A stretch of 52,989 bases of DNA from a virus. Below, piece after piece: positions 1-52,989 of this stretch. Every line of letters starts with the position of its first letter. The stretch's first letter is position 1. The DNA is taken from IMG/VR virus record IMGVR_UViG_3300003321_000545, positions 1-52,989 of that record, one strand, 5' to 3'. A model generated the notes under the pieces. It was given only the letters and a program-made list of their open reading frames with translations, searched no databases and was not told where the DNA came from. Made by a program: the position numbers and the translations under genes.

Positions 1-39
1 CAAAATCCAGCTAATCCCCTTAAAATTAGGACAGCATAA
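1..39 (+). CDS. groEL: Presumed C-terminal end of groEL, if the genome is circular
   Basis: The groEL frame is open at the last base of the window and ends exactly on a codon boundary. Read from base 1 in the same frame, the sequence gives 12 more codons (QNPANPLKIRTA) and a TAA at 37-39. The joined protein would be 545 residues, close to the 548 of E. coli GroEL. This is an inference that rests on the ends being contiguous; the sequence alone does not prove it. If the ends are not joined, this stretch is simply non-coding. Confidence 0.6.
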   Translation, partial: QNPANPLKIRTA

Positions 40-248
40 GTATATACAAATTATTTAAAATTATATCTATTATCTTAATATAAGATATGATATGATTAAT
101 CAACTCGTAACATAATCAATATGTTACTTCGATCCCTTCGGGCTGGTCGTTTATGGATATTAGGTGCAAAGGTTCCTACTATTCTTCTCGCTTCGAGCGT
201 TAATCCTTTACCTACAATTTAATATTAACTTTTTTTAGGAGTATAAAC
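40..248 (+). promoter_or_regulatory. Structured leader upstream of the capsid genes
   Basis: No gene is visible here, but hairpins follow one another. TATCTTA/TAAGATA pairs at 71-87. GTAACATA/TATGTTAC pairs at 107-127. A stem closed by CC-UUCG-GG lies at 130-149. A stem of TAGGT and AAAGG pairs with CCTTTACCTA (161-172 with 205-214) and encloses the small hairpin CGCT-tcg-AGCG at 189-199. A Shine-Dalgarno sequence (TTTAGGAG) follows before the ATG at 249. The region may be a structured 5' UTR, a terminator behind groEL, or both. No clear sigma-70 promoter is visible. Confidence 0.55.
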
Positions 249-830
249 ATGACTTATGGCGTAAATGCGCCTCTGGGTCTAGTTCCTTATAATACTATTT
301 TAGGTGCGCCGTGGACAGGAGCAGTAACAGAAATTCCTTTGACCACAGCTTACGGAACTTCCCTTTTTAGAGGTGACCTTGTTACTTTCACAAATGGTTT
401 AATCGTTCGTTATACAGCTGGTGGAAATGCACCGGTTGGTGTTGTTATTGGATTTAGATATACAGATTCAACTGGATTCACTCAGTTTACTATGTACTGG
501 CCAGCAAACACTGCTGTTCTTGCAGGTACAACTCCAGTTGTTATCGTAACTCAAGATCCAAACGTTGTATTTGATATTCAGGTAAGCAACGTTGTTACAA
601 CTGCAAACATTGACAAGAATGCAGATGTTACTTTTGCAACTGCTGGAAATACATCAACTGGTTTATCTGGCATGATGCTTGATACAACGACTATTGCTAC
701 AACTAATACACTTCCATTACATATCTTAGGATTTACACCTGTTCCAGGTAACGTAACAGGCGTTCAGTATGCAAACGTATTAGTTAAATTGAACAATACT
801 GTCCTCAATACAGGCGCAACTGGAGTATAA
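249..830 (+). CDS. Head decoration-like structural protein
   Basis: This 193-residue beta-rich protein lies directly before the major capsid gene, in the usual place of a decoration or stabilisation protein. It opens with a proline- and glycine-rich segment (MTYGVNAPLGLVP), then a GDLVTFTNG stretch near residue 42. A VFDIQV segment near residue 108 follows 'VVIVTQDPN', the pattern of the small beta-barrel proteins found beside capsid genes in many podoviruses. The ATG has a good ribosome site (AGGAGTATAAAC) and the next gene starts 5 bases after the stop. The role is assigned from position and overall pattern, not from a known catalytic motif. Confidence 0.6.
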   Translation: MTYGVNAPLGLVPYNTILGAPWTGAVTEIPLTTAYGTSLFRGDLVTFTNGLIVRYTAGGNAPVGVVIGFRYTDSTGFTQFTMYWPANTAVLAGTTPVVIVTQDPNVVFDIQVSNVVTTANIDKNADVTFATAGNTSTGLSGMMLDTTTIATTNTLPLHILGFTPVPGNVTGVQYANVLVKLNNTVLNTGATGV

Positions 831-835
831 GAACG

Positions 836-1747
836 ATGTCTATTATTACATTACAATCAATACAGAATCTTCTCAGACCAGGCTTGGCAGCTGTTTTTGG
901 AGATTACAATGTCTATCCAGATCAATGGAAAGAAATCTTTATGCAACACGTTTCTGATAAGGCTTTCGAGCTTGAAGAAGAAATGAGATTGCTACCTGTC
1001 GCCCAATATAAGGCAGATGGTGGTCCAGTTGCATACGGTGATATGGCGCAGATTTACCAAACATCTTATGTACATAAGAACTTTGGTATCGGTTTCCAAA
1101 TTACTGCAAACGCGATTCGAGATAACCTTTATAAAGATCAATGGCCAAAAGCTTCTGAAGCTGGTAAAGATTCTATGCGTCAAGCAAAGAACATTAATGG
1201 TGCATCCGTTATCAATAATGGATTCTCAACAAGTTTTCCAGTATCAGATGGTCAACCATTGTTCGCAACAGCTCACCCTGTTGTAGGTGCTACATCTTCT
1301 AACTCTTTTGCATTACCTACACAATTGAATGAAACATCATTGCAAGATGCATATGTAACGATTCAGCAAATGCTCAGTGCAGCTGCTCTACGCGTATCCT
1401 ATCGTGCAACAAAATTGATTGTTCCACCTCAATTGCAATTTACATGTGAACGATTGCTTGAATCTAAATTCCGCACTTCAACTGCTGATAACGATATCAA
1501 TGCTATCTATAACATGAGCGGTGTACCGCAAGGCTATGCAGTTAACATGTTTTTAACAAATCCAAATCAATGGACAATGTTGACAACATGTAACGAAGGA
1601 AATGGATTTAAATACTACGAACGTGATCCTCTAACAATTGACATGTTTACCGACACAACAACACGTAACCTTCAAGTTAACTTTGTTGAACGATATTCAT
1701 TTGGTTGTTCAAACTGGCGTGCTGGTTTTGGTTCACAAGGAGCATAA
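836..1747 (+). CDS. Major capsid protein (HK97 fold, Mu gpT-like)
   Basis: This protein builds the icosahedral shell. It has 303 residues, about the size of the Mu gpT-like group of HK97-fold capsid proteins. The segment DGQPLFATAHP (residues 138-148) is the typical 'DG-LF-HP' signature of that group. The N-terminal 60 residues are helical and charged, followed by a regular mixed alpha/beta body. No protease gene was recognised nearby, so maturation cleavage is not supported. It sits between the decoration-like protein and two beta-rich virion proteins. The scaffold and chaperone genes lie just upstream if the genome is circular. Confidence 0.85.
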   Translation: MSIITLQSIQNLLRPGLAAVFGDYNVYPDQWKEIFMQHVSDKAFELEEEMRLLPVAQYKADGGPVAYGDMAQIYQTSYVHKNFGIGFQITANAIRDNLYKDQWPKASEAGKDSMRQAKNINGASVINNGFSTSFPVSDGQPLFATAHPVVGATSSNSFALPTQLNETSLQDAYVTIQQMLSAAALRVSYRATKLIVPPQLQFTCERLLESKFRTSTADNDINAIYNMSGVPQGYAVNMFLTNPNQWTMLTTCNEGNGFKYYERDPLTIDMFTDTTTRNLQVNFVERYSFGCSNWRAGFGSQGA

Positions 1748-1750
1748 AAT

Positions 1751-3166
1751 ATGACGACTACCCTTCCTCCACAAGGGTCGCATTTTGAAGACGGTGTGCG
1801 TACAGGGCCTATATTCAATTCTGTTTTTTCTAACAGTGTGAATGTCTTTACGCCACCAGCTCAAACAGCGACACCGGCTGATACTCAGGCACCTGGTGTA
1901 TTTACAACACCAATGTCTATTTTAGATATAGTACCAACTTCTGTTAGTACTACATTGCTTGCAAATGGTGCCGCTATCGTAGGTGCTGGATACATAACAT
2001 TAACGACAACAAGTGTTAATGGGTTAACTGTATTGAGTTCTTATGCTGGGCTGACATCAGGTGCTAATAGTGGTCCTCTTTTGCAATTAGATTGTGCTCG
2101 TAATATCACCATAACAAGTACAGGTAACATTTCTAACAGAAATATTACTGTATTTGGTTGGGATATGTATGGAATGCCAGTTGTTGAACAAATAACAGGT
2201 CCAAACACTACTACAGTAAGTGGATTAAAAGCATTTTATGTTATCCAAGGTGTTTATTCTTCTGGAACAGCTGCAAACATAAGCATTGGTGTAGGCAATA
2301 AATTCGGATTACCTTATTTTTGCAAAAATGCCAACTATGTTGGTGTACCCATGTGGAACAATACAGCTGATCTTGGTTTAGTTGCAGGTACGCAAAGTGC
2401 TGCATTAGCTGCTGATCCTATTACAACAGGCGCAGCAGGTTCTAGCATTGTTTCTGTTACTGTTACATCAACAGCAGCATTATATAATGGTCAATTTGTA
2501 ACAATATCTGGAGCAACCACTACAGATGGTATCACAGCGGCACAGTTAAATATTACAGCTCCGATCACTATTGTAGATGCTACTCATTTCCAATATGTTG
2601 CTATGGGAAATGCTACAGCTGGAGGTGTCGCTGGAGGTGGTGCCGCTGTCCATTACACACCAAATACAATTGGTGTACGTGGCACGATTACAGTGGCTGA
2701 TCAGACTTCACCCGCAACTGCTACAACAGGTGATGTTCGGGGTACTTATACTCCAACAAGCAATGCTGATGGAACATCTAGACTAACCATTAATATGTAT
2801 AGTGCTAGTGGTGATACTCGTAAGTTCAATGATGCGCTTGCAGGATCTAGAATATTGGCTAGCAATCCTATCGCTACGACGAACACATCAGCGACAATCG
2901 TTGTAACTGCTCCTAACCATAATTTAACAACTGGTGAAAGTGTTACAATTACAGGATCTGCAACTGTTGCAACTGTAACTATAAACGGTACATGGACAAT
3001 TACCGTTGTCGATCAAAATTCCTTCTCATTTACAGCTTCAAGTGCAGCCAATGCCACAACAACTGGCGGTGGTACTGCTGTTACAATGACACCTTACCCA
3101 GGAAATTTGTATCAAACAGTTACATCAAGGTATGGATATTCTCAATATTCTGTAGCTTTGTTCTAA
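1751..3166 (+). CDS. Beta-rich virion protein with two FCCH-like domains
   Basis: The 471-residue product is rich in Thr, Ser, Ala, Gly and Val and is almost lysine-free, like a virion surface or tail protein. Residues about 65-190 resemble the N-terminal half of the next protein (shared 'NITVFG-D-G--V-E---GPNTTTV' pattern). Two FCCH-like modules follow (about 220-300 and 370-450). Each starts after '(D/N)PI', has a GQFVTISG- or GESVTITG-type turn, an LNIT/NGTWTI strand and a glycine-rich end before the next strand. Known FCCH domains occur in E1 enzymes and in many phage proteins, where they are thought to be structural only. The gene begins 3 bases after the capsid stop. Confidence 0.6.
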   Translation: MTTTLPPQGSHFEDGVRTGPIFNSVFSNSVNVFTPPAQTATPADTQAPGVFTTPMSILDIVPTSVSTTLLANGAAIVGAGYITLTTTSVNGLTVLSSYAGLTSGANSGPLLQLDCARNITITSTGNISNRNITVFGWDMYGMPVVEQITGPNTTTVSGLKAFYVIQGVYSSGTAANISIGVGNKFGLPYFCKNANYVGVPMWNNTADLGLVAGTQSAALAADPITTGAAGSSIVSVTVTSTAALYNGQFVTISGATTTDGITAAQLNITAPITIVDATHFQYVAMGNATAGGVAGGGAAVHYTPNTIGVRGTITVADQTSPATATTGDVRGTYTPTSNADGTSRLTINMYSASGDTRKFNDALAGSRILASNPIATTNTSATIVVTAPNHNLTTGESVTITGSATVATVTINGTWTITVVDQNSFSFTASSAANATTTGGGTAVTMTPYPGNLYQTVTSRYGYSQYSVALF

Positions 3167-3181
3167 TAAGGATATATAGAT

Positions 3182-4105
3182 ATGGCAAGACCAATTACCA
3201 TGTATTTTGCGCCGTCTAATACAACGGCATTGTTGAGTACAACAGCCACTACAGGTGGCGCATCAACATCAATTGGTCTTACCAATCCTTATCCATACAT
3301 ATTTAATAATTTAGCACGTACAATTACTATTACATCCTCAGATAACGTTTCTGCTGTAAATATAACCATTACGGGAAAAGACATTTGGGGAAATACAATT
3401 TCTGAAACAAGAGTTGGACCTAACAACACAACTGTAACATCTACTAATCAATATAATCAAATTACAAATATTGCTTGTGATGCTGCTTTAACAAATTTCA
3501 GTTTTGGATCTGGGTCAACAGGCACATTTATATGGGCAAAATTAAATCAATTTAATAATTCAGCTTATACAACAATTCAAGCTGATGTGACAGGAACAAT
3601 CAATTATTCAGTTAATCAAACAGCAGATACATTTGATTATTTTCAAAACAATACGCTGATTCCTCAATATCAATATCCAAGAGCGACTCTTTTAGGAAAC
3701 AATCCAATTAATGTCGCAAATGCAAGCACAACAGCAACATTAACAGTTCCTTCAACTGTGGGATTACAAGTGGGTCAATTATTTTCTATACAAGGTGCTT
3801 CTGGTGCATCCGGATTAACAGCTGCCCAAACAAATGGAACATTTGCGATTGTATCAATTGCTAGTGCTACGACACTTACTTATATAGCTGTCGCAAATGG
3901 TAATGGTGTTGCTGGTGGTGGTGCACTTGCTTATTTATATGTTCCAAATTTACCAGTTTCTTATGCTGTCGTTGCTGCATTAACAGCTGCAACAACCAGT
4001 CAAATCTATAATTTGAATAGTGCTGCTTATGCATTGCAAGGAATTGTCAATTCTTCAACAAGTGGATCGTTATTATTAACCTATTTGCAACAGGGAGTTG
4101 TGTAA
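3182..4105 (+). CDS. Beta-rich virion protein with one FCCH-like domain, paralogue of upstream gene
   Basis: The 307-residue protein is related to the preceding gene. Residues about 40-130 carry the same 'ARTITITSSDNVS-VNITI-GKDIWGN-I-E---GPNNTTV' pattern. One FCCH-like module follows (about 175-250), beginning GNNPINVAN and ending GVAGGGALAY. It probably forms part of the head surface or head-tail region, but its exact place is unknown. The start has a ribosome site (AAGGATATATAGAT), and its stop overlaps the start of the next gene (TAATG). The pair looks like a duplication in which the upstream copy gained a second module. Confidence 0.6.
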   Translation: MARPITMYFAPSNTTALLSTTATTGGASTSIGLTNPYPYIFNNLARTITITSSDNVSAVNITITGKDIWGNTISETRVGPNNTTVTSTNQYNQITNIACDAALTNFSFGSGSTGTFIWAKLNQFNNSAYTTIQADVTGTINYSVNQTADTFDYFQNNTLIPQYQYPRATLLGNNPINVANASTTATLTVPSTVGLQVGQLFSIQGASGASGLTAAQTNGTFAIVSIASATTLTYIAVANGNGVAGGGALAYLYVPNLPVSYAVVAALTAATTSQIYNLNSAAYALQGIVNSSTSGSLLLTYLQQGVV

Positions 4106-4296
4106 TGGCCAATGATAAATTCATACAAAAAATGCATATGAAAAAAGGAGCATTACATAAACAACTAGGGATTCCTATGGGAAAGAAAATACCAGAAGGA
4201 AAATTGGAAAAAGCGACTCATAGTAAAAATCCAACTTTAAGGAAGAGAGCTGTTTTAGCTGAAACATTAAAAGGTTTGTCTAAGCGTAAGAAGTAA
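4105..4296 (+). CDS. Small basic phage protein
   Basis: This 63-residue protein is highly basic. It has the run MKKGALHKQLGIPMGKKIP near the start and ends in LKGLSKRKK. The 'KKGALH-QLGIP' motif recurs in small conserved proteins of many large phages and in some bacteria, with no proven role. Its charge and its place among virion genes suggest contact with packaged DNA or the head interior, but that is inference. Its start overlaps the stop of the upstream gene, so the two are probably translationally coupled. Confidence 0.6.
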   Translation: MANDKFIQKMHMKKGALHKQLGIPMGKKIPEGKLEKATHSKNPTLRKRAVLAETLKGLSKRKK

Positions 4297-4305
4297 GGAT
4301 ATGAA

Positions 4306-5358
4306 GTGGCTTATAGTCAAACATATAATTTTGGAACGACTACTACAGTTCAAGCTTTTATTGATGAAGCTTTTGAACTCTGTGGTAAACCAGGTTCTAT
4401 AATTGATGGTCTTGAAGTAACGTCCGCCATAAGATCTCTCAATTTTCTCCTATCTGAATGGGCAAATAAAGGTTTTAATCTTTTTACAATACAAAAATGT
4501 ATGATGCAGATTAATGTTGGGCAGCCTTCATATCTTATGCCTCCTTATACAGTCGAAATTCCAGAATGTACAGCGAGCAATAATACACGTGTATTAGGGG
4601 GAACAGCATTTTCAAGTGATGGCGGAACAGCTTCCAATGCATTTAATGGTAATCCAAATTCAGCATGTACGCAAAATGCGCCGGATGGATATATTTCTTA
4701 TACTTATCCAACAGGAACCACCCCTTCAATTTATTATGTAGGTGTTCAAAATAATACATCAGGTAATTATAATTTGGTGTTTGAATATTCATTTGATGGA
4801 AACACATGGATTAATGGAATGACCATTGGTCAACAATATTATCCCATTGGTCAAATTATATGGGCTGTCGTTCCTTCCCCAATCAATGCAAAAGCTGTAC
4901 GCATCCGAGAAACGGGGGGAGGCACATTAAATGTGCAACAAATATATTTTAGCATCCCAAATTATAGCCGGATTCTAACACCTATATCTCGATCTGAATG
5001 GACGTCATATCCAAATAAGCAAATACAAGCGACACCTTCTAGCTACTATTTTGATAGACAAATATCTCCAGTTCTTACTTTATGGCCTACTCCAGATAAT
5101 AGTTATCAAACACTTGTTTTTAATCGTTATCAACAAATTATGGATGTTACAGCCATGAATGAAAACATCCAAATTCCTCAAACGTTTATGAGAGCATGCT
5201 CATTAGCATTAGCATCCGAACTAGCCTATAAATTTGCGCCTGAGCGATATCCAGAATTAAATGCAAAGAAGGAAATAGCTTATATGGCTGCAAAAGTTGA
5301 AGATGTCGAGCATGTGCCATTACGTATTATGCCTAACCTTTATTATACGGGGTATTGA
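4306..5358 (+). CDS. Head-completion / tail-adaptor protein (P22 gp4-like) with inserted discoidin-like domain
   Basis: The protein (350 residues) would sit under the portal and connect it to the tail. The N-terminal 80 residues carry the family pattern 'AFELCGKPG...AIRSLNFLLSEWANKGFNLF', and the C-terminal part (about 225-350) has RSEW, the 'YYFDRQISPVLTLWPTPD' segment and a helical end. Between them, residues about 88-220 look like a coagulation-factor 5/8 (discoidin) fold: 'ASNAFNGNPNSACTQ', 'GYISYTYP', 'YSFDGNTWINGM' and 'KAVRIRETGG'. The start is GTG at 4306 after AAGGAT; the ATG at 4301 is in another frame. gp4 of P22 is about half this length, so the insertion explains the size. Confidence 0.75.
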   Translation: MAYSQTYNFGTTTTVQAFIDEAFELCGKPGSIIDGLEVTSAIRSLNFLLSEWANKGFNLFTIQKCMMQINVGQPSYLMPPYTVEIPECTASNNTRVLGGTAFSSDGGTASNAFNGNPNSACTQNAPDGYISYTYPTGTTPSIYYVGVQNNTSGNYNLVFEYSFDGNTWINGMTIGQQYYPIGQIIWAVVPSPINAKAVRIRETGGGTLNVQQIYFSIPNYSRILTPISRSEWTSYPNKQIQATPSSYYFDRQISPVLTLWPTPDNSYQTLVFNRYQQIMDVTAMNENIQIPQTFMRACSLALASELAYKFAPERYPELNAKKEIAYMAAKVEDVEHVPLRIMPNLYYTGY

Positions 5359-5723
5359 TGCTTAAAAAAGGCAAATTTATGGATATTCGACCTAATAATC
5401 CAGATGCACTTGGGAGGTGCGATCGATCTGGATTAACTGGTAATTATTCTGATCTTGTTAAGCAAATGGATTATCGTGGATCTGGTCTTGTTTGGACCGG
5501 TCTTTATGTAAATAAAAATTTTTTAGATGTTCCCAATCCGCAAGGATTAAATCCTGTAATTAAATTAGATCCTGTTCCTGTAGATCATCCAAGACCATGG
5601 TATACCCCTCCAAATGATAGTTGGTATGCCCAAAGTAATACATGGTCTACAATTAATTACACAACATGGGCTGCATGGGGTGATTGGAACGATCAACCTC
5701 CTGAACCATTAGGAGGGAATTAA
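5358..5723 (+). CDS. Conserved structural protein of the head-tail region
   Basis: This 121-residue protein follows the gp4-like gene with a TGATG overlap. It shows a recognisable phage pattern: 'NPDALGRCDRSGLTGNYSDLVKQM-YRG--LVWTGLYVNKNFLDVP-PQ' and then 'LDPVPVDHPRPW'. In relatives the RCDRSG and VNKNFLD positions hold CxxC pairs of a zinc ribbon. Here only one cysteine remains, so the metal site appears lost. A second start is possible at the ATG at 5379, which has the better ribosome site (AAAAAAGG). The function is unknown; a minor head-tail component is the best guess. Confidence 0.6.
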   Translation: MLKKGKFMDIRPNNPDALGRCDRSGLTGNYSDLVKQMDYRGSGLVWTGLYVNKNFLDVPNPQGLNPVIKLDPVPVDHPRPWYTPPNDSWYAQSNTWSTINYTTWAAWGDWNDQPPEPLGGN

Positions 5724-7696
5724 TGGCCGGTCCTTCTATTGCAAATCAAACACCCGCAGAAGTATTTACTAATTTATTATTAGCTGGAGATAATGGACAA
5801 GGAATTTCAACCACTCCTTTGCAATTACAAGATGGAATTGGTAACCAAGCTCCTATGTATATTGCAACGAATGCAATTAATTTTGATCGTGTTCAAGGAC
5901 AGTTTCAATTAGATGGTGTGGCTTTAACGGCATCTGCTAATACACTCAATAATTTATCAAATTTTGCAAATGCTCAATATGTCGTTATGGCTCCAAATGT
6001 TGAATTGCCAAGTGCTTTTCAATTATTGTCTACCAATGGAATTGATCTTAATACAGGTGCAGGTACTGTAACGATTCGTCCAACACCTGGATCTGAATTG
6101 GCTGGTATACAAGCATTAGGAACTACCGGGATTATGGTAAGGGATGCGGCTGGAACTTATACAACAGTTGACCTTGCAACCAATGCAACTCTTCTACTCA
6201 GCAATGCAAGTGGCGTTGGAGGTAACCCAACTTTAAGTGTTATTAACGATACAAATTTACAGCGCATTAATGTTCAAAATAATGGTGTTTTTCAATCCCA
6301 AAAATCACAAATAAATTTTATACCAGGTGCAAATACTGGAATAACTGTTCAAGATAACCCCGGACAAAATCGTACAGATGTCTTTATCGAAGCATCCGCA
6401 ATTAATACATTCTTTGTTAAAGCATCTTGTCAAGCAGCAACTACAGCTAATTTAAATGCAGTATATAATAATGGTGCATCTGGTGTAGGGGCTACTCTTA
6501 CTAATAATGGTGCATTAGCTGCATTCGCAGTTGATGGTTATAATGCTAATTTAAATGATAGAATATTAGTTAAAAATCAAACGACAACTGCAGAGAATGG
6601 TATTTATGATGTTACGACTATTGGAAGTGGTGCCGCTGCATGGGTATTAACAAGAGCATCTGACTTTAATTCTTCGTCTACTATCCAAGCTGGTGATTTT
6701 ACAAATATTATCAATGGTACAGTTAATACAAATACAGCCTGGTTAGAAGTTGATAATGTTAATACCGTTGGTACTGATCCTATTGTATGGGAGCAATTTG
6801 GGTTTGGAGGATCAGTCACAAGTGTTTCAGGAACAGCTGGACAAATTGATGTTGTCAATGGAACAACAACTCCCGTTATTTCTATAGATCCTGCATATAT
6901 AGGACAAGCATCTATAACCACATTGGGAACAATAACCACAGGTACATGGCATGGATCTATTATTGATCTTTCACATGGTGGTACTAATGCAAATTTAGTG
7001 GCTTCAAATGGTGGTATTGTTTATTCAAATGCCACTCAAATGCAAGTTTTAGCTGGGACAGCGACAGCAAATCAAATTATTTTATCAGGATCTAATGCAG
7101 CACCTTCATGGTCCACAGCTACGTATCCTGCAACTGTGAATGCTAATGATGCCTTATATGCTAATGGTGCAAATACAATTACACATGGGACGCTTCCTGT
7201 TCCATCAGGCGGCACAGGTAACACAACATTTACAGCTTATTCAGTTATATGTGCCGGCACAACTGCTACTGGAGTTTTTCAAAATGTAGTTGGAGTTGGT
7301 ACAGCTGGACAAGTTTTAACATCCAATGGCGCGGCGGCTTTACCTACTTGGAATACACCTTCTGAAGGAACTATTGTCAATCAGAATACAAATACTGTCA
7401 CCATGGCAGCTGGTTCACAATATTTTATTAATAATGGTGCAACTCTCGTTACCTTAACATTACCTGCTTTAGCAGCTCAAGGAGATGCGTTTACTATTAT
7501 AGGTAGCTCTGCTGGAGGGTGGACAATCGCTCAACAAGCAGGCCAAACAATTAATATAAATTCATCTGCATCTACGACTGGTGTAGGTGGAAGTGTTTCT
7601 TCAACAAATCAATATAACTGCATTGTATTACGATGTGTAGTTGCAAATACTACATTCGTTGTTTCATACGGTTCAGGTTCATTTACGGTGGTATAG
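5723..7696 (+). CDS. Tail fibre-like protein, copy 1
   Basis: The 657-residue protein is low in charge and rich in Asn, Thr, Gly and Ala. Residues about 230-360 match a common phage fibre domain ('[22 protein letters not shown]', '[16 protein letters not shown]', 'DPIVWEQFG'). A fibre repeat follows ('[26 protein letters not shown]...[17 protein letters not shown]'). The C-terminal 120 residues ('[15 protein letters not shown]', '[13 protein letters not shown]', 'NTTFVVS') form a domain shared with the next gene. It is probably part of the receptor-binding or appendage structure. The gene overlaps its upstream neighbour (TAATG) and is the first of three paralogues in a row. Confidence 0.7.
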
Positions 7697-7697
7697 G

Positions 7698-9218
7698 ATG
7701 ACGACATCAACAGTAATTGATATAGGTGGTACAACAATTACAACGTTAGGTATTATCACAACCGGAACATGGCAAGCAACTCCAGTTGCTCTAGCCTACG
7801 GTGGAACTAATGCAAATCTGGTCGCATCTAATGGTGGTATATTTTATTCAACAGGTTCAGCTGGTGCTATCCTTGCTGGAACTGCAACTGCGAATCAATT
7901 ACTAGTTTCTGGAGCATCAGCTGCGCCTTCTTGGACATCATCAACTTTTCCAACTACAAATGCGCAAGGCGATCTAATTTATGGAAGTGCATCTAATGTA
8001 TTAAGTACACTAGCTAAAAATACAACTGCGACACGGTATTTAGCAAATACTGGAACTTCAAATAATCCAGCATGGGACCAGGTTAATTTAGCTAATGGCG
8101 TGACAGGAAATTTATCCGTTAATAACCTGAACTCAGGAACAAGTGCATCTAATACGACATTCTGGAGAGGGGATGGTACTTGGGCGACTCCAACCGGTAC
8201 TGGAGTTACAAGTGTTTCTGGTACATTAAATCAAATTGATGTGGCTAACGGTACAACGACAGCTGTTGTTTCTATATCAGCAACTTATGTTGGACAAACA
8301 TCTATTATTACTTTGGGAACGATAACAACTGGTACTTGGAATGGTACAGTTATTGATTTGTCACATGGGGGAACGAATGCAAATCTAACTGCCTCAAATG
8401 GTGGTATATTTTATTCTACTGCAAGCGCAGGTGCAATATTATCAGGAACAGCAACCGCCAACCAAGTATTGCTTTCAGGTTCTAGTGCAGCTCCAGCATG
8501 GTCAACTGCAACTTATCCTGCCACTACAACTATAAATCAACTTCTCTATTCCTCAGCTGCAAATACAATAGTTGGGTTATCAACTGCAAATAGTGCAACA
8601 TTAATCACAAGTGCTGGTGGTGTTCCATCACTTAGCCAAACGCTTCCCTCTGCTGTTCAAGGAAATATAACTACACTTGGTACAATTACAACCGGTGTTT
8701 GGAATGGAACAGCTGTAGATGTAGCTCATGGTGGTACAGGTAACACAACATTTACAGCTTATTCAGTTATATGTGCTGGAACAACTGCTACAGGTGTTTT
8801 TCAAAATGTATCAGGTGTTGGTTCTGCTGGGCAGGTTTTAACATCAGCTGGAGCAAGTGCATTACCAGTATGGTCCAATCCATCTGGAGGTATTGTTGTC
8901 AATCAAAATTCAAGTTCTGTTACTATGGTTGCCTTTAATCAATATTTTATTAATAACGGCGCATCTCTTGTCACACTAACTCTCCCTACTAGTGCTGCCG
9001 TAGGAGATACATTTTATATCATAGGTCAATCAAGTGGAGGCTGGAAAGTCGCACAGAATGCGAGCCAAGTAATACATTTTGATGGAACCGCTACCACAAC
9101 AGGAACGGGAGGAAGTCTACAAACTACTGCTCAATATCAAAATATAACTATTAAATGCATCATAGCAAATACGACCTTTACCGTATTTGATTGTGTTGGC
9201 TCAATTACAGTCGTATGA
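7698..9218 (+). CDS. Tail fibre-like protein, copy 2
   Basis: The protein has 506 residues from the ATG at 7698, one base after the stop of copy 1 and preceded by TAGG; an in-frame ATG at 7641 lies inside the upstream gene and was not chosen. It has three rounds of the '[30 protein letters not shown]' repeat separated by '[21 protein letters not shown]' linkers. It ends in the same roughly 120-residue domain as copy 1 ('[15 protein letters not shown]', '[13 protein letters not shown]'). A 41-base stretch (8736-8776) is identical to 7214-7254 in copy 1, which suggests recent recombination between the genes. Confidence 0.7.
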
Positions 9219-9228
9219 GGAAAAATAG

Positions 9229-10209
9229 ATGACTACAAATACATCTGCTGGTGTTGGTTCAAGTTCAATAACAACTCTCGGCACAATTACGACAGGAGTT
9301 TGGAATGGTACCATTATTGATCTTTCTCATGGTGGCAGCAATGCAAACTTGACTGCCTCTAACGGAGGTATTGTTTATTCCACTGCAAGTGCCATGGCTA
9401 TTTTATCTGGTACAGCGACAGCAAATCAGGTACTTCTATCGGGATCGTCAACAACTCCAGCATGGTCCACAGCAACTTATCCTGCAACGACAACTGCAAA
9501 TCAACTTCTTTATTCTTCTGCTACGAATACAGTTGGGGGATTATCATCAGCTAATAGTGCAGTTTTAGTTACTAATTCATCTGGTGTTCCGGCATTTTCA
9601 GGAACAATGACAAATGGTCAATTGATTATAGGTAGCACTAGTGGAACTCCCACAGCTGCAACATTAACACAAGGTTCAGGGGTTACCATTACCAATGGCG
9701 CAGGAACCATTACTATTGCTGCTACTGGAGGAGGAGGAGGTTGGGTTCAAAGTGTTCAAACAAATTTAACCACCGTTAATAACACTTCTGTTACAGGTGG
9801 TTCTTGGTCAGACATTCCAGGAATGTCTGTTTCCATTACTCCTGGATCTTCATCTAATAAAGTTATGATATTAGCACATATTACATCTGGTACAGATTTT
9901 TCTACTACCAGTATTGGATATTTTAGATTAGTAAGAGGTTCAACAGCTATTGATGTGAGCTCTGCTCCTCAATCAAACCAACTTGCAGCTACTGGATTTT
10001 TAGAATCTAATACCTCTACAAGTTATACAACTACAACTGCTATTACCTTTATAGATTCTCCTGCTACAACATCATCTACAACATATAAATTACAATATAC
10101 GGGTTTTACTACATGTACAATGTACATCAATAGAACGGCTGCTGATACTAACTCCAATACCAATTCAAGATATGCATCAACAATTATTGCTGTAGAAATT
10201 TCGACTTAA
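9229..10209 (+). CDS. Tail fibre-like protein, copy 3, with a different C-terminal head
   Basis: The 326-residue protein keeps the fibre repeats in its first 150 residues ('[30 protein letters not shown]'). After a glycine run (GGGGGW, near residue 164) it switches to a different beta-sandwich of about 160 residues ('SWSDIPGMSVSITPGSSSNKVMILAHI', 'TYKLQYTG', 'TSTIIAVEIST'). Such terminal domains in fibres usually bind receptors or trimerise. Copies 1 and 2 carry the alternative ending, so the phage appears to hold two exchangeable tips on a common stalk. The start follows GAGGAAAAATAG. Confidence 0.7.
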   Translation: MTTNTSAGVGSSSITTLGTITTGVWNGTIIDLSHGGSNANLTASNGGIVYSTASAMAILSGTATANQVLLSGSSTTPAWSTATYPATTTANQLLYSSATNTVGGLSSANSAVLVTNSSGVPAFSGTMTNGQLIIGSTSGTPTAATLTQGSGVTITNGAGTITIAATGGGGGWVQSVQTNLTTVNNTSVTGGSWSDIPGMSVSITPGSSSNKVMILAHITSGTDFSTTSIGYFRLVRGSTAIDVSSAPQSNQLAATGFLESNTSTSYTTTTAITFIDSPATTSSTTYKLQYTGFTTCTMYINRTAADTNSNTNSRYASTIIAVEIST

Positions 10210-10221
10210 TGGAGATGATAT

Positions 10222-10596
10222 ATGAAACCATTTAAAAAAGAAGATGTCAAAGTAACATATTTTGAAAGATGCCTATACATCTATGGGGAATTACCAGGCT
10301 TAGCATATCAGCATTTTAAAGATGATGGTACACCTTGGGATGATCCTTATGATGGGTTATTTTGGTCAAATGAAGAGCATGAAAAACCTTCAAAAGAAGT
10401 ATTAGATGCATTAGATGAAAATGAGGTTCGCGAAAAAGAATATAATCGTCGTGAATTGTGTCGAAAACAGTTTAGAAATGAAAAAGCTGCATCAGATCAT
10501 TCAATTTTAGCTGCGTTAGATATTAGAAATAAAGATAACAAAAAATCTATATCACTTTCTGATTATTTAGATGAATTAGAACAAAAATATAGGTGA
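10222..10596 (+). CDS. Hypothetical protein beside the fibre genes
   Basis: This 124-residue acidic and charged protein differs sharply in composition from the fibres before it. It begins with a folded-looking segment ('VTYFERCLYIYGELPGLAYQHFKDDG', split here by Cys and aromatic residues) and ends with a long Glu/Lys/Arg-rich helix. I do not recognise a family. Its position immediately after three fibre genes and its soluble, charged nature would suit a fibre assembly chaperone, but nothing in the sequence shows this. The start follows ATGGAGATGATAT, a good ribosome site. Confidence 0.5.
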   Translation: MKPFKKEDVKVTYFERCLYIYGELPGLAYQHFKDDGTPWDDPYDGLFWSNEEHEKPSKEVLDALDENEVREKEYNRRELCRKQFRNEKAASDHSILAALDIRNKDNKKSISLSDYLDELEQKYR

Positions 10597-10599
10597 TAT

Positions 10600-11238
10600 A
10601 TGGCTTTTATCCTTACATATGACACTCTAAAAGAACAAATCAAAGCATATCTTGAGCGTGATGATAGTGTTATTTCATCTAGCTTTGATACATGGGTTAA
10701 ATTTGCACACGATAGAATATCTCGTGATTCCAATACGCAATTGTTTGAAGTGTATGTATCTAACAATTTTCAAGCTGGTAATCCAGTCATTCCAAAACCA
10801 GCTAGATGGTTAAATACGGTTACATTTAACTTTGGTACAGGAACCAATAACAATACAAGAAATCAGCTTCTTTTACGTTCCTATGAATATTGTCGTATGT
10901 ATTGGCCAGATGATTCACAAACAGATGTTCCATTATTCTTTTCTGATTATGGTTTTAATAATATATTAATTGCTCCCACACCCGATCAAGATTATCCATT
11001 TGAATTTGGTTATTTAGAAGTTCCTCAAATTATAGATTCCAATTTCCAAACAAATTATCTGACAGAATTTATGCCAGAAGTGCTTCTTAAAGCAGTTCTT
11101 TTAGAATCAATGTTAGAACTAAAAAATGATGAAAGAATGGCTGCGGTAGAGGCCGAATATGTAAAGGCTATATCTTCTTGGAATGCTAAAAACGAACTTC
11201 GTAAAATTGACAGATATACATCAAGAAAGGCGGATTAA
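10600..11238 (+). CDS. Phage adaptor (gateway) protein
   Basis: This 212-residue protein resembles the adaptor proteins of podoviruses (T7 gp11 / SU10 adaptor type) that attach to the portal ring. The order is typical. A short helical N-terminus ('LKEQIKAYLERDD') leads to 'PARWLNTVTFNFG', then 'LLLRSYEYCRMYWPD', then 'PLFFSDYGFNNILIAPTPDQDYPFEFGYLEVP', and finally helices with 'LTEFMPEVLLKAVLLESMLELKNDE'. It lies between the fibre group and the large nozzle gene. It would be a second adaptor next to the gp4-like protein, so one of the two may play a slightly different role. Confidence 0.65.
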   Translation: MAFILTYDTLKEQIKAYLERDDSVISSSFDTWVKFAHDRISRDSNTQLFEVYVSNNFQAGNPVIPKPARWLNTVTFNFGTGTNNNTRNQLLLRSYEYCRMYWPDDSQTDVPLFFSDYGFNNILIAPTPDQDYPFEFGYLEVPQIIDSNFQTNYLTEFMPEVLLKAVLLESMLELKNDERMAAVEAEYVKAISSWNAKNELRKIDRYTSRKAD

Positions 11239-11240
11239 TT

Positions 11241-13643
11241 ATGCCATTTGTTCAAAGTTATACAAATATATTTGGTGGCAATCAGATATCAACCGTTTTT
11301 CCTTCCTATATTGCTTATGATTTAACAGGAGATATAACATTAAATTGGGCATCATCTTTTGTTGATAATAGTAATGTTGTCGCAAATATTATGGATTTTA
11401 CATCTACACCCGTTACCACTTTATTAGGAAACAATCCATTAACTTCTGCAAATGGAACTGGAGTTGTAACAGTTACTGTCGTATCTACAGCAAATCTTAT
11501 ATCAGGCCAATTTGTAACAATTTCAGGAGCTACTACATTTAACAATTTAACGGCGCCAGAATTAAATATTACAGCAGCTATAACCGTTATCAGTGCAACA
11601 CAATTTACCTATAATACAACAGGAACGGCAAATGCTACATCAGGGGGTGGTGGAAATGCTGTTAATCTTTCTACGTCTTTATATGTTGTAACACTTCCTG
11701 ATTCAAGATTAGTCTCAACAGGACAAACTATAAATATTAACAATCCAGGAACAAATAGTGTTGTTTTTCATGATAATGCTGGTGGCGTTATATTAACTGT
11801 TAATCCTGGAATTTCATGGCAACTTTACTTAAGAGATAATTCTACGGCTGCGGGAACATGGGGATTAACTCAAAATGGTGCTGGAACAACACAAGCTCAA
11901 GCAACTCAATTAATTACATCCAATTCTGGTTTAACCATAATAAACGGTTTAATAGATGTAAATATGCCCAATAAAACTATTAATGCCAATTATCAGATTT
12001 TATCCTCAGATCGAGCAAATTTATTAATTTGGACTGGTGGGGTTGGAACTTTTACAATGCCAACTTTGGCAACTGTAGGCAATGGTTTCTACATTGGAGT
12101 CAATAATCAAGGTGGTGGTAATTTGACCATTAATACTGGGGATGGAACCACTATTGATGGAAATCCAACTTTAACTCTACAACCTGGTCAATCAACATTT
12201 ATAGATGGTGGAAGTGCTAATTGGAATACTATAGGTTATGGTCAAAATTCTGTTTTTCAATACACGGCAGTGAGTATAAATGTTGCAGGTAATTCAAATG
12301 TTAATTTAACCAATCAACAAGCTAGTAATCAAATTATCAACTTAACAGGTGTTTTGACTGGTAATATCACTGTTACATGGCCAACTGTAACTGGTGTATG
12401 GTACGTTTTTAATAATACCTCTGGATTATTTACTATTCAAGCCAATGGTGGTTTGAACATTCCCCAATCAGAAAAAGTTATTCTGTATTGTGATGGAACT
12501 ACTTTTTATTTAACACCTACGGTTGCTACATCTGTTGTGTTTAATGACGGAAATGCAGCTAATCCATCTATAGCTTTTGCGTCAGATCCAACATCTGGTT
12601 TTTATAAAGTAGGTGCCACATCGTGGGGATTTTCATCTGCTGGAGCCAATGCATTAACATTAGGTGCATTATCAAATGGACAAACAGGATTTGCGATTGC
12701 AGCTAATGATGTTTTGCGTCTTGTAGGAACAAATGCGGGATTTTATGCCACATTAAAAGCTGGAAATATGGCAGGAAATGTTAATTGGACATGGCCAATT
12801 GCTGATTCTGTTAGTGCTCATGGTGTTCTTCAATCTGATGCTGCTGGTACATTATCTTTTTCGACCGCAACATATCCTGTTACAACTACTGTAAATCAAC
12901 TTCTGTACTCTTCTGCTACTAATACAATAGTTGGATTACCAACAGCAAATTCTTCCACGTTGATAACGAGTGCGGGTGGGGTTCCATCACTTAGCCAAAC
13001 ATTACCGACGGCAGTGCAAGCTAATATCACGACATTGGGAACTATTACGACTGGCATATGGCAAGGAACACCAGTTGGAGTAGTATATGGAGGCACAGGG
13101 CTTGCAACATTAACAACTGCTTATGGTGTAGTATGTGCAGGTACAACAGCAACAGGTGCTTTACAAAATGCCGGAGCTGGAACTGCAAATCAAGTATTTA
13201 CATCCAATGGTGCGGGTGCACTTCCTTCATGGAAAGCTATTACAATTGCATTGCCTGCTGCTGTTAAAGCTGATCAAACAACTGGTACATCTACCACAGT
13301 TTATGTTAATCCAGCAGTTCAACAATTTCACGATAGTGCTGTTAAAGCATGGATTATGTTTAGAGGAACGGATGGAACAGTTTTTACGAGTTACAATGCA
13401 AATGTAGCTCGACTTGCAACCGGAGATTATAGAGTTACATTTACAACTGCGTTTGCTTCAGCAAATTATTGTTGGAGCATTAATATGGGTAATGCCGCTT
13501 CAAGTGGAAATGTTTGGGTTTCTGATGCGCCTTATGGAGAATCTGCAACTACAACGACATTTAGATTTTCTGCTCAATTATTTTCATCAGGAACATTTGA
13601 TGATCCTCAATTAATATCTGCTACATTTTATGGACGTCAATAA
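11241..13643 (+). CDS. Large virion protein mixing FCCH-like and fibre-repeat modules
   Basis: The 800-residue product combines modules seen elsewhere in the operon. Residues about 60-150 form an FCCH-like module (GNNPLTSAN, GQFVTISGA, LNITAAITV, GGGGNAV). Residues about 230-330 resemble the terminal domain of fibre copies 1 and 2. Residues about 545-660 hold the fibre repeats, with sequence close to copy 2 ('[14 protein letters not shown]'). The last 130 residues are a separate beta domain ending in ATFYGRQ. It is most likely a tail fibre or spike that belongs with the nozzle encoded next; its stop overlaps the nozzle start (TAATG). Confidence 0.6.
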   Translation: MPFVQSYTNIFGGNQISTVFPSYIAYDLTGDITLNWASSFVDNSNVVANIMDFTSTPVTTLLGNNPLTSANGTGVVTVTVVSTANLISGQFVTISGATTFNNLTAPELNITAAITVISATQFTYNTTGTANATSGGGGNAVNLSTSLYVVTLPDSRLVSTGQTININNPGTNSVVFHDNAGGVILTVNPGISWQLYLRDNSTAAGTWGLTQNGAGTTQAQATQLITSNSGLTIINGLIDVNMPNKTINANYQILSSDRANLLIWTGGVGTFTMPTLATVGNGFYIGVNNQGGGNLTINTGDGTTIDGNPTLTLQPGQSTFIDGGSANWNTIGYGQNSVFQYTAVSINVAGNSNVNLTNQQASNQIINLTGVLTGNITVTWPTVTGVWYVFNNTSGLFTIQANGGLNIPQSEKVILYCDGTTFYLTPTVATSVVFNDGNAANPSIAFASDPTSGFYKVGATSWGFSSAGANALTLGALSNGQTGFAIAANDVLRLVGTNAGFYATLKAGNMAGNVNWTWPIADSVSAHGVLQSDAAGTLSFSTATYPVTTTVNQLLYSSATNTIVGLPTANSSTLITSAGGVPSLSQTLPTAVQANITTLGTITTGIWQGTPVGVVYGGTGLATLTTAYGVVCAGTTATGALQNAGAGTANQVFTSNGAGALPSWKAITIALPAAVKADQTTGTSTTVYVNPAVQQFHDSAVKAWIMFRGTDGTVFTSYNANVARLATGDYRVTFTTAFASANYCWSINMGNAASSGNVWVSDAPYGESATTTTFRFSAQLFSSGTFDDPQLISATFYGRQ

Positions 13644-15727
13644 TGCCAGCAGATCATTTAATAGAACCCATCAAAACTAAACCTGGGATACAGCGTGATG
13701 GAACCCAACTAGATGCAGATCAATATATTGATGGTCAACATGTGCGTTTTTATAGAGGTCGTCCCAAAAAAATGGGAGGCAGAATATTATTAGATTCTGG
13801 TACTACTGAAATTATCAGAAATTTATATGCCGTTGAACAAATTGATAATTCAACAGATGTTTATCTTGGAAGACCAAGCACATTAAATGTAACAAATGTT
13901 TATAATAACACAGCAGCTCCCGAAATTAATAGAACACCTGCTAACTTTATAGCAGATTCTAATAATATGTGGTCCTTTGATGAATATACTGTTCAAAATG
14001 CATCAGGAGCAGTTTTATTAGGCAATGATCCTTTATCAGTTACAAATGGATCAAATGTTGTCACTGTAACAGTTGCAAGCACAAATGGACTACAAAATGA
14101 ACAACAAGTCACTATTGCCGGTGCAGCTGATACACATGGTATAACAGCAGTTGAACTTAATATAACAGCTCCAATAACAATTGTTGATGGAACTCATTTT
14201 AGTTATGTAGCGGGTGGAAATGGTACAAGTACAGGTACAGGAGGAGGAAATGCTGTTACTTATAATCTTAATTTGCCTGTTACTTATGTGGTTGGAGTTG
14301 CTGCCCCCAATCTTTTAAATATCAATAATCAAACCCAAAGATTAATTTATTGGGGTGACAAAACTGCTACATCAATTTTTACAGAAATATCAACTTCTCA
14401 TCAGATGACTTCCGGTGGAATTGTTACGGCTTATCCTTACTTTTTCAAATATGGAAATAATGGCGTTGTGGTTGCAACTACTGATCCTGGGGGTGACTGG
14501 TCTACTGCAAAAACATTTCCAATTGCAAGCAGTAAAATTGTAAAAGGTGCTGTAACCAGAGGTGGAACAGGCGCACCTGCAATATTATTTTGGTCGCTTA
14601 GATCATTAATACGAGCAACATTTGTAGGGGGAGACCCAGTTTTTCAATTTGATACTATTCAACAGGGTGTTCCTATACTCGCTCAAAACAGTGTAGTTAC
14701 AACTGAAAATGCTTTTTTCTGGATATCAAATGACCAATTTTGGATGTATGACGGCGTTGTACGTCAACTCGATAATTATCAAAATAGATTATTTTTCTTT
14801 AAAAATTTAAATTGGACATATAGAAATATAATTTTTGGAGAATATCGTTCTGAATATCATGAGATTTGGTGGCACTTTCCATTTGGTAATGCTACTGAAA
14901 ATAATCATGCAATTATATATCAGATTGAATCTAATTCTTGGTATGATACTTCCATAACGAGAAGTGCTGGCTATGTAGCTTCTAACTTTCCAAATCCTTT
15001 AACGGCTGATTCTACAGCTATATTAAATAGATTTAATTTGTTGGCCACATTAACTGTTAATTTGGCAAACAATCCTATTACAACTATTAATGCATCCGCT
15101 GTTGTAACAGTTAATTATCCTTCAAACCAAACATTACAAAATGGAAATACAGTTACAATTGCTGGATCTACTGATGTTGGTACAATTACAGCCGTACAAC
15201 TTAATATACAAGCTGTAATATTCAACGTCGATCCAATTGCTCATACATTTCAATATACATCCAATGGAGTCGGTGATGGTACTGTTGGAGGTGGAAATGC
15301 TGTTACATATTCTATACAAGTTCCAAATAATTGTTACGGTTTGTGGGAAGAAGATATAGGAACAGATGAAATTATATATGGGCAGGAATTGGCAATAGAT
15401 TCATTTTTTGAAACCAATTATATTTCCTGGGTAGAAAAGTTCCCAAATGATGACCGTCAAATACGTATACGTCGTATAGAGCCAGATTTTGTTCAATCTC
15501 AAAACATGACTTTAGTACTTAAAATGCGCCCATTTGCACAAAGTAATCCAATTATATCTCAAACTTATACCTTCATTCCTGGAGAAACCACAATTATTTT
15601 AGCAAAAGTGGACACCGTTAATATGGGAAGATTTGTTACATTAAAATTTGAAAGCAATGCTGCCGGTGGGGATTATCTTATGGGAAAAGTATTAATAAAT
15701 TATGCTCCAGGAGATGTGCGTCCATGA
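13643..15727 (+). CDS. Tail nozzle / DNA-stabilisation protein (P22 gp10-like) with two FCCH-like insertions
   Basis: The 694-residue protein begins with the family signature 'GIQRDGTQLDADQYIDGQHVRFYRGRPKKMGG', shortened here by its key residues GIxRDGT, VRFYRG and KKMGG. P22 gp10 and T7 gp12 form the tail nozzle that closes the portal channel. The body contains 'YIGYY'-less beta blades, including 'FFWISNDQFWMYDG' and 'GEYRSEYHEIWWHFPFGN', as in the family. Two FCCH-like modules are inserted, at about 130-205 (GNDPLSVTN...GGGNAVTY) and 475-550 (NNPITTINA...GGGNAVTY). P22 gp10 is about 470 residues, and the two insertions account for most of the difference. Confidence 0.75.
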   Translation: MPADHLIEPIKTKPGIQRDGTQLDADQYIDGQHVRFYRGRPKKMGGRILLDSGTTEIIRNLYAVEQIDNSTDVYLGRPSTLNVTNVYNNTAAPEINRTPANFIADSNNMWSFDEYTVQNASGAVLLGNDPLSVTNGSNVVTVTVASTNGLQNEQQVTIAGAADTHGITAVELNITAPITIVDGTHFSYVAGGNGTSTGTGGGNAVTYNLNLPVTYVVGVAAPNLLNINNQTQRLIYWGDKTATSIFTEISTSHQMTSGGIVTAYPYFFKYGNNGVVVATTDPGGDWSTAKTFPIASSKIVKGAVTRGGTGAPAILFWSLRSLIRATFVGGDPVFQFDTIQQGVPILAQNSVVTTENAFFWISNDQFWMYDGVVRQLDNYQNRLFFFKNLNWTYRNIIFGEYRSEYHEIWWHFPFGNATENNHAIIYQIESNSWYDTSITRSAGYVASNFPNPLTADSTAILNRFNLLATLTVNLANNPITTINASAVVTVNYPSNQTLQNGNTVTIAGSTDVGTITAVQLNIQAVIFNVDPIAHTFQYTSNGVGDGTVGGGNAVTYSIQVPNNCYGLWEEDIGTDEIIYGQELAIDSFFETNYISWVEKFPNDDRQIRIRRIEPDFVQSQNMTLVLKMRPFAQSNPIISQTYTFIPGETTIILAKVDTVNMGRFVTLKFESNAAGGDYLMGKVLINYAPGDVRP

Positions 15728-15948
15728 CAACAGTTACACTTCCAATCAATATCGATTTTATTACTTGGACTAGTAATATCAGTATTGATTTACCAAATTT
15801 AAATTTTCCTGTGGCAAGAGATGAAAGTGATTGGAAATCCTGGGCAAGATATACGATTGATCTTAATCAATTAGCGGGGGTTCCAAACCCACAATATTTT
15901 GATACTTGGCAAGAATGGGCTAATTATTTTGTTAATAATGTGCAATAA
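15724..15948 (+). CDS. Small virion-operon protein
   Basis: This 74-residue protein starts inside the end of the nozzle gene (ATGA overlap), so the two are probably translated together. It is rich in aromatic residues (seven Trp or Tyr among 'ITWTSN', 'DWKSWARY', 'YFDTWQEWANYF') and in Asn. The repeated pattern 'W-SWA' and 'WQEWANYF' also resembles the C-terminus of the 5358 protein ('WAAWGDWNDQP'). I know of no function. A small structural part of the tail is the likeliest role, from position only. Confidence 0.5.
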   Translation: MTTVTLPINIDFITWTSNISIDLPNLNFPVARDESDWKSWARYTIDLNQLAGVPNPQYFDTWQEWANYFVNNVQ

Positions 15949-15968
15949 TTAATTATAGGAGTGTTACA

Positions 15969-17519
15969 ATGAATTTACCACCTGCATTGGATGATTTAAA
16001 ATCAGATCAAAATCAAGAAATGAATGAAGAGCCAGTAAATATATTAGCTCACATTGCTCCTGATGAAATACCATATTTAAATGAAATGCAGGGACGAGAA
16101 ATTATCGATCCAGATACAGGGTTGAGAGATTATACACTTCTTTCTTTTATTCTAACTCAACCTGAAGCAAAACAGGGATTAGAAGAAGCAAATCAAATCA
16201 TTAAAACAAAACATATGGCCGAAGGTGGTCATGTATCTGAAATAGGAAGACCAATTGTTCCTGAATTGGAAGAATTACGACAAGCTGGTCGGGGTAAAGA
16301 TACAGAATTAATTATTATTACACCTGAATTGGCCGATATATTTAATGAAATGCACGGTACAAAAGCCAAAATCAATCCTATAACAGGATTTCCTGAATAT
16401 GGGTTTTTTAAAGAACTTTTCCGCGTTGCAGCCCCTATTGTTGGTGCTGTATTAGGTGGACCTGTGGGTGCTTTTGCAGGGTCCGTGGCGGCAAATAAAG
16501 CGACGGGTAAATCATGGGGTGATTCATTAAAGCAAGGTGTATTATCTGGCGGTTTAACCATGGCAGCCCCTATGATAGGCGGAATGTTTCAAGGGGCATT
16601 TCCTGGTATGTCCTCAGCAATGGGTCAAGGTGCGAGAGGAATATTTGGACAACAATTTGGTGGTGGTTTAGCAAACTTATTTACACCTGGAATGAATTCT
16701 GGACTCGTGGGGGGAATACTAGGTGGGGGCGGTGGAAACAATGTTGTGCCAGCTAACACAGTAAATAGAATACTTCCAGGATCTGCATATGGTGGCGGTG
16801 CTAGTCAATCTTCAGGTGGTCGAGGGGGAATTGGTGGTTTTATAGGATCATTAGGTGGAAGTAATTTGCTTCCTGTTGCTGCTCTTGGTGCATCTGCTTT
16901 GATGGGTATGAAAGGGAATAAGGAAGATGAGAGAAGAAAAAGAGAATATGAAGAAAGAATGAGACAAGATTTTGAAAGTGATCTTGTTAGATCTGGTCAT
17001 AGATCTCCTTATCAAAAAGTTAAACCCCTAAGCAGAGAATATAATTTAGAAACAACCCCAGGTATGGGAGAACATAAGTTTTATAAAGATTACGATCTTA
17101 GTAAAGTTGAATATATGAGTCATGGTGGGGCAATTAGAGGATATGGAAAGGGTCAGCAAGATAATATTCCCAAGAATATTCGTGAAGATAGCTATATCAT
17201 AGATGCCTCTACAGTTAGTGATTTAGGAGATGGTTCTAGCAATGCTGGAATCAAAGAATTAGATCATTTTTTTGGTAGATTAAATGGCCGTCCTACTCAT
17301 AAAAAAGGTGGATACATCAAAGCTCTTGTTTCTGACGGTGAATATGAAGTTTCTCCTGAAAAAGTAACAGCATTAGGGGGAGGTTCTAATAAGAAGGGTG
17401 CAATGATGCTAAAAGGTATGGTTAAAGATATCCGAAAATCTAAGAGAATGTCGGGATACAAATTACCACCTAAAGCAAAACCACTATCGGGATACTTGAA
17501 ACGAATGAATATGGCATAA
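15969..17519 (+). CDS. Internal virion / DNA-ejection protein 1
   Basis: The 516-residue protein has three parts. The N-terminal 150 residues contain an imperfect internal repeat: 'LNEMQGREIIDPDTGLRDY' is echoed by 'FNEMHGTKAKINPITGFPEY'. The middle (about 150-320) is a glycine- and alanine-rich, membrane-compatible stretch ('AAPIVGAVLGGPVGAFAG'). The C-terminal part has the conserved 'LVSDGEYEVSPEKVTALGGGSNKKGA' pattern seen in podoviral internal virion proteins. Such proteins leave the head first and help DNA cross the cell envelope. It heads a run of three large ejection genes, with an AGGAGTGTTACA ribosome site. Confidence 0.65.
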   Translation: MNLPPALDDLKSDQNQEMNEEPVNILAHIAPDEIPYLNEMQGREIIDPDTGLRDYTLLSFILTQPEAKQGLEEANQIIKTKHMAEGGHVSEIGRPIVPELEELRQAGRGKDTELIIITPELADIFNEMHGTKAKINPITGFPEYGFFKELFRVAAPIVGAVLGGPVGAFAGSVAANKATGKSWGDSLKQGVLSGGLTMAAPMIGGMFQGAFPGMSSAMGQGARGIFGQQFGGGLANLFTPGMNSGLVGGILGGGGGNNVVPANTVNRILPGSAYGGGASQSSGGRGGIGGFIGSLGGSNLLPVAALGASALMGMKGNKEDERRKREYEERMRQDFESDLVRSGHRSPYQKVKPLSREYNLETTPGMGEHKFYKDYDLSKVEYMSHGGAIRGYGKGQQDNIPKNIREDSYIIDASTVSDLGDGSSNAGIKELDHFFGRLNGRPTHKKGGYIKALVSDGEYEVSPEKVTALGGGSNKKGAMMLKGMVKDIRKSKRMSGYKLPPKAKPLSGYLKRMNMA

Positions 17520-17532
17520 GGAGTAAAAAATT

Positions 17533-19776
17533 ATGTGGGGTTTTTTTCAAAATGCACCAGATTGGTATTTACCACAAGAAAAAGCACGTCGGGAGAATAT
17601 AGAAGCCGTAACTACCACTCCTTATGATGAATATAAGGTTACTCCTGAAATTTTAGAAAAGACGGAACAAACACGCGTTGCTCCTTTTACTAAATTTCAA
17701 CATATGGCAGAAGAAATTGCTCAAGATGAGGCAACAAACCCAGCGTATCCTGGACTATTTAGAGAATCTAGTGGAGCAATTAGAGATGCTTTGGGTCGTG
17801 ATATTACATCTCGTATAAATCCATATATAGAACGAGCAACATCAAATCCTTTATCGGCCGCTCGCGAATATATGAATCCATATAATCAAGCTGTAATAGA
17901 AAATATAGGAAAATTAGGGTCGAGAAATCTATTAGAAAATATTTTACCTAACGTTCAAGATCAATTCGTTAGAGCTGGTCAATATGGATCATCCCGTCAT
18001 CAAGACTTAACGAACAAAGCTATTAGAGATACTCAAGAAGCCATTACAAGAGAGCAAGCAAATGCCTTAAGAGGGGGTTATAGTGAAGCCCTACAAACGG
18101 CTGTTGGACAACAAGAAAGACAATTACAAGGTGGTCAACTTCTAGGCGGTTCATTGGGCAGAGATATAGAGCGGCAAATTGCAGGTGGTAGAGAATTACA
18201 AAATCTCTCTGAATCTCAACAACAAGCACGTCAAAGAGGTGCTGGATTTCTTGGACAAATTGGAGGTTTACAACAACAACAAGCACAGACTGTTAGAAAT
18301 ACTGCTTTTGAAGATGCAATGAGACAAAGAGATTTTCCATTTTTGCAAGCTTCCAGAAGAGCTGCATTATCAACTGGATTCCAATTACCAACTCAACAAC
18401 AGCAATCCGCCTATATGCCTCAAGCTCCTTCTCCTAGCTCTTGGACACAAGGTGCAGGATTAATTTCGCAATTATCTGGATTAGCAGGAATGGCAGGTCA
18501 AAGACAAGGTTTTGCAAAAGGAGGGGAAGTATCTCGATCTAAATATCATATTAGACATTATGCAAATGGTGGGGGAGTTCCTAATAATCCAATTCAATTA
18601 GGTGTTAATGACGCATTAGATACAACTGAAATCAATTTCATAAGAGATCAGGCAGCAAAATTTGCACAACCTCAAGTTGACCCTTTCTGGTCCGCTGTTA
18701 TGCATGCAGGTGCTAATTATGCACAAAATCCTCAACTTGGAGGTGGTCTTGGTAAATTATCACAAGCTATAAGTGCGGGTGCAAATGAATATCAGAATCA
18801 GTTAGCACATCAAGACCAAAGAAACTTGTCAGCATCAAAATTGAATTCAATGATAAATGAAACACGTCAATGGCAAATGAGACATAATCTTGATGTCCAT
18901 AAAACAGCACATGATATTGAATATAATAAGGCTAAATTAGGAATTGATAGAGCAAAATTGGGTATGGAACAAGAAAAACATGCCGCGACCATGAACCAAA
19001 AAGATTTAATAGAAACTCCAAGAGGCATTTACCAAATTACAAAAGACGAAGCTGGTAATGCATCTTTAAGAAATCTAACACCTGAAATGGAAAAAATTGC
19101 TCTTATTAAAGCACAAGGAAAGAATAAGGATATATATGCAAAATCTAATGAAAAAGCTATTGAAGAAGCTAGAACTTCTCTAAGTTCATTAGATGCATTA
19201 AAAACGAATCTAAATGAATTAGAAAAACATGCAAAAAAATTGGACACTGGACCAATTAAAGGTAGAGTATCAAGATATGCATCTACTGTCGGAGATATTC
19301 CTATTGCCGGTAAATTATTAGCAGCTGGTGAATCAAATGAAGCAAATACATTTGATGCTTTAACAAACCAATTAGTATTAGATTTAGGAAACCAATTAAA
19401 AGGATCTAATATAGCATTAGGGAAATTGAAGATTATTGAGGCAAGCAAACCGCAGCTTGAAAAAACTCAAAAAGGTAACTTAGAAATTATAAGTCATCTT
19501 AAGGATCTAGCTGATCTATCCCAAGAAAAGGCAAACTTTATTATTAAGCATTTAGATAATGGTGGTAATGCAGTAGAAGCTCAAAAAGCTTTCAGTGAAT
19601 ATGCCGATGCAAAGCTTAAATTTGAAGAAGAACATCCTAAAGAAAAATATCCTAATAAACCGGACGATTTCATTAATCTTTCAGATATGGATAATATAGA
19701 AACATCATCAAATATGAGTAGAGATATATCTCAATATTCAGATGATGAGTTAGAAAGAATTGTAAGGGGTGAATAA
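17533..19776 (+). CDS. Internal virion / DNA-ejection protein 2
   Basis: This 747-residue protein is largely helical. The first 300 residues carry a pattern common to podoviral ejection proteins: 'NPYIERAT', 'YMNPYNQAVIENI', 'QFVRAGQYGSSRHQDLTNKAIRD' (split by key residues GSSR and RD) and then a long Gln-rich helix. A glycine-rich joint ('FAKGGEVSRSKYHIRHYANGG') lies near 330. The C-terminal 300 residues form coiled-coil helices rich in Lys and Glu. It likely enters the periplasm on infection. It overlaps the next gene by one base (TAATG). No lytic transglycosylase motif is visible. Confidence 0.6.
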   Translation: MWGFFQNAPDWYLPQEKARRENIEAVTTTPYDEYKVTPEILEKTEQTRVAPFTKFQHMAEEIAQDEATNPAYPGLFRESSGAIRDALGRDITSRINPYIERATSNPLSAAREYMNPYNQAVIENIGKLGSRNLLENILPNVQDQFVRAGQYGSSRHQDLTNKAIRDTQEAITREQANALRGGYSEALQTAVGQQERQLQGGQLLGGSLGRDIERQIAGGRELQNLSESQQQARQRGAGFLGQIGGLQQQQAQTVRNTAFEDAMRQRDFPFLQASRRAALSTGFQLPTQQQQSAYMPQAPSPSSWTQGAGLISQLSGLAGMAGQRQGFAKGGEVSRSKYHIRHYANGGGVPNNPIQLGVNDALDTTEINFIRDQAAKFAQPQVDPFWSAVMHAGANYAQNPQLGGGLGKLSQAISAGANEYQNQLAHQDQRNLSASKLNSMINETRQWQMRHNLDVHKTAHDIEYNKAKLGIDRAKLGMEQEKHAATMNQKDLIETPRGIYQITKDEAGNASLRNLTPEMEKIALIKAQGKNKDIYAKSNEKAIEEARTSLSSLDALKTNLNELEKHAKKLDTGPIKGRVSRYASTVGDIPIAGKLLAAGESNEANTFDALTNQLVLDLGNQLKGSNIALGKLKIIEASKPQLEKTQKGNLEIISHLKDLADLSQEKANFIIKHLDNGGNAVEAQKAFSEYADAKLKFEEEHPKEKYPNKPDDFINLSDMDNIETSSNMSRDISQYSDDELERIVRGE

Positions 19777-21860
19777 TGGTTTCAATTACACCAGAGATGG
19801 CACGAGCTGAATTAGCACGCAGAAAAGGATTATCATCAAACATTCAACATATCACTCCTGAAATGGCTCGTACGGAATTAGATAGAAGAAAACAACTTAA
19901 TGTTGTTAATACACCTAAAGAATCATTAAATGATAATGAATATATCTTGAATAAGGCCGGAAGATCCCTTGCGAGAATACCTCGTAATGCAGTAGGAAGC
20001 GTATTAGATGTTGCCGATTTTATTGCAACACCTATACGTGAAGGATTAAATTTAGGAGCTAAAGCTATAGGAATAAATGCCAGAAGTGAACCCATAGCAG
20101 ATAAAGTTACCAACTTAATAGATACTGCTACTGGTGGTTATACTGCACCTCAATCAAATTCCGAAAAGGTAGAAGAGGCTATTCAGCGGGGTATTATGTC
20201 AATGCCTGTTGGTGGCGGATTGGGTACAGCCATTAAATCATTAAAACATGCCCCCCAGGGCATAAAAGCATTAGGTAACTTTTTATCAAACTCCAATGTT
20301 TTGACCCCATCTAATATTGCATCTACTGCCGGAACATCTGGTGTAGTTCAACATATTTTAAATGAAAATCCTGATGATAAAATAACTGCTGTTTTAGCAG
20401 GGTTAGGGGCTGGTACAGCTTTAGGAAATTCTAATCTGCTCTCTCAAGCTGGTAGAAATATGGCAAGTAAAAATCTAGGAACAGCAATTGGAGATAAATT
20501 ACAAATTAATCCTTCTAAGATAGAAACATTTAGTGAAGCAGGTATTACGCCTATGTTACCAGATGTATCTAATAGCAAATTATCTAAAATGATTACCTCT
20601 ACACTAGAACATACACCTTTTTCAGGATCTACAATTCAAAATGCAAAGCAACTTCAAAGAGAGCAGGTATTAAGAGGTTTAGGTCAAGGTGACTATGGAG
20701 AGAATCTTGGTAAAGTTAGAGCTGCTGAATTAACTAAAAAAGGTGCTCAGAAATACCAAAAAGAACAGAATAAAATTCACAGACAATTATTTGATAAATT
20801 GGAAAAAGATATCGAAAAATTACCAGATGATATGATAACACCTTCATCATCACAAAAATATTTTGAGAATATATTCAAAAAGTTTAGAACAAAATCTCAG
20901 GAAGAATCATTTTTACGTTCTCCTATTGGAAAGATGTATAAAAGTCTTTATGAAGAAAGTCAAAAGAATGGTGGCAGATTACCTTATTATGATTTGAAAG
21001 ATAGATTATCCCAAATTAATGATATGATTACGACACATGGTTTAATTGGAAAAGAAAGTCAAGGGAAATTGAAAGGCTTTGCCAATGCTATGGCACAGGA
21101 TATTGAGAGAGATTTGTCAAAAAAATTTAATCAATTAGGTGGTGATTCATTAGAAAATTGGAATAAATCCAAATCTGTTTATAAAGATTATGCTCAAGGT
21201 GATATTCCAAAATTAAATGAAATTTATAAGAAGGATAAAAAAGGCGCAACAGATGCATTCGTTGATCTATTAACGAATCAAAAGAAAGGTGCAGAAAAAA
21301 CTAAGATCGTATTACAAGGATTAGATCATAACGAACAAATTGATTTGATTAATAATGTAAATAAAGAATTTGGCAAAGCCAGTGATGGGTCATTTAGCCC
21401 TTTAAAATGGGCAAGAAATTTTAATTCATTAGAGCCTGAATCAAAAAAGATTTTATTATCTCCACTCGATGATAATTCTAAGAAAAAAATAAATGCTATT
21501 GCTGAATCTATAGATAGCATTAGATCAACACTAAATGAGGCAAATACCTCTAAAACTGCCTATTATAATAAATTGCATGATGTAATGACCGGCGGTCTAG
21601 CGGTATTGGGAGGAAATATTATATCCCCAGTCAAAATAGCTGGTGGTTTATTAGCTGGAAAATTGATATCTGATAAGGTAATCACAAATCCTAAATTTAT
21701 TAATTGGATGTATAATTCTATGAAAGCTAAAAATATAGACCAATTTCAAAAAATGTTGAACCATCCCCCAAAAGTTGGAAGTTTATCAAAAGGTATACAA
21801 AGAGAAATACAAATGTTTCAACGTGATTTAACAAAATCTCAAGAAGAAAACGAAAAATGA
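19776..21860 (+). CDS. Internal virion / DNA-ejection protein 3
   Basis: The 694-residue product begins with two copies of the motif ITPEMAR-EL-RRK (residues about 4-16 and 27-39), seen at the N-terminus of some phage ejection proteins. A hydrophobic or amphipathic region (about 60-220: 'VGGGLGTAIKSL', 'AVLAGLGAGTALGNSNLL') could insert in membrane. The rest is helical and highly charged. A second hydrophobic stretch lies near 605-635 ('LAVLGGNIISPVKIAGGLLAGKLI'). By position and composition it is the third member of an ejection set, like gp14/15/16 of T7. It overlaps the next gene by ATGA. Confidence 0.6.
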   Translation: MVSITPEMARAELARRKGLSSNIQHITPEMARTELDRRKQLNVVNTPKESLNDNEYILNKAGRSLARIPRNAVGSVLDVADFIATPIREGLNLGAKAIGINARSEPIADKVTNLIDTATGGYTAPQSNSEKVEEAIQRGIMSMPVGGGLGTAIKSLKHAPQGIKALGNFLSNSNVLTPSNIASTAGTSGVVQHILNENPDDKITAVLAGLGAGTALGNSNLLSQAGRNMASKNLGTAIGDKLQINPSKIETFSEAGITPMLPDVSNSKLSKMITSTLEHTPFSGSTIQNAKQLQREQVLRGLGQGDYGENLGKVRAAELTKKGAQKYQKEQNKIHRQLFDKLEKDIEKLPDDMITPSSSQKYFENIFKKFRTKSQEESFLRSPIGKMYKSLYEESQKNGGRLPYYDLKDRLSQINDMITTHGLIGKESQGKLKGFANAMAQDIERDLSKKFNQLGGDSLENWNKSKSVYKDYAQGDIPKLNEIYKKDKKGATDAFVDLLTNQKKGAEKTKIVLQGLDHNEQIDLINNVNKEFGKASDGSFSPLKWARNFNSLEPESKKILLSPLDDNSKKKINAIAESIDSIRSTLNEANTSKTAYYNKLHDVMTGGLAVLGGNIISPVKIAGGLLAGKLISDKVITNPKFINWMYNSMKAKNIDQFQKMLNHPPKVGSLSKGIQREIQMFQRDLTKSQEENEK

Positions 21861-22348
21861 TATTATATTCATTTATATGGCCTTTTGTATGCGGAATAGC
21901 TAATAGAATTAGGGGTGGTTGGTTAACTAATTACATTAAAAAAATATATCCAGATTGGGGCACAGATGCAGGGAGAATATTTGTGTCCTGTATCATTACA
22001 ATTCCCCTCATAAATCAATTTGTATGGTGGAAAATATTGCTATTTAACATAGTATTATTTTTAGGTTTCTGCCCTGGTTGGGACCCGTGGAATATTATGA
22101 AAAATCCTAAAGTCGATATTCCACATTTATCTTTGCGTGGACTAATACTAACATTTCCAGCAGGATTTTTATTAGGTTTATGGCCTTTTGCGTTTTGCGG
22201 AATTCTAATGGGAACCACTTATTATTATACATGGAAATATGCCCCCTATTATAAAGATTGCAGTGGTTATGTTTGGAGCGGATCGGATTGGGGAGAGTTG
22301 ATATTTGGCGTAATATTAGGATCATTTTTAATCTATTCAATTTCATAA
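21857..22348 (+). CDS. Integral membrane protein
   Basis: The 163-residue protein has about four hydrophobic segments (near 3-14, 43-75, 92-122 and 145-161) and starts inside the end of the last ejection gene (ATGA). The N-terminal 'CGIANRIRGGWL' motif, with a GRI-type segment shortly after, occurs in a group of uncharacterised phage membrane proteins. It is the last gene of the late operon, where lysis genes often lie, so a holin is possible. However, it is larger than usual holins and no endolysin is found beside it, so I do not assign a function. Confidence 0.5.
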   Translation: MILYSFIWPFVCGIANRIRGGWLTNYIKKIYPDWGTDAGRIFVSCIITIPLINQFVWWKILLFNIVLFLGFCPGWDPWNIMKNPKVDIPHLSLRGLILTFPAGFLLGLWPFAFCGILMGTTYYYTWKYAPYYKDCSGYVWSGSDWGELIFGVILGSFLIYSIS

Positions 22349-22383
22349 AATTTTATTGATTATTTTTACAAATTAAGTTATCT

Positions 22384-22389
22384 TATAAT
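22384..22389 (+). promoter_or_regulatory. Possible -10 box upstream of the lipoprotein gene
   Basis: A perfect TATAAT lies in the 82-base gap between the membrane protein and the lipoprotein gene. No well-spaced -35 box is visible (TTGATT at about 22356 is too far away), so the promoter is tentative. It would make the lipoprotein independent of the late operon. Confidence 0.3.
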
Positions 22390-22430
22390 TGGTGGTAAAT
22401 TATGGTTAAATCTAATACGGAGTGTTAATT

Positions 22431-22658
22431 ATGAAATTATTTACTTTTCTTATAACTTTTATTACAATTTCTTCTATTTTAGTTGGCTGCAATAATCCTG
22501 GAAATCATAATGATTTTAATATTGCGATTGGAAATGGTGAAAAAGCCCAACAGGAGCCTCCCACGCGAGACGATGCCAAAAGTGATATATCTAGACCGGA
22601 TGAAAAGACCAGAGCTAAAGATCGCTGGTCAAGGTTGGGTCGTGTCAATAAAGCCTAG
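22431..22658 (+). CDS. Small lipoprotein, possible o-spanin
   Basis: The 75-residue protein has a lipoprotein signal peptide: Lys2, a hydrophobic stretch (FTFLITFITISSI) and the lipobox LVGC with Cys20 as the lipidation site. The mature part is only 56 residues, proline-rich in the middle and strongly charged at the end. ATG at 22431 is preceded by ACGGAG at good spacing; an upstream in-frame GTG has no such site. Its size and form would suit an outer-membrane spanin, which acts in the last step of lysis. No inner-membrane spanin was recognised next to it, so this stays a guess. Confidence 0.55.
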   Translation: MKLFTFLITFITISSILVGCNNPGNHNDFNIAIGNGEKAQQEPPTRDDAKSDISRPDEKTRAKDRWSRLGRVNKA

Positions 22659-22774
22659 CTATTAAATTTAGACATATCTCGGAGTGATTTATAACGCGGA
22701 TGCAAATTATTGATCACTCCACAAGATTTTCTTTTTCTTCTCAATTTATTTATCAGCCACATAAGAAAACTCAT
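22655..22774 (-). CDS. Small basic protein (possible)
   Basis: A 39-residue frame on the minus strand starts with ATG at 22774 after GGGAGATTTGGC, a fair ribosome site. It gives a basic product (MSFLMWLINKLRRKRK...). Its stop overlaps the stop of the lipoprotein gene, head to head. It also overlaps the hairpin at 22681-22720. It may be chance; the frame opens further upstream with no good start. Confidence 0.3.
   Translation of the reverse strand: MSFLMWLINKLRRKRKSCGVINNLHPRYKSLRDMSKFNS
22681..22735 (+). terminator. Candidate terminator after the lipoprotein gene
   Basis: GGAGTGAT (22681-22688) pairs perfectly with ATCACTCC (22713-22720). An inner ATAA/TTAT pair extends the stem. The stem is followed by ACAAGATTTTCTTTTTCTTC, a broken T-rich tract. 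The loop is long for a rho-independent terminator, so confidence is limited. Confidence 0.4.
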
Positions 22775-22839
22775 GCCAAATCTCCCATCATGTTGATTTA
22801 TTATATCATATAGGATATAAAAACAGAGAACATATGTAA

Positions 22840-22889
22840 GGAATGACAAGGAAAATTTTATAGAAGATAATGTATCTTTATATCATTCC
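22840..22889 (+). other. Intergenic double-stem inverted repeat
   Basis: GGAATGA (22840-22846) pairs with TCATTCC (22883-22889) and encloses a second perfect stem, AAGATA-atg-TATCTT (22864-22878). A run ATTTTTTT follows at about 22903. It could be a second terminator or a structured leader for the small genes that follow. No gene covers it. Confidence 0.35.
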
Positions 22890-22946
22890 CCATTAAAAAT
22901 ATGATTTTTTTGTAATAATGATAAAATAATAAGGAAGGAAAGCATT

Positions 22947-23045
22947 ATGGAAATAGATATATGGATGGCAATGAATATTTATATGCTTTTGATAGCAATG
23001 TTAGCTATAGGATTAACATTTTATTATACAAAGGATTGTAATTAG
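22947..23045 (+). CDS. Single-span membrane micropeptide
   Basis: This 32-residue frame begins with ATG after AAGGAAGGAAAGC, a strong ribosome site. It consists mostly of one hydrophobic helix (YMLLIAMLAIGLTFYY) with an acidic N-terminus and a polar end. It lies 4 bases before the next gene, which also starts with a membrane helix. The function is unknown; a holin-like or superinfection role would fit small phage membrane peptides. Confidence 0.5.
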   Translation: MEIDIWMAMNIYMLLIAMLAIGLTFYYTKDCN

Positions 23046-23049
23046 ATAT

Positions 23050-23328
23050 ATGGACATTTATAATATTATAATTTTAGTATCAGTAATTATTAATATTTTA
23101 TTTAATATATCTTGTATATACTATTTATATCTATTGAATACCACACATAAAATGAATACTCATAATATATTTTCTACTAATTTCAAACAAGAACAGCAAA
23201 TTAAAAGAATTTATCATGAGATAGATGATATAAAAGAAAAAATATATAATAATTCTAATGTTATCAATATTAATAGCTTAAAAAATAAGAAAAAATATCA
23301 GAAAGAAATCAAGGACCCAAGTTTATGA
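23050..23328 (+). CDS. Small membrane-anchored protein
   Basis: The 92-residue protein has one N-terminal membrane helix (about residues 4-29, 'YNIIILVSVIINILFNISCIYYLYLL', key residues only) and a hydrophilic Lys/Asn-rich tail. The tail 'QIKRIYHEIDDIKEKIY' has a heptad look. It overlaps the following gene by ATGA. No known family was recognised. Confidence 0.5.
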   Translation: MDIYNIIILVSVIINILFNISCIYYLYLLNTTHKMNTHNIFSTNFKQEQQIKRIYHEIDDIKEKIYNNSNVININSLKNKKKYQKEIKDPSL

Positions 23329-23573
23329 CTAATGTAATTTCACTGGTAAAAGAGAAAAACAAGCGTAAGAGAGAAGTTAATAATACATTTAATGATTGTA
23401 TTAATCATTTTAAAGCCAAAAATCTTAAGGGATATATGATAATAGCCATACATGATGATGGGGATTTAACTTATGATTCTTATTGGGATAGTAAAATAAC
23501 ATCATGTGCCATAATTGGTGCGTTAGAAGTAGCAAAACAAAAAACAATAATTGATGATTTTGAAGATGAGTGA
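23325..23573 (+). CDS. Conserved hypothetical phage protein
   Basis: This 82-residue cytoplasmic protein has a basic helical start and a core 'MIIAIHDDGDLTYDSYWDSKI' (key pattern hDDGDL--DSYW). It ends with 'IIGALEVAKQKTIID'. Short proteins with a 'DDG...GALE-AK' pattern are common in phage early regions, with no known role. It is coupled to both neighbours by overlaps. Confidence 0.5.
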   Translation: MTNVISLVKEKNKRKREVNNTFNDCINHFKAKNLKGYMIIAIHDDGDLTYDSYWDSKITSCAIIGALEVAKQKTIIDDFEDE

Positions 23574-23745
23574 TATAACTAAACTAACAAAAACAGAACA
23601 AATTCAATTAATTATAGAAGATATTCATAAACACTTAAGATTCGTATATAATGTACTGGATAACAATCACCACAAAAATAGTATGGATCGTGTTGATCTC
23701 ATAAAAAGTGATCTTAATAAAATAGTGATGCTTTTAAAAAAATAA
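23566..23745 (+). CDS. Small helical hypothetical protein
   Basis: The 59-residue product (MSDITKLTKTEQIQLI...) starts within the last codons of the previous gene. ATG at 23566 is chosen over upstream starts (TTG 23551, ATG 23554) because it gives the shortest overlap and natural coupling. It is helical and His/Lys-rich, with no motif recognised. Confidence 0.45.
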   Translation: MSDITKLTKTEQIQLIIEDIHKHLRFVYNVLDNNHHKNSMDRVDLIKSDLNKIVMLLKK

Positions 23746-23756
23746 AGGAATAAATT

Positions 23757-23978
23757 ATGGATTGGACTCCGATTTTAACAACAGTGATTTCATTATTAGC
23801 TGGCGTATATATATTTTATCAATTAACAGAAAAAAAGATTGATAAACTAGATGAGCAAATAAAATTAATTGATTCAAATCATCGTGAAGATTTAAAAGTT
23901 ATTAATGATAGATGGATTAAAATGGATGAAAAATGGGAAAGACTTTTTGAGAGATTTTTAATTCAAGATAAAAAATAA
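23757..23978 (+). CDS. Small one-helix membrane protein with coiled-coil tail, copy A
   Basis: The 73-residue protein starts MDWTPILTTVISLLAGVY, giving a membrane helix at about residues 5-24. The tail 'NHREDLKVINDRWIKMDEKWERLFERFL' (key residues RWxxMDxKWExLFE) is an amphipathic helix. It has a close paralogue 14 bases downstream. Proteins of this form recall phage holin accessory or haemolysin XhlA-type proteins, although XhlA has its membrane helix at the other end. The start has AAGGAATAAATT. Confidence 0.55.
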   Translation: MDWTPILTTVISLLAGVYIFYQLTEKKIDKLDEQIKLIDSNHREDLKVINDRWIKMDEKWERLFERFLIQDKK

Positions 23979-23992
23979 AGGAATAATAAATC

Positions 23993-24247
23993 ATGGATTG
24001 GACATCAATATTTACGGTAGCTGCAACATTTATTGCTGGTATTTTTGGATTTTATCAACTTATCGATAGAAAAATTGATAAAATTAGTGCCAATCATAAA
24101 GATAATTTATTATTGATTAGGGAAGACATGAAACAAATGGATGGAAGATGGGAACGAATGTATGCTCTCTCTGATTCCAGATGGATACAAATGGATAATA
24201 AATGGGAAAAATTATTTGAAAAGTATCTTTCAGATATGAAGAGATAA
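23993..24247 (+). CDS. Small one-helix membrane protein with coiled-coil tail, copy B
   Basis: The 84-residue protein is the tandem paralogue of the gene at 23757. It shares MDWT-I-T at the start, FYQL--(R/K)KIDK after the helix and RWIQMDNKWEKLFEKYL at the end. Copy B is longer because its tail holds the unit RW-RM/RWIQM twice. The ribosome site AAGGAATAATAAATC is nearly the same as in copy A. The duplication suggests that dosage or divergence of this membrane protein matters. Confidence 0.55.
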   Translation: MDWTSIFTVAATFIAGIFGFYQLIDRKIDKISANHKDNLLLIREDMKQMDGRWERMYALSDSRWIQMDNKWEKLFEKYLSDMKR

Positions 24248-24326
24248 AAAAAATATATTTCAAAATATCAGCATCTTTTGAACCCAAGACCAAAAAAAAT
24301 AAGAAAAACAAAAGGGTATATAGAGG

Positions 24327-24980
24327 ATGGATAAAATAAGTACTAAAAATGTCAAAGAGCCAACAAAATTAGCGGTAAAAAAATCTAAAAGAGGACCTTA
24401 TAAAAAAAGATGGCGTTTTCATCTTATGGAAAATGAAGTTCACATGATATTAGAAGCCTGTGAAAAATCATATTTTCCTTTGAGAAACAAATTGCTTATC
24501 TTAATGGCATATAATCATGGTTTGAGAGCATCTGAACTCTGTGCGTTGAAATGGCATAATGTAGATATAGCTAACCGACGCATCTATATAACAAGAATGA
24601 AGAATGGGAAAAGCGGGTATCATCCTATAGAAAGTGATTTAGAGTACAATCTTTTCAAAGAACATAAAGCCATAAGAGATAAACAAGTTGTAAAAGACCC
24701 TTTTGTGTTTATGTCTGAGAGAAGACGACCAATCACCCCTTATAGTCCAAGATGTTTTAACGCTTTATGTGAACAATTGGGAAATCTAGCTGGATTAGAT
24801 TTTAAATTTACACCTCATATGTTGCGTCATGGTATTGCGACTTGGTTAGTAGAAAACGATATGAATATCGTTAAAGTCAGCAGATTTATGGGACATTCTA
24901 AACTTTCATCTACGGAAAGATATTTACACATAAGTGCAAAACAATATCAGGGCTATATGAAAGGATCTATATTTGCATGA
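24327..24980 (+). CDS. Tyrosine recombinase, FimB/FimE size class
   Basis: All residues of the catalytic set are visible in 217 residues: Arg67 in GLRASEL, Lys92 or Lys95 in RMKNGKSG, His164 and Arg167 in HMLRHG, His190 in MGHSK and the nucleophile Tyr199 in ERYLH. The protein has only about 30 basic residues before the catalytic domain and no core-binding (SAM-like) domain. This matches FimB/FimE-type invertases rather than lambda-type integrases of 350 or more residues. The reaction would be site-specific strand exchange through a 3'-phosphotyrosine. It could integrate the phage, resolve genomes or invert a segment; no att sites could be fixed by eye. Confidence 0.8.
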   Translation: MDKISTKNVKEPTKLAVKKSKRGPYKKRWRFHLMENEVHMILEACEKSYFPLRNKLLILMAYNHGLRASELCALKWHNVDIANRRIYITRMKNGKSGYHPIESDLEYNLFKEHKAIRDKQVVKDPFVFMSERRRPITPYSPRCFNALCEQLGNLAGLDFKFTPHMLRHGIATWLVENDMNIVKVSRFMGHSKLSSTERYLHISAKQYQGYMKGSIFA

Positions 24981-25021
24981 CATTAGAGAATAAAAGAAAA
25001 ATCATAAAACAGGAGAAAGAA

Positions 25022-25291
25022 ATGACAACCACTGAACAAACTAAAAAACTACAAACCCAAATCAAACCAGAAACATTTGATTTAATAAAGAAAAACTCAA
25101 AGGAAAGAAAGATGTCATCAGGTGCCTATCTTGATTTTATCTTCTTAGATAAAAGAAACAAAACAGCTAAAGATGATGAGCCTACGACTATGGTGATTCA
25201 AAAATTAATATCTGATGTCCAATCGATAAAAGAATTTTTATATAACATAGAAAATAACAGTTCAAAATCATGGTGGAAAAGATTGTTTTAA
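25022..25291 (+). CDS. Small basic protein, possibly ribbon-helix-helix
   Basis: The 89-residue protein starts at an ATG preceded by AGGAGAAAGA. A start at 24977, which overlaps the recombinase stop (ATGA), would add 15 residues. Residues about 10-35 ('LQTQIKPETFDLIKKNSKERKMSSGAYLDFI', key residues only) look like the beta-strand plus helix of CopG-type DNA-binding proteins. The tail is polar and ends in SWWKRLF. Its place beside the recombinase would suit a directionality or regulatory factor, as inference only. Confidence 0.5.
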   Translation: MTTTEQTKKLQTQIKPETFDLIKKNSKERKMSSGAYLDFIFLDKRNKTAKDDEPTTMVIQKLISDVQSIKEFLYNIENNSSKSWWKRLF

Positions 25292-25315
25292 AAAATACTA
25301 ATGTAAGGAAATAAA

Positions 25316-25579
25316 ATGACAAATATATGTAACGTATTGGATATACAAGAATATACGGACAGTCCCTATAAAAAACATGTCCAGATTATCACAACAGACA
25401 TTCCTTATGATGATCATACTATGTTTGAATCTTTTGAATATGGGAAGATAGGTCTTATAGGTTTTTTAGGGAGCACACCTTCTAATCCCATATTTTTAAG
25501 ACCAGAATCCATAACAGCAAAAGAGAAAGATGGTCAATTATATCTTGCTATTGTACGAGAAGGATTTGAAAAGATATGA
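25316..25579 (+). CDS. Hypothetical protein
   Basis: The 87-residue product is compact and beta-rich ('GKIGLIGFLGSTPSNPIFLRPESITAKEK', with key GFLGS and RPESI). It is not recognised as a member of a named family. ATG at 25316 follows AAGGAAATAAA. The end overlaps the next gene by ATGA, so the two form a translationally coupled pair. Confidence 0.5.
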   Translation: MTNICNVLDIQEYTDSPYKKHVQIITTDIPYDDHTMFESFEYGKIGLIGFLGSTPSNPIFLRPESITAKEKDGQLYLAIVREGFEKI

Positions 25580-25785
25580 ATAAAGTTATCTCTAATCATC
25601 AAGATAATTTAATTGTACAAGCAATAAATCAGATTGAAGGCCTTAGAAAAACTTTAAAAGTTTTATACAAATTACATCCTGATATTACAGAACAAAATCT
25701 GAGAAATCATTGGGAATTCTGGACAACAGATGAAATCTTAGAGATCATATCAGATGAATTGTACATCATTTTAAAAAACGATTAA
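25576..25785 (+). CDS. Small helical hypothetical protein
   Basis: The 69-residue, mostly helical protein contains 'AINQIEGLRKTLKVLYKLHPD' (key GLRKTLK) and ends in 'IISDELYIILKND'. It starts inside the preceding gene. Its last codons overlap the end of a leftward gene, so this is the point where the rightward and leftward clusters meet. No function is recognised. Confidence 0.5.
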   Translation: MNKVISNHQDNLIVQAINQIEGLRKTLKVLYKLHPDITEQNLRNHWEFWTTDEILEIISDELYIILKND

Positions 25786-25931
25786 CCTTCTTCTGCTGCC
25801 AACACAATGATATTTATGGTATTTTCACCAGGTATTTTTACTGTTGTATAATTTGAGGTGCCATTTACCAAGATTAGTGTGTCTTCATCACAATCATCTA
25901 ATATAGATGCTACAAATTCTTTTTTAAGCAT
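25782..25931 (-). CDS. Small acidic protein at the end of the leftward operon
   Basis: This 49-residue frame begins with ATG after GGAGAAGATTA, a good ribosome site. The product (MLKKEFVASILDDCDEDT, then a short beta-rich end) is acidic. Its stop codon overlaps the stop of the rightward gene by four bases. It is too short for most gene finders, but the ribosome site and the exact tail-to-tail fit support it. The function is unknown. Confidence 0.5.
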   Translation of the reverse strand: MLKKEFVASILDDCDEDTLILVNGTSNYTTVKIPGENTINIIVLAAEEG

Positions 25932-25989
25932 TAATCTTCTCCGATAAAATATTAAAATTAATCATACCATATTGAATGATGCATTTAAA

Positions 25990-26295
25990 TTAACTTTGTG
26001 CGCGCTTTTTATAATCTGCAAAATTTATAATGTTTGTATTGATGGCAGGTGTCGATGATTTAAATTTATTGAGATATTTTTGCATACACATCATATCAAA
26101 GACATAATCACGAAATGAGGAAGAGTCCAAGCATTCTTCTGTATAATCCGCAAAAACTGTAGATTTATATTTTTGCCAGTTCGTCATGAAGGCACCAAGA
26201 CCAATCGCACTTCGACATTTATTGGCATCATCTATCAATTTTTTGGTTTGCTTAAAGAGTGCTAAAAACTCTTCCTCAATCATTTTTTTTCTCAT
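25990..26295 (-). CDS. Helical hypothetical protein in the leftward operon
   Basis: The 101-residue product begins MRKKMIEEEFLALF at the ATG at 26295; a TTG at 26313 and a second ATG (26283) are alternatives, and no strong ribosome site decides between them. It is helical with two cysteines near the middle and ends in KKRAQS. It may be translated with the small membrane gene upstream. No family is recognised. Confidence 0.45.
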   Translation of the reverse strand: MRKKMIEEEFLALFKQTKKLIDDANKCRSAIGLGAFMTNWQKYKSTVFADYTEECLDSSSFRDYVFDMMCMQKYLNKFKSSTPAINTNIINFADYKKRAQS

Positions 26296-26389
26296 TTTTA
26301 TTGGAGGATTCAATCAGAGTGTTATTATGTTATAATCCTCACTTGCGCTTATATCATACATATATTGTAAAATCAATATAAACTTTTTT

Positions 26390-26578
26390 CTAGTTTGGAT
26401 CTCCATTATACCAACCCCATTTTCTCCCTAAAAATTTTATAATATCGTTCATTTCATGATAGTCTTTTTGCATTTCTATCCTAATTTTTTTGATATCTTT
26501 CAACTTTTTATTGATCACAAATATTCCTACAAGTAGGACCATCAAGATACATAAAAGAATATAATTACTCATGTTCAT
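26390..26578 (-). CDS. Small membrane protein of the leftward operon
   Basis: The 62-residue protein has one membrane helix at the N-terminus (about 5-23, ILLCILMVLLVGIFVI) and a charged helical tail that ends in a Trp-rich segment (GRKWGWYNGD). The start follows AGGATT, four bases after the stop of the ATPase gene. The layout is the same as in the small membrane proteins at 23757 and 30361, although the sequences differ. Confidence 0.5.
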   Translation of the reverse strand: MNMSNYILLCILMVLLVGIFVINKKLKDIKKIRIEMQKDYHEMNDIIKFLGRKWGWYNGDPN

Positions 26579-26582
26579 AATC

Positions 26583-27863
26583 CTATGCAGCTTTTACATC
26601 GACAGATTTACTATCATTTTGTGGCTCTTTTTTAAGTTGATTCAAACGCACATCATCTTTAATTTTTAGGTACTGTTCATTTGTAATTTTTGTAAGAGAA
26701 TCAACACAAAATTCTTTCTGGTAGTATTTAATTAACTCCTGATCGTTTCCTAATACATTTTTTAGATCTTCAATTTGAACATCTAACAATCCGTCGTTTT
26801 TTACCTGCAAAAAGTCTTTCATTTCCAAAAACTTTTGTTTAAGAATATGGCTTGGTAAGGATGAAACCTTGGTCCAACTATGCGTATTAAAGAAGTTCTC
26901 AATGAGTTCAGACTTTGCTTTAACTTCAGCTGTTGCTCTACCCGGATAATATTTTTGCATTAATCCGTCTATTTCCTCACACCAAATCTCTCTTTGTTTT
27001 TGTTCTGTTGGCCAATCATCATATTCTAGATCAGGGTATAGATCTTGAGAATTAGATTGATTTAAAGAATCGTAATGCGTTCCTTTTAAGTTGAGATGCT
27101 TAAAGTGAGGCTCAAACCTTTCAAAGACGCTCAATATCTTGTTGATATCTGCCCCTTTGTGAGGTGTAAAATCGATTTCATCACCGTTTAGAAAGTTATA
27201 TCTATCCTTTTCAACAAGTGCCCTATTAATTATCTTTCCATTTTCACGGTGTTTAATCATCTCTATAAGAAGAGAGGGTTCGTAACCAAGTTCCTTTTCT
27301 GTTGCCATTTTGGTCCCATTGGTAATTAATTCCTTCTTTCCAGTAGCGTCATTAACCTGATAATCATAAATAGAAGAGGCCCTTCCACATAAAATGACAT
27401 GGACCTTTGAGGAGAGATATTTATCTGTGAATTGTGCCCATACATCTTTAATTGTTGCCCAATGTTGAAATTCAAGTTTTTGTAGGGGCGATTTTCTTTG
27501 ATTTTTGCGAGATTCATTAAGTTTATCTATATAAGACTTTTGAACATCCCTCCAAACATGTGTAATGGAATCTATAATGACGACAGAGCACTCTTTTTCT
27601 GCCTCTGCCATAAATTTCATGAGATCTGCTAGGGATCTTGATTCGTAACATAAGACTTCTATACCGGCTGCCTTAAAAAGAGGCAAAACATAACTTAGAG
27701 CTGGCTCAGTATCAAAGAATGCAATTGGTTTTTTACATTCTGCAAATTTGTGTAATCCAATTGCCATACAAGATGCTGTAAAGGTTTTACCACTACCTGC
27801 ATCTCCGTATATTCCAACTTTTCCAAATGCTGTCTGATTATCAGCTTTTTTTAAGAACGACAT
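26583..27863 (-). CDS. RecA-core ATPase, Sak4-like recombination protein
   Basis: The 426-residue protein has a Walker A motif GDAGSGKT (residues 20-27), a FFDTEPAL segment as in RecA-core ATPases near 49-56 and a Walker B strand VVIIDS (94-99). An asparagine- or glutamate-tipped strand (VHVILCGR) follows near 160. Sak4-like phage ATPases work with single-strand binding and annealing in recombination or replication. This protein has an extra C-terminal part of about 200 residues, mostly helical, which is longer than in small Sak4 proteins. The start has an AGGAG site. It is the largest product of the leftward operon and so may be its main function. Confidence 0.7.
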   Translation of the reverse strand: MSFLKKADNQTAFGKVGIYGDAGSGKTFTASCMAIGLHKFAECKKPIAFFDTEPALSYVLPLFKAAGIEVLCYESRSLADLMKFMAEAEKECSVVIIDSITHVWRDVQKSYIDKLNESRKNQRKSPLQKLEFQHWATIKDVWAQFTDKYLSSKVHVILCGRASSIYDYQVNDATGKKELITNGTKMATEKELGYEPSLLIEMIKHRENGKIINRALVEKDRYNFLNGDEIDFTPHKGADINKILSVFERFEPHFKHLNLKGTHYDSLNQSNSQDLYPDLEYDDWPTEQKQREIWCEEIDGLMQKYYPGRATAEVKAKSELIENFFNTHSWTKVSSLPSHILKQKFLEMKDFLQVKNDGLLDVQIEDLKNVLGNDQELIKYYQKEFCVDSLTKITNEQYLKIKDDVRLNQLKKEPQNDSKSVDVKAA

Positions 27864-27872
27864 TCTATTCTC

Positions 27873-28334
27873 CTAAAATTCATTATTATATTGATCGCGG
27901 TCTTGCTTTAACATTTTTTTATACCACCGACTTTCTATCTCATGGCCGTAAAGAATATGATTGGGTATATCTAAATCCTTGATTTCGTCTTTATTCTTCA
28001 TATTCTGATTAAAAATATCATCATATTCTTGATTATTATCAATCCAACTATTATTATGATAGTGCCTTGTTTTTATATAAAAATTATTCTCATTTATTAG
28101 CTTCTTAGCCCTATAAATACAAAACTTCTCCCACCCATCTGGGGTTAACATTTGTAAATCCCCATCTTCTGTTGTTTTTTTTCTTACAACATTGATATTT
28201 GGATCATGAGCATCAATTGCTTTTTGAAGAGCGGTCCTTGTATCTTTAGATAGTGCATCATAATAATCTTGAAGATATGTACCTGCTTTTAAAGATTCCC
28301 ATCCTTTTCTTTTGGATTTTAAAACATTCGTCAT
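27873..28334 (-). CDS. Hypothetical protein upstream of the Sak4-like gene
   Basis: The 153-residue protein is polar and charged. Its N-terminal half has a possible helical domain ('YDALSKDTRTALQKAIDAHDPN', key residues only) and the C-terminal half is Asn/Asp/Tyr-rich ('EIESRWYKKMLKQDRDQYNN'). The start overlaps the stop of the upstream gene by ATGA, and the ATPase gene follows 9 bases downstream. It may be a partner of the ATPase, but no motif shows a role. Confidence 0.5.
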   Translation of the reverse strand: MTNVLKSKRKGWESLKAGTYLQDYYDALSKDTRTALQKAIDAHDPNINVVRKKTTEDGDLQMLTPDGWEKFCIYRAKKLINENNFYIKTRHYHNNSWIDNNQEYDDIFNQNMKNKDEIKDLDIPNHILYGHEIESRWYKKMLKQDRDQYNNEF

Positions 28335-28513
28335 ATCTTATTCCCTTCAATTAAATCTAATTCTTGCACATACCAAATTTTTCTATCTTTAGGTGGTATT
28401 TTATTTAATTCAGTCTTTGCCAATTTTTGTGTTGAATAAACTTCAAACGTGTGTAGTTGACCCCATTCATATTCAACAATTCCATAAACTTTCTTTTGTT
28501 TAAATTTATTCAT
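28331..28513 (-). CDS. Small hypothetical protein
   Basis: The 60-residue protein is a compact beta-helix-beta candidate ('KKVYGIVEYEWGQLHTFEVYSTQKLAKTELNK', key VYGIVEYE and FEVYST). Short proteins that begin with a 'V-I-----Y----V-ST---A---L' pattern are common in phage early operons, without a known role. It overlaps the next gene by four bases. Confidence 0.45.
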   Translation of the reverse strand: MNKFKQKKVYGIVEYEWGQLHTFEVYSTQKLAKTELNKIPPKDRKIWYVQELDLIEGNKI

Positions 28514-28523
28514 CTTACATTTC

Positions 28524-28790
28524 TCAGTTTATGGTTGCTGACTTGCAGGTTGCTATTTCTTGGCAAATCATATCAAGACAATTCTCTGCCTGTCTTTTAG
28601 TGGGGAATATACTATGAGCTTCATTGTTTGGTAGAACAATTGTAAACCCATCATCCCAATTTGTTTGCAAAATTTTATCAACATAATATCTTGATATTTC
28701 TGTAATTTGTTTATCAACTGTACGATTGTTGTTTATATTCCTTTCAACAACCCTATATACTTTTCCATATTCCTTGTCATATTCAGCCAT
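28524..28790 (-). CDS. First gene of the leftward early operon, hypothetical
   Basis: The 88-residue protein starts after GGAGATAAGAAA, a strong site, about 50 bases downstream of a sigma-70-like promoter (28840-28867). It has a 'GFTIVLPNNEAHSIFPTKRQAENCLDMI' segment (key FPTKRQAE), a pattern like the small single-domain proteins that open many phage early operons. It may be expressed first after infection. No enzymatic motif is visible. Confidence 0.5.
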   Translation of the reverse strand: MAEYDKEYGKVYRVVERNINNNRTVDKQITEISRYYVDKILQTNWDDGFTIVLPNNEAHSIFPTKRQAENCLDMICQEIATCKSATIN

Positions 28791-28839
28791 TTTCTTATCT
28801 CCAAGTTAATAAGTCATATTTTTTAGCTTACAACTCTAG

Positions 28840-28867
28840 GATATACATAATTTCACATGTTCGTCAA
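28840..28867 (-). promoter_or_regulatory. Promoter of the leftward early operon
   Basis: On the minus strand a TTGACG (-35, 28867-28862) is followed after 16 bases by TATATC (-10, 28845-28840). The spacer ends in AAATTATG, as in the toxin-antitoxin promoter at 48887. It lies directly upstream of the gene at 28524. Confidence 0.6.
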
Positions 28868-28929
28868 TAGTTTTATTTGTTTTATAAGTTATATTAGTTT
28901 TTAATCAATTTTATCTATATAAAATAAAA

Positions 28930-28952
28930 CCCTAGGCCATATAGACCTAGGG
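28930..28952 (-). terminator. Leftward terminator in the control region
   Basis: CCCTAGG (28930-28936) and CCTAGGG (28946-28952) form a perfect 7-bp stem with a 9-base loop. On the minus strand the stem is followed by TTTTATTTTAT. It would stop transcription that escapes the first terminator at 29145 before it reaches the early promoter. Confidence 0.55.
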
Positions 28953-29138
28953 ATACATATAAGGAAGGTAACATAATAACACTATATAAAAAGTGGAGAT
29001 AGCTCTCGATCAGCATTATTTCATAAAATTTTATCTATTTCAAGATAATTGAACTTGTAATTGTTGAATGCTTCGGGCATAGTCTGTTTCATGTGAATTT
29101 TTAGGAAAGGATAGAAATCTAAAGTTTCCACTAGAAAT

Positions 29139-29228
29139 GAAAAAGGCACCTCCGAAGAGATGCCTCGTTCACTTGGAAAACTACTAATACCCACCACAAC
29201 AACGACAAGTAATAATAGTTCTAAAACT
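29139..29228 (-). ncRNA. Candidate 90-nt phage small RNA
   Basis: A consensus-like promoter (TTGACT, 17-base spacer, TATAAA at 29263-29235) predicts a start near 29228. Transcription would end at a strong terminator at 29164-29140, which gives an RNA of about 90 nt. The 5' half can form an 8-bp stem (AACUAUUA with UAGUAGUU, one G-U pair) that closes a U/G-rich loop, and the 3' half is the terminator hairpin with a UUCG loop. No start codon with a ribosome site lies inside, so it is unlikely to be translated. It sits between the leftward operon and the replication gene, where a regulator is expected. The function is unknown. Confidence 0.6.
29140..29164 (-). terminator. Rho-independent terminator of the small RNA
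   Basis: On the minus strand GGCATCTC (29164-29157) pairs with GAGGTGCC (29152-29145), with one G-T pair, around a TTCG tetraloop. The stem is followed directly by TTTTT (29144-29140). This is a classical intrinsic terminator with the most stable loop type. Confidence 0.75.
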
Positions 29229-29234
29229 AATTGG

Positions 29235-29263
29235 TTTATAACAAATCCTATGTGGTGAGTCAA
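29235..29263 (-). promoter_or_regulatory. Strong promoter of the small RNA
   Basis: On the minus strand TTGACT (-35, 29263-29258) is followed by a 17-base spacer and TATAAA (-10, 29240-29235). The match to the sigma-70 consensus is 5/6 at -35 and 5/6 at -10 with ideal spacing, among the best in the window. Confidence 0.7.
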
Positions 29264-29311
29264 GTATTTTTCCAAGAAAAATTAATAATAATTTTTTAAG
29301 GAGAAAAAACA

Positions 29312-29986
29312 ATGTGTTACAAGACATTAAGGCAAATAAACCAAGTTCATCGCAGCCTTCTTTCACCAAAATCGAAAACAATTTTATCTATTATTTGCCA
29401 ATACGGCGACTGGAATACCGGTAAGGGTTCTCGATTATCAAATTCAAAGTTAGCAGAAATGAGCGGTTATTCTATACGAACAGTTGAAAGAGCGAGACAA
29501 GAACTTAAAGGATTAAGAATGATCTTAATAATCTCTAAACACTGTATGAAAAGAAGGTGGGGAGAAGAAGTTATGATTAACTTTGCCGTTCTTCATCAAT
29601 TTGTTGAACAATCAAAGATTTTGTATCAGAAGGATCGAGAAAAGAAATATCGCCATGAAGTTATCCACAAAAACTGTGGAAGAATCTGTGGAAAACAAGA
29701 TGAAAAAGTAGAGAGTACCGACAAAATGACGGTAGAGAGTACCGACAAAATGACGGACTATACATACACCGATACATCTATAAATACAGTTGGACAACAA
29801 CAACCTGTGGAAAAATTAGGGGATATGGAGGTAACCCAAAATTTTAACATCGAAGATTATATCAGTCCATGCGACATAAACAGACAACCTAATATGGATG
29901 TTGTAAAGGCTTTAACAATTTTGCTAAATGGAAAGGAGGACGGCCTAGTGTTTGGTAAAGCAGAAGAATTCTTATTCAACTTCTAA
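29312..29986 (+). CDS. O-like replication initiator
   Basis: The 224-residue protein has an N-terminal winged helix typical of phage replication proteins ('LSPKSKTILSIICQYGDWN...SRLSNSKLAEMSGYSIRTVERARQELKGL', given by key parts). Its middle holds two perfect copies of VESTDKMT, encoded by two 24-bp DNA repeats. Like lambda O, the protein would bind an origin in its own gene and recruit the host helicase. Three DnaA boxes support this. The C-terminal part (about 165-224) is acidic and could contact the helicase or loader. No partner helicase or DnaC-like gene is seen. The start has AAGGAGAAAAAAC. Confidence 0.7.
   Translation: MCYKTLRQINQVHRSLLSPKSKTILSIICQYGDWNTGKGSRLSNSKLAEMSGYSIRTVERARQELKGLRMILIISKHCMKRRWGEEVMINFAVLHQFVEQSKILYQKDREKKYRHEVIHKNCGRICGKQDEKVESTDKMTVESTDKMTDYTYTDTSINTVGQQQPVEKLGDMEVTQNFNIEDYISPCDINRQPNMDVVKALTILLNGKEDGLVFGKAEEFLFNF
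29661..29814 (+). other. Replication origin inside the initiator gene
   Basis: Three DnaA boxes of type TTWTNCACA lie here: TTATCCACA at 29661-29669 on the plus strand, and the minus-strand TTTTCCACA at 29687-29695 and 29806-29814. Between them are two perfect 24-bp tandem repeats (29708-29731 and 29732-29755). The arrangement of initiator iterons and DnaA boxes inside the initiator gene is that of lambda-type and plasmid-type origins. An AT-rich stretch follows downstream at 30000-30130. Confidence 0.65.
29708..29755 (+). repeat. Two perfect 24-bp tandem repeats (iteron-like)
   Basis: The unit begins GTAGAGAGTACCGACAAAAT and continues to GACG, and occurs twice without a mismatch. The repeats encode VESTDKMT twice in frame. 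They probably serve as binding sites for the initiator rather than for protein function. Confidence 0.75.
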
Positions 29987-30133
29987 AAATCAAACCTTAA
30001 ATTAAAATTGGCTTGGCAGAATGGAAGTGGTATACAAATCACTCTGGATGATTGAAATCTTGATTGAAAATATAGTTTTATAGTGTTAGTTAGGTTTTAA
30101 TCGTTATATTTGAATTAAGAGGATTATGATAAA

Positions 30134-30349
30134 TTGACAAATAAAAAAACCAAGAAAAGAAGGAAACAAAATATTATTTCTTCATACACAGCAGCTAGAT
30201 TGCTTCATATGACCAAACAAACTTTTATAAATCACTTAGAAGATGGTATATTTCCATTTCCTGCCATGAAACTTGGAAATGAATATAAGTTCCGCCGTGA
30301 AGATATAGAAAAGTATATAGAAAAATCATTTAAGGTTATAAAAAAATAA
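30134..30349 (+). CDS. Excisionase-like helix-turn-helix protein
   Basis: The 71-residue basic protein has the MerR/excisionase-type winged helix-turn-helix pattern: 'YTAARLLHMTKQTFINHLEDGIFPFPAMKLGNEYKFRREDIEKYI' (shortened to its key marks AARLL, TKQTF, DGIFPF, YKFRREDI). Such proteins bind att sites or promoters. The start is a TTG at 30134, because an in-frame stop lies 18 bases upstream and no ATG fits; AAGAGG lies 11 bases before it. It could be the directionality factor for the recombinase at 24327, which is 6 kb away. Confidence 0.6.
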   Translation: MTNKKTKKRRKQNIISSYTAARLLHMTKQTFINHLEDGIFPFPAMKLGNEYKFRREDIEKYIEKSFKVIKK

Positions 30350-30360
30350 AGGAATATAAA

Positions 30361-30555
30361 ATGGATACATTGATAATAGTAGGTGTAATAATTGTTTCAA
30401 TTTATATATTTCATTCTATCACAATTCTACATATTAAAAGACATGATGCTGAATTAAGAGACATACAAAAGGAAATTTCAAAGAGAGATGCTTTGTGGGC
30501 AGATTTATTAAAACAGATCCATGAAATCAAGTTATTTCAATCCACCAAACATTAA
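30361..30555 (+). CDS. Small membrane-anchored protein
   Basis: The 64-residue protein has an N-terminal membrane helix (LIIVGVIIVSIYIFHSI) and a coiled-coil tail ('DAELRDIQKEISKRDALWADLLKQI', key residues LRDIQKEI and LWADLLKQ). It has the layout of the pair at 23757 and 23993, but the sequence similarity is weak. The ribosome site is AAGGAATATAAA. The function is unknown. Confidence 0.5.
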   Translation: MDTLIIVGVIIVSIYIFHSITILHIKRHDAELRDIQKEISKRDALWADLLKQIHEIKLFQSTKH

Positions 30556-30569
30556 TAGAGTTAAATATA

Positions 30570-30845
30570 GTGAAAGAGAAATTAACATCTTTATTCAATA
30601 ACATAGGTATTATTATTGAAAATGAAGATTTGATAACATGCATAACTGCTTTATCATCCCAAGTCGTTAACCTCTATAGTTATATAATCAAACACAACAA
30701 CGAACGGCCTGAAGATTATAATCATTTGTTAATAGAAGTCCTCCCTCTTATTCATAAGGATCTTAATCAAAAATATGATGAAATAATGAATTTTTTACAA
30801 GATGTTACAAAAGTGAAGAGTAAACAGGACATAGATGCCTCCTAA
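30570..30845 (+). CDS. Helical hypothetical protein
   Basis: The 91-residue product starts at a GTG (30570) with a weak ribosome site. It is helical and charged, with the segment 'ALSSQVVNLYSYIIKHNNERPEDYNHLLIEVLPLI' (key residues only). No family is recognised. A frame of 21 codons that overlaps its stop (30845-30910) is not convincing. Confidence 0.4.
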   Translation: MKEKLTSLFNNIGIIIENEDLITCITALSSQVVNLYSYIIKHNNERPEDYNHLLIEVLPLIHKDLNQKYDEIMNFLQDVTKVKSKQDIDAS

Positions 30846-30981
30846 TGTTGATAGCGAAGGCATCCGTCCAAGGTGATGAAATTATAGCCCATCTTTGGGA
30901 GACTGACTAATAGAAATATAGTAGAAAATTTAACAACATTGTTCAATAGAAAATATCATTGTTATAAGATATAATTGATAT
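30846..30981 (+). promoter_or_regulatory. Intergenic region with possible promoter upstream of rusA
   Basis: A TTGTTC followed after 18 bases by TATAAG lies at about 30940-30970, and TATAAT follows shortly after. This may be a promoter for rusA and the genes behind it. No ribosome site stands before the ATG at 30982, which fits a short leader, but the assignment is weak. Confidence 0.3.
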
Positions 30982-31401
30982 ATGAAATCTATCACGTTTA
31001 CAACTCCCTATCCTCCCAGCAATAATTCACTATACACAGGATCTCATCAAAAGAAATGGTCTGAAAATAAACAAAAATTTTACTATCCCCGCGTATTAAC
31101 CACAGAGGCCAGACAATTCAAAAAATATGTATCTGAACTTATTGCTTATAGCTTCTCAAAAGTAAAATACGGAAAAAACTTTGTTGAAGTTCATATCATT
31201 GTTAATCCCCCCGCAGATAATAGAAAAAGAGATATACACAACGGAGAGAAGGTGCTCTTTGATGCTATTAAAGCATCTGGTATAATAGAAGATGACGACC
31301 AGATAGTACACCGAACTTCAACAATAGGTGAAAAGTTAGGCAAAGGCCAATGGATTGTCACGATGAAACCATATTATAGGGAGATGAAAGATGTTAAATA
31401 A
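30982..31401 (+). CDS. rusA: RusA-type Holliday junction resolvase
   Basis: The 139-residue protein shows the RusA pattern: 'PYPPSNNSLY' at the start, then 'NRKRDIHNGEKVLFDAIKASGIIEDDDQIV' (shortened to RDIHN, KVLFDAI and EDDDQI). The acidic residues Asp84, Asp94 and the Asp104-106 group match the metal-binding positions of the family, and Lys90 matches the conserved lysine. The enzyme cuts four-way junctions that arise from replication and recombination. It fits with the Sak4-like ATPase of the leftward operon. Its end overlaps the next gene by 11 bases. Confidence 0.8.
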   Translation: MKSITFTTPYPPSNNSLYTGSHQKKWSENKQKFYYPRVLTTEARQFKKYVSELIAYSFSKVKYGKNFVEVHIIVNPPADNRKRDIHNGEKVLFDAIKASGIIEDDDQIVHRTSTIGEKLGKGQWIVTMKPYYREMKDVK

Positions 31402-32146
31402 GCTTGTAATTTTATTAGTTAGTTTTATAAATGGATGTTATTGCGCCGAAAAGGTGGGAATTATAGACGAAGACTTTTTTAAAGAGGTTGGAACAATTGT
31501 TTCAATAAGAAATGTGGTGCCTCACGATAATCATTTCATGGCTATTGTAGATGCAACAACAAGCTATGATTCAAGGACAACTTCTCTTATCCCTTTTTAT
31601 ATCAAAACATGGGAACATGACGATGTAAAAAAGGTGAGCAAGTGCAAAATATTGGCGACTGTCATCTGTGGTACAAAAACTTTAGAATTCACACTTCCAC
31701 TAAAAGAAGAGGTGCCGTACCATTATTTAAGAGATGTTGAAGATAAAACATCTGAACTTACACTTGGATCAACGGTCACATTTTATTGTATTAAAGAATT
31801 TGAGAGAGCAGATAAAACAATCTTTAGAGAAAAAGGATTGTCTCTTTATATGTTGACTCTTAAAGAAGAAAGGGCCGCTTCACATGATGTATCTGTATGT
31901 TTTAAAGAATGGACAATTACATCACAATGGCAACGTAAAACTAGACATTCTCGAAGGATATATTCAGCAATTGATATATATCACACAACATTAAAAAGAA
32001 TGTGCAATGTCACAGGATCTGACGATGAAATCATTAATAAAGAATTGGTGAGAAAAGAATTAACATTTAAAAATGTAGATGCTGAATCACCAGAATGCGG
32101 AACATGCGGAGGTAATTTACCTAACAAAGCTATAATTATCACTTGA
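31391..32146 (+). CDS. Exported protein of unknown function
   Basis: The 251-residue protein begins with a signal peptide (MLNKLVILLVSFINGCYCA, likely cleaved after Ala19). The mature part is polar with several cysteines and a C-terminal CGTCGG (CxxC) motif near 236. An oxidising periplasm would suit the Cys pairs. It overlaps rusA by 11 bases, so it is co-translated with a cytoplasmic recombination gene, which is odd. No lysozyme or peptidase motif is visible. It could act on the envelope, for instance in lysis or in blocking a second infection. Confidence 0.5.
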   Translation: MLNKLVILLVSFINGCYCAEKVGIIDEDFFKEVGTIVSIRNVVPHDNHFMAIVDATTSYDSRTTSLIPFYIKTWEHDDVKKVSKCKILATVICGTKTLEFTLPLKEEVPYHYLRDVEDKTSELTLGSTVTFYCIKEFERADKTIFREKGLSLYMLTLKEERAASHDVSVCFKEWTITSQWQRKTRHSRRIYSAIDIYHTTLKRMCNVTGSDDEIINKELVRKELTFKNVDAESPECGTCGGNLPNKAIIIT

Positions 32147-32204
32147 CATATATCTAAAATTTTATTGATTATAAGAGATATTGTAATCTTTTTATGTTAG
32201 TTTC

Positions 32205-32303
32205 ATGACGCGTACAGAAATTTACTTATCTCTTGTAATCATGACCATTGTTATAATTCTCAGTTATTATTCGCACATTGCTTTTAACGCTTATATTTCG
32301 TAG
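32205..32303 (+). CDS. Membrane micropeptide (possible)
   Basis: The 32-residue frame is almost entirely one hydrophobic helix (LSLVIMTIVIILSYY). Its ribosome site is weak, but it ends 9 bases before the next gene and fills the gap exactly. The size and form match the micropeptides at 22947 and 33396. Confidence 0.35.
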   Translation: MTRTEIYLSLVIMTIVIILSYYSHIAFNAYIS

Positions 32304-32312
32304 GGAATATAA

Positions 32313-32996
32313 ATGATAGAATTTATCCGATATGAAGATGTATATTCAATCCTTCATGAAAAATATAATGTTAGTCATGATGAGCTTCTTTACTGGATAC
32401 AGAGAGATACAGCCTTACAATTAAATAGAAGTCCTTTTAGCACTCAAGAAGAGATATTGTTGGATATGGGAAAAACTACATCCCTATGCTGTTTCGTCAG
32501 TGATATAGAATCAAATGTTAAATACCTTCATGGATACAAACGAGCAAATGAGCATTTTAATTACCCTTATGGATTTTATGTAAAATTACTTGTTGATAAT
32601 TTTATACCAAATCCTGAATTAAGATTAGTATCTATTCAATCCATTCACAATAGATTCTGGAAGCAATGGGACCGATTGGAAGATCGACGTTATTCTCCGT
32701 TCCCGAGTTTAGATAAAGCCGCTGAAAATGGTATGCTGCATTTTTATGATGAGAGAGAAAAAAGATATACGCTCTATTCATCATATATTGGAGATCATGA
32801 ACGAGCACAGCCCATATTATGGTATCACACAGACATTGGTATAAAAAAACTGTCTGATCCTAATACCTTATTTCAACTTTTTGACATTATCCAAATTGAG
32901 AGAGTTTTTGAGGGAAGATCAAGAGAAGAGTGTATGAAAGAATTAAAACGTATAGATGAGGATAAAAATGACCAAGACCACAAAACCAAAACCTGA
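32313..32996 (+). CDS. Hypothetical protein, 227 residues
   Basis: This protein is polar, with the start 'MIEFIRYEDVYSILHEKYNVSHDELLYWI' (key: a short helix-turn-helix-like DELLYWIQRD) that could be a winged-helix motif of the excisionase or phage regulator kind. The middle is aromatic-rich and the end is strongly charged ('EGRSREECMKELKRIDEDKND'). No recognised domain is present. It lies 9 bases after the micropeptide frame, and the start follows TAGGGAATATAA. The end overlaps the next gene. Confidence 0.5.
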   Translation: MIEFIRYEDVYSILHEKYNVSHDELLYWIQRDTALQLNRSPFSTQEEILLDMGKTTSLCCFVSDIESNVKYLHGYKRANEHFNYPYGFYVKLLVDNFIPNPELRLVSIQSIHNRFWKQWDRLEDRRYSPFPSLDKAAENGMLHFYDEREKRYTLYSSYIGDHERAQPILWYHTDIGIKKLSDPNTLFQLFDIIQIERVFEGRSREECMKELKRIDEDKNDQDHKTKT

Positions 32997-33399
32997 AAAC
33001 ACAAAAAGAGACATTAAAAAGATTGTTATTAAAAAGTCTGACGTATCTATTCACGACAAGAAAGTAGATCAATTGATCAATCTATTAAATGATCAAACAA
33101 ATGGGGAACAAAATTTTACCTTTTGGAAAGATAAGAATGGAATGGGAGATATTGTAGGTACAGTTCCTATTGTAAGGACCATCAAACAAACAGTACCAGG
33201 TCATTTTAATCCTCTCGATAAAGTGTATGATGAGAAGTTTTTGAAGTTCTACGTTATTGATCTATCTGATGTCCATTCCGAATGGATACCAACTAGAAAA
33301 GATATGGATAGAAGAGACTCAATGGAGAAAAGAGGAATAAATTATATTAAACATAATAATCCAAATGTTATTTTTAATATAGTTATTAATAATTTATGA
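32968..33399 (+). CDS. Hypothetical protein, 143 residues
   Basis: This product has a Lys-rich N-terminus and a compact alpha/beta C-terminus ('VYDEKFLKFYVIDLSDVHSEWIPTRKDMDRRD', key residues only). ATG at 32968 follows GAGGATAAAA; an ATG at 32956 lacks such a site. It begins inside the upstream gene and its stop overlaps a membrane micropeptide by ATGA. The family is unknown. Confidence 0.5.
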   Translation: MTKTTKPKPENTKRDIKKIVIKKSDVSIHDKKVDQLINLLNDQTNGEQNFTFWKDKNGMGDIVGTVPIVRTIKQTVPGHFNPLDKVYDEKFLKFYVIDLSDVHSEWIPTRKDMDRRDSMEKRGINYIKHNNPNVIFNIVINNL

Positions 33400-33506
33400 T
33401 ATTTTCATGTTTTAATAATCCATGGGACCCAATATGTTTAATATTAATATGTATTGCAGGAATGTTAATATTTATTATTGGATATATAATTAAATTATTA
33501 AAATGA
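33396..33506 (+). CDS. Single-span membrane micropeptide
   Basis: The 36-residue frame overlaps the preceding stop by ATGA and consists of a short polar start (MIFSCFNNPWDP) and one membrane helix of about 20 residues (ICLILICIAGMLIFIIGYII). It has no ribosome site of its own and would be translated by coupling. Together with two similar frames it forms a group of membrane micropeptides. Confidence 0.5.
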   Translation: MIFSCFNNPWDPICLILICIAGMLIFIIGYIIKLLK

Positions 33507-33534
33507 TTAATTTGTTAAAAGGGTATTATATAAT

Positions 33535-33969
33535 ATGAGTACTATCGAACAAAATATTTTAAAGAATGGAAATATTGGAAACAAAGGTAGACACCATGGT
33601 AGTAAAAATAAAGCACAATTAGAATTGCAGAGGATTGGGGAAGAAAACGCCAAACAAATTCTTCAAATGCACATAGCTGAGGCTTTATCTGGAAAGATAG
33701 AAGCACAGCAATTTATAATTAATAAATTTCTACCCAATGCCAAGGGGGGAAAGGTTATAGAAATAGATCTTCCCGAAATATCCAATGCAGAAAATATAAA
33801 ATCAGCATTTGGATTAATTGTGCAAAATGTATCAGATGGTACTATATCACCTGAAGAAGGGGAAAAGATGTGCAATATGGTAGAATATCAACGCAAAGCT
33901 ATTGAAACACAAGAATTAGATAAGCGGCTTAGAATAGTTGAAGATAATTTACTTAAGAAAGAAAGATAA
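33535..33969 (+). CDS. DUF5681-like protein, possible small terminase
   Basis: The 144-residue protein starts with 'GNKGRHHGSKNKAQLELQRIGEENAKQIL' (key GSKNKAQLELQRIGEENAK), a pattern of DUF5681-type phage proteins. It then has a helical domain and ends in a coiled coil ('ETQELDKRLRIVEDNLLKKER'). Similar proteins are often near terminase genes, and a small terminase subunit role is plausible because no other candidate is seen. Here it lies 7 kb upstream of the large terminase, which weakens the case. The start follows AAAAGGGTATTATATAAT. Confidence 0.5.
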   Translation: MSTIEQNILKNGNIGNKGRHHGSKNKAQLELQRIGEENAKQILQMHIAEALSGKIEAQQFIINKFLPNAKGGKVIEIDLPEISNAENIKSAFGLIVQNVSDGTISPEEGEKMCNMVEYQRKAIETQELDKRLRIVEDNLLKKER

Positions 33970-34040
33970 TAACCATATTACATGTACAAATTTTTGAGTT
34001 TTTTCGACACGTTTAATGAATATGTCGTTCTGATCGACAA

Positions 34041-34089
34041 TTGACGTCATATGACATCAGTTTGGCTTTGATGTCAAATCACATCAAAG
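34041..34089. repeat. Overlapping inverted repeats between convergent genes
   Basis: TGACATCA (34052-34059) pairs with TGATGTCA (34069-34076), and CTTTGATGT (34066-34074) pairs with ACATCAAAG (34081-34089). The two hairpins exclude each other because they share the central TGATGT. A third imperfect pair is TTGACGTCA at 34041. No T-run follows. The region may end transcription from both sides, or be a protein-binding site. Confidence 0.5.
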
Positions 34090-34308
34090 AATGTTCTCTC
34101 CCAGAAGATCATTAAATCTGTCTCTGATATGTTCAATAGCCTGTTGAGGAGTTTTAATATTTTCTTCTGGCCCATGTTTATAGAATGATCTCAAAAAATT
34201 GTTAAACTCCCAGAGTAAAGAATTTGTTGCATTAGCATGTATATATATCTTTAACTCATCCTCGTCTTCAGCATTAATAATCAATTGAAATTTTGTTGAT
34301 TCAGTCAT
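34084..34308 (-). CDS. Conserved phage protein, 74 residues
   Basis: The protein contains the pattern 'A...SLLWEFNNFLRSFYKHG' followed by 'AIEHIRDRFNDLLGENIL', common to a small family of phage proteins of 70-90 residues (usual form 'W-LDQ-LR---K', here WEFNNFLR). It is the last gene of the leftward cluster and ends inside the inverted repeats. The function of the family is unknown to me. Confidence 0.55.
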   Translation of the reverse strand: MTESTKFQLIINAEDEDELKIYIHANATNSLLWEFNNFLRSFYKHGPEENIKTPQQAIEHIRDRFNDLLGENIL

Positions 34309-34366
34309 TTTAATTTTTTTCCTTATAATGATGAGCTGGGAGTTTGGTCATGGACCGCCCTGCGGG

Positions 34367-34615
34367 TTATTCATTTATCATAACTACATCACCACTGTGA
34401 TTAGGATCATAAGCCAAATCAATTGCTTTTAACATATCATTGGAAATATACTGGATTTCTTTTATACACTCATCCTTGTTAGGATTTGTATAATAAATCA
34501 GTTCACATAGAGTAGAAGTGATAGCCCCTTTTACAACACTATAACTATTAACATGTTTAATAAGACATGCGATTTCTTGTTTAAGCTGTCTAGTTTTTTG
34601 CAAATTATCAGTCAT
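34367..34615 (-). CDS. Helical hypothetical protein
   Basis: The 82-residue protein is helical with 'QKTRQLKQEIACLIKHVNSY' at the start (key residues only) and ends with an acidic tail. It overlaps the gene upstream by ATGA. Between it and the next gene lies an untranslated stretch of 58 bases with a CCGC-cct-GCGG hairpin. No function is recognised. Confidence 0.45.
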   Translation of the reverse strand: MTDNLQKTRQLKQEIACLIKHVNSYSVVKGAITSTLCELIYYTNPNKDECIKEIQYISNDMLKAIDLAYDPNHSGDVVMINE

Positions 34616-34959
34616 TCAATTACTTTCGTGAACTCTTTACCATCATCATCACTAAAGACAATTTTTATCCTAGCATTTCTTGGATGATCATAATAAAGTT
34701 TACCGAATTGATTAAAATTATTTTCTATTGCCTTTAAAACATCTTCATTACATTTTTCTCTGAATACCAATTCGTAACCATTTGGATAATGAGATTCGAA
34801 ATCCTCACTATGGCTCAAAATATCTTGTTTAATCCATTCAAGGTTAGAGCTTATATGAGATCCCAAAGGAGTACCATCTTCAGCCAAAGCTTGGTAAGTC
34901 TTACCTAGAGGCCCGTGATCTTTCCGTGGGAATATGTATATTTTATTTTTCATGTTCAT
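34612..34959 (-). CDS. Hypothetical protein, 115 residues
   Basis: This compact alpha/beta protein has 'KNKIYIFPRKDHGPLGKTYQALAEDGTPLGSHISSN' (key residues only), in which 'YIFPRKD-GPLGKTYQALAEDG' looks like a beta-hairpin domain. The C-terminus ends in 'IKIVFSDDDGKEFTKVIE'. It is flanked by ATGA overlaps on both sides. No family is recognised. Confidence 0.45.
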   Translation of the reverse strand: MNMKNKIYIFPRKDHGPLGKTYQALAEDGTPLGSHISSNLEWIKQDILSHSEDFESHYPNGYELVFREKCNEDVLKAIENNFNQFGKLYYDHPRNARIKIVFSDDDGKEFTKVIE

Positions 34960-35309
34960 TTTCCATAATGCTTGTCATTTTTTATAATCTTACTTAGATC
35001 ATTTTCTATCCTTTTAAAATCAACTTTATATTGGTATGAAGCGCCAAAATATTTTTTTTGTGGATTGCGTCTTCTTGATAGCCATTTATTAATGATAAGA
35101 TCCTCAATATAATTTTTAATTGGGGGTATTGATAAGTTTAATAGGGTTTCTTGAGAGATTTTTGGATAGCTAGCATTAAACCAATCATTTTCTTCTTCTT
35201 GACGCATGCTAAAATATTCTAACAAAATTGCCTTTTTATAATGCTTCGTTAGTATTATATATTTTCCGCGGAGTAGTATTTCTTTGTCGTAAAGATGTTG
35301 AATATTCAT
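34956..35309 (-). CDS. Winged-helix DNA-binding-like protein
   Basis: The 117-residue protein carries a winged-helix pattern at about 45-100: 'KISQETLLNLSIPPIKNYIEDLIINKWLSRRRNPQKKYFGASYQYKVD' (marks: SQETLLN, PIKNYIEDLI, KWLSRRRNP, YQYKVD). Such modules occur in phage replication organisers and repressors. The short N-terminal helix is hydrophobic. It may be an early regulator. Its start lies 32 bases after the next upstream gene, and it overlaps the downstream gene by ATGA. Confidence 0.5.
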   Translation of the reverse strand: MNIQHLYDKEILLRGKYIILTKHYKKAILLEYFSMRQEEENDWFNASYPKISQETLLNLSIPPIKNYIEDLIINKWLSRRRNPQKKYFGASYQYKVDFKRIENDLSKIIKNDKHYGK

Positions 35310-35341
35310 CTATTATTATCCATAATTCTGATTATGAGATT

Positions 35342-35893
35342 CTACTCATCTTTCATTCGTTCTCTTAGAAAAGGCAAATCTTTTAAAAACTTTTCTTTAT
35401 CTCTTGACCATTCGTGCCAAAGTAGTCCTTTTGTTAAAGGTTTTTTAATGGGAAGATCATGATCAATGCGAAAATAATATTCCGCTATTTGTTCCCATAG
35501 CAAATCAAGTAACCTACAATATGGTCTAATATCATCAAATTTTCCTGGCATTCTTTTAATTTCAGATTGTAAGAATTTAAGAGCATGTACCATATATCTT
35601 GGAATTAAACCCCCCTCCTTCTTATCCCACATATATATTAAATCATCATCATTATCTATTCCTCTTTGCCATATACTTACAATTTTAGCATCTGAACATA
35701 ATTGAAATATGGCGGTGGGCTTTTCGTGGAACTTATTATAATCTCCAGAAGGAACGACAACATTCCAATCTTTAGGCCATTTTTTTAACTCATTTATAAG
35801 TATTTCTACTGTAAGAGGCTCATAAATAGTGTTTCCCATGTCATCTGTGATTATAAATTCATTTTCTTTAGAAGATTTCTTCTCTTTACTCAC
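35342..35893 (-). CDS. Hypothetical protein, 183 residues
   Basis: The protein starts at a GTG (35893) inside the end of the upstream gene, with no separate ribosome site, so it is coupled. The first 65 residues contain 'LTVEILINELKKWPKDWNVVVPSGDYNK', a beta-alpha pattern like 'LL--L-LP-D--VVV--GD' of a phage family with unknown role. The rest is helical ('PRYMVHALKFLQSEIKRMPGKF', key residues only). No enzyme motif is seen. Confidence 0.5.
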   Translation of the reverse strand: MSKEKKSSKENEFIITDDMGNTIYEPLTVEILINELKKWPKDWNVVVPSGDYNKFHEKPTAIFQLCSDAKIVSIWQRGIDNDDDLIYMWDKKEGGLIPRYMVHALKFLQSEIKRMPGKFDDIRPYCRLLDLLWEQIAEYYFRIDHDLPIKKPLTKGLLWHEWSRDKEKFLKDLPFLRERMKDE

Positions 35894-36050
35894 TTGTTAT
35901 CTCCCCAATTACTTGACATTTTTCTTTTATAAGTCTTTCAACGGCTGCTAATTGATGTTCAAGAACCGCCAATTCAAGTTTAAGTGGTTCTATTTTAGAA
36001 TTTAAATAAGACGCTTCTTTATATAAGCTATTCAATATTTCATCATTCAT
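35886..36050 (-). CDS. Small coiled-coil protein
   Basis: This 54-residue frame starts with ATG at 36050 after AAGGAGACGGACG, a good ribosome site. Nearly all of it is one charged amphipathic helix ('SLYKEASYLNSKIEPLKLELAVLEHQLAAVERLI', shown in part), which suggests a coiled coil. It ends inside the next gene. It may bind a partner protein, but no partner is evident. Confidence 0.6.
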   Translation of the reverse strand: MNDEILNSLYKEASYLNSKIEPLKLELAVLEHQLAAVERLIKEKCQVIGEITSE

Positions 36051-36061
36051 CGTCCGTCTCC

Positions 36062-36151
36062 TTATGTGTAATTAAAACAAAGCGTCTCTATTTCTTTTCC
36101 TGGGTCAATGCCTTCTTCCGTATATTCAGAATCATATTCTAGAGTTCTCAT
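36062..36151 (-). CDS. Acidic 29-residue micropeptide (possible)
   Basis: The frame starts with ATG at 36151 that overlaps the stop of an even smaller frame by ATGA. The product (MRTLEYDSEYTEEGIDPGKE and nine more residues) is strongly acidic. The same reading frame is open to 36262, but no ribosome site supports a longer form. It follows a translational chain, so it may be real, but it is short. Confidence 0.35.
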   Translation of the reverse strand: MRTLEYDSEYTEEGIDPGKEIETLCFNYT

Positions 36152-36210
36152 TTTAATAGAAAGACAATCGCGCATATCGAAAAGATAATAAACCACTTGT
36201 CTACAGTCAT
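36148..36210 (-). CDS. Membrane micropeptide of 20 residues (possible)
   Basis: An ATG at 36210 overlaps the stop of the upstream gene by ATGA and is preceded by GGAGGGGGA, a very strong ribosome site. The product is MTVDKW plus a hydrophobic stretch ending in Lys, just long enough for one membrane span. Its stop overlaps the next ATG in the same way, so it sits in a chain of coupled frames. The length is at the limit of what can be believed. Confidence 0.35.
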   Translation of the reverse strand: MTVDKWFIIFSICAIVFLLK

Positions 36211-36536
36211 TCCCCCTCCACAGGCTTATTATAAGAAGAATACTTAGTAGGGACAGACTCATCTATCTCACCAAGTTCAGAAATATGAACCATATATCCC
36301 AAAGAACCTATTTTACCATAAATGACTTCGTCATCAGGTGGGATATCGTTTACAGCAGCTTTTACTGCATAATTTAAAGCACAAATATTACCATCCAAAT
36401 CTTGCCAAGATTTATTACCTGGCATATTAATTACCCAGTCTTCAACCCAAAACTTTTGACCATCAATTAGCGCGTCTTTGGATTTAAGTGTTACCGTTTT
36501 CCCTGCAAGTGGATGTATTTCTCTTATTTTATTCAT
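36207..36536 (-). CDS. Conserved hypothetical protein
   Basis: The 109-residue protein starts MNKIREIHPLAGKTV at the second of two adjacent ATGs (36536; the other is 36539), after GGAGGG. The pattern 'GQKFWVEDWVINMPGNKSWQDLDGNICALNYAVKA' followed by 'DDEVIYGKIGSLGYMVHISELG' (key words FWVEDW, GNPACLNY-like and GYMVH) recurs in phage proteins of unknown role that have a beta-barrel (PF-type 'DUF') look. It ends in PVEGE, whose codons form the ribosome site for the next frame. Confidence 0.5.
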   Translation of the reverse strand: MNKIREIHPLAGKTVTLKSKDALIDGQKFWVEDWVINMPGNKSWQDLDGNICALNYAVKAAVNDIPPDDEVIYGKIGSLGYMVHISELGEIDESVPTKYSSYNKPVEGE

Positions 36537-36798
36537 CATCGCCCTCCACAGGCTCGTTTTGAGAAGCAGCATTACCATTGCTTAGAGGCACATGATCTCT
36601 AATTAAACTTATAATTTGTGCAACAAATCGAATATCATTGTGTAACTTAAATAAAGGGCCTGCAAAAATATTATGTCGATCAGAATTATATGATTGAGAA
36701 AGACTCATAATTTCACCTTCATATTCATCTAACAACCTTTTACGTCTTTCAAAAAGCATATCAATAGCTACTTCAAGAGGATGTTTATCCATATTCAT
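36529..36798 (-). CDS. Helical hypothetical protein, 89 residues
   Basis: The protein is helical ('LEVAIDMLFERRKRLLDEYEGEIMSLSQSYNSD', in part) and ends in PVEGDDE. The DNA that encodes PVEG is CCTGTGGAGGG-like and serves as ribosome site for the next gene. The start ATG overlaps the stop of a small frame by ATGA. No family is recognised. Confidence 0.5.
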   Translation of the reverse strand: MNMDKHPLEVAIDMLFERRKRLLDEYEGEIMSLSQSYNSDRHNIFAGPLFKLHNDIRFVAQIISLIRDHVPLSNGNAASQNEPVEGDDE

Positions 36799-36854
36799 TC
36801 CTCCACCTTCTCATACGTAGCATCAAAGATATTAATGAATTCAATAACTTTCAT
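36795..36854 (-). pseudogene. Truncated remnant of a second copy of the 37043-type gene
   Basis: A 19-residue frame, MKVIEFINIFDATYEKVEE, overlaps the genes on both sides by ATGA. Its end, IFDATYEKVEE, matches the end IFDATYESVKD of the protein encoded at 37043-37306. It therefore looks like the last piece of a duplicated gene, kept because it still links translation of its neighbours and supplies the ribosome site GGTGGAGG. Confidence 0.5.
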
Positions 36855-37009
36855 TCATCCATTACCTCTACTTCTTCGTAGCCGTAAGTATCATAATTGT
36901 TTTTATTGAGTCCATTTACCTCTAGTTTAGCTAAATAGCGGTCTTTAAAGGCACACACGATGTCGGTATAAGCGTCCCTCTCATAACGAACGACAAGATA
37001 TATTTTCAT
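36851..37009 (-). CDS. Small hypothetical protein
   Basis: The 52-residue frame starts with ATG at 37009 after AGGGAGACTTAAA. The product (MKIYLVVRYERDAYTDIVCA...) has a beta-strand start and a helix with acidic end (EEVEVMDE). Short proteins with 'MKIYLVV' plus 'A-------A' are common in phage accessory regions. It overlaps the remnant downstream by ATGA. Confidence 0.55.
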   Translation of the reverse strand: MKIYLVVRYERDAYTDIVCAFKDRYLAKLEVNGLNKNNYDTYGYEEVEVMDE

Positions 37010-37042
37010 TTTAAGTCTCCCTAGTTTCTTTGAATCTATACA

Positions 37043-37306
37043 TCATTTGTTAGAGTCCTTAACAGATTCATAAGTCGCGTCAAATATATCCTTCTTGCAG
37101 GGGTAGATTTCGCCAGCTATGCCTTTGATTATCATGTCTCCCCTTATAGCCTTCATTTGTCCTTCTAGTGTAGTAATCACAAAATGAAATCCATTATAAT
37201 CAATCCAGTGGTTATCTTTTGTTCTATATGACATTATCCAATCTGGCATTTCATCCACCCCAAACTGGAAAGCCTCAACAACTACGGGCTTCTTACGGTA
37301 TTTCAT
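37043..37306 (-). CDS. Conserved phage protein with YRKKPVVVEA start
   Basis: The 87-residue protein begins MKYRKKPVVVEAFQF and ends 'GEIYPCKKDIFDATYESV', both marks of a widespread phage family of about 80-100 residues with no proven role. The centre, 'GFHFVITTLEGQMKAIRGDMIIKGIAGE' (key TLEGQMKA and GDMIIKG), is the family core, in which a glycine-rich turn precedes GD-(I/M)I. It overlaps the next gene upstream by four bases. Confidence 0.65.
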   Translation of the reverse strand: MKYRKKPVVVEAFQFGVDEMPDWIMSYRTKDNHWIDYNGFHFVITTLEGQMKAIRGDMIIKGIAGEIYPCKKDIFDATYESVKDSNK

Positions 37307-37524
37307 TTGCTGTGTTCCTTCACTTCATTACTATGATAATCCAATGCCCATTTCTTATCGCATTTTGAACATTTTCTAATGTTTCTATCATTAAGATAAT
37401 GATCAGGAACTACATTATTCCACCAATTATCATCATTATATCCGCTCCACCAAAGGGTTTCATGACAATAAATATTCCACGACATATCATTTCGGCTGAG
37501 ATTGTAAGTAACTTTCATCTTCAA
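37303..37524 (-). CDS. Small zinc-ribbon-like protein
   Basis: The 73-residue protein is aromatic-rich ('ETLWWSGYNDDNWWN') and has a C-terminal pair CSKC (near 53-56) in 'RKCSKCDKKWAL'. One CxxC pair plus an earlier His/Cys may bind zinc. Two starts are possible (37524 and 37518). It overlaps genes on both sides. The function is unknown. Confidence 0.45.
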   Translation of the reverse strand: MKMKVTYNLSRNDMSWNIYCHETLWWSGYNDDNWWNNVVPDHYLNDRNIRKCSKCDKKWALDYHSNEVKEHSK

Positions 37525-37618
37525 CTTCCCTTATTATATTTTTTATCTCTTCTTCAGCCTGTTTCTCTTTTCTTCTAAGAAACTTGAGCCATGTGTCATA
37601 CCAAAGATCAAGGGACAT
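37487..37618 (-). CDS. Small charged helical protein
   Basis: This 43-residue frame begins MSLDLWYDTWLKFLRRKEK and is one long charged helix with many Glu, Lys and Arg. Its start lies 3 bases from the stop of the gene upstream, and it overlaps the next gene by 38 bases. The ribosome site is weak. It was too short for length-limited gene calls, but composition and fit make it likely. Confidence 0.45.
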   Translation of the reverse strand: MSLDLWYDTWLKFLRRKEKQAEEEIKNIIREVEDESYLQSQPK

Positions 37619-37620
37619 AT

Positions 37621-37806
37621 TTATTGTTTTCTTTCCTCAATCATAAACCATTTATCATCATCAATATGACGAACCATTCCACATCCTTGACACTTGATTC
37701 CTACCCATGCTTTCTCTTCAGGCCATTTGCCAAAAACATCACATGTTACAAAATTCCATCTTAATTTATGAGCAATAAAATGAAAAAACCTACGAACTAT
37801 ATTCAT
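37621..37806 (-). CDS. Small zinc-finger-like protein
   Basis: The 61-residue protein has 'FFHFIAHKLRWNF-TCDVF' at the start and a CxxC pair in 'GIKCQGCGMVRHID'. The pattern HKLR plus IKCxxCG is seen in small phage zinc proteins. With Cys22 it may hold a metal ion, though only three cysteines are certain. It overlaps the upstream gene by four bases. Confidence 0.5.
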   Translation of the reverse strand: MNIVRRFFHFIAHKLRWNFVTCDVFGKWPEEKAWVGIKCQGCGMVRHIDDDKWFMIEERKQ

Positions 37807-38036
37807 TTATCATTCTCTCTGGTGCAAACATTAATACCCGCAACCTTTGACCACTCAATAATTACATGCTCAATGTTTTTTAATAATAATTCAGCTGAAG
37901 ATACTGGATAATATTGTAATAATCTTCCTTCAGGAATATCATGATTTATCCAAGCAGCCTCGCCATGTATCATAATATTAGTTCCACTTGGAATTATCTT
38001 TAAAGTTAAAGCTTTATCCTTTATACAATTTTTCAT
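37803..38036 (-). CDS. Hypothetical protein, 77 residues
   Basis: The product is compact, with beta strands ('LTLKIIPSGTNIMIHGEAAWINHDIP', in part) and a C-terminal helix ('SAELLLKNIEHVIIEWSKVAGI'). It follows the RelB-like gene by 13 bases, the place where a toxin partner would normally be. It does not look like RelE or another known toxin, so it is recorded as unknown. Confidence 0.45.
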   Translation of the reverse strand: MKNCIKDKALTLKIIPSGTNIMIHGEAAWINHDIPEGRLLQYYPVSSAELLLKNIEHVIIEWSKVAGINVCTRENDK

Positions 38037-38049
38037 TATAATTATTTTA

Positions 38050-38238
38050 TTAACCTTCTCTATATAAAATCCACCTTATTTCAAAAGGTAGCTTTTCTTG
38101 TATAATTATCTGATTATATAAAAGTTCTATAGCTTTTGATGGTGATAAACCAACATCTTCTAAAATCTTTTCAGCAGCTTCTTTTAATTCATAGTTAATT
38201 CTGACACGAATTGTACCATTTTTGTTAGTTTTTGTCAC
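38050..38238 (-). CDS. RelB/DinJ-like ribbon-helix-helix antitoxin or regulator
   Basis: The 62-residue protein has the RelB/DinJ pattern: 'GTIRVRINYELKEAAEKILEDVGLSPSKAIELLYNQIIIQEKLPFEI' (marks: IRVRI strand, KEAAEKIL, LGLS-like VGLSPSKAI, LPFEI). GTG at 38238 is preferred, because AAAGGGGACAAAAT stands before it; an ATG at 38271 would add 11 residues but lacks a ribosome site. The family binds DNA as dimers and neutralises RelE/YafQ toxins. No toxin is seen beside it, so it may act only as a repressor of the divergent promoter upstream. Confidence 0.65.
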   Translation of the reverse strand: MTKTNKNGTIRVRINYELKEAAEKILEDVGLSPSKAIELLYNQIIIQEKLPFEIRWILYREG

Positions 38239-38298
38239 ATTTTGTCCCCTTTCTCCGGTATAATTGTCCATTTTGTGTAAAAAATCAACAAAAAAGTA

Positions 38299-38327
38299 TT
38301 GACAATAGGTTTTGCTATTGCTATTAG
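38299..38327 (+). promoter_or_regulatory. Promoter of the rightward small-gene operon
   Basis: TTGACA (38299-38304) is followed by a 17-base spacer and TATTAG (38322-38327). The -35 matches the consensus fully. CTATTG and CTATTA repeats cover the -10 region and could be an operator for the RelB-like protein, whose gene starts 60 bases to the left on the other strand. Confidence 0.6.
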
Positions 38328-38369
38328 TAATAAGGACAAGGTTAAATAATTTTAGAAAAGGAATGAAAA

Positions 38370-38594
38370 ATGAAAGGTTTTGATTTATTTGAAGTTAGGC
38401 CAAAAATGGGCATACAGGATATTACTTACGGAAGGATTGAAAGTGGAATGTTGTTGGATAATTTAACTAGATTTGCAAAACAATACACTGGTAAGGATGA
38501 TAATTTTGATCCTTATTTGCAAAAAGATTTATTTTCTAAAAAATATCCAATGAATAAATATTTCGTCTTAAAAAGATTTGTAGGAGAAAAATAA
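38370..38594 (+). CDS. Small hypothetical protein
   Basis: The 74-residue protein starts at an ATG after AAAGGAATGAAAA. It contains 'MGIQDITYGRIESGMLLDNLTRFAKQYTGKDDNFDPY' (key MLLDNLTRFAK). It ends one base before the stop-start overlap with the next gene (TAATGG). It may be a subunit or partner of the following conserved protein. No function is known. Confidence 0.5.
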   Translation: MKGFDLFEVRPKMGIQDITYGRIESGMLLDNLTRFAKQYTGKDDNFDPYLQKDLFSKKYPMNKYFVLKRFVGEK

Positions 38595-38998
38595 TGGGAA
38601 CTAGAGCTATTTATACATTTATAGATCCTAACTATGTGGATGATAAATTTCATATCTATTCACAATATGACAATTATCCAAAAGGAGCCGCTGAATTAAT
38701 TGAAAGAGCATTATCTTATTCTTGGGAATTACCCAGGTTTGAAGCAGATGAATTTGCGGCAGCTTTTGTAGCAGCTAACAAACCAAAAAGAGGGGGAGGC
38801 ATAAGATTGTGTAACAACGAAAATGATTCATACGATTTAGATTATCGATATGAAATAACAACAATCAATAAAGATTTGAAGATTACCTGTTTTACACAAC
38901 AGCCTTATTCTTCAGATCCTGAAGGGATCGATTTACAATGGTTGCCTATATTTGAGGGCGATTTGGATGCATTCAAACATTGGGGAAAGGACAACTAA
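38594..38998 (+). CDS. Conserved hypothetical protein (PRFEADEFAAAFVAANK family)
   Basis: The 134-residue protein has an easily recognised pattern: MGTRAIYTFID at the start, 'YSQYDNYPKGAAELI', then 'LPRFEADEFAAAFVAANK' and 'GGGIRLCNN--DSYDLDYRYEI'. It recurs in phages and plasmids of Gram-negative bacteria, and no function is established to my knowledge. Its neighbours share the same overlap (TAATG), so it is translated with the genes on both sides. Confidence 0.65.
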   Translation: MGTRAIYTFIDPNYVDDKFHIYSQYDNYPKGAAELIERALSYSWELPRFEADEFAAAFVAANKPKRGGGIRLCNNENDSYDLDYRYEITTINKDLKITCFTQQPYSSDPEGIDLQWLPIFEGDLDAFKHWGKDN

Positions 38999-39156
38999 TG
39001 GAAACCTTTATAACTACATTGATAATAAGTTCTCTTTTATATAACGGATGTGAGAAAGGAGCCTTTGTTGTATTCGTTGCTTGTTCTTTAGGTTATATGG
39101 AAAATATCCGTCACCGGTTAATTGATATGGAAATGAAAAAAATATACAAACTATAA
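38998..39156 (+). CDS. Small membrane protein
   Basis: This 52-residue frame starts within the stop of the previous gene (TAATG). It has a hydrophobic stretch 'FITTLIISSLLYNGCEKGAFVVFVACSLGYM' broken by a short polar part, so it could hold two short spans. The end is basic ('RHRLIDMEMKKIYKL'). It was too short for the usual length cut-off, but coupling supports it. Confidence 0.45.
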   Translation: METFITTLIISSLLYNGCEKGAFVVFVACSLGYMENIRHRLIDMEMKKIYKL

Positions 39157-39226
39157 TTAACCCAGTTTTCACAAAGATTTAGTTGTGCAAAGCTATATTT
39201 TAAACCATAAATTTAGGAGTGTTGTT

Positions 39227-39433
39227 ATGAGTTATAGATTTGAAAAAATAGCATTTATATATTTTGCGCTTTTTGGAGGTATTATTTGTTTTATTATGAT
39301 ATACAACCACCCTTGGCCTAATAAAATTCAATCAGATAACGATCTTATAGAGAAAAGGGCACATGAAATTTACATAGATTACAAAGCTCAAATGCTTGTT
39401 GAGGAAAGGTTATATGATGAAGAAACAAAATAA
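39227..39433 (+). CDS. Small membrane-anchored protein
   Basis: The 68-residue protein has an N-terminal membrane helix (about 8-25, IAFIYFALFGGIICFIMI) and a charged helical tail with many Glu and Lys. ATG at 39227 follows TTAGGAGTGTTGTT; a GTG at 39185 lacks such a site. It overlaps the next gene by 20 bases. The function is unknown. Confidence 0.5.
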   Translation: MSYRFEKIAFIYFALFGGIICFIMIYNHPWPNKIQSDNDLIEKRAHEIYIDYKAQMLVEERLYDEETK

Positions 39434-39890
39434 AAACAAATTGGTAGAAAATGTAAATAGGAAAAAGTCTTATGAAGAGTACATGAATGAGGCATATTAT
39501 AGAGCAAAGGAAGATGAACAAAACGAAGCTAAAAAGTTAAAAGAAATGGTTTATAAGCAATCATTACAACAGCAACAACTAGAATATTGTAAGAAATATC
39601 AAGACGATCCTAAAACTATGGAAAATGTCATGATTTTGGGAAAAGTAAGAGTTAAAGATTTATGGAACATAATACAGTCAGAAAAATATGATGATAGTTT
39701 TGGTATAAAGGTAAATAACAAATTTAAAGCGATTAATACAGAATATTTAAGAGATATATTATCACCGTATAGACATACAGATATGTGGGTTGTATATAAA
39801 TATTATCCTCAATCTGAAAGATTATCTTTCGACATATATAACCCCTCAATCAATACTTTTTTTATAAGAAAAATAGGTTATGAACTGTAA
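39414..39890 (+). CDS. Hypothetical protein, 158 residues
   Basis: The N-terminal 60 residues are a charged helix ('EEYMNEAYYRAKEDEQNEAKKLKEMVYKQ', in part). The C-terminal part is alpha/beta with 'YLRDILSPYRHTDMWVVYKYY' (key residues only). ATG at 39414 (or the next ATG at 39417) follows GAGGAAAGG. It ends directly before the next gene's ATG. No domain was recognised. Confidence 0.5.
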   Translation: MMKKQNKNKLVENVNRKKSYEEYMNEAYYRAKEDEQNEAKKLKEMVYKQSLQQQQLEYCKKYQDDPKTMENVMILGKVRVKDLWNIIQSEKYDDSFGIKVNNKFKAINTEYLRDILSPYRHTDMWVVYKYYPQSERLSFDIYNPSINTFFIRKIGYEL

Positions 39891-40118
39891 ATGTATAAAA
39901 TAGAAAAATATGTAGATAGTGATGTTACTTATTCTTTACCTAATCCATTTTATGTAGGTGAAGGATCAGAGTGTGTCATAAAAGATAATTCCGATAACAT
40001 AATTAAAAAATATATTGTTGTTAGATATTATCCTGAAAATAAATCTAATAGATATACACTAGTGTGGAAATTAAAGGAACATAAAGAGAATGACAAAGAA
40101 TTGTCACATAAAACTTGA
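39891..40118 (+). CDS. Hypothetical protein, 75 residues
   Basis: The beta-rich protein ('VGEGSECVIKDNSDNIIKKYIVVRYYPENKSN', in part) starts immediately after the stop of its neighbour and has no clear ribosome site, so it depends on coupling. Its end overlaps the next gene by 29 bases. No family is recognised. Confidence 0.45.
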   Translation: MYKIEKYVDSDVTYSLPNPFYVGEGSECVIKDNSDNIIKKYIVVRYYPENKSNRYTLVWKLKEHKENDKELSHKT

Positions 40119-40329
40119 GGTTAGGTCTGTATATGGACGTCCCCTTATCTATCCACTTTGCGAAAAATCCAAATATCTAGCTCAATTATGTCGGATTGGT
40201 ACGTTGAAAGGCGGATTGGGGAAAACTATACCATTTGAAGCAATTTCCATAATTCAGAAGCTGGGATATGAAATTGAATGGAAGGGTATTACTGAGGAAG
40301 CTATAAAAAAGTTGAGGGTGAGCCAATGA
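40090..40329 (+). CDS. Conserved phage protein (VYG-YP-C-KS family)
   Basis: The 79-residue protein fits a common small phage family with the pattern 'VYGR-LIYPLCEKSKYLAQL-RIGTL' and a later 'AISIIQKLGYEIEWKG'. The closing 'I-KLGY-(I/V)--' motif is typical. The role is unknown. It starts inside the previous gene and its stop overlaps the next start by four bases. Confidence 0.55.
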   Translation: MTKNCHIKLEVRSVYGRPLIYPLCEKSKYLAQLCRIGTLKGGLGKTIPFEAISIIQKLGYEIEWKGITEEAIKKLRVSQ

Positions 40330-40535
40330 GTGAAATAAAATTAGATCCTTATTATGATTCAAGTAAAATGGATTATGAAATTAACAGACATCATTTGATT
40401 CTAACATTAGAACAAGCAGTTTATTTGAGAGATCAAATTGAAAGATCTCTGAATGCAATACGTATACATAATTCTTTAGGCGTGGATTGTGTAAAAATGA
40501 TTGTATTTTATCCAAAAGAAACATCAGATGAATAG
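40326..40535 (+). CDS. Small hypothetical protein
   Basis: The 69-residue product has a helical core ('LILTLEQAVYLRDQIERSLNAIRIHNS', in part) in which 'LTLEQA-YLRDQIE-SL' recalls a short motif of phage regulatory or chaperone-like proteins. It is the last gene before a 190-base AT-rich gap. No function is recognised. Confidence 0.45.
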   Translation: MSEIKLDPYYDSSKMDYEINRHHLILTLEQAVYLRDQIERSLNAIRIHNSLGVDCVKMIVFYPKETSDE

Positions 40536-40627
40536 TGATAAGGCCTAATATAGCATTGGAAGATATAAAAAAATTAATATCAATGGACTGTATATCTTAA
40601 AATTAATAATTTAATTGCTTTGAATTA

Positions 40628-40702
40628 TTGTCACTTTTTGTCATTTATTGTATATTATTCAACTATTTATAATTTGACATTGTTAAGTTCATATAATATT
40701 CT
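40628..40702 (+). promoter_or_regulatory. Two candidate promoters before the terminase operon
   Basis: TTGTCA (40628-40633), a 17-base spacer and TATATT (40651-40656) make one candidate. TTGACA (40674-40679), a 17-base spacer and TATTCT (40697-40702) make a second. TTGTCA and TTTGTCA occur 12 bases apart and could be an operator. The genes that follow lead to the large terminase. Confidence 0.45.
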
Positions 40703-40726
40703 CTCATTTTGAAAGGATATAAAGCC

Positions 40727-40975
40727 ATGACAAATTTCTATCAAGAGAATTTTAAGCAAGTATATTTAGATAAAGAATTAGATATTAAGGTGGGATTTGG
40801 GGACACAATACAAATATCTTGTGTTCAGCAACCAGAAAGTAAAATCACCCTAATGCATGATAGTCAAGAAGGATGGAATTTGTATAGAAGAGGTTTGTTT
40901 CTCATAAATATACCTTACAGTTTGGATGTTACATCCACTGATGCTGAAAAAGAGATATCAGATGAACAAACATAA
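40727..40975 (+). CDS. Hypothetical protein, 82 residues
   Basis: The product (MTNFYQENFKQVYLDK...) is beta-rich in the middle ('VGFGDTIQISCVQQPESKITLMHDSQEGW', in part). ATG at 40727 follows AAAGGATATAAAGCC; a TTG at 40709 lies within the ribosome site. It overlaps the next gene by 14 bases. No family is recognised. Confidence 0.5.
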   Translation: MTNFYQENFKQVYLDKELDIKVGFGDTIQISCVQQPESKITLMHDSQEGWNLYRRGLFLINIPYSLDVTSTDAEKEISDEQT

Positions 40976-41258
40976 GGACCGTAAAGAATATCGCAAATTT
41001 ATACAGGATGAAAAAAGAAAATTATCTTTAGAAATTTTTAATATAATATCTCATCCCTTTTTAAATATTAAGGATATAACAGATACTATCAATGTTGCAG
41101 TAGTTTCGTTTATCATGATGCGTATTCACAATAATGATGATATAAAATTACGGAAAGATTTTTTATCTCGCATGATTTTAGATCTAGAAAATTATTATCA
41201 TAATCTTGAGCAAATATCTGAGATGAATATATTATCAAGTAAATCAACTTGCCTTTGA
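40962..41258 (+). CDS. Helical protein upstream of the terminase
   Basis: The 98-residue protein is helical and basic at the start (MNKHKDRKEYRKFIQDEKRK). Its size, its basic start and its position directly before the large terminase would suit a small terminase subunit. No helix-turn-helix pattern is clear, however, so this is only a candidate beside the gene at 33535. ATG at 40962 lies inside the previous gene. Confidence 0.4.
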   Translation: MNKHKDRKEYRKFIQDEKRKLSLEIFNIISHPFLNIKDITDTINVAVVSFIMMRIHNNDDIKLRKDFLSRMILDLENYYHNLEQISEMNILSSKSTCL

Positions 41259-41311
41259 TATAAGTTTAAAGCAACAATTACATACGATTTTAGCAAATTA
41301 TAGGTTATTGA

Positions 41312-42949
41312 TTGCTCAATCTTTTTAATAGAATTGGTCGTGTTGAAAAATCTATATCAACATACAACCCTACTTTATCTGATCAATTGTTAGAGGAAGC
41401 ATATTTATACAAAAACTCTTTCCATTCATTTGTTAAGGGTGGTTGGCATGCTGTAGAAGGGGGAAGGCCATTTGTGGATGGTTGGCACCTTCATGCTATA
41501 TGCGAACATTTAGAAGCTGTTAAAAGCGGTCAAATAAAGATGCTTCTTATCAATCAGCCTCCGCGTACTATGAAATCTACCTCCGTATCCGTCATGTTTG
41601 TTCCTTGGTGTTGGATAGACGAACCTCACCTACAATTTCTATATCTTTCTTATGGTGAGCGTCTTTCAATGAAAGATAGCGTCAAATGTCGACGGGTGAT
41701 TAATTCCAACTGGTATCAAGAACGATTTGGTTATCAATACAAATTATCAAGTGACGTTAATACCAAACATAGATTTGATAATGATAAGACGGGTTACCGA
41801 ATATCCTCATCAATAGGAGGTATGGCAACCGGTGAGGGTGGTGACATAATTGTTGTAGATGACCCTAACAGTGCCGGAGATAGCGAATCACAAACAAAAA
41901 GAGATTTTACCAATGATTGGTGCGATCATACCCTTTCAACGCGTCTTAACGATTTAAAAACGGGACGTTCAATTATTGTTCAACAAAGGCTTCATACTCA
42001 AGATTATTCTGGACACCTTATTTCACAAGAACTACCTGACTTAGTACACCTTTATTTGCCCATGGAATTTGAGTCATCACGTAGGTGTATAACACTACCC
42101 CTTAAAAGTACGGGGGAATTGCCTTGGTGTGATCCCCGTAAAAATGAGGGGGAATTATTGTGGCCTGAAAGATTTGGTGAAAAAGAAGTTGAAAAACTGA
42201 AGAAAAAAATGGGTAGCGAATATATTGTGGCAGGACAATTGCAACAAAGACCTGCCCCAGCTGAGGGAGGTATAATTAAACAATCATGGTTTAAGACATG
42301 GAAACAACCTTCACCACCCAGACTCGAATTTGTACTCCAATCATGGGATACGGCCTATAGCACAACAGATAAGGCCGCTAAGAGTGCTTGTCTTACTCTG
42401 GGCGTGTTCAAAGATCAATATGATGTTTCACAGATCATATTATTAAGCCTTTGGAGTGATAGATTAGAAAATCCAGATGTCAGACGTATGATGATAAGAT
42501 TGGCTAAAAACTATTATGATGTTCAAACTGATAATCCAGTTCCTGAAGATTATATCTTAAGACCTGATATGATTTTAGTGGAAAATAAAGCTAATGGTGG
42601 ACCACTTATACAAGATTTGAATAGGGCGGGAATTATTTTAACTAGGTTTGATCCATTACACCAAGGTGGGGGAGATAAGACAGCACGTCTTAGAAAGGTA
42701 TCTCATATCATAGAAGCTGGCAAAATATGGTTACCTGCCCGTGGACCGTCATTTACATCTTTGAGACCTTATGCTTCAAAGTTTGTTAATGCTTGTATGG
42801 TATTTCCAAATGATGATGACTCAAGAGATATTGTAGACGCATTCAGCCAAGCCTTAATTAAATTAAGATTATCCGGTTGGATAGACCATCCTGATGATAC
42901 ATTCATTAGCGAAAACTATGATTTCAAGAAGAATGAGGCGTTGTATTGA
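41312..42949 (+). CDS. terL: Terminase large subunit
   Basis: The 545-residue protein packages DNA into the head. The ATPase part has a Walker A-like motif NQPPRTMKST (81-90) and Walker B DIIVVDDP (178-185). The nuclease part shows three acidic sites: Asp346 in QSWDTAYS, Glu424 in VENKANG and Asp506/509 in DSRDIVDA. The start is a TTG at 41312, because a stop codon (TGA at 41309) lies directly before it and the next ATG would remove the N-terminal 76 residues. The ribosome site is weak (TAGG). The stop is part of an inverted repeat shared with a convergent gene. Confidence 0.88.
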   Translation: MLNLFNRIGRVEKSISTYNPTLSDQLLEEAYLYKNSFHSFVKGGWHAVEGGRPFVDGWHLHAICEHLEAVKSGQIKMLLINQPPRTMKSTSVSVMFVPWCWIDEPHLQFLYLSYGERLSMKDSVKCRRVINSNWYQERFGYQYKLSSDVNTKHRFDNDKTGYRISSSIGGMATGEGGDIIVVDDPNSAGDSESQTKRDFTNDWCDHTLSTRLNDLKTGRSIIVQQRLHTQDYSGHLISQELPDLVHLYLPMEFESSRRCITLPLKSTGELPWCDPRKNEGELLWPERFGEKEVEKLKKKMGSEYIVAGQLQQRPAPAEGGIIKQSWFKTWKQPSPPRLEFVLQSWDTAYSTTDKAAKSACLTLGVFKDQYDVSQIILLSLWSDRLENPDVRRMMIRLAKNYYDVQTDNPVPEDYILRPDMILVENKANGGPLIQDLNRAGIILTRFDPLHQGGGDKTARLRKVSHIIEAGKIWLPARGPSFTSLRPYASKFVNACMVFPNDDDSRDIVDAFSQALIKLRLSGWIDHPDDTFISENYDFKKNEALY

Positions 42950-42962
42950 TCATTGTTGATCA
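42947..42962. terminator. Possible terminator between terL and a convergent gene
   Basis: TGATCA (42947-42952) and TGATCA (42957-42962) form a 6-bp hairpin with the 4-base loop TTGT, starting at the terL stop codon. No T-run follows, so a terminator role is uncertain. Confidence 0.3.
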
Positions 42963-42976
42963 GAATAACTAATTAT

Positions 42977-43591
42977 TTAGTGTACTGTATTTATATTGTT
43001 ATCTTCTAATTGTTTTTCAATCATTGTATATCCTTGCGCCACATAAAACATTTCTCGAAGCTCCTCATACTGAGAAGAGATAAAAAAATTAAGGATATTT
43101 CTAATAGAGTTTATATCTTCAGGTGAAAAGTATCTCTTTCTTTGTACAAAACTGAGCATGAAAGAATACGAATTGAATAAGTCTTGAAGCATGATTGATA
43201 TAAAACAATAATCATCCCCAACCATGTCATAATCATCATTCTCTTCAAGGATATTTTCCAATTTATCTACCTGAAGCATTGCAAATGCAATTTTACCTAA
43301 CATGTGTGTTGAAATTTGTTGAATGGATAAACTCACAGGATTTTTTAAATTATTTTCTGTCACCTGATACAATATCACAAGTTCCGCAAATAAATGAGCT
43401 ATATGACTCCCAATTGTCTGTCCCACCTGTTTAACTTTGCTAATCAAAATAGAATACTCTTCATGATTAGACATATCAATTTTAATTTTAGGAAGGATGT
43501 GTCGGTGTTGATAAATTTCCCCACCAAATAATATTTTTTCTTCTTCTAATTGAGATTTTTTCTTAATTAATGAATCTAAATCAAATTTCAT
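42977..43591 (-). CDS. Isolated leftward gene between terminase and portal
   Basis: The 204-residue protein is helical and has no known motif ('MKFDLDSLIKKKSQLEEEKI' at the start, then 'IGSHIAHLFAELVILYQVTENNLK'; key residues only). ATG at 43591 follows AGGATTACGT; the frame stays open to 43708, inside the portal gene. It is transcribed against its two neighbours and interrupts the usual terminase-portal pair, which marks it as an added gene (moron). It could give the host cell a benefit or block other phages. Confidence 0.55.
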   Translation of the reverse strand: MKFDLDSLIKKKSQLEEEKILFGGEIYQHRHILPKIKIDMSNHEEYSILISKVKQVGQTIGSHIAHLFAELVILYQVTENNLKNPVSLSIQQISTHMLGKIAFAMLQVDKLENILEENDDYDMVGDDYCFISIMLQDLFNSYSFMLSFVQRKRYFSPEDINSIRNILNFFISSQYEELREMFYVAQGYTMIEKQLEDNNINTVH

Positions 43592-43665
43592 ACGTAATCC
43601 TGTTGGTATATTCCTAAAATTATTGTAAAATTCTATACATATAACTATCTTATTATTGATGATTG

Positions 43666-45999
43666 ATGATGGAAACACAACCCCAAGAAGTTCTTTTCTC
43701 CGAAACATTGTATCAAGTGCCCTCTCTTATGGAACAATATAGAGGACAAGAATCTGAAGTGGAAGAAAAACCAAACTTCCCTGATGATCATGACGAAAAT
43801 CTAGCTTTCATATTAAAAGAACGCGCCCCAGGATTCCTTGCAAGGTTGGGTGCAAAAATATGTGAAGAAATAGATCAGGATCTAGAATCCCGTAAAGAAT
43901 GGGAAAATAACATCAAAGATAAGTTTGAGCAAATCGGATTAAAAGTGGAATATAGATCCTTCCCTTTTGATGGTGCTAGCGGTTCTTATTCACCCCTCAT
44001 GGCACAGGAAATTGTAAAATCCTATGCGATGACTGTTTCTGAGCTTTTGCCACAAGAAGGCCCAGCCAAAAACATTATTATGGGAGAGGTTACAGAAGAA
44101 TTAAAACAACGAGCTGATAAAATAGAGAATTTCTTCAACTATTATCTTCTCAATGAAATAGATTACTACGCTGATTTTGAAAAAATGCAAATGTGGAACA
44201 TATTTAGCGGAAGTGTGGTGAGAAAAGTCTATTATGATCCATTCCTTAAGAAGTTAAACACTAAATTTGTGACCCCTTATAATTTTATTGTTAACTACGA
44301 TACATCCGATCTTAAAAGCTGTTGGAGAATGACGGAAGTTATATCAATGGATAAGAGGGAAATATCCCAATTAATGCAAACGGGTGTATTTCTTGACATT
44401 AATCTCGAAAATTCAGAAGAAGACGAAGACAATTCGGTCATTAAAAGACAAGTTGATAAAACCGAAGGCATATCAAATCCAAACTATGAAAATAGAATCA
44501 ACGAAACATTCTATGAATGTCACATTTATCTGGATGATGAGGAATTATTTGAAACAGATGATGAACAGAATTCAGAGAATGAAAATGAAGAATCTTTAAT
44601 TGATAGCCAATATCGTCCTTATATCGTTAAAATTCACAAAACATCACAAAAAATAGTGGCTATACATAGAAATTGGGAAAAGGATACACCCTATGAAAGA
44701 AAAGAATATTACATTGATTATGGTTATATACCTGGCTTTGGTTTTTATAAGTTGGGAGCTGCTCATCTCATTGGTGGATTGAGTTCTACATCTACAACGC
44801 TTTTGCGCCAAACACTTGATGCAAATACATTATCAAATTTTCCGGCGGGTTTACGTGTAAAAGGAATGGTATCAGAAGATAATAATATACGTTTAGGACC
44901 TACGGAATTTAAAGAAGTCGATACTGGAGGGCTTCCTATTCAACAAGCCGTTATGACAATGCCTTATAGAGATCCATCACCTTTAATTAACGAGCTTAGA
45001 AAGGATTTAGAATCTTCAGGATCGATGATAATGGGAACGGCAACGACTCAACTTGCGGATGTCGTTCCCAATGCACCTGTAGGAACTACATTTGCATTAC
45101 TTGATAATCTTTTAGTTATTCAAAGCATCATAACACGAGCTTGTCGTAATTCAATGACAAGGGAATTCAGACTCATGTATCGACGTTTTTCAGAATATAT
45201 GAAAGATGTAGAATTTACCTTCTATAGATCGAATGGCCAATTTACCATTACAGGCGAAGATTTTACTGATTTAGTCTCAATCGAGCCTGTTGCAGATCCA
45301 CATATCACAACTAAATTACAAAGATTAATAAGAGCACAAACCATAAGAGACGCATCCTTACAAAGACCGGATCTTTATGATGCTTATGAATCAGAAAAAT
45401 ATTTTCTCAATGAATTAAAATTGCCAGATTCTCAGATTGATTTATTATTACCTGATAGGAAAAAAATTGATCCTCTTGATCCCATTACCGAAAATCAAAA
45501 TCTAATCATTGGAAAAGGTGCGAAGGCAGCTATAGAACAGGATCACTCAGCCCACATTTTGATACATCAAATGCTTCTTTCAATGCCAAATGCAAATCCT
45601 ATAACAGTAGAAGCAACAAATGCCCATATAGCAGAACATATGGCTCTAGGATATCAATTACAAATGCAGAATCTCATGGGCGGTATGATAATGCCTGAAG
45701 ATCGCCATGCAATTGATATGTCACAGCAAAATCAATTTGCTCAAATGGCTGCTATGGCTGTATCTCAATATCAATCTCAACAAGCTGCAAATCAACCACC
45801 ACCGCCAATCGATCCTTCTATGGTTCTTCTTGAAAAGGTTAAAGTTGAAGACAAAGCAATCGATCAAAGAGCCGATGCCGAAGATCTTAAAACACGTACT
45901 AAAGCATTTGAAGCTCAACTTGACTATGATGCTAAGATGAAAGAATTAGAACTTAAGAATAAAGAGCTTGAAGCTAAGATTGCATCTGGAAAAATTTAA
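43666..45999 (+). CDS. Portal protein (P22 gp1-like)
   Basis: The 777-residue protein forms the ring through which DNA enters and leaves. The P22-type pattern is clear: 'YRSFPFDGASGSYSPLMAQEIVKSYAMTVSELLP' (marks SGSYSPLMA and MTVSELLP), 'WNIFSGSVVRKVYYDP', 'FGFYKLGAAHLIGGLSSTSTTLLRQTLDA', and a helical C-terminus with Gln-rich and Pro-rich parts. The length is close to that of P22 gp1 (725). ATG at 43666 (or 43669) is preferred, and no strong ribosome site is seen. Residues 230-300 contain a strongly acidic insert (EEDEDNS, DDEEL). Confidence 0.85.
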   Translation: MMETQPQEVLFSETLYQVPSLMEQYRGQESEVEEKPNFPDDHDENLAFILKERAPGFLARLGAKICEEIDQDLESRKEWENNIKDKFEQIGLKVEYRSFPFDGASGSYSPLMAQEIVKSYAMTVSELLPQEGPAKNIIMGEVTEELKQRADKIENFFNYYLLNEIDYYADFEKMQMWNIFSGSVVRKVYYDPFLKKLNTKFVTPYNFIVNYDTSDLKSCWRMTEVISMDKREISQLMQTGVFLDINLENSEEDEDNSVIKRQVDKTEGISNPNYENRINETFYECHIYLDDEELFETDDEQNSENENEESLIDSQYRPYIVKIHKTSQKIVAIHRNWEKDTPYERKEYYIDYGYIPGFGFYKLGAAHLIGGLSSTSTTLLRQTLDANTLSNFPAGLRVKGMVSEDNNIRLGPTEFKEVDTGGLPIQQAVMTMPYRDPSPLINELRKDLESSGSMIMGTATTQLADVVPNAPVGTTFALLDNLLVIQSIITRACRNSMTREFRLMYRRFSEYMKDVEFTFYRSNGQFTITGEDFTDLVSIEPVADPHITTKLQRLIRAQTIRDASLQRPDLYDAYESEKYFLNELKLPDSQIDLLLPDRKKIDPLDPITENQNLIIGKGAKAAIEQDHSAHILIHQMLLSMPNANPITVEATNAHIAEHMALGYQLQMQNLMGGMIMPEDRHAIDMSQQNQFAQMAAMAVSQYQSQQAANQPPPPIDPSMVLLEKVKVEDKAIDQRADAEDLKTRTKAFEAQLDYDAKMKELELKNKELEAKIASGKI

Positions 46000-46303
46000 T
46001 TGCAGGGTGTGGGATATAACTTATTTATCATTATATCCCACACAGACTTGCATGAGTGATAGGAAGAATGCATAGGTAAACATAAAAACTATGCGCATCT
46101 TATCATGACAAGGAAAAGGTAATGAAATTTAAGATGTTTGTAATTCATTCCTATCGTCTCCGAATATAATAGTAAATTTATGAATTTGCAAAGATTTTTT
46201 ATATAAAATTTTAGCCATATGGTATCATTAATTTACAAGGAATGTCCTTGTACTTTAACAAATTATTTGTTGAAGAAATATTAATGTACGAAAGGTAAGT
46301 GTT
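46000..46303 (+). other. Structured gap downstream of the portal gene
   Basis: No gene was found in these 304 bases. A 13-bp perfect stem GTGTGGGATATAA/TTATATCCCACAC (46007-46019, 46031-46043) comes first. A longer imperfect hairpin follows (about 46051-46110; GATAGGA pairs with TCTTATC, GCATAG with CTATGC). A third, TACAAGGA-atg-TCCTTGTA (46234-46252), lies before the ribosome site of the next gene. The first is a likely terminator or mRNA-end structure although no T-run follows. Confidence 0.5.
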
Positions 46304-46690
46304 ATGAACAAGCATCATCGTGAAGAGCATGAGAAAATGGGACGTCATCATGGACGTCATAGGGAAAAAAAGGCATCAGTAGGTCAACTACATAATGGGA
46401 ATGTGGCTAAGAATTACCCACATGCAAAATATGTAGGAATGACAAAAAAACATACAGATAGTTATTCTTCAGATTTTCCAGAGTTACACCGAGCACTCTG
46501 TGGGGATTATCCAACAACAAATATGGAAACTGTACGGGATACAAATAAGAGTATGCGTTATGCCTTAGAAGGTAAGGCACATGGCGGTCATATTAAACAT
46601 CATAAAAAGAATATGATGCATGAAAAACACAGCGGTAAGAAATTTGCTGCCGGTGGGGTTGGCAAAATCCGTCACGAAGCATATGATTAA
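46304..46690 (+). CDS. Histidine- and lysine-rich phage structural-like protein
   Basis: The 128-residue protein is extremely basic and His-rich ('HHREEHEKMGRHHGRHREKK', 'HIKHHKKNMMHEKHSGKK'). It ends 'KKFAAGGVGKIRHEAYD'. The C-terminal pattern KKF-AGG-GKIRHE is found in small virion or head-tail proteins of other podoviruses. Position directly after the portal supports a virion role. It may bind DNA or metal ions. The ribosome site (AAAGGTAAGTGTT) is clear. Confidence 0.55.
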   Translation: MNKHHREEHEKMGRHHGRHREKKASVGQLHNGNVAKNYPHAKYVGMTKKHTDSYSSDFPELHRALCGDYPTTNMETVRDTNKSMRYALEGKAHGGHIKHHKKNMMHEKHSGKKFAAGGVGKIRHEAYD

Positions 46691-46692
46691 AT

Positions 46693-46780
46693 TATCTATA
46701 ATTATATAGATACGGGGATAAGGATTGTCTGCTACATGCAGTGTGATAGGAGTATTTATACATTCTATCCTAACTTATCC
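46693..46780 (+). promoter_or_regulatory. Structured leader of the outer-membrane protein gene
   Basis: Directly after the stop codon a perfect stem TATCTATA-atta-TATAGATA forms (46693-46712). GGATAAG (46716-46722) can pair with CTTATCC (46774-46780) around two arms, CTGC-tacat-GCAG (46729-46741) and GATAG/CTATC (46745-46749 with 46765-46769), a three-way junction. A T-rich run and the ribosome site AGGAGTGTTTT follow. It looks like an attenuator or riboswitch-like fold, but no ligand class is recognised. Confidence 0.4.
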
Positions 46781-46809
46781 TCCTTTCATTTTTTAAATAG
46801 GAGTGTTTT

Positions 46810-47490
46810 ATGAAAAAGTTAGTTAGCAAAATATGTTTAATTATGACAGCGTTAATTATACCTGTTAAAGCGAATACAGGATTTTATATAGGTGCCGCAA
46901 TTGGTGGCGCAAATTTAAATGGTAAAAACCAATTATCTCTTCTAAGAAATAACAATGTATCTTCATTTACAACCCAAATGAGCAATACGGATGTGCATGT
47001 AGAAGCATTAGCTGGATATGGTCAATTTGTTGATAGTATATGGTTGGGCATTGAATCACATGTTGGAGTATCACCATTGGAAGCACAAGCATTTCTTGAC
47101 GCTTCTGGTATTAACAGTCGTCAAAAATTAAATGTTAAATCATATCATAAAGCGGGTATGGATTTTCATATAGGTTATGCATTACATCCAAAATCCAAAG
47201 CATATATTAAATTGGGTGGTGAAGTACGCAAATTTAGTCATGATTTCAATGCAACAAATCAACATGGTGATCCAGTTGCAAATCACAATAAAAGTTATTA
47301 TAGCGGTGCTTTTGTGTCTGGTCTTGGAGTCGAAACGGAAGTTAGTCCGCAGATTACCATAAGATCTGAATATAAGGTTGCAATACACCCAGAAAAATCA
47401 TTAGCTACAAGTATAAACACTAGCAAAACAACCTTGAAAACAAGACCCCATGTGCATCATTTTATGATTTCATTTATTCATAAAATATAA
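46810..47490 (+). CDS. Outer-membrane beta-barrel protein (OmpA-like, 8-strand type)
   Basis: The 226-residue protein has a signal peptide (MKKLVSKICLIMTALIIPVKA, cleaved after Ala21). It then starts with GFYIGAAIGGA, the first strand of bacterial outer-membrane beta-barrels, and continues with alternating strands to a C-terminal 'VHHFMISFIHKI', where an aromatic-ending strand is expected. The barrel would sit in the host outer membrane. As a phage-encoded host-surface protein it may change receptor exposure or surface properties of the infected cell. It lies between virion genes and is ended by a strong terminator, so it forms its own unit. Confidence 0.7.
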   Translation: MKKLVSKICLIMTALIIPVKANTGFYIGAAIGGANLNGKNQLSLLRNNNVSSFTTQMSNTDVHVEALAGYGQFVDSIWLGIESHVGVSPLEAQAFLDASGINSRQKLNVKSYHKAGMDFHIGYALHPKSKAYIKLGGEVRKFSHDFNATNQHGDPVANHNKSYYSGAFVSGLGVETEVSPQITIRSEYKVAIHPEKSLATSINTSKTTLKTRPHVHHFMISFIHKI

Positions 47491-47548
47491 GTTGACGATA
47501 TGAACTATTAAAGAGTAATTTTTAATTGGTATCGTTGAATATGTGTGA

Positions 47549-47581
47549 AAGAGAAGCTTATCCCTTGAGCTTCTCTTTTTT
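47549..47581 (+). terminator. Strong intrinsic terminator after the outer-membrane protein gene
   Basis: AAGAGAAGCT (47549-47558) pairs perfectly with AGCTTCTCTT (47568-47577) around a 9-base loop and is followed by a T-run (47576-47581). The last codons of the leftward gene at 47558 lie in this hairpin, so it may act on both strands. It is the clearest plus-strand terminator seen. Confidence 0.8.
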
Positions 47582-47959
47582 ATTAGATACATTGTTTTCA
47601 TCAATAAATAATCCCTTATCTTTGAATTCATGATGTACATAAAATGATCTAGAAGGAGACTTGGGAATCATCATGCTTATATATTGTCTTCCAGTATTGT
47701 TATATTTTCTATTAGAAAGTCTGTATCCTGAATCATCTAAGCTTTTTTTGAAAAAAAATTTTTCTGGGTCACTATTGTCTACATAAATATCAATGTAATC
47801 ATTTGGAATAACTCCCCATTTTAAAAGGATCTCAGGGGGAAAACTAAAAATACGAAATGTTACATCCCTTCCTTTTATTGTATAGTTATTGTAAGAGACT
47901 CTGATGCTGTTTTGTTGAGGTCTCCTTCCTATTTTCTTTTCAACCTTAATAAAAGCCAT
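47558..47959 (-). CDS. Hypothetical protein downstream of the toxin-antitoxin genes
   Basis: The 133-residue protein has an N-terminal basic start ('KVEKKIGRRPQQNSIRVSYNNYTI', in part), a middle like 'FRIFSFPPEILLKWGVIPNDYIDIYVDNSDPEKFFFKKSLDDSGYRLS' (marks PPEILLKWG and DSGYRLS) and a polar end. The pattern recalls small AbrB-like or phage proteins that start with 'I-VS-----I--F-------LGW--GD-I-V'. It is co-oriented with the toxin-antitoxin genes and could be a further partner, but nothing proves it. Confidence 0.5.
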   Translation of the reverse strand: MAFIKVEKKIGRRPQQNSIRVSYNNYTIKGRDVTFRIFSFPPEILLKWGVIPNDYIDIYVDNSDPEKFFFKKSLDDSGYRLSNRKYNNTGRQYISMMIPKSPSRSFYVHHEFKDKGLFIDENNVSNKKEKLKG

Positions 47960-47969
47960 ATTGAATCTC

Positions 47970-48170
47970 CTATATCAAATTTTCATTATCAAAATGATCA
48001 TCTATAATCACATTCTGAAAACTCAACTTATTAACAGAATAACCAATAGGTTCTATCTTAAAATATGGCTTACCATCCTTTGTTACCACAATTGACTCTC
48101 CGTTTTGACAGGCGAGATCAATAAATTTATTAAAGTATTTAAAATCTTTGGTTGTCAATTGTAGCATCAT
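47970..48170 (-). CDS. Phd/YefM-type antitoxin, second copy
   Basis: The 66-residue protein has the Phd/YefM core 'NGESIVVTKDGKPYFKIEPI' preceded by a helix ('KYFNKFIDLACQ'), which is the DNA-binding and dimerisation domain of this antitoxin family. It follows the toxin by 8 bases and differs clearly in sequence from the antitoxin at 48567. An antitoxin on each side of one toxin is unusual. Its C-terminal toxin-binding part is short. Confidence 0.6.
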   Translation of the reverse strand: MMLQLTTKDFKYFNKFIDLACQNGESIVVTKDGKPYFKIEPIGYSVNKLSFQNVIIDDHFDNENLI

Positions 48171-48178
48171 TCATTCTC

Positions 48179-48574
48179 CTACATATAAATGCTTAAAACA
48201 TGGTCATAATCTAATATCTTTTTATCTCTCGTAAATAAGGTGGCATTTAAAACTCGAGCACTAGCAACAATAATTTGATCGCAAGGATCTCTGTGAAAAT
48301 TACCTGGTAAATTGTTAGATTCAATGAGGATTTCAGGTGTACAATTTAATAATGTAAATCCAGATTTCCTTAATGATTCATTCGTCCAGGTATCTAAATC
48401 AAAATTATATTCAATCCGATTTTTAATTTTTAATAGTGATAATTCCCATATGCTCAGAGGTGATATATATATTTTATCGAATTCTTGTAATCTTTCTTTT
48501 GAGCTGTCATCTATTGTTGGATCATCTACCATCAACCAAAAAAATACATGTGTATCTAATAGTGCTTTAGTCAT
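48179..48574 (-). CDS. vapC: PIN-domain toxin (VapC-like)
   Basis: The 131-residue protein has the PIN-domain acidic set: Asp7 in LLDTHVFFWL, Glu44 in SIWELSLLK, Asp96/Asp99 in FHRDPCDQIIVA and Asp117 in FTRDKKI. VapC-type toxins cut tRNA or rRNA with the help of metal ions. The motif order and length match the family. The gene overlaps the upstream antitoxin by 8 bases, the usual VapBC arrangement. In a phage it may kill or arrest the host if the phage is lost, or exclude rivals. Confidence 0.85.
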   Translation of the reverse strand: MTKALLDTHVFFWLMVDDPTIDDSSKERLQEFDKIYISPLSIWELSLLKIKNRIEYNFDLDTWTNESLRKSGFTLLNCTPEILIESNNLPGNFHRDPCDQIIVASARVLNATLFTRDKKILDYDHVLSIYM

Positions 48575-48845
48575 TTTTTTTCTTCATAAAGGGTTCAAAA
48601 TTTTCCCAATCTCCATTGCATTCAAAATCTTCAACCGGCTCTATAATATCACCCAACTGACGAGCAGTTCCTTTCATACAACCAAATGCTCTCTCCCATT
48701 TGTTTTTTGTTTGTGAAACTAAAGAAGTTAACTTCAAAATAGGATGTCCATGTTTAGTAATTATGATTTCTTCTCCATTATCAGAGATCATTTTCATTAA
48801 TTTAGCCGTATTATTTTGAAAATCTGTCGCTGTGATATGAACCAT
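48567..48845 (-). CDS. Phd-type antitoxin of VapC
   Basis: The 92-residue protein has a Phd/YefM N-terminal domain ('DFQNNTAKLMKMI--NGEEIIITKHGHPILKLTSL') and a C-terminal tail 'GCMKGTARQLGDIIEPVEDFE' that matches the toxin-binding tails of VapB-type antitoxins ('G---G---GDI--P'). It precedes the toxin gene in the same operon. The start follows AGGAAGGGAGTATAAAA. It would repress its own promoter with the toxin as co-repressor. Confidence 0.75.
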   Translation of the reverse strand: MVHITATDFQNNTAKLMKMISDNGEEIIITKHGHPILKLTSLVSQTKNKWERAFGCMKGTARQLGDIIEPVEDFECNGDWENFEPFMKKKND

Positions 48846-48881
48846 TTTTATACTCCCTTCCTATAATTATATATATATTGA

Positions 48882-48893
48882 GTATATATATAC
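48882..48893. promoter_or_regulatory. Palindromic operator of the toxin-antitoxin operon
   Basis: GTATATATATAC is a perfect 12-base palindrome over the -10 box of the leftward promoter. Phd-type antitoxins bind such palindromes to repress their own genes. Confidence 0.5.
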
Positions 48894-48915
48894 ATAATTT
48901 ATATGGGTTTGTCAA
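48887..48915 (-). promoter_or_regulatory. Promoter of the toxin-antitoxin operon
   Basis: On the minus strand TTGACA (48915-48910) is followed by a 17-base spacer and TATATA (48892-48887), a near-perfect promoter. TTGTCAA (48909-48915) and TTGACAA (48925-48931) form an inverted repeat that gives each direction a -35-like box, so the region may be a divergent promoter. Confidence 0.65.
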
Positions 48916-48994
48916 TTTTATCTATTGACAAGGTAATAAAAGGGAAACAAGATGATTCATACAATTTTAAATAAATTATCTATGGAGTGTTATT

Positions 48995-49255
48995 ATGGAT
49001 AAGTATGAATCCCTTAAAACGAATTTTGAAAAATTACTAACAGATGCAATTGCAAGAGAGAATCAAAGACCTGTTGGTACATTCCAAAATAAGTATGAAA
49101 TGAATGAACATATGAAAATGTTAGAAGCATTAGGGGCCTGTCATACTTCCTTCAAGCAAGAATATGAAAAGTTAGATAATCAACAACCTACGCCTCCTGA
49201 ATCCATTTTAGAACCACAAGTTACAGACGCAGAAGTTGAAATCGTTTCAGCATAG
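48995..49255 (+). CDS. Helical hypothetical protein of the head module
   Basis: The 86-residue protein is helical ('YESLKTNFEKLLTDAIARENQRPVGTFQNKYEMNEHMKMLEALG', in part) and ends in a polar tail (TPPESILEP). The ribosome site is ATGGAGTGTTATT. It opens the rightward cluster that leads to the GroES-like and scaffold genes. No family is recognised. Confidence 0.5.
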   Translation: MDKYESLKTNFEKLLTDAIARENQRPVGTFQNKYEMNEHMKMLEALGACHTSFKQEYEKLDNQQPTPPESILEPQVTDAEVEIVSA

Positions 49256-49264
49256 GATAAAAGT

Positions 49265-49687
49265 ATGCAATCACATTTTTTTGATTTGCCTACAAATGAT
49301 ATTATTCGTGAAGTATTAGGCGAAAATCACCCTGTTCCTGTTGGGTGGCAAATTCTTATTCAAAACTTTAATTATGGCGATAATTTTATAAAAGAAGATG
49401 GGGAAATTTCTCTTCTTGAAAGGCCAGATATGACAAAAGAAAGCGATAACTACAGATTAAGTGTAGGTCGCATTCTAATGATTGGGAGTGCCGCATTTAA
49501 ACACGAATTTAAATTTAAAGATTGGGATGTAATACCAAAAGTTGGTGATTATGTCACATTTTATAAATATGAAGGAAGCTTTGCAAAATATAAAAATGTG
49601 GAATGCCAATGGCTGCAAGATGCACATATCATAGCAATTATCCCAGATCCAGCAACTTGTAATTATCACTCTTCAGTGGGGAATTAG
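49265..49687 (+). CDS. GroES-like co-chaperonin
   Basis: The 140-residue protein resembles GroES folds in layout. It has VPVGWQILIQ (first strand, as 'PLHDRVIV'), a flexible loop with 'GEISLLERPDMTKESDNYR', 'LSVGRILMIG' (as 'SAGGIVL--G'), 'VIPKVGDYVTFYKYEGSF' (as 'VKVGD-V-F--Y-G') and 'LQDAHIIAII' (as 'ILREEDILAVI'). GroES closes GroEL during folding, and phage versions such as T4 gp31 help fold the capsid protein. The scaffold gene follows, and a GroEL gene lies 1.7 kb further on, which fits. It is longer than GroES (97 residues), mainly because of its N-terminus and an extra mid-loop. The identification is based on pattern only. Confidence 0.6.
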   Translation: MQSHFFDLPTNDIIREVLGENHPVPVGWQILIQNFNYGDNFIKEDGEISLLERPDMTKESDNYRLSVGRILMIGSAAFKHEFKFKDWDVIPKVGDYVTFYKYEGSFAKYKNVECQWLQDAHIIAIIPDPATCNYHSSVGN

Positions 49688-49690
49688 TAT

Positions 49691-50818
49691 ATGTCTGATA
49701 CAACAAATCAATCAAATCCATTTAGCAAACAGCCTATTATTAATATTGTAGATGATGAAGTGGCAAAAAATATATCCTGGGAAGTTTCAGATGGTTTAGA
49801 CAATGCAAATGAAATTGTTCATTCAGATAAATCAAACAATGAAAAAGAAGAAACTAAAAAGGAAGAATTGCCAGTTGAGGATAAGATCGATGAGCCTCTC
49901 GATGATTCCATAGAAAATGTAGATAGTGAAGAGTATGGCGATAAAGAAGATATAGAAGATGAAGAAAAAAAGAAAAAAAAGAAAGCTCATAATGTACCCC
50001 GAGATAAGAGAATATCAGGTTTAATAAAAGAAAAGAAGTATTATCAAACACGAGCAGAACTATTAGAAAAAGAAATTGAAGAGCATAAAAAACAATCATT
50101 AGAATATAAGAAACAAAATCTTGATTCTTATGAACAAACACTGGCAGCTCATATTGATAATATTAAGCGTGCATTAACAAATGCAAAAGAAGAAGGTGAT
50201 TATAAAACAGAAACAGAAGCGACAGATTTGCTCGCCCAATACAATGCTGAGAAGTTAAGAGTTGCTCAAGAAAAACAGAGATATAAAGAAGAATTAAATA
50301 GACAATCATATCCTCAACCACAGCAAAATTATTATCCTGAGCCTGAACATTATAATCCTCATCAGGAAAAGGTGTCAGAATGGATTAAAAATAATAGTTG
50401 GTATGATACAAACTCCCCACATTTTGATCATGATATGTTTGAAGAAGCTGACGATTTTGCGCATAAATTATCAAAAAAATATAAACTTATGGGAATGGCA
50501 GATGAGATTGGATCTGAAGATTTTTTGAGTCAAGTATCAGATCATATTAATGAAATATATGATGTCCCCATTCCTCAAAAAAAATCATCAAAACAAGAGA
50601 AACTCATTATGAATGCGCCTAAATCACCTGTAACGCCAGTATCTAGATCAAGCAATTCACCGAATGCACCTAGAAAACCAACAATTCAAGATCTAACTCC
50701 TGAAGAAAGAAAGATTGCTCATGGATTGTTTGGAGTTATAAGAGACGAAAGAGGCAATAAAATTAGAGATTATAAAAAATGTGAAGAATACTATCTAGCA
50801 CAGAAAATGAGAGGATAA
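49691..50818 (+). CDS. Scaffolding-like protein
   Basis: The 375-residue protein has the composition of a scaffold: an acidic, low-complexity N-terminal 100 residues (many Glu and Asp), a Lys run, then long coiled-coil helices ('RAELLEKEIEEHKKQSLEYKKQNLDSYEQTLAAHIDNIKRAL', in part) and a Gln/Pro-rich middle. The C-terminal 60 residues ('LTPEERKIAHGLFGVIRDE', key parts) may bind the capsid. It lies just upstream of the structural gene, groEL and (over the presumed junction) the capsid gene. Scaffolds guide capsid assembly and then leave the head. Confidence 0.65.
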   Translation: MSDTTNQSNPFSKQPIINIVDDEVAKNISWEVSDGLDNANEIVHSDKSNNEKEETKKEELPVEDKIDEPLDDSIENVDSEEYGDKEDIEDEEKKKKKKAHNVPRDKRISGLIKEKKYYQTRAELLEKEIEEHKKQSLEYKKQNLDSYEQTLAAHIDNIKRALTNAKEEGDYKTETEATDLLAQYNAEKLRVAQEKQRYKEELNRQSYPQPQQNYYPEPEHYNPHQEKVSEWIKNNSWYDTNSPHFDHDMFEEADDFAHKLSKKYKLMGMADEIGSEDFLSQVSDHINEIYDVPIPQKKSSKQEKLIMNAPKSPVTPVSRSSNSPNAPRKPTIQDLTPEERKIAHGLFGVIRDERGNKIRDYKKCEEYYLAQKMRG

Positions 50819-50821
50819 ATT

Positions 50822-52989
<2,168 letters not shown>

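Follow-up and report, generated by a model that had tools for sequence, protein, structure and literature searches.

A tandem pair of predicted small RNA units beside the replication initiator gene of three related phages

Early control in phages is usually read through repressor proteins. What is to be made of an early control region in which a small RNA gene stands out and no repressor gene is seen? The region studied here lies between a leftward operon and a replication gene in the window, the whole stretch of 52,989 nucleotides of viral DNA that was analysed (Table 1). The preliminary description of this locus had proposed a single small RNA with a loop that could act as an antisense seed, at a place where a switch regulator is expected. 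It had placed the locus correctly, between the operon and the replication gene, and had rightly noted that no CI- or Cro-type gene is visible, as no HTH_3 repressor domain was found in the window.

The sequence gives good support for the predicted small RNA gene (RNA1), which has both a promoter (P1) and a terminator (T1) to itself. P1 ranked 15th among 105,924 sites scored in a weight-matrix scan of the whole window, with a matrix of approximate sigma-70 frequencies, which may differ from those of the host. The T1 stem and its TTTTT tail span 29166..29139 on the minus strand, and, as originally described, promoter and terminator stand about 90 nt apart with no gene between them. Two minus-strand ORFs, both with TTG starts, cross RNA1 (29021-29275 and 29184-29381); both start codons precede the point where transcription from P1 would begin, so RNA1 cannot encode either ORF. 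On the plus strand opposite RNA1 there were no ORFs of at least 50 aa. The predicted fold of RNA1 had an energy of -31.7 kcal/mol (z = -4.64), and none of 200 shuffled sequences folded as well. Taken without the terminator, the first hairpin was modest (z about -2.2), with -12.6 kcal/mol on its own strand compared to -3.6 kcal/mol on the opposite strand. Rfam covariance models gave no match in the window at the gathering score, and a tRNA/tmRNA scan found none. An exact search with the RNA1 loop sequence returned two unrelated matches, and the stretch GUUUUAGAACUA of RNA1, which resembles a Cas9 repeat, is missing from RNA1 of the related phages, so that the likeness was dropped as chance.

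Table 1. Features of the control region and its surroundings in the window.
Feature	Coordinates	Strand	Remarks
AAA_24 / Sak4-like recombinase gene	26583..27863	-	leftward operon
Leftward operon gene 1	28524..28790	-	88 aa, unknown; counterparts L004 4198-4461, L026 661-906
P3, leftward operon promoter	28838..28867	-	TTGACG-18-TATCCT; window rank 7
RNA2	28926..29008	-	second tandem small RNA, ~83 nt; outside the span first described
T2, terminator	28930..28952	-	window's best terminator
P2, RNA2 promoter	29015..29043	-	TTGAAA-17-AATAAT, extended -10 (TATGA); window rank 43
Weak candidate rep-sense promoters	29055..29092	+	TTGTAA-17-CATAGT / TTGAAT-17-TTTCAT; convergent with P1
RNA1	29139..29228	-	small RNA first described, ~90 nt; start inferred ~7 nt past -10 box
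T1, intrinsic terminator	29143..29166	-	TTCG loop; stem GAGGCATCTC-TTCG-GAGGTGCCTT
Inverted repeat, arm b	29172..29185	+	inside RNA1
RNA1 stem-loop 1	29177..29222	-	by folding; about 19 bp including G-U pairs, hexaloop
P1, RNA1 promoter	29235..29263	-	TTGACT-17-TATAAA; A-rich GGAAAAATACTTGA in front
Inverted repeat, arm a	29263..29276	+	at P1 -35, upstream of rep SD
rep	29312..29986	+	replication initiator / helicase-loader-like; HTH_36, DnaD-like
DnaA-box-like sites (three)	29661..29814	.	at 29661, 29687 and 29806, flanking the iterons
Iterons (two, perfect, 24 bp)	29708..29755	+	in rep

RNA1 has a partner. We scanned the entire window for units consisting of a strong promoter followed 40-160 nt on by a strong terminator, and found exactly two in 53 kb, RNA1 (29263..29143) and RNA2 (29043..28930), the latter following immediately on the same strand. 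Dinucleotide-shuffled windows contained a mean of 0.39 units, and a tandem pair arose in 0 of 400.

Protein searches identified only two related phages, IMG/VR contigs 3300005436_000014 (the L004 phage; also L049, G001) and 3300031708_000013 (the L036 phage; also L007, L037, G004), with AAA_24 proteins 67-68% identical. All three phages have the gene order rep / P1-RNA1-T1 / P2-RNA2-T2 / P3-leftward operon, with rep divergent, and the L004 phage has an extra small ORF ahead of its DnaD-like gene. At a promoter threshold slightly lower than that used for the window, RNA1- and RNA2-type units were the sole units in the 13.3 kb (L004 phage) and 9.2 kb (L036 phage) scanned. P1 is alike in all three phages (GAAAAA..CTTG, a 17-bp spacer, TATAA.CC). 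In both relatives P2 has the form TTG..N17 with a TTATG- extended -10, and a TTGAC- promoter occupies the place of P3. The RNA bodies differ in both sequence and length among the three. Conservation of promoter and terminator in relatives had been set beforehand as a test of the preliminary description, and this architecture is kept in both. What stands of the first proposal is a small RNA gene flanked by a dedicated promoter and terminator, but the gene belongs to a tandem pair and the sequence of its body is not kept in the relatives. By sequence criteria, and with conservation resting on three genomes, RNA1 and RNA2 form a conserved tandem of short transcription units.

GenBank phages gave no match to the region or to rep, the layout was absent from more distant AAA_24 phages (Xenorhabdus and others), and the 153-aa neighbour gene, used as query, brought no further phage. 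The promoter pattern, tried as a means of finding relatives, returned 57 loci; a terminator followed only in an already known phage, and the rest were promoter-like matches. A short plus-strand leader ORF was dropped, as on reading it was not conserved. In the L036 phage, RNA1 (1926-1971) has the sequence GUUUCAAGC in three copies, of which two come with ACUUUUC; the copies are a near-inverse of that phage's own -35 region.

On the other side of P1, the -10 box lies about 70 bp upstream of the rep ATG. Analogous iterons, of 22 bp, occur in rep of the L036 and L004 phages, as do DnaA-box-like sites. In the window, the three such sites are the only matches to TTWTCCACA and fall within 160 bp, inside rep. 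Because iterons and DnaA-box-like sites are found there, the origin probably lies within rep, as it does in lambda O.

How could a leftward RNA bear on a rightward gene? An inverted repeat connects the RNA1 body with the P1/rep leader. In each of the three phages the complementarity of arms a and b exceeds chance; the arm sequences differ between phages, and the arms stand about 52-97 bp apart. The a:b duplexes had energies of -26.4, -24.9 and -17.6 kcal/mol, compared to shuffle means of -14.2, -15.8 and -9.6 kcal/mol. The rep-sense leader folded with z between -3.3 and -4.0 in the three phages, and a rep-sense transcript that traversed this segment is predicted to fold into a long stem that stops just short of the rep SD. 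In the window the repeat gave -26.4 on the rep-sense strand and -35.8 on the other; since the rep-sense strand is not consistently the stronger, a DNA operator would account for the repeat equally well. The best plus-strand promoter sites of the region rank only about 500-630 in the window and lie to the left of RNA1, so that a rep mRNA starting from them would cross RNA1. The rep-sense promoter candidate, weak in the window, is still weaker in the L004 phage, and the L036 and L004 phages also have weak sites adjoining rep, which would start transcripts downstream of RNA1. Closure of the SD upon RNA1 binding was considered as well. The unpaired fraction of the SD fell from 0.68 to 0.34 in the window, from 0.33 to 0.29 in the L036 phage and from 0.63 to 0.62 in the L004 phage; as the SD closes in the window and not in the relatives, we claim no specific switch.

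Pairing in trans with phage mRNAs, as an antisense seed might act, was not supported for RNA1. Its pairing with the 60 phage leaders of the window was within shuffle range, and was likewise at chance in both relatives. RNA1 as an antisense RNA to the rep SD or start was at chance in all three phages, as was pairing between RNA1 and RNA2. RNA2 of the window also paired with the 60 phage leaders within shuffle range. In the L004 phage, RNA2 paired with its own left-operon leader at -35.3 kcal/mol, compared to -15.4 +/- 3.2 kcal/mol for shuffled sequences (0 of 500 as good), and this leader ranked first among all leaders for RNA2. The predicted duplex (4022-4049 with 4157-4200, about 20 bp) covers the leader and SD, in an arrangement like that of C4. 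The corresponding pairing was at chance in the window (p about 0.5) and in the L036 phage (p 0.2), and an anti-SD pairing of RNA2 that had been seen by eye in these two did not survive shuffling.

These results favour regulation of rep, through a cis-antisense RNA or convergent transcription, over a switch of the CI type. Our preferred but tentative reading, which falls a little short of probable, is that RNA1 is counter-transcribed across the rep leader, from a promoter convergent with rep transcription, and restrains rep. Transcription from the strong P1 just upstream of rep would make the short leftward RNA1, opposite a leader that rep transcription probably traverses. Pairing with the leader RNA, promoter interference, or both, could then restrain rep and in this way set the level of replication, as for lambda pO/OOP and the counter-transcribed RNAs of plasmids. 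RNA2 would be a companion unit, and in the L004 phage it looks capable of pairing with the left-operon leader; the small RNAs might thus also restrain the neighbouring operon. Conservation of the P1 motif and spacing beside a changing RNA body would be expected of cis-antisense action, in which RNA and target change together.

This arrangement has close parallels. In lambda, OOP is transcribed from pO, a leftward promoter immediately before O that reduces transcription from pR and without which replication suffers (PMC3985674). As here, a short terminated leftward RNA has its promoter just upstream of an iteron-bearing initiator gene (PMC3985674); it lies opposite a transcript running into that gene, as RNA1 probably would. 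OOP is ~77 nt long and RNA1 ~90 nt, and both have an intrinsic terminator (that of RNA1 by sequence prediction). However, OOP is antisense to the 3' end of cII, whereas RNA1 has neither cII nor any other protein gene opposite it, and the locus described here has a second small RNA unit in tandem and no adjoining repressor region. Counter-transcribed plasmid RNAs (CopA of R1, RNAIII of pIP501 and RNAII of pMV158) are similarly stem-loop RNAs from a strong promoter, divergent from the initiator gene, and RNA1, like them, would face what is probably the leader of the mRNA for the initiator; toxin-antitoxin genes and an Xer-like recombinase are further plasmid-like traits. Unlike those systems, this is a phage genome whose origin is probably in the initiator gene, and the rep-sense transcript and its pairing with RNA1 are putative. 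In Bacillus subtilis, too, the initiator gene dnaA has an antisense RNA over its 5' UTR (PMC12112137), although that RNA is chromosomal, concerns another initiator and has no tandem unit.

Could P1 matter more than the RNA it makes? Transcription from P1 near the origin might set topology and block rep transcription, with the RNA as a by-product of interference like that of pO. We consider this unlikely, although the promoter and terminator are conserved and the RNA body is not, and lambda pO does act in this way on pR transcription and on replication (PMC3985674). The strand preference of the first hairpin in the window hints at selection on the RNA itself, a point that is softened by the L036 phage, where the 5' part of RNA1 was no better than shuffles. 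Action of both RNAs in trans on phage or host mRNAs, with RNA2 repressing the leftward operon by pairing, appears rather unlikely. C4 RNA of P1/P7 and CI RNA of P4 pair with a downstream leader and are processed from the operon transcript. RNA2 of the L004 phage resembles them in lying upstream of the operon and in its complementarity to the operon's leader and SD, the top leader for this RNA; it departs from them in that RNA2 has its own promoter and terminator, and has no Rfam match. The chance-level pairing of RNA2 with this leader in the window and in the L036 phage argues against the trans reading, as does the failure of RNA1 to pair with any phage leader beyond chance.

The inverted repeat itself might be an operator, at which some regulator (Rep, or the HTH_17 protein encoded at 30134-30349) would control both P1 and rep, leaving RNA1 mainly as a read-out of the promoter. 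All three phages carry the a:b repeat, which shows no consistent strand asymmetry. In addition, the motif TAGATAAAATT, a possible operator, has three minus-strand copies in 500 bp of the control region (at 28907, 29027 and 29380), compared to one copy elsewhere in the window. We nevertheless regard this explanation as improbable, as the arms vary between phages in both sequence and distance. We judge it very improbable that RNA1 and RNA2 are attenuated leaders of the leftward operon, with an antitermination factor that would carry transcription through T1 and T2 in the manner of lambda 6S RNA at PR'-tR'. The two units are on the same strand as the operon and place two serial terminators upstream of it, but in all three phages the operon has its own strong P3 past T2, and a separate promoter precedes each unit.

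Under the counter-transcript reading, a conserved, gene-free RNA pair at the junction of the initiator gene and the early operon suggests plasmid-type RNA control of replication in phages beyond lambda OOP. The same phages carry Xer-like genes: a short Xer/invertase-like tyrosine recombinase was found in all three (window copy 24327-24980, plus strand, 217 aa). No ParA-type gene was found. A plasmid-like prophage is conceivable. The HTH_3 repressor domain is also absent from the L036 phage, and the L004 phage has one, away from the control region. If these are temperate phages with no CI-type repressor by the early region, RNA1, setting replication at the rep leader as plasmid copy-control RNAs do, and RNA2, setting the recombination operon, might together form an RNA-based switch between lysis and maintenance, which we consider quite unlikely.

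Several other genes of the window phage were recorded. A Phd/YefM antitoxin and PIN-domain toxin pair lies at 48179-48845 (minus strand), and a RelB/DinJ-type antitoxin followed by a 77-aa gene at 37803-38271 (minus strand) may be a second toxin-antitoxin module. An OmpA-like outer-membrane beta-barrel protein is encoded at 46810-47490 (plus strand), near the portal gene, and a weak Cpn10 (GroES-like) match at 49265-49687 (plus strand) is possibly a phage co-chaperonin.
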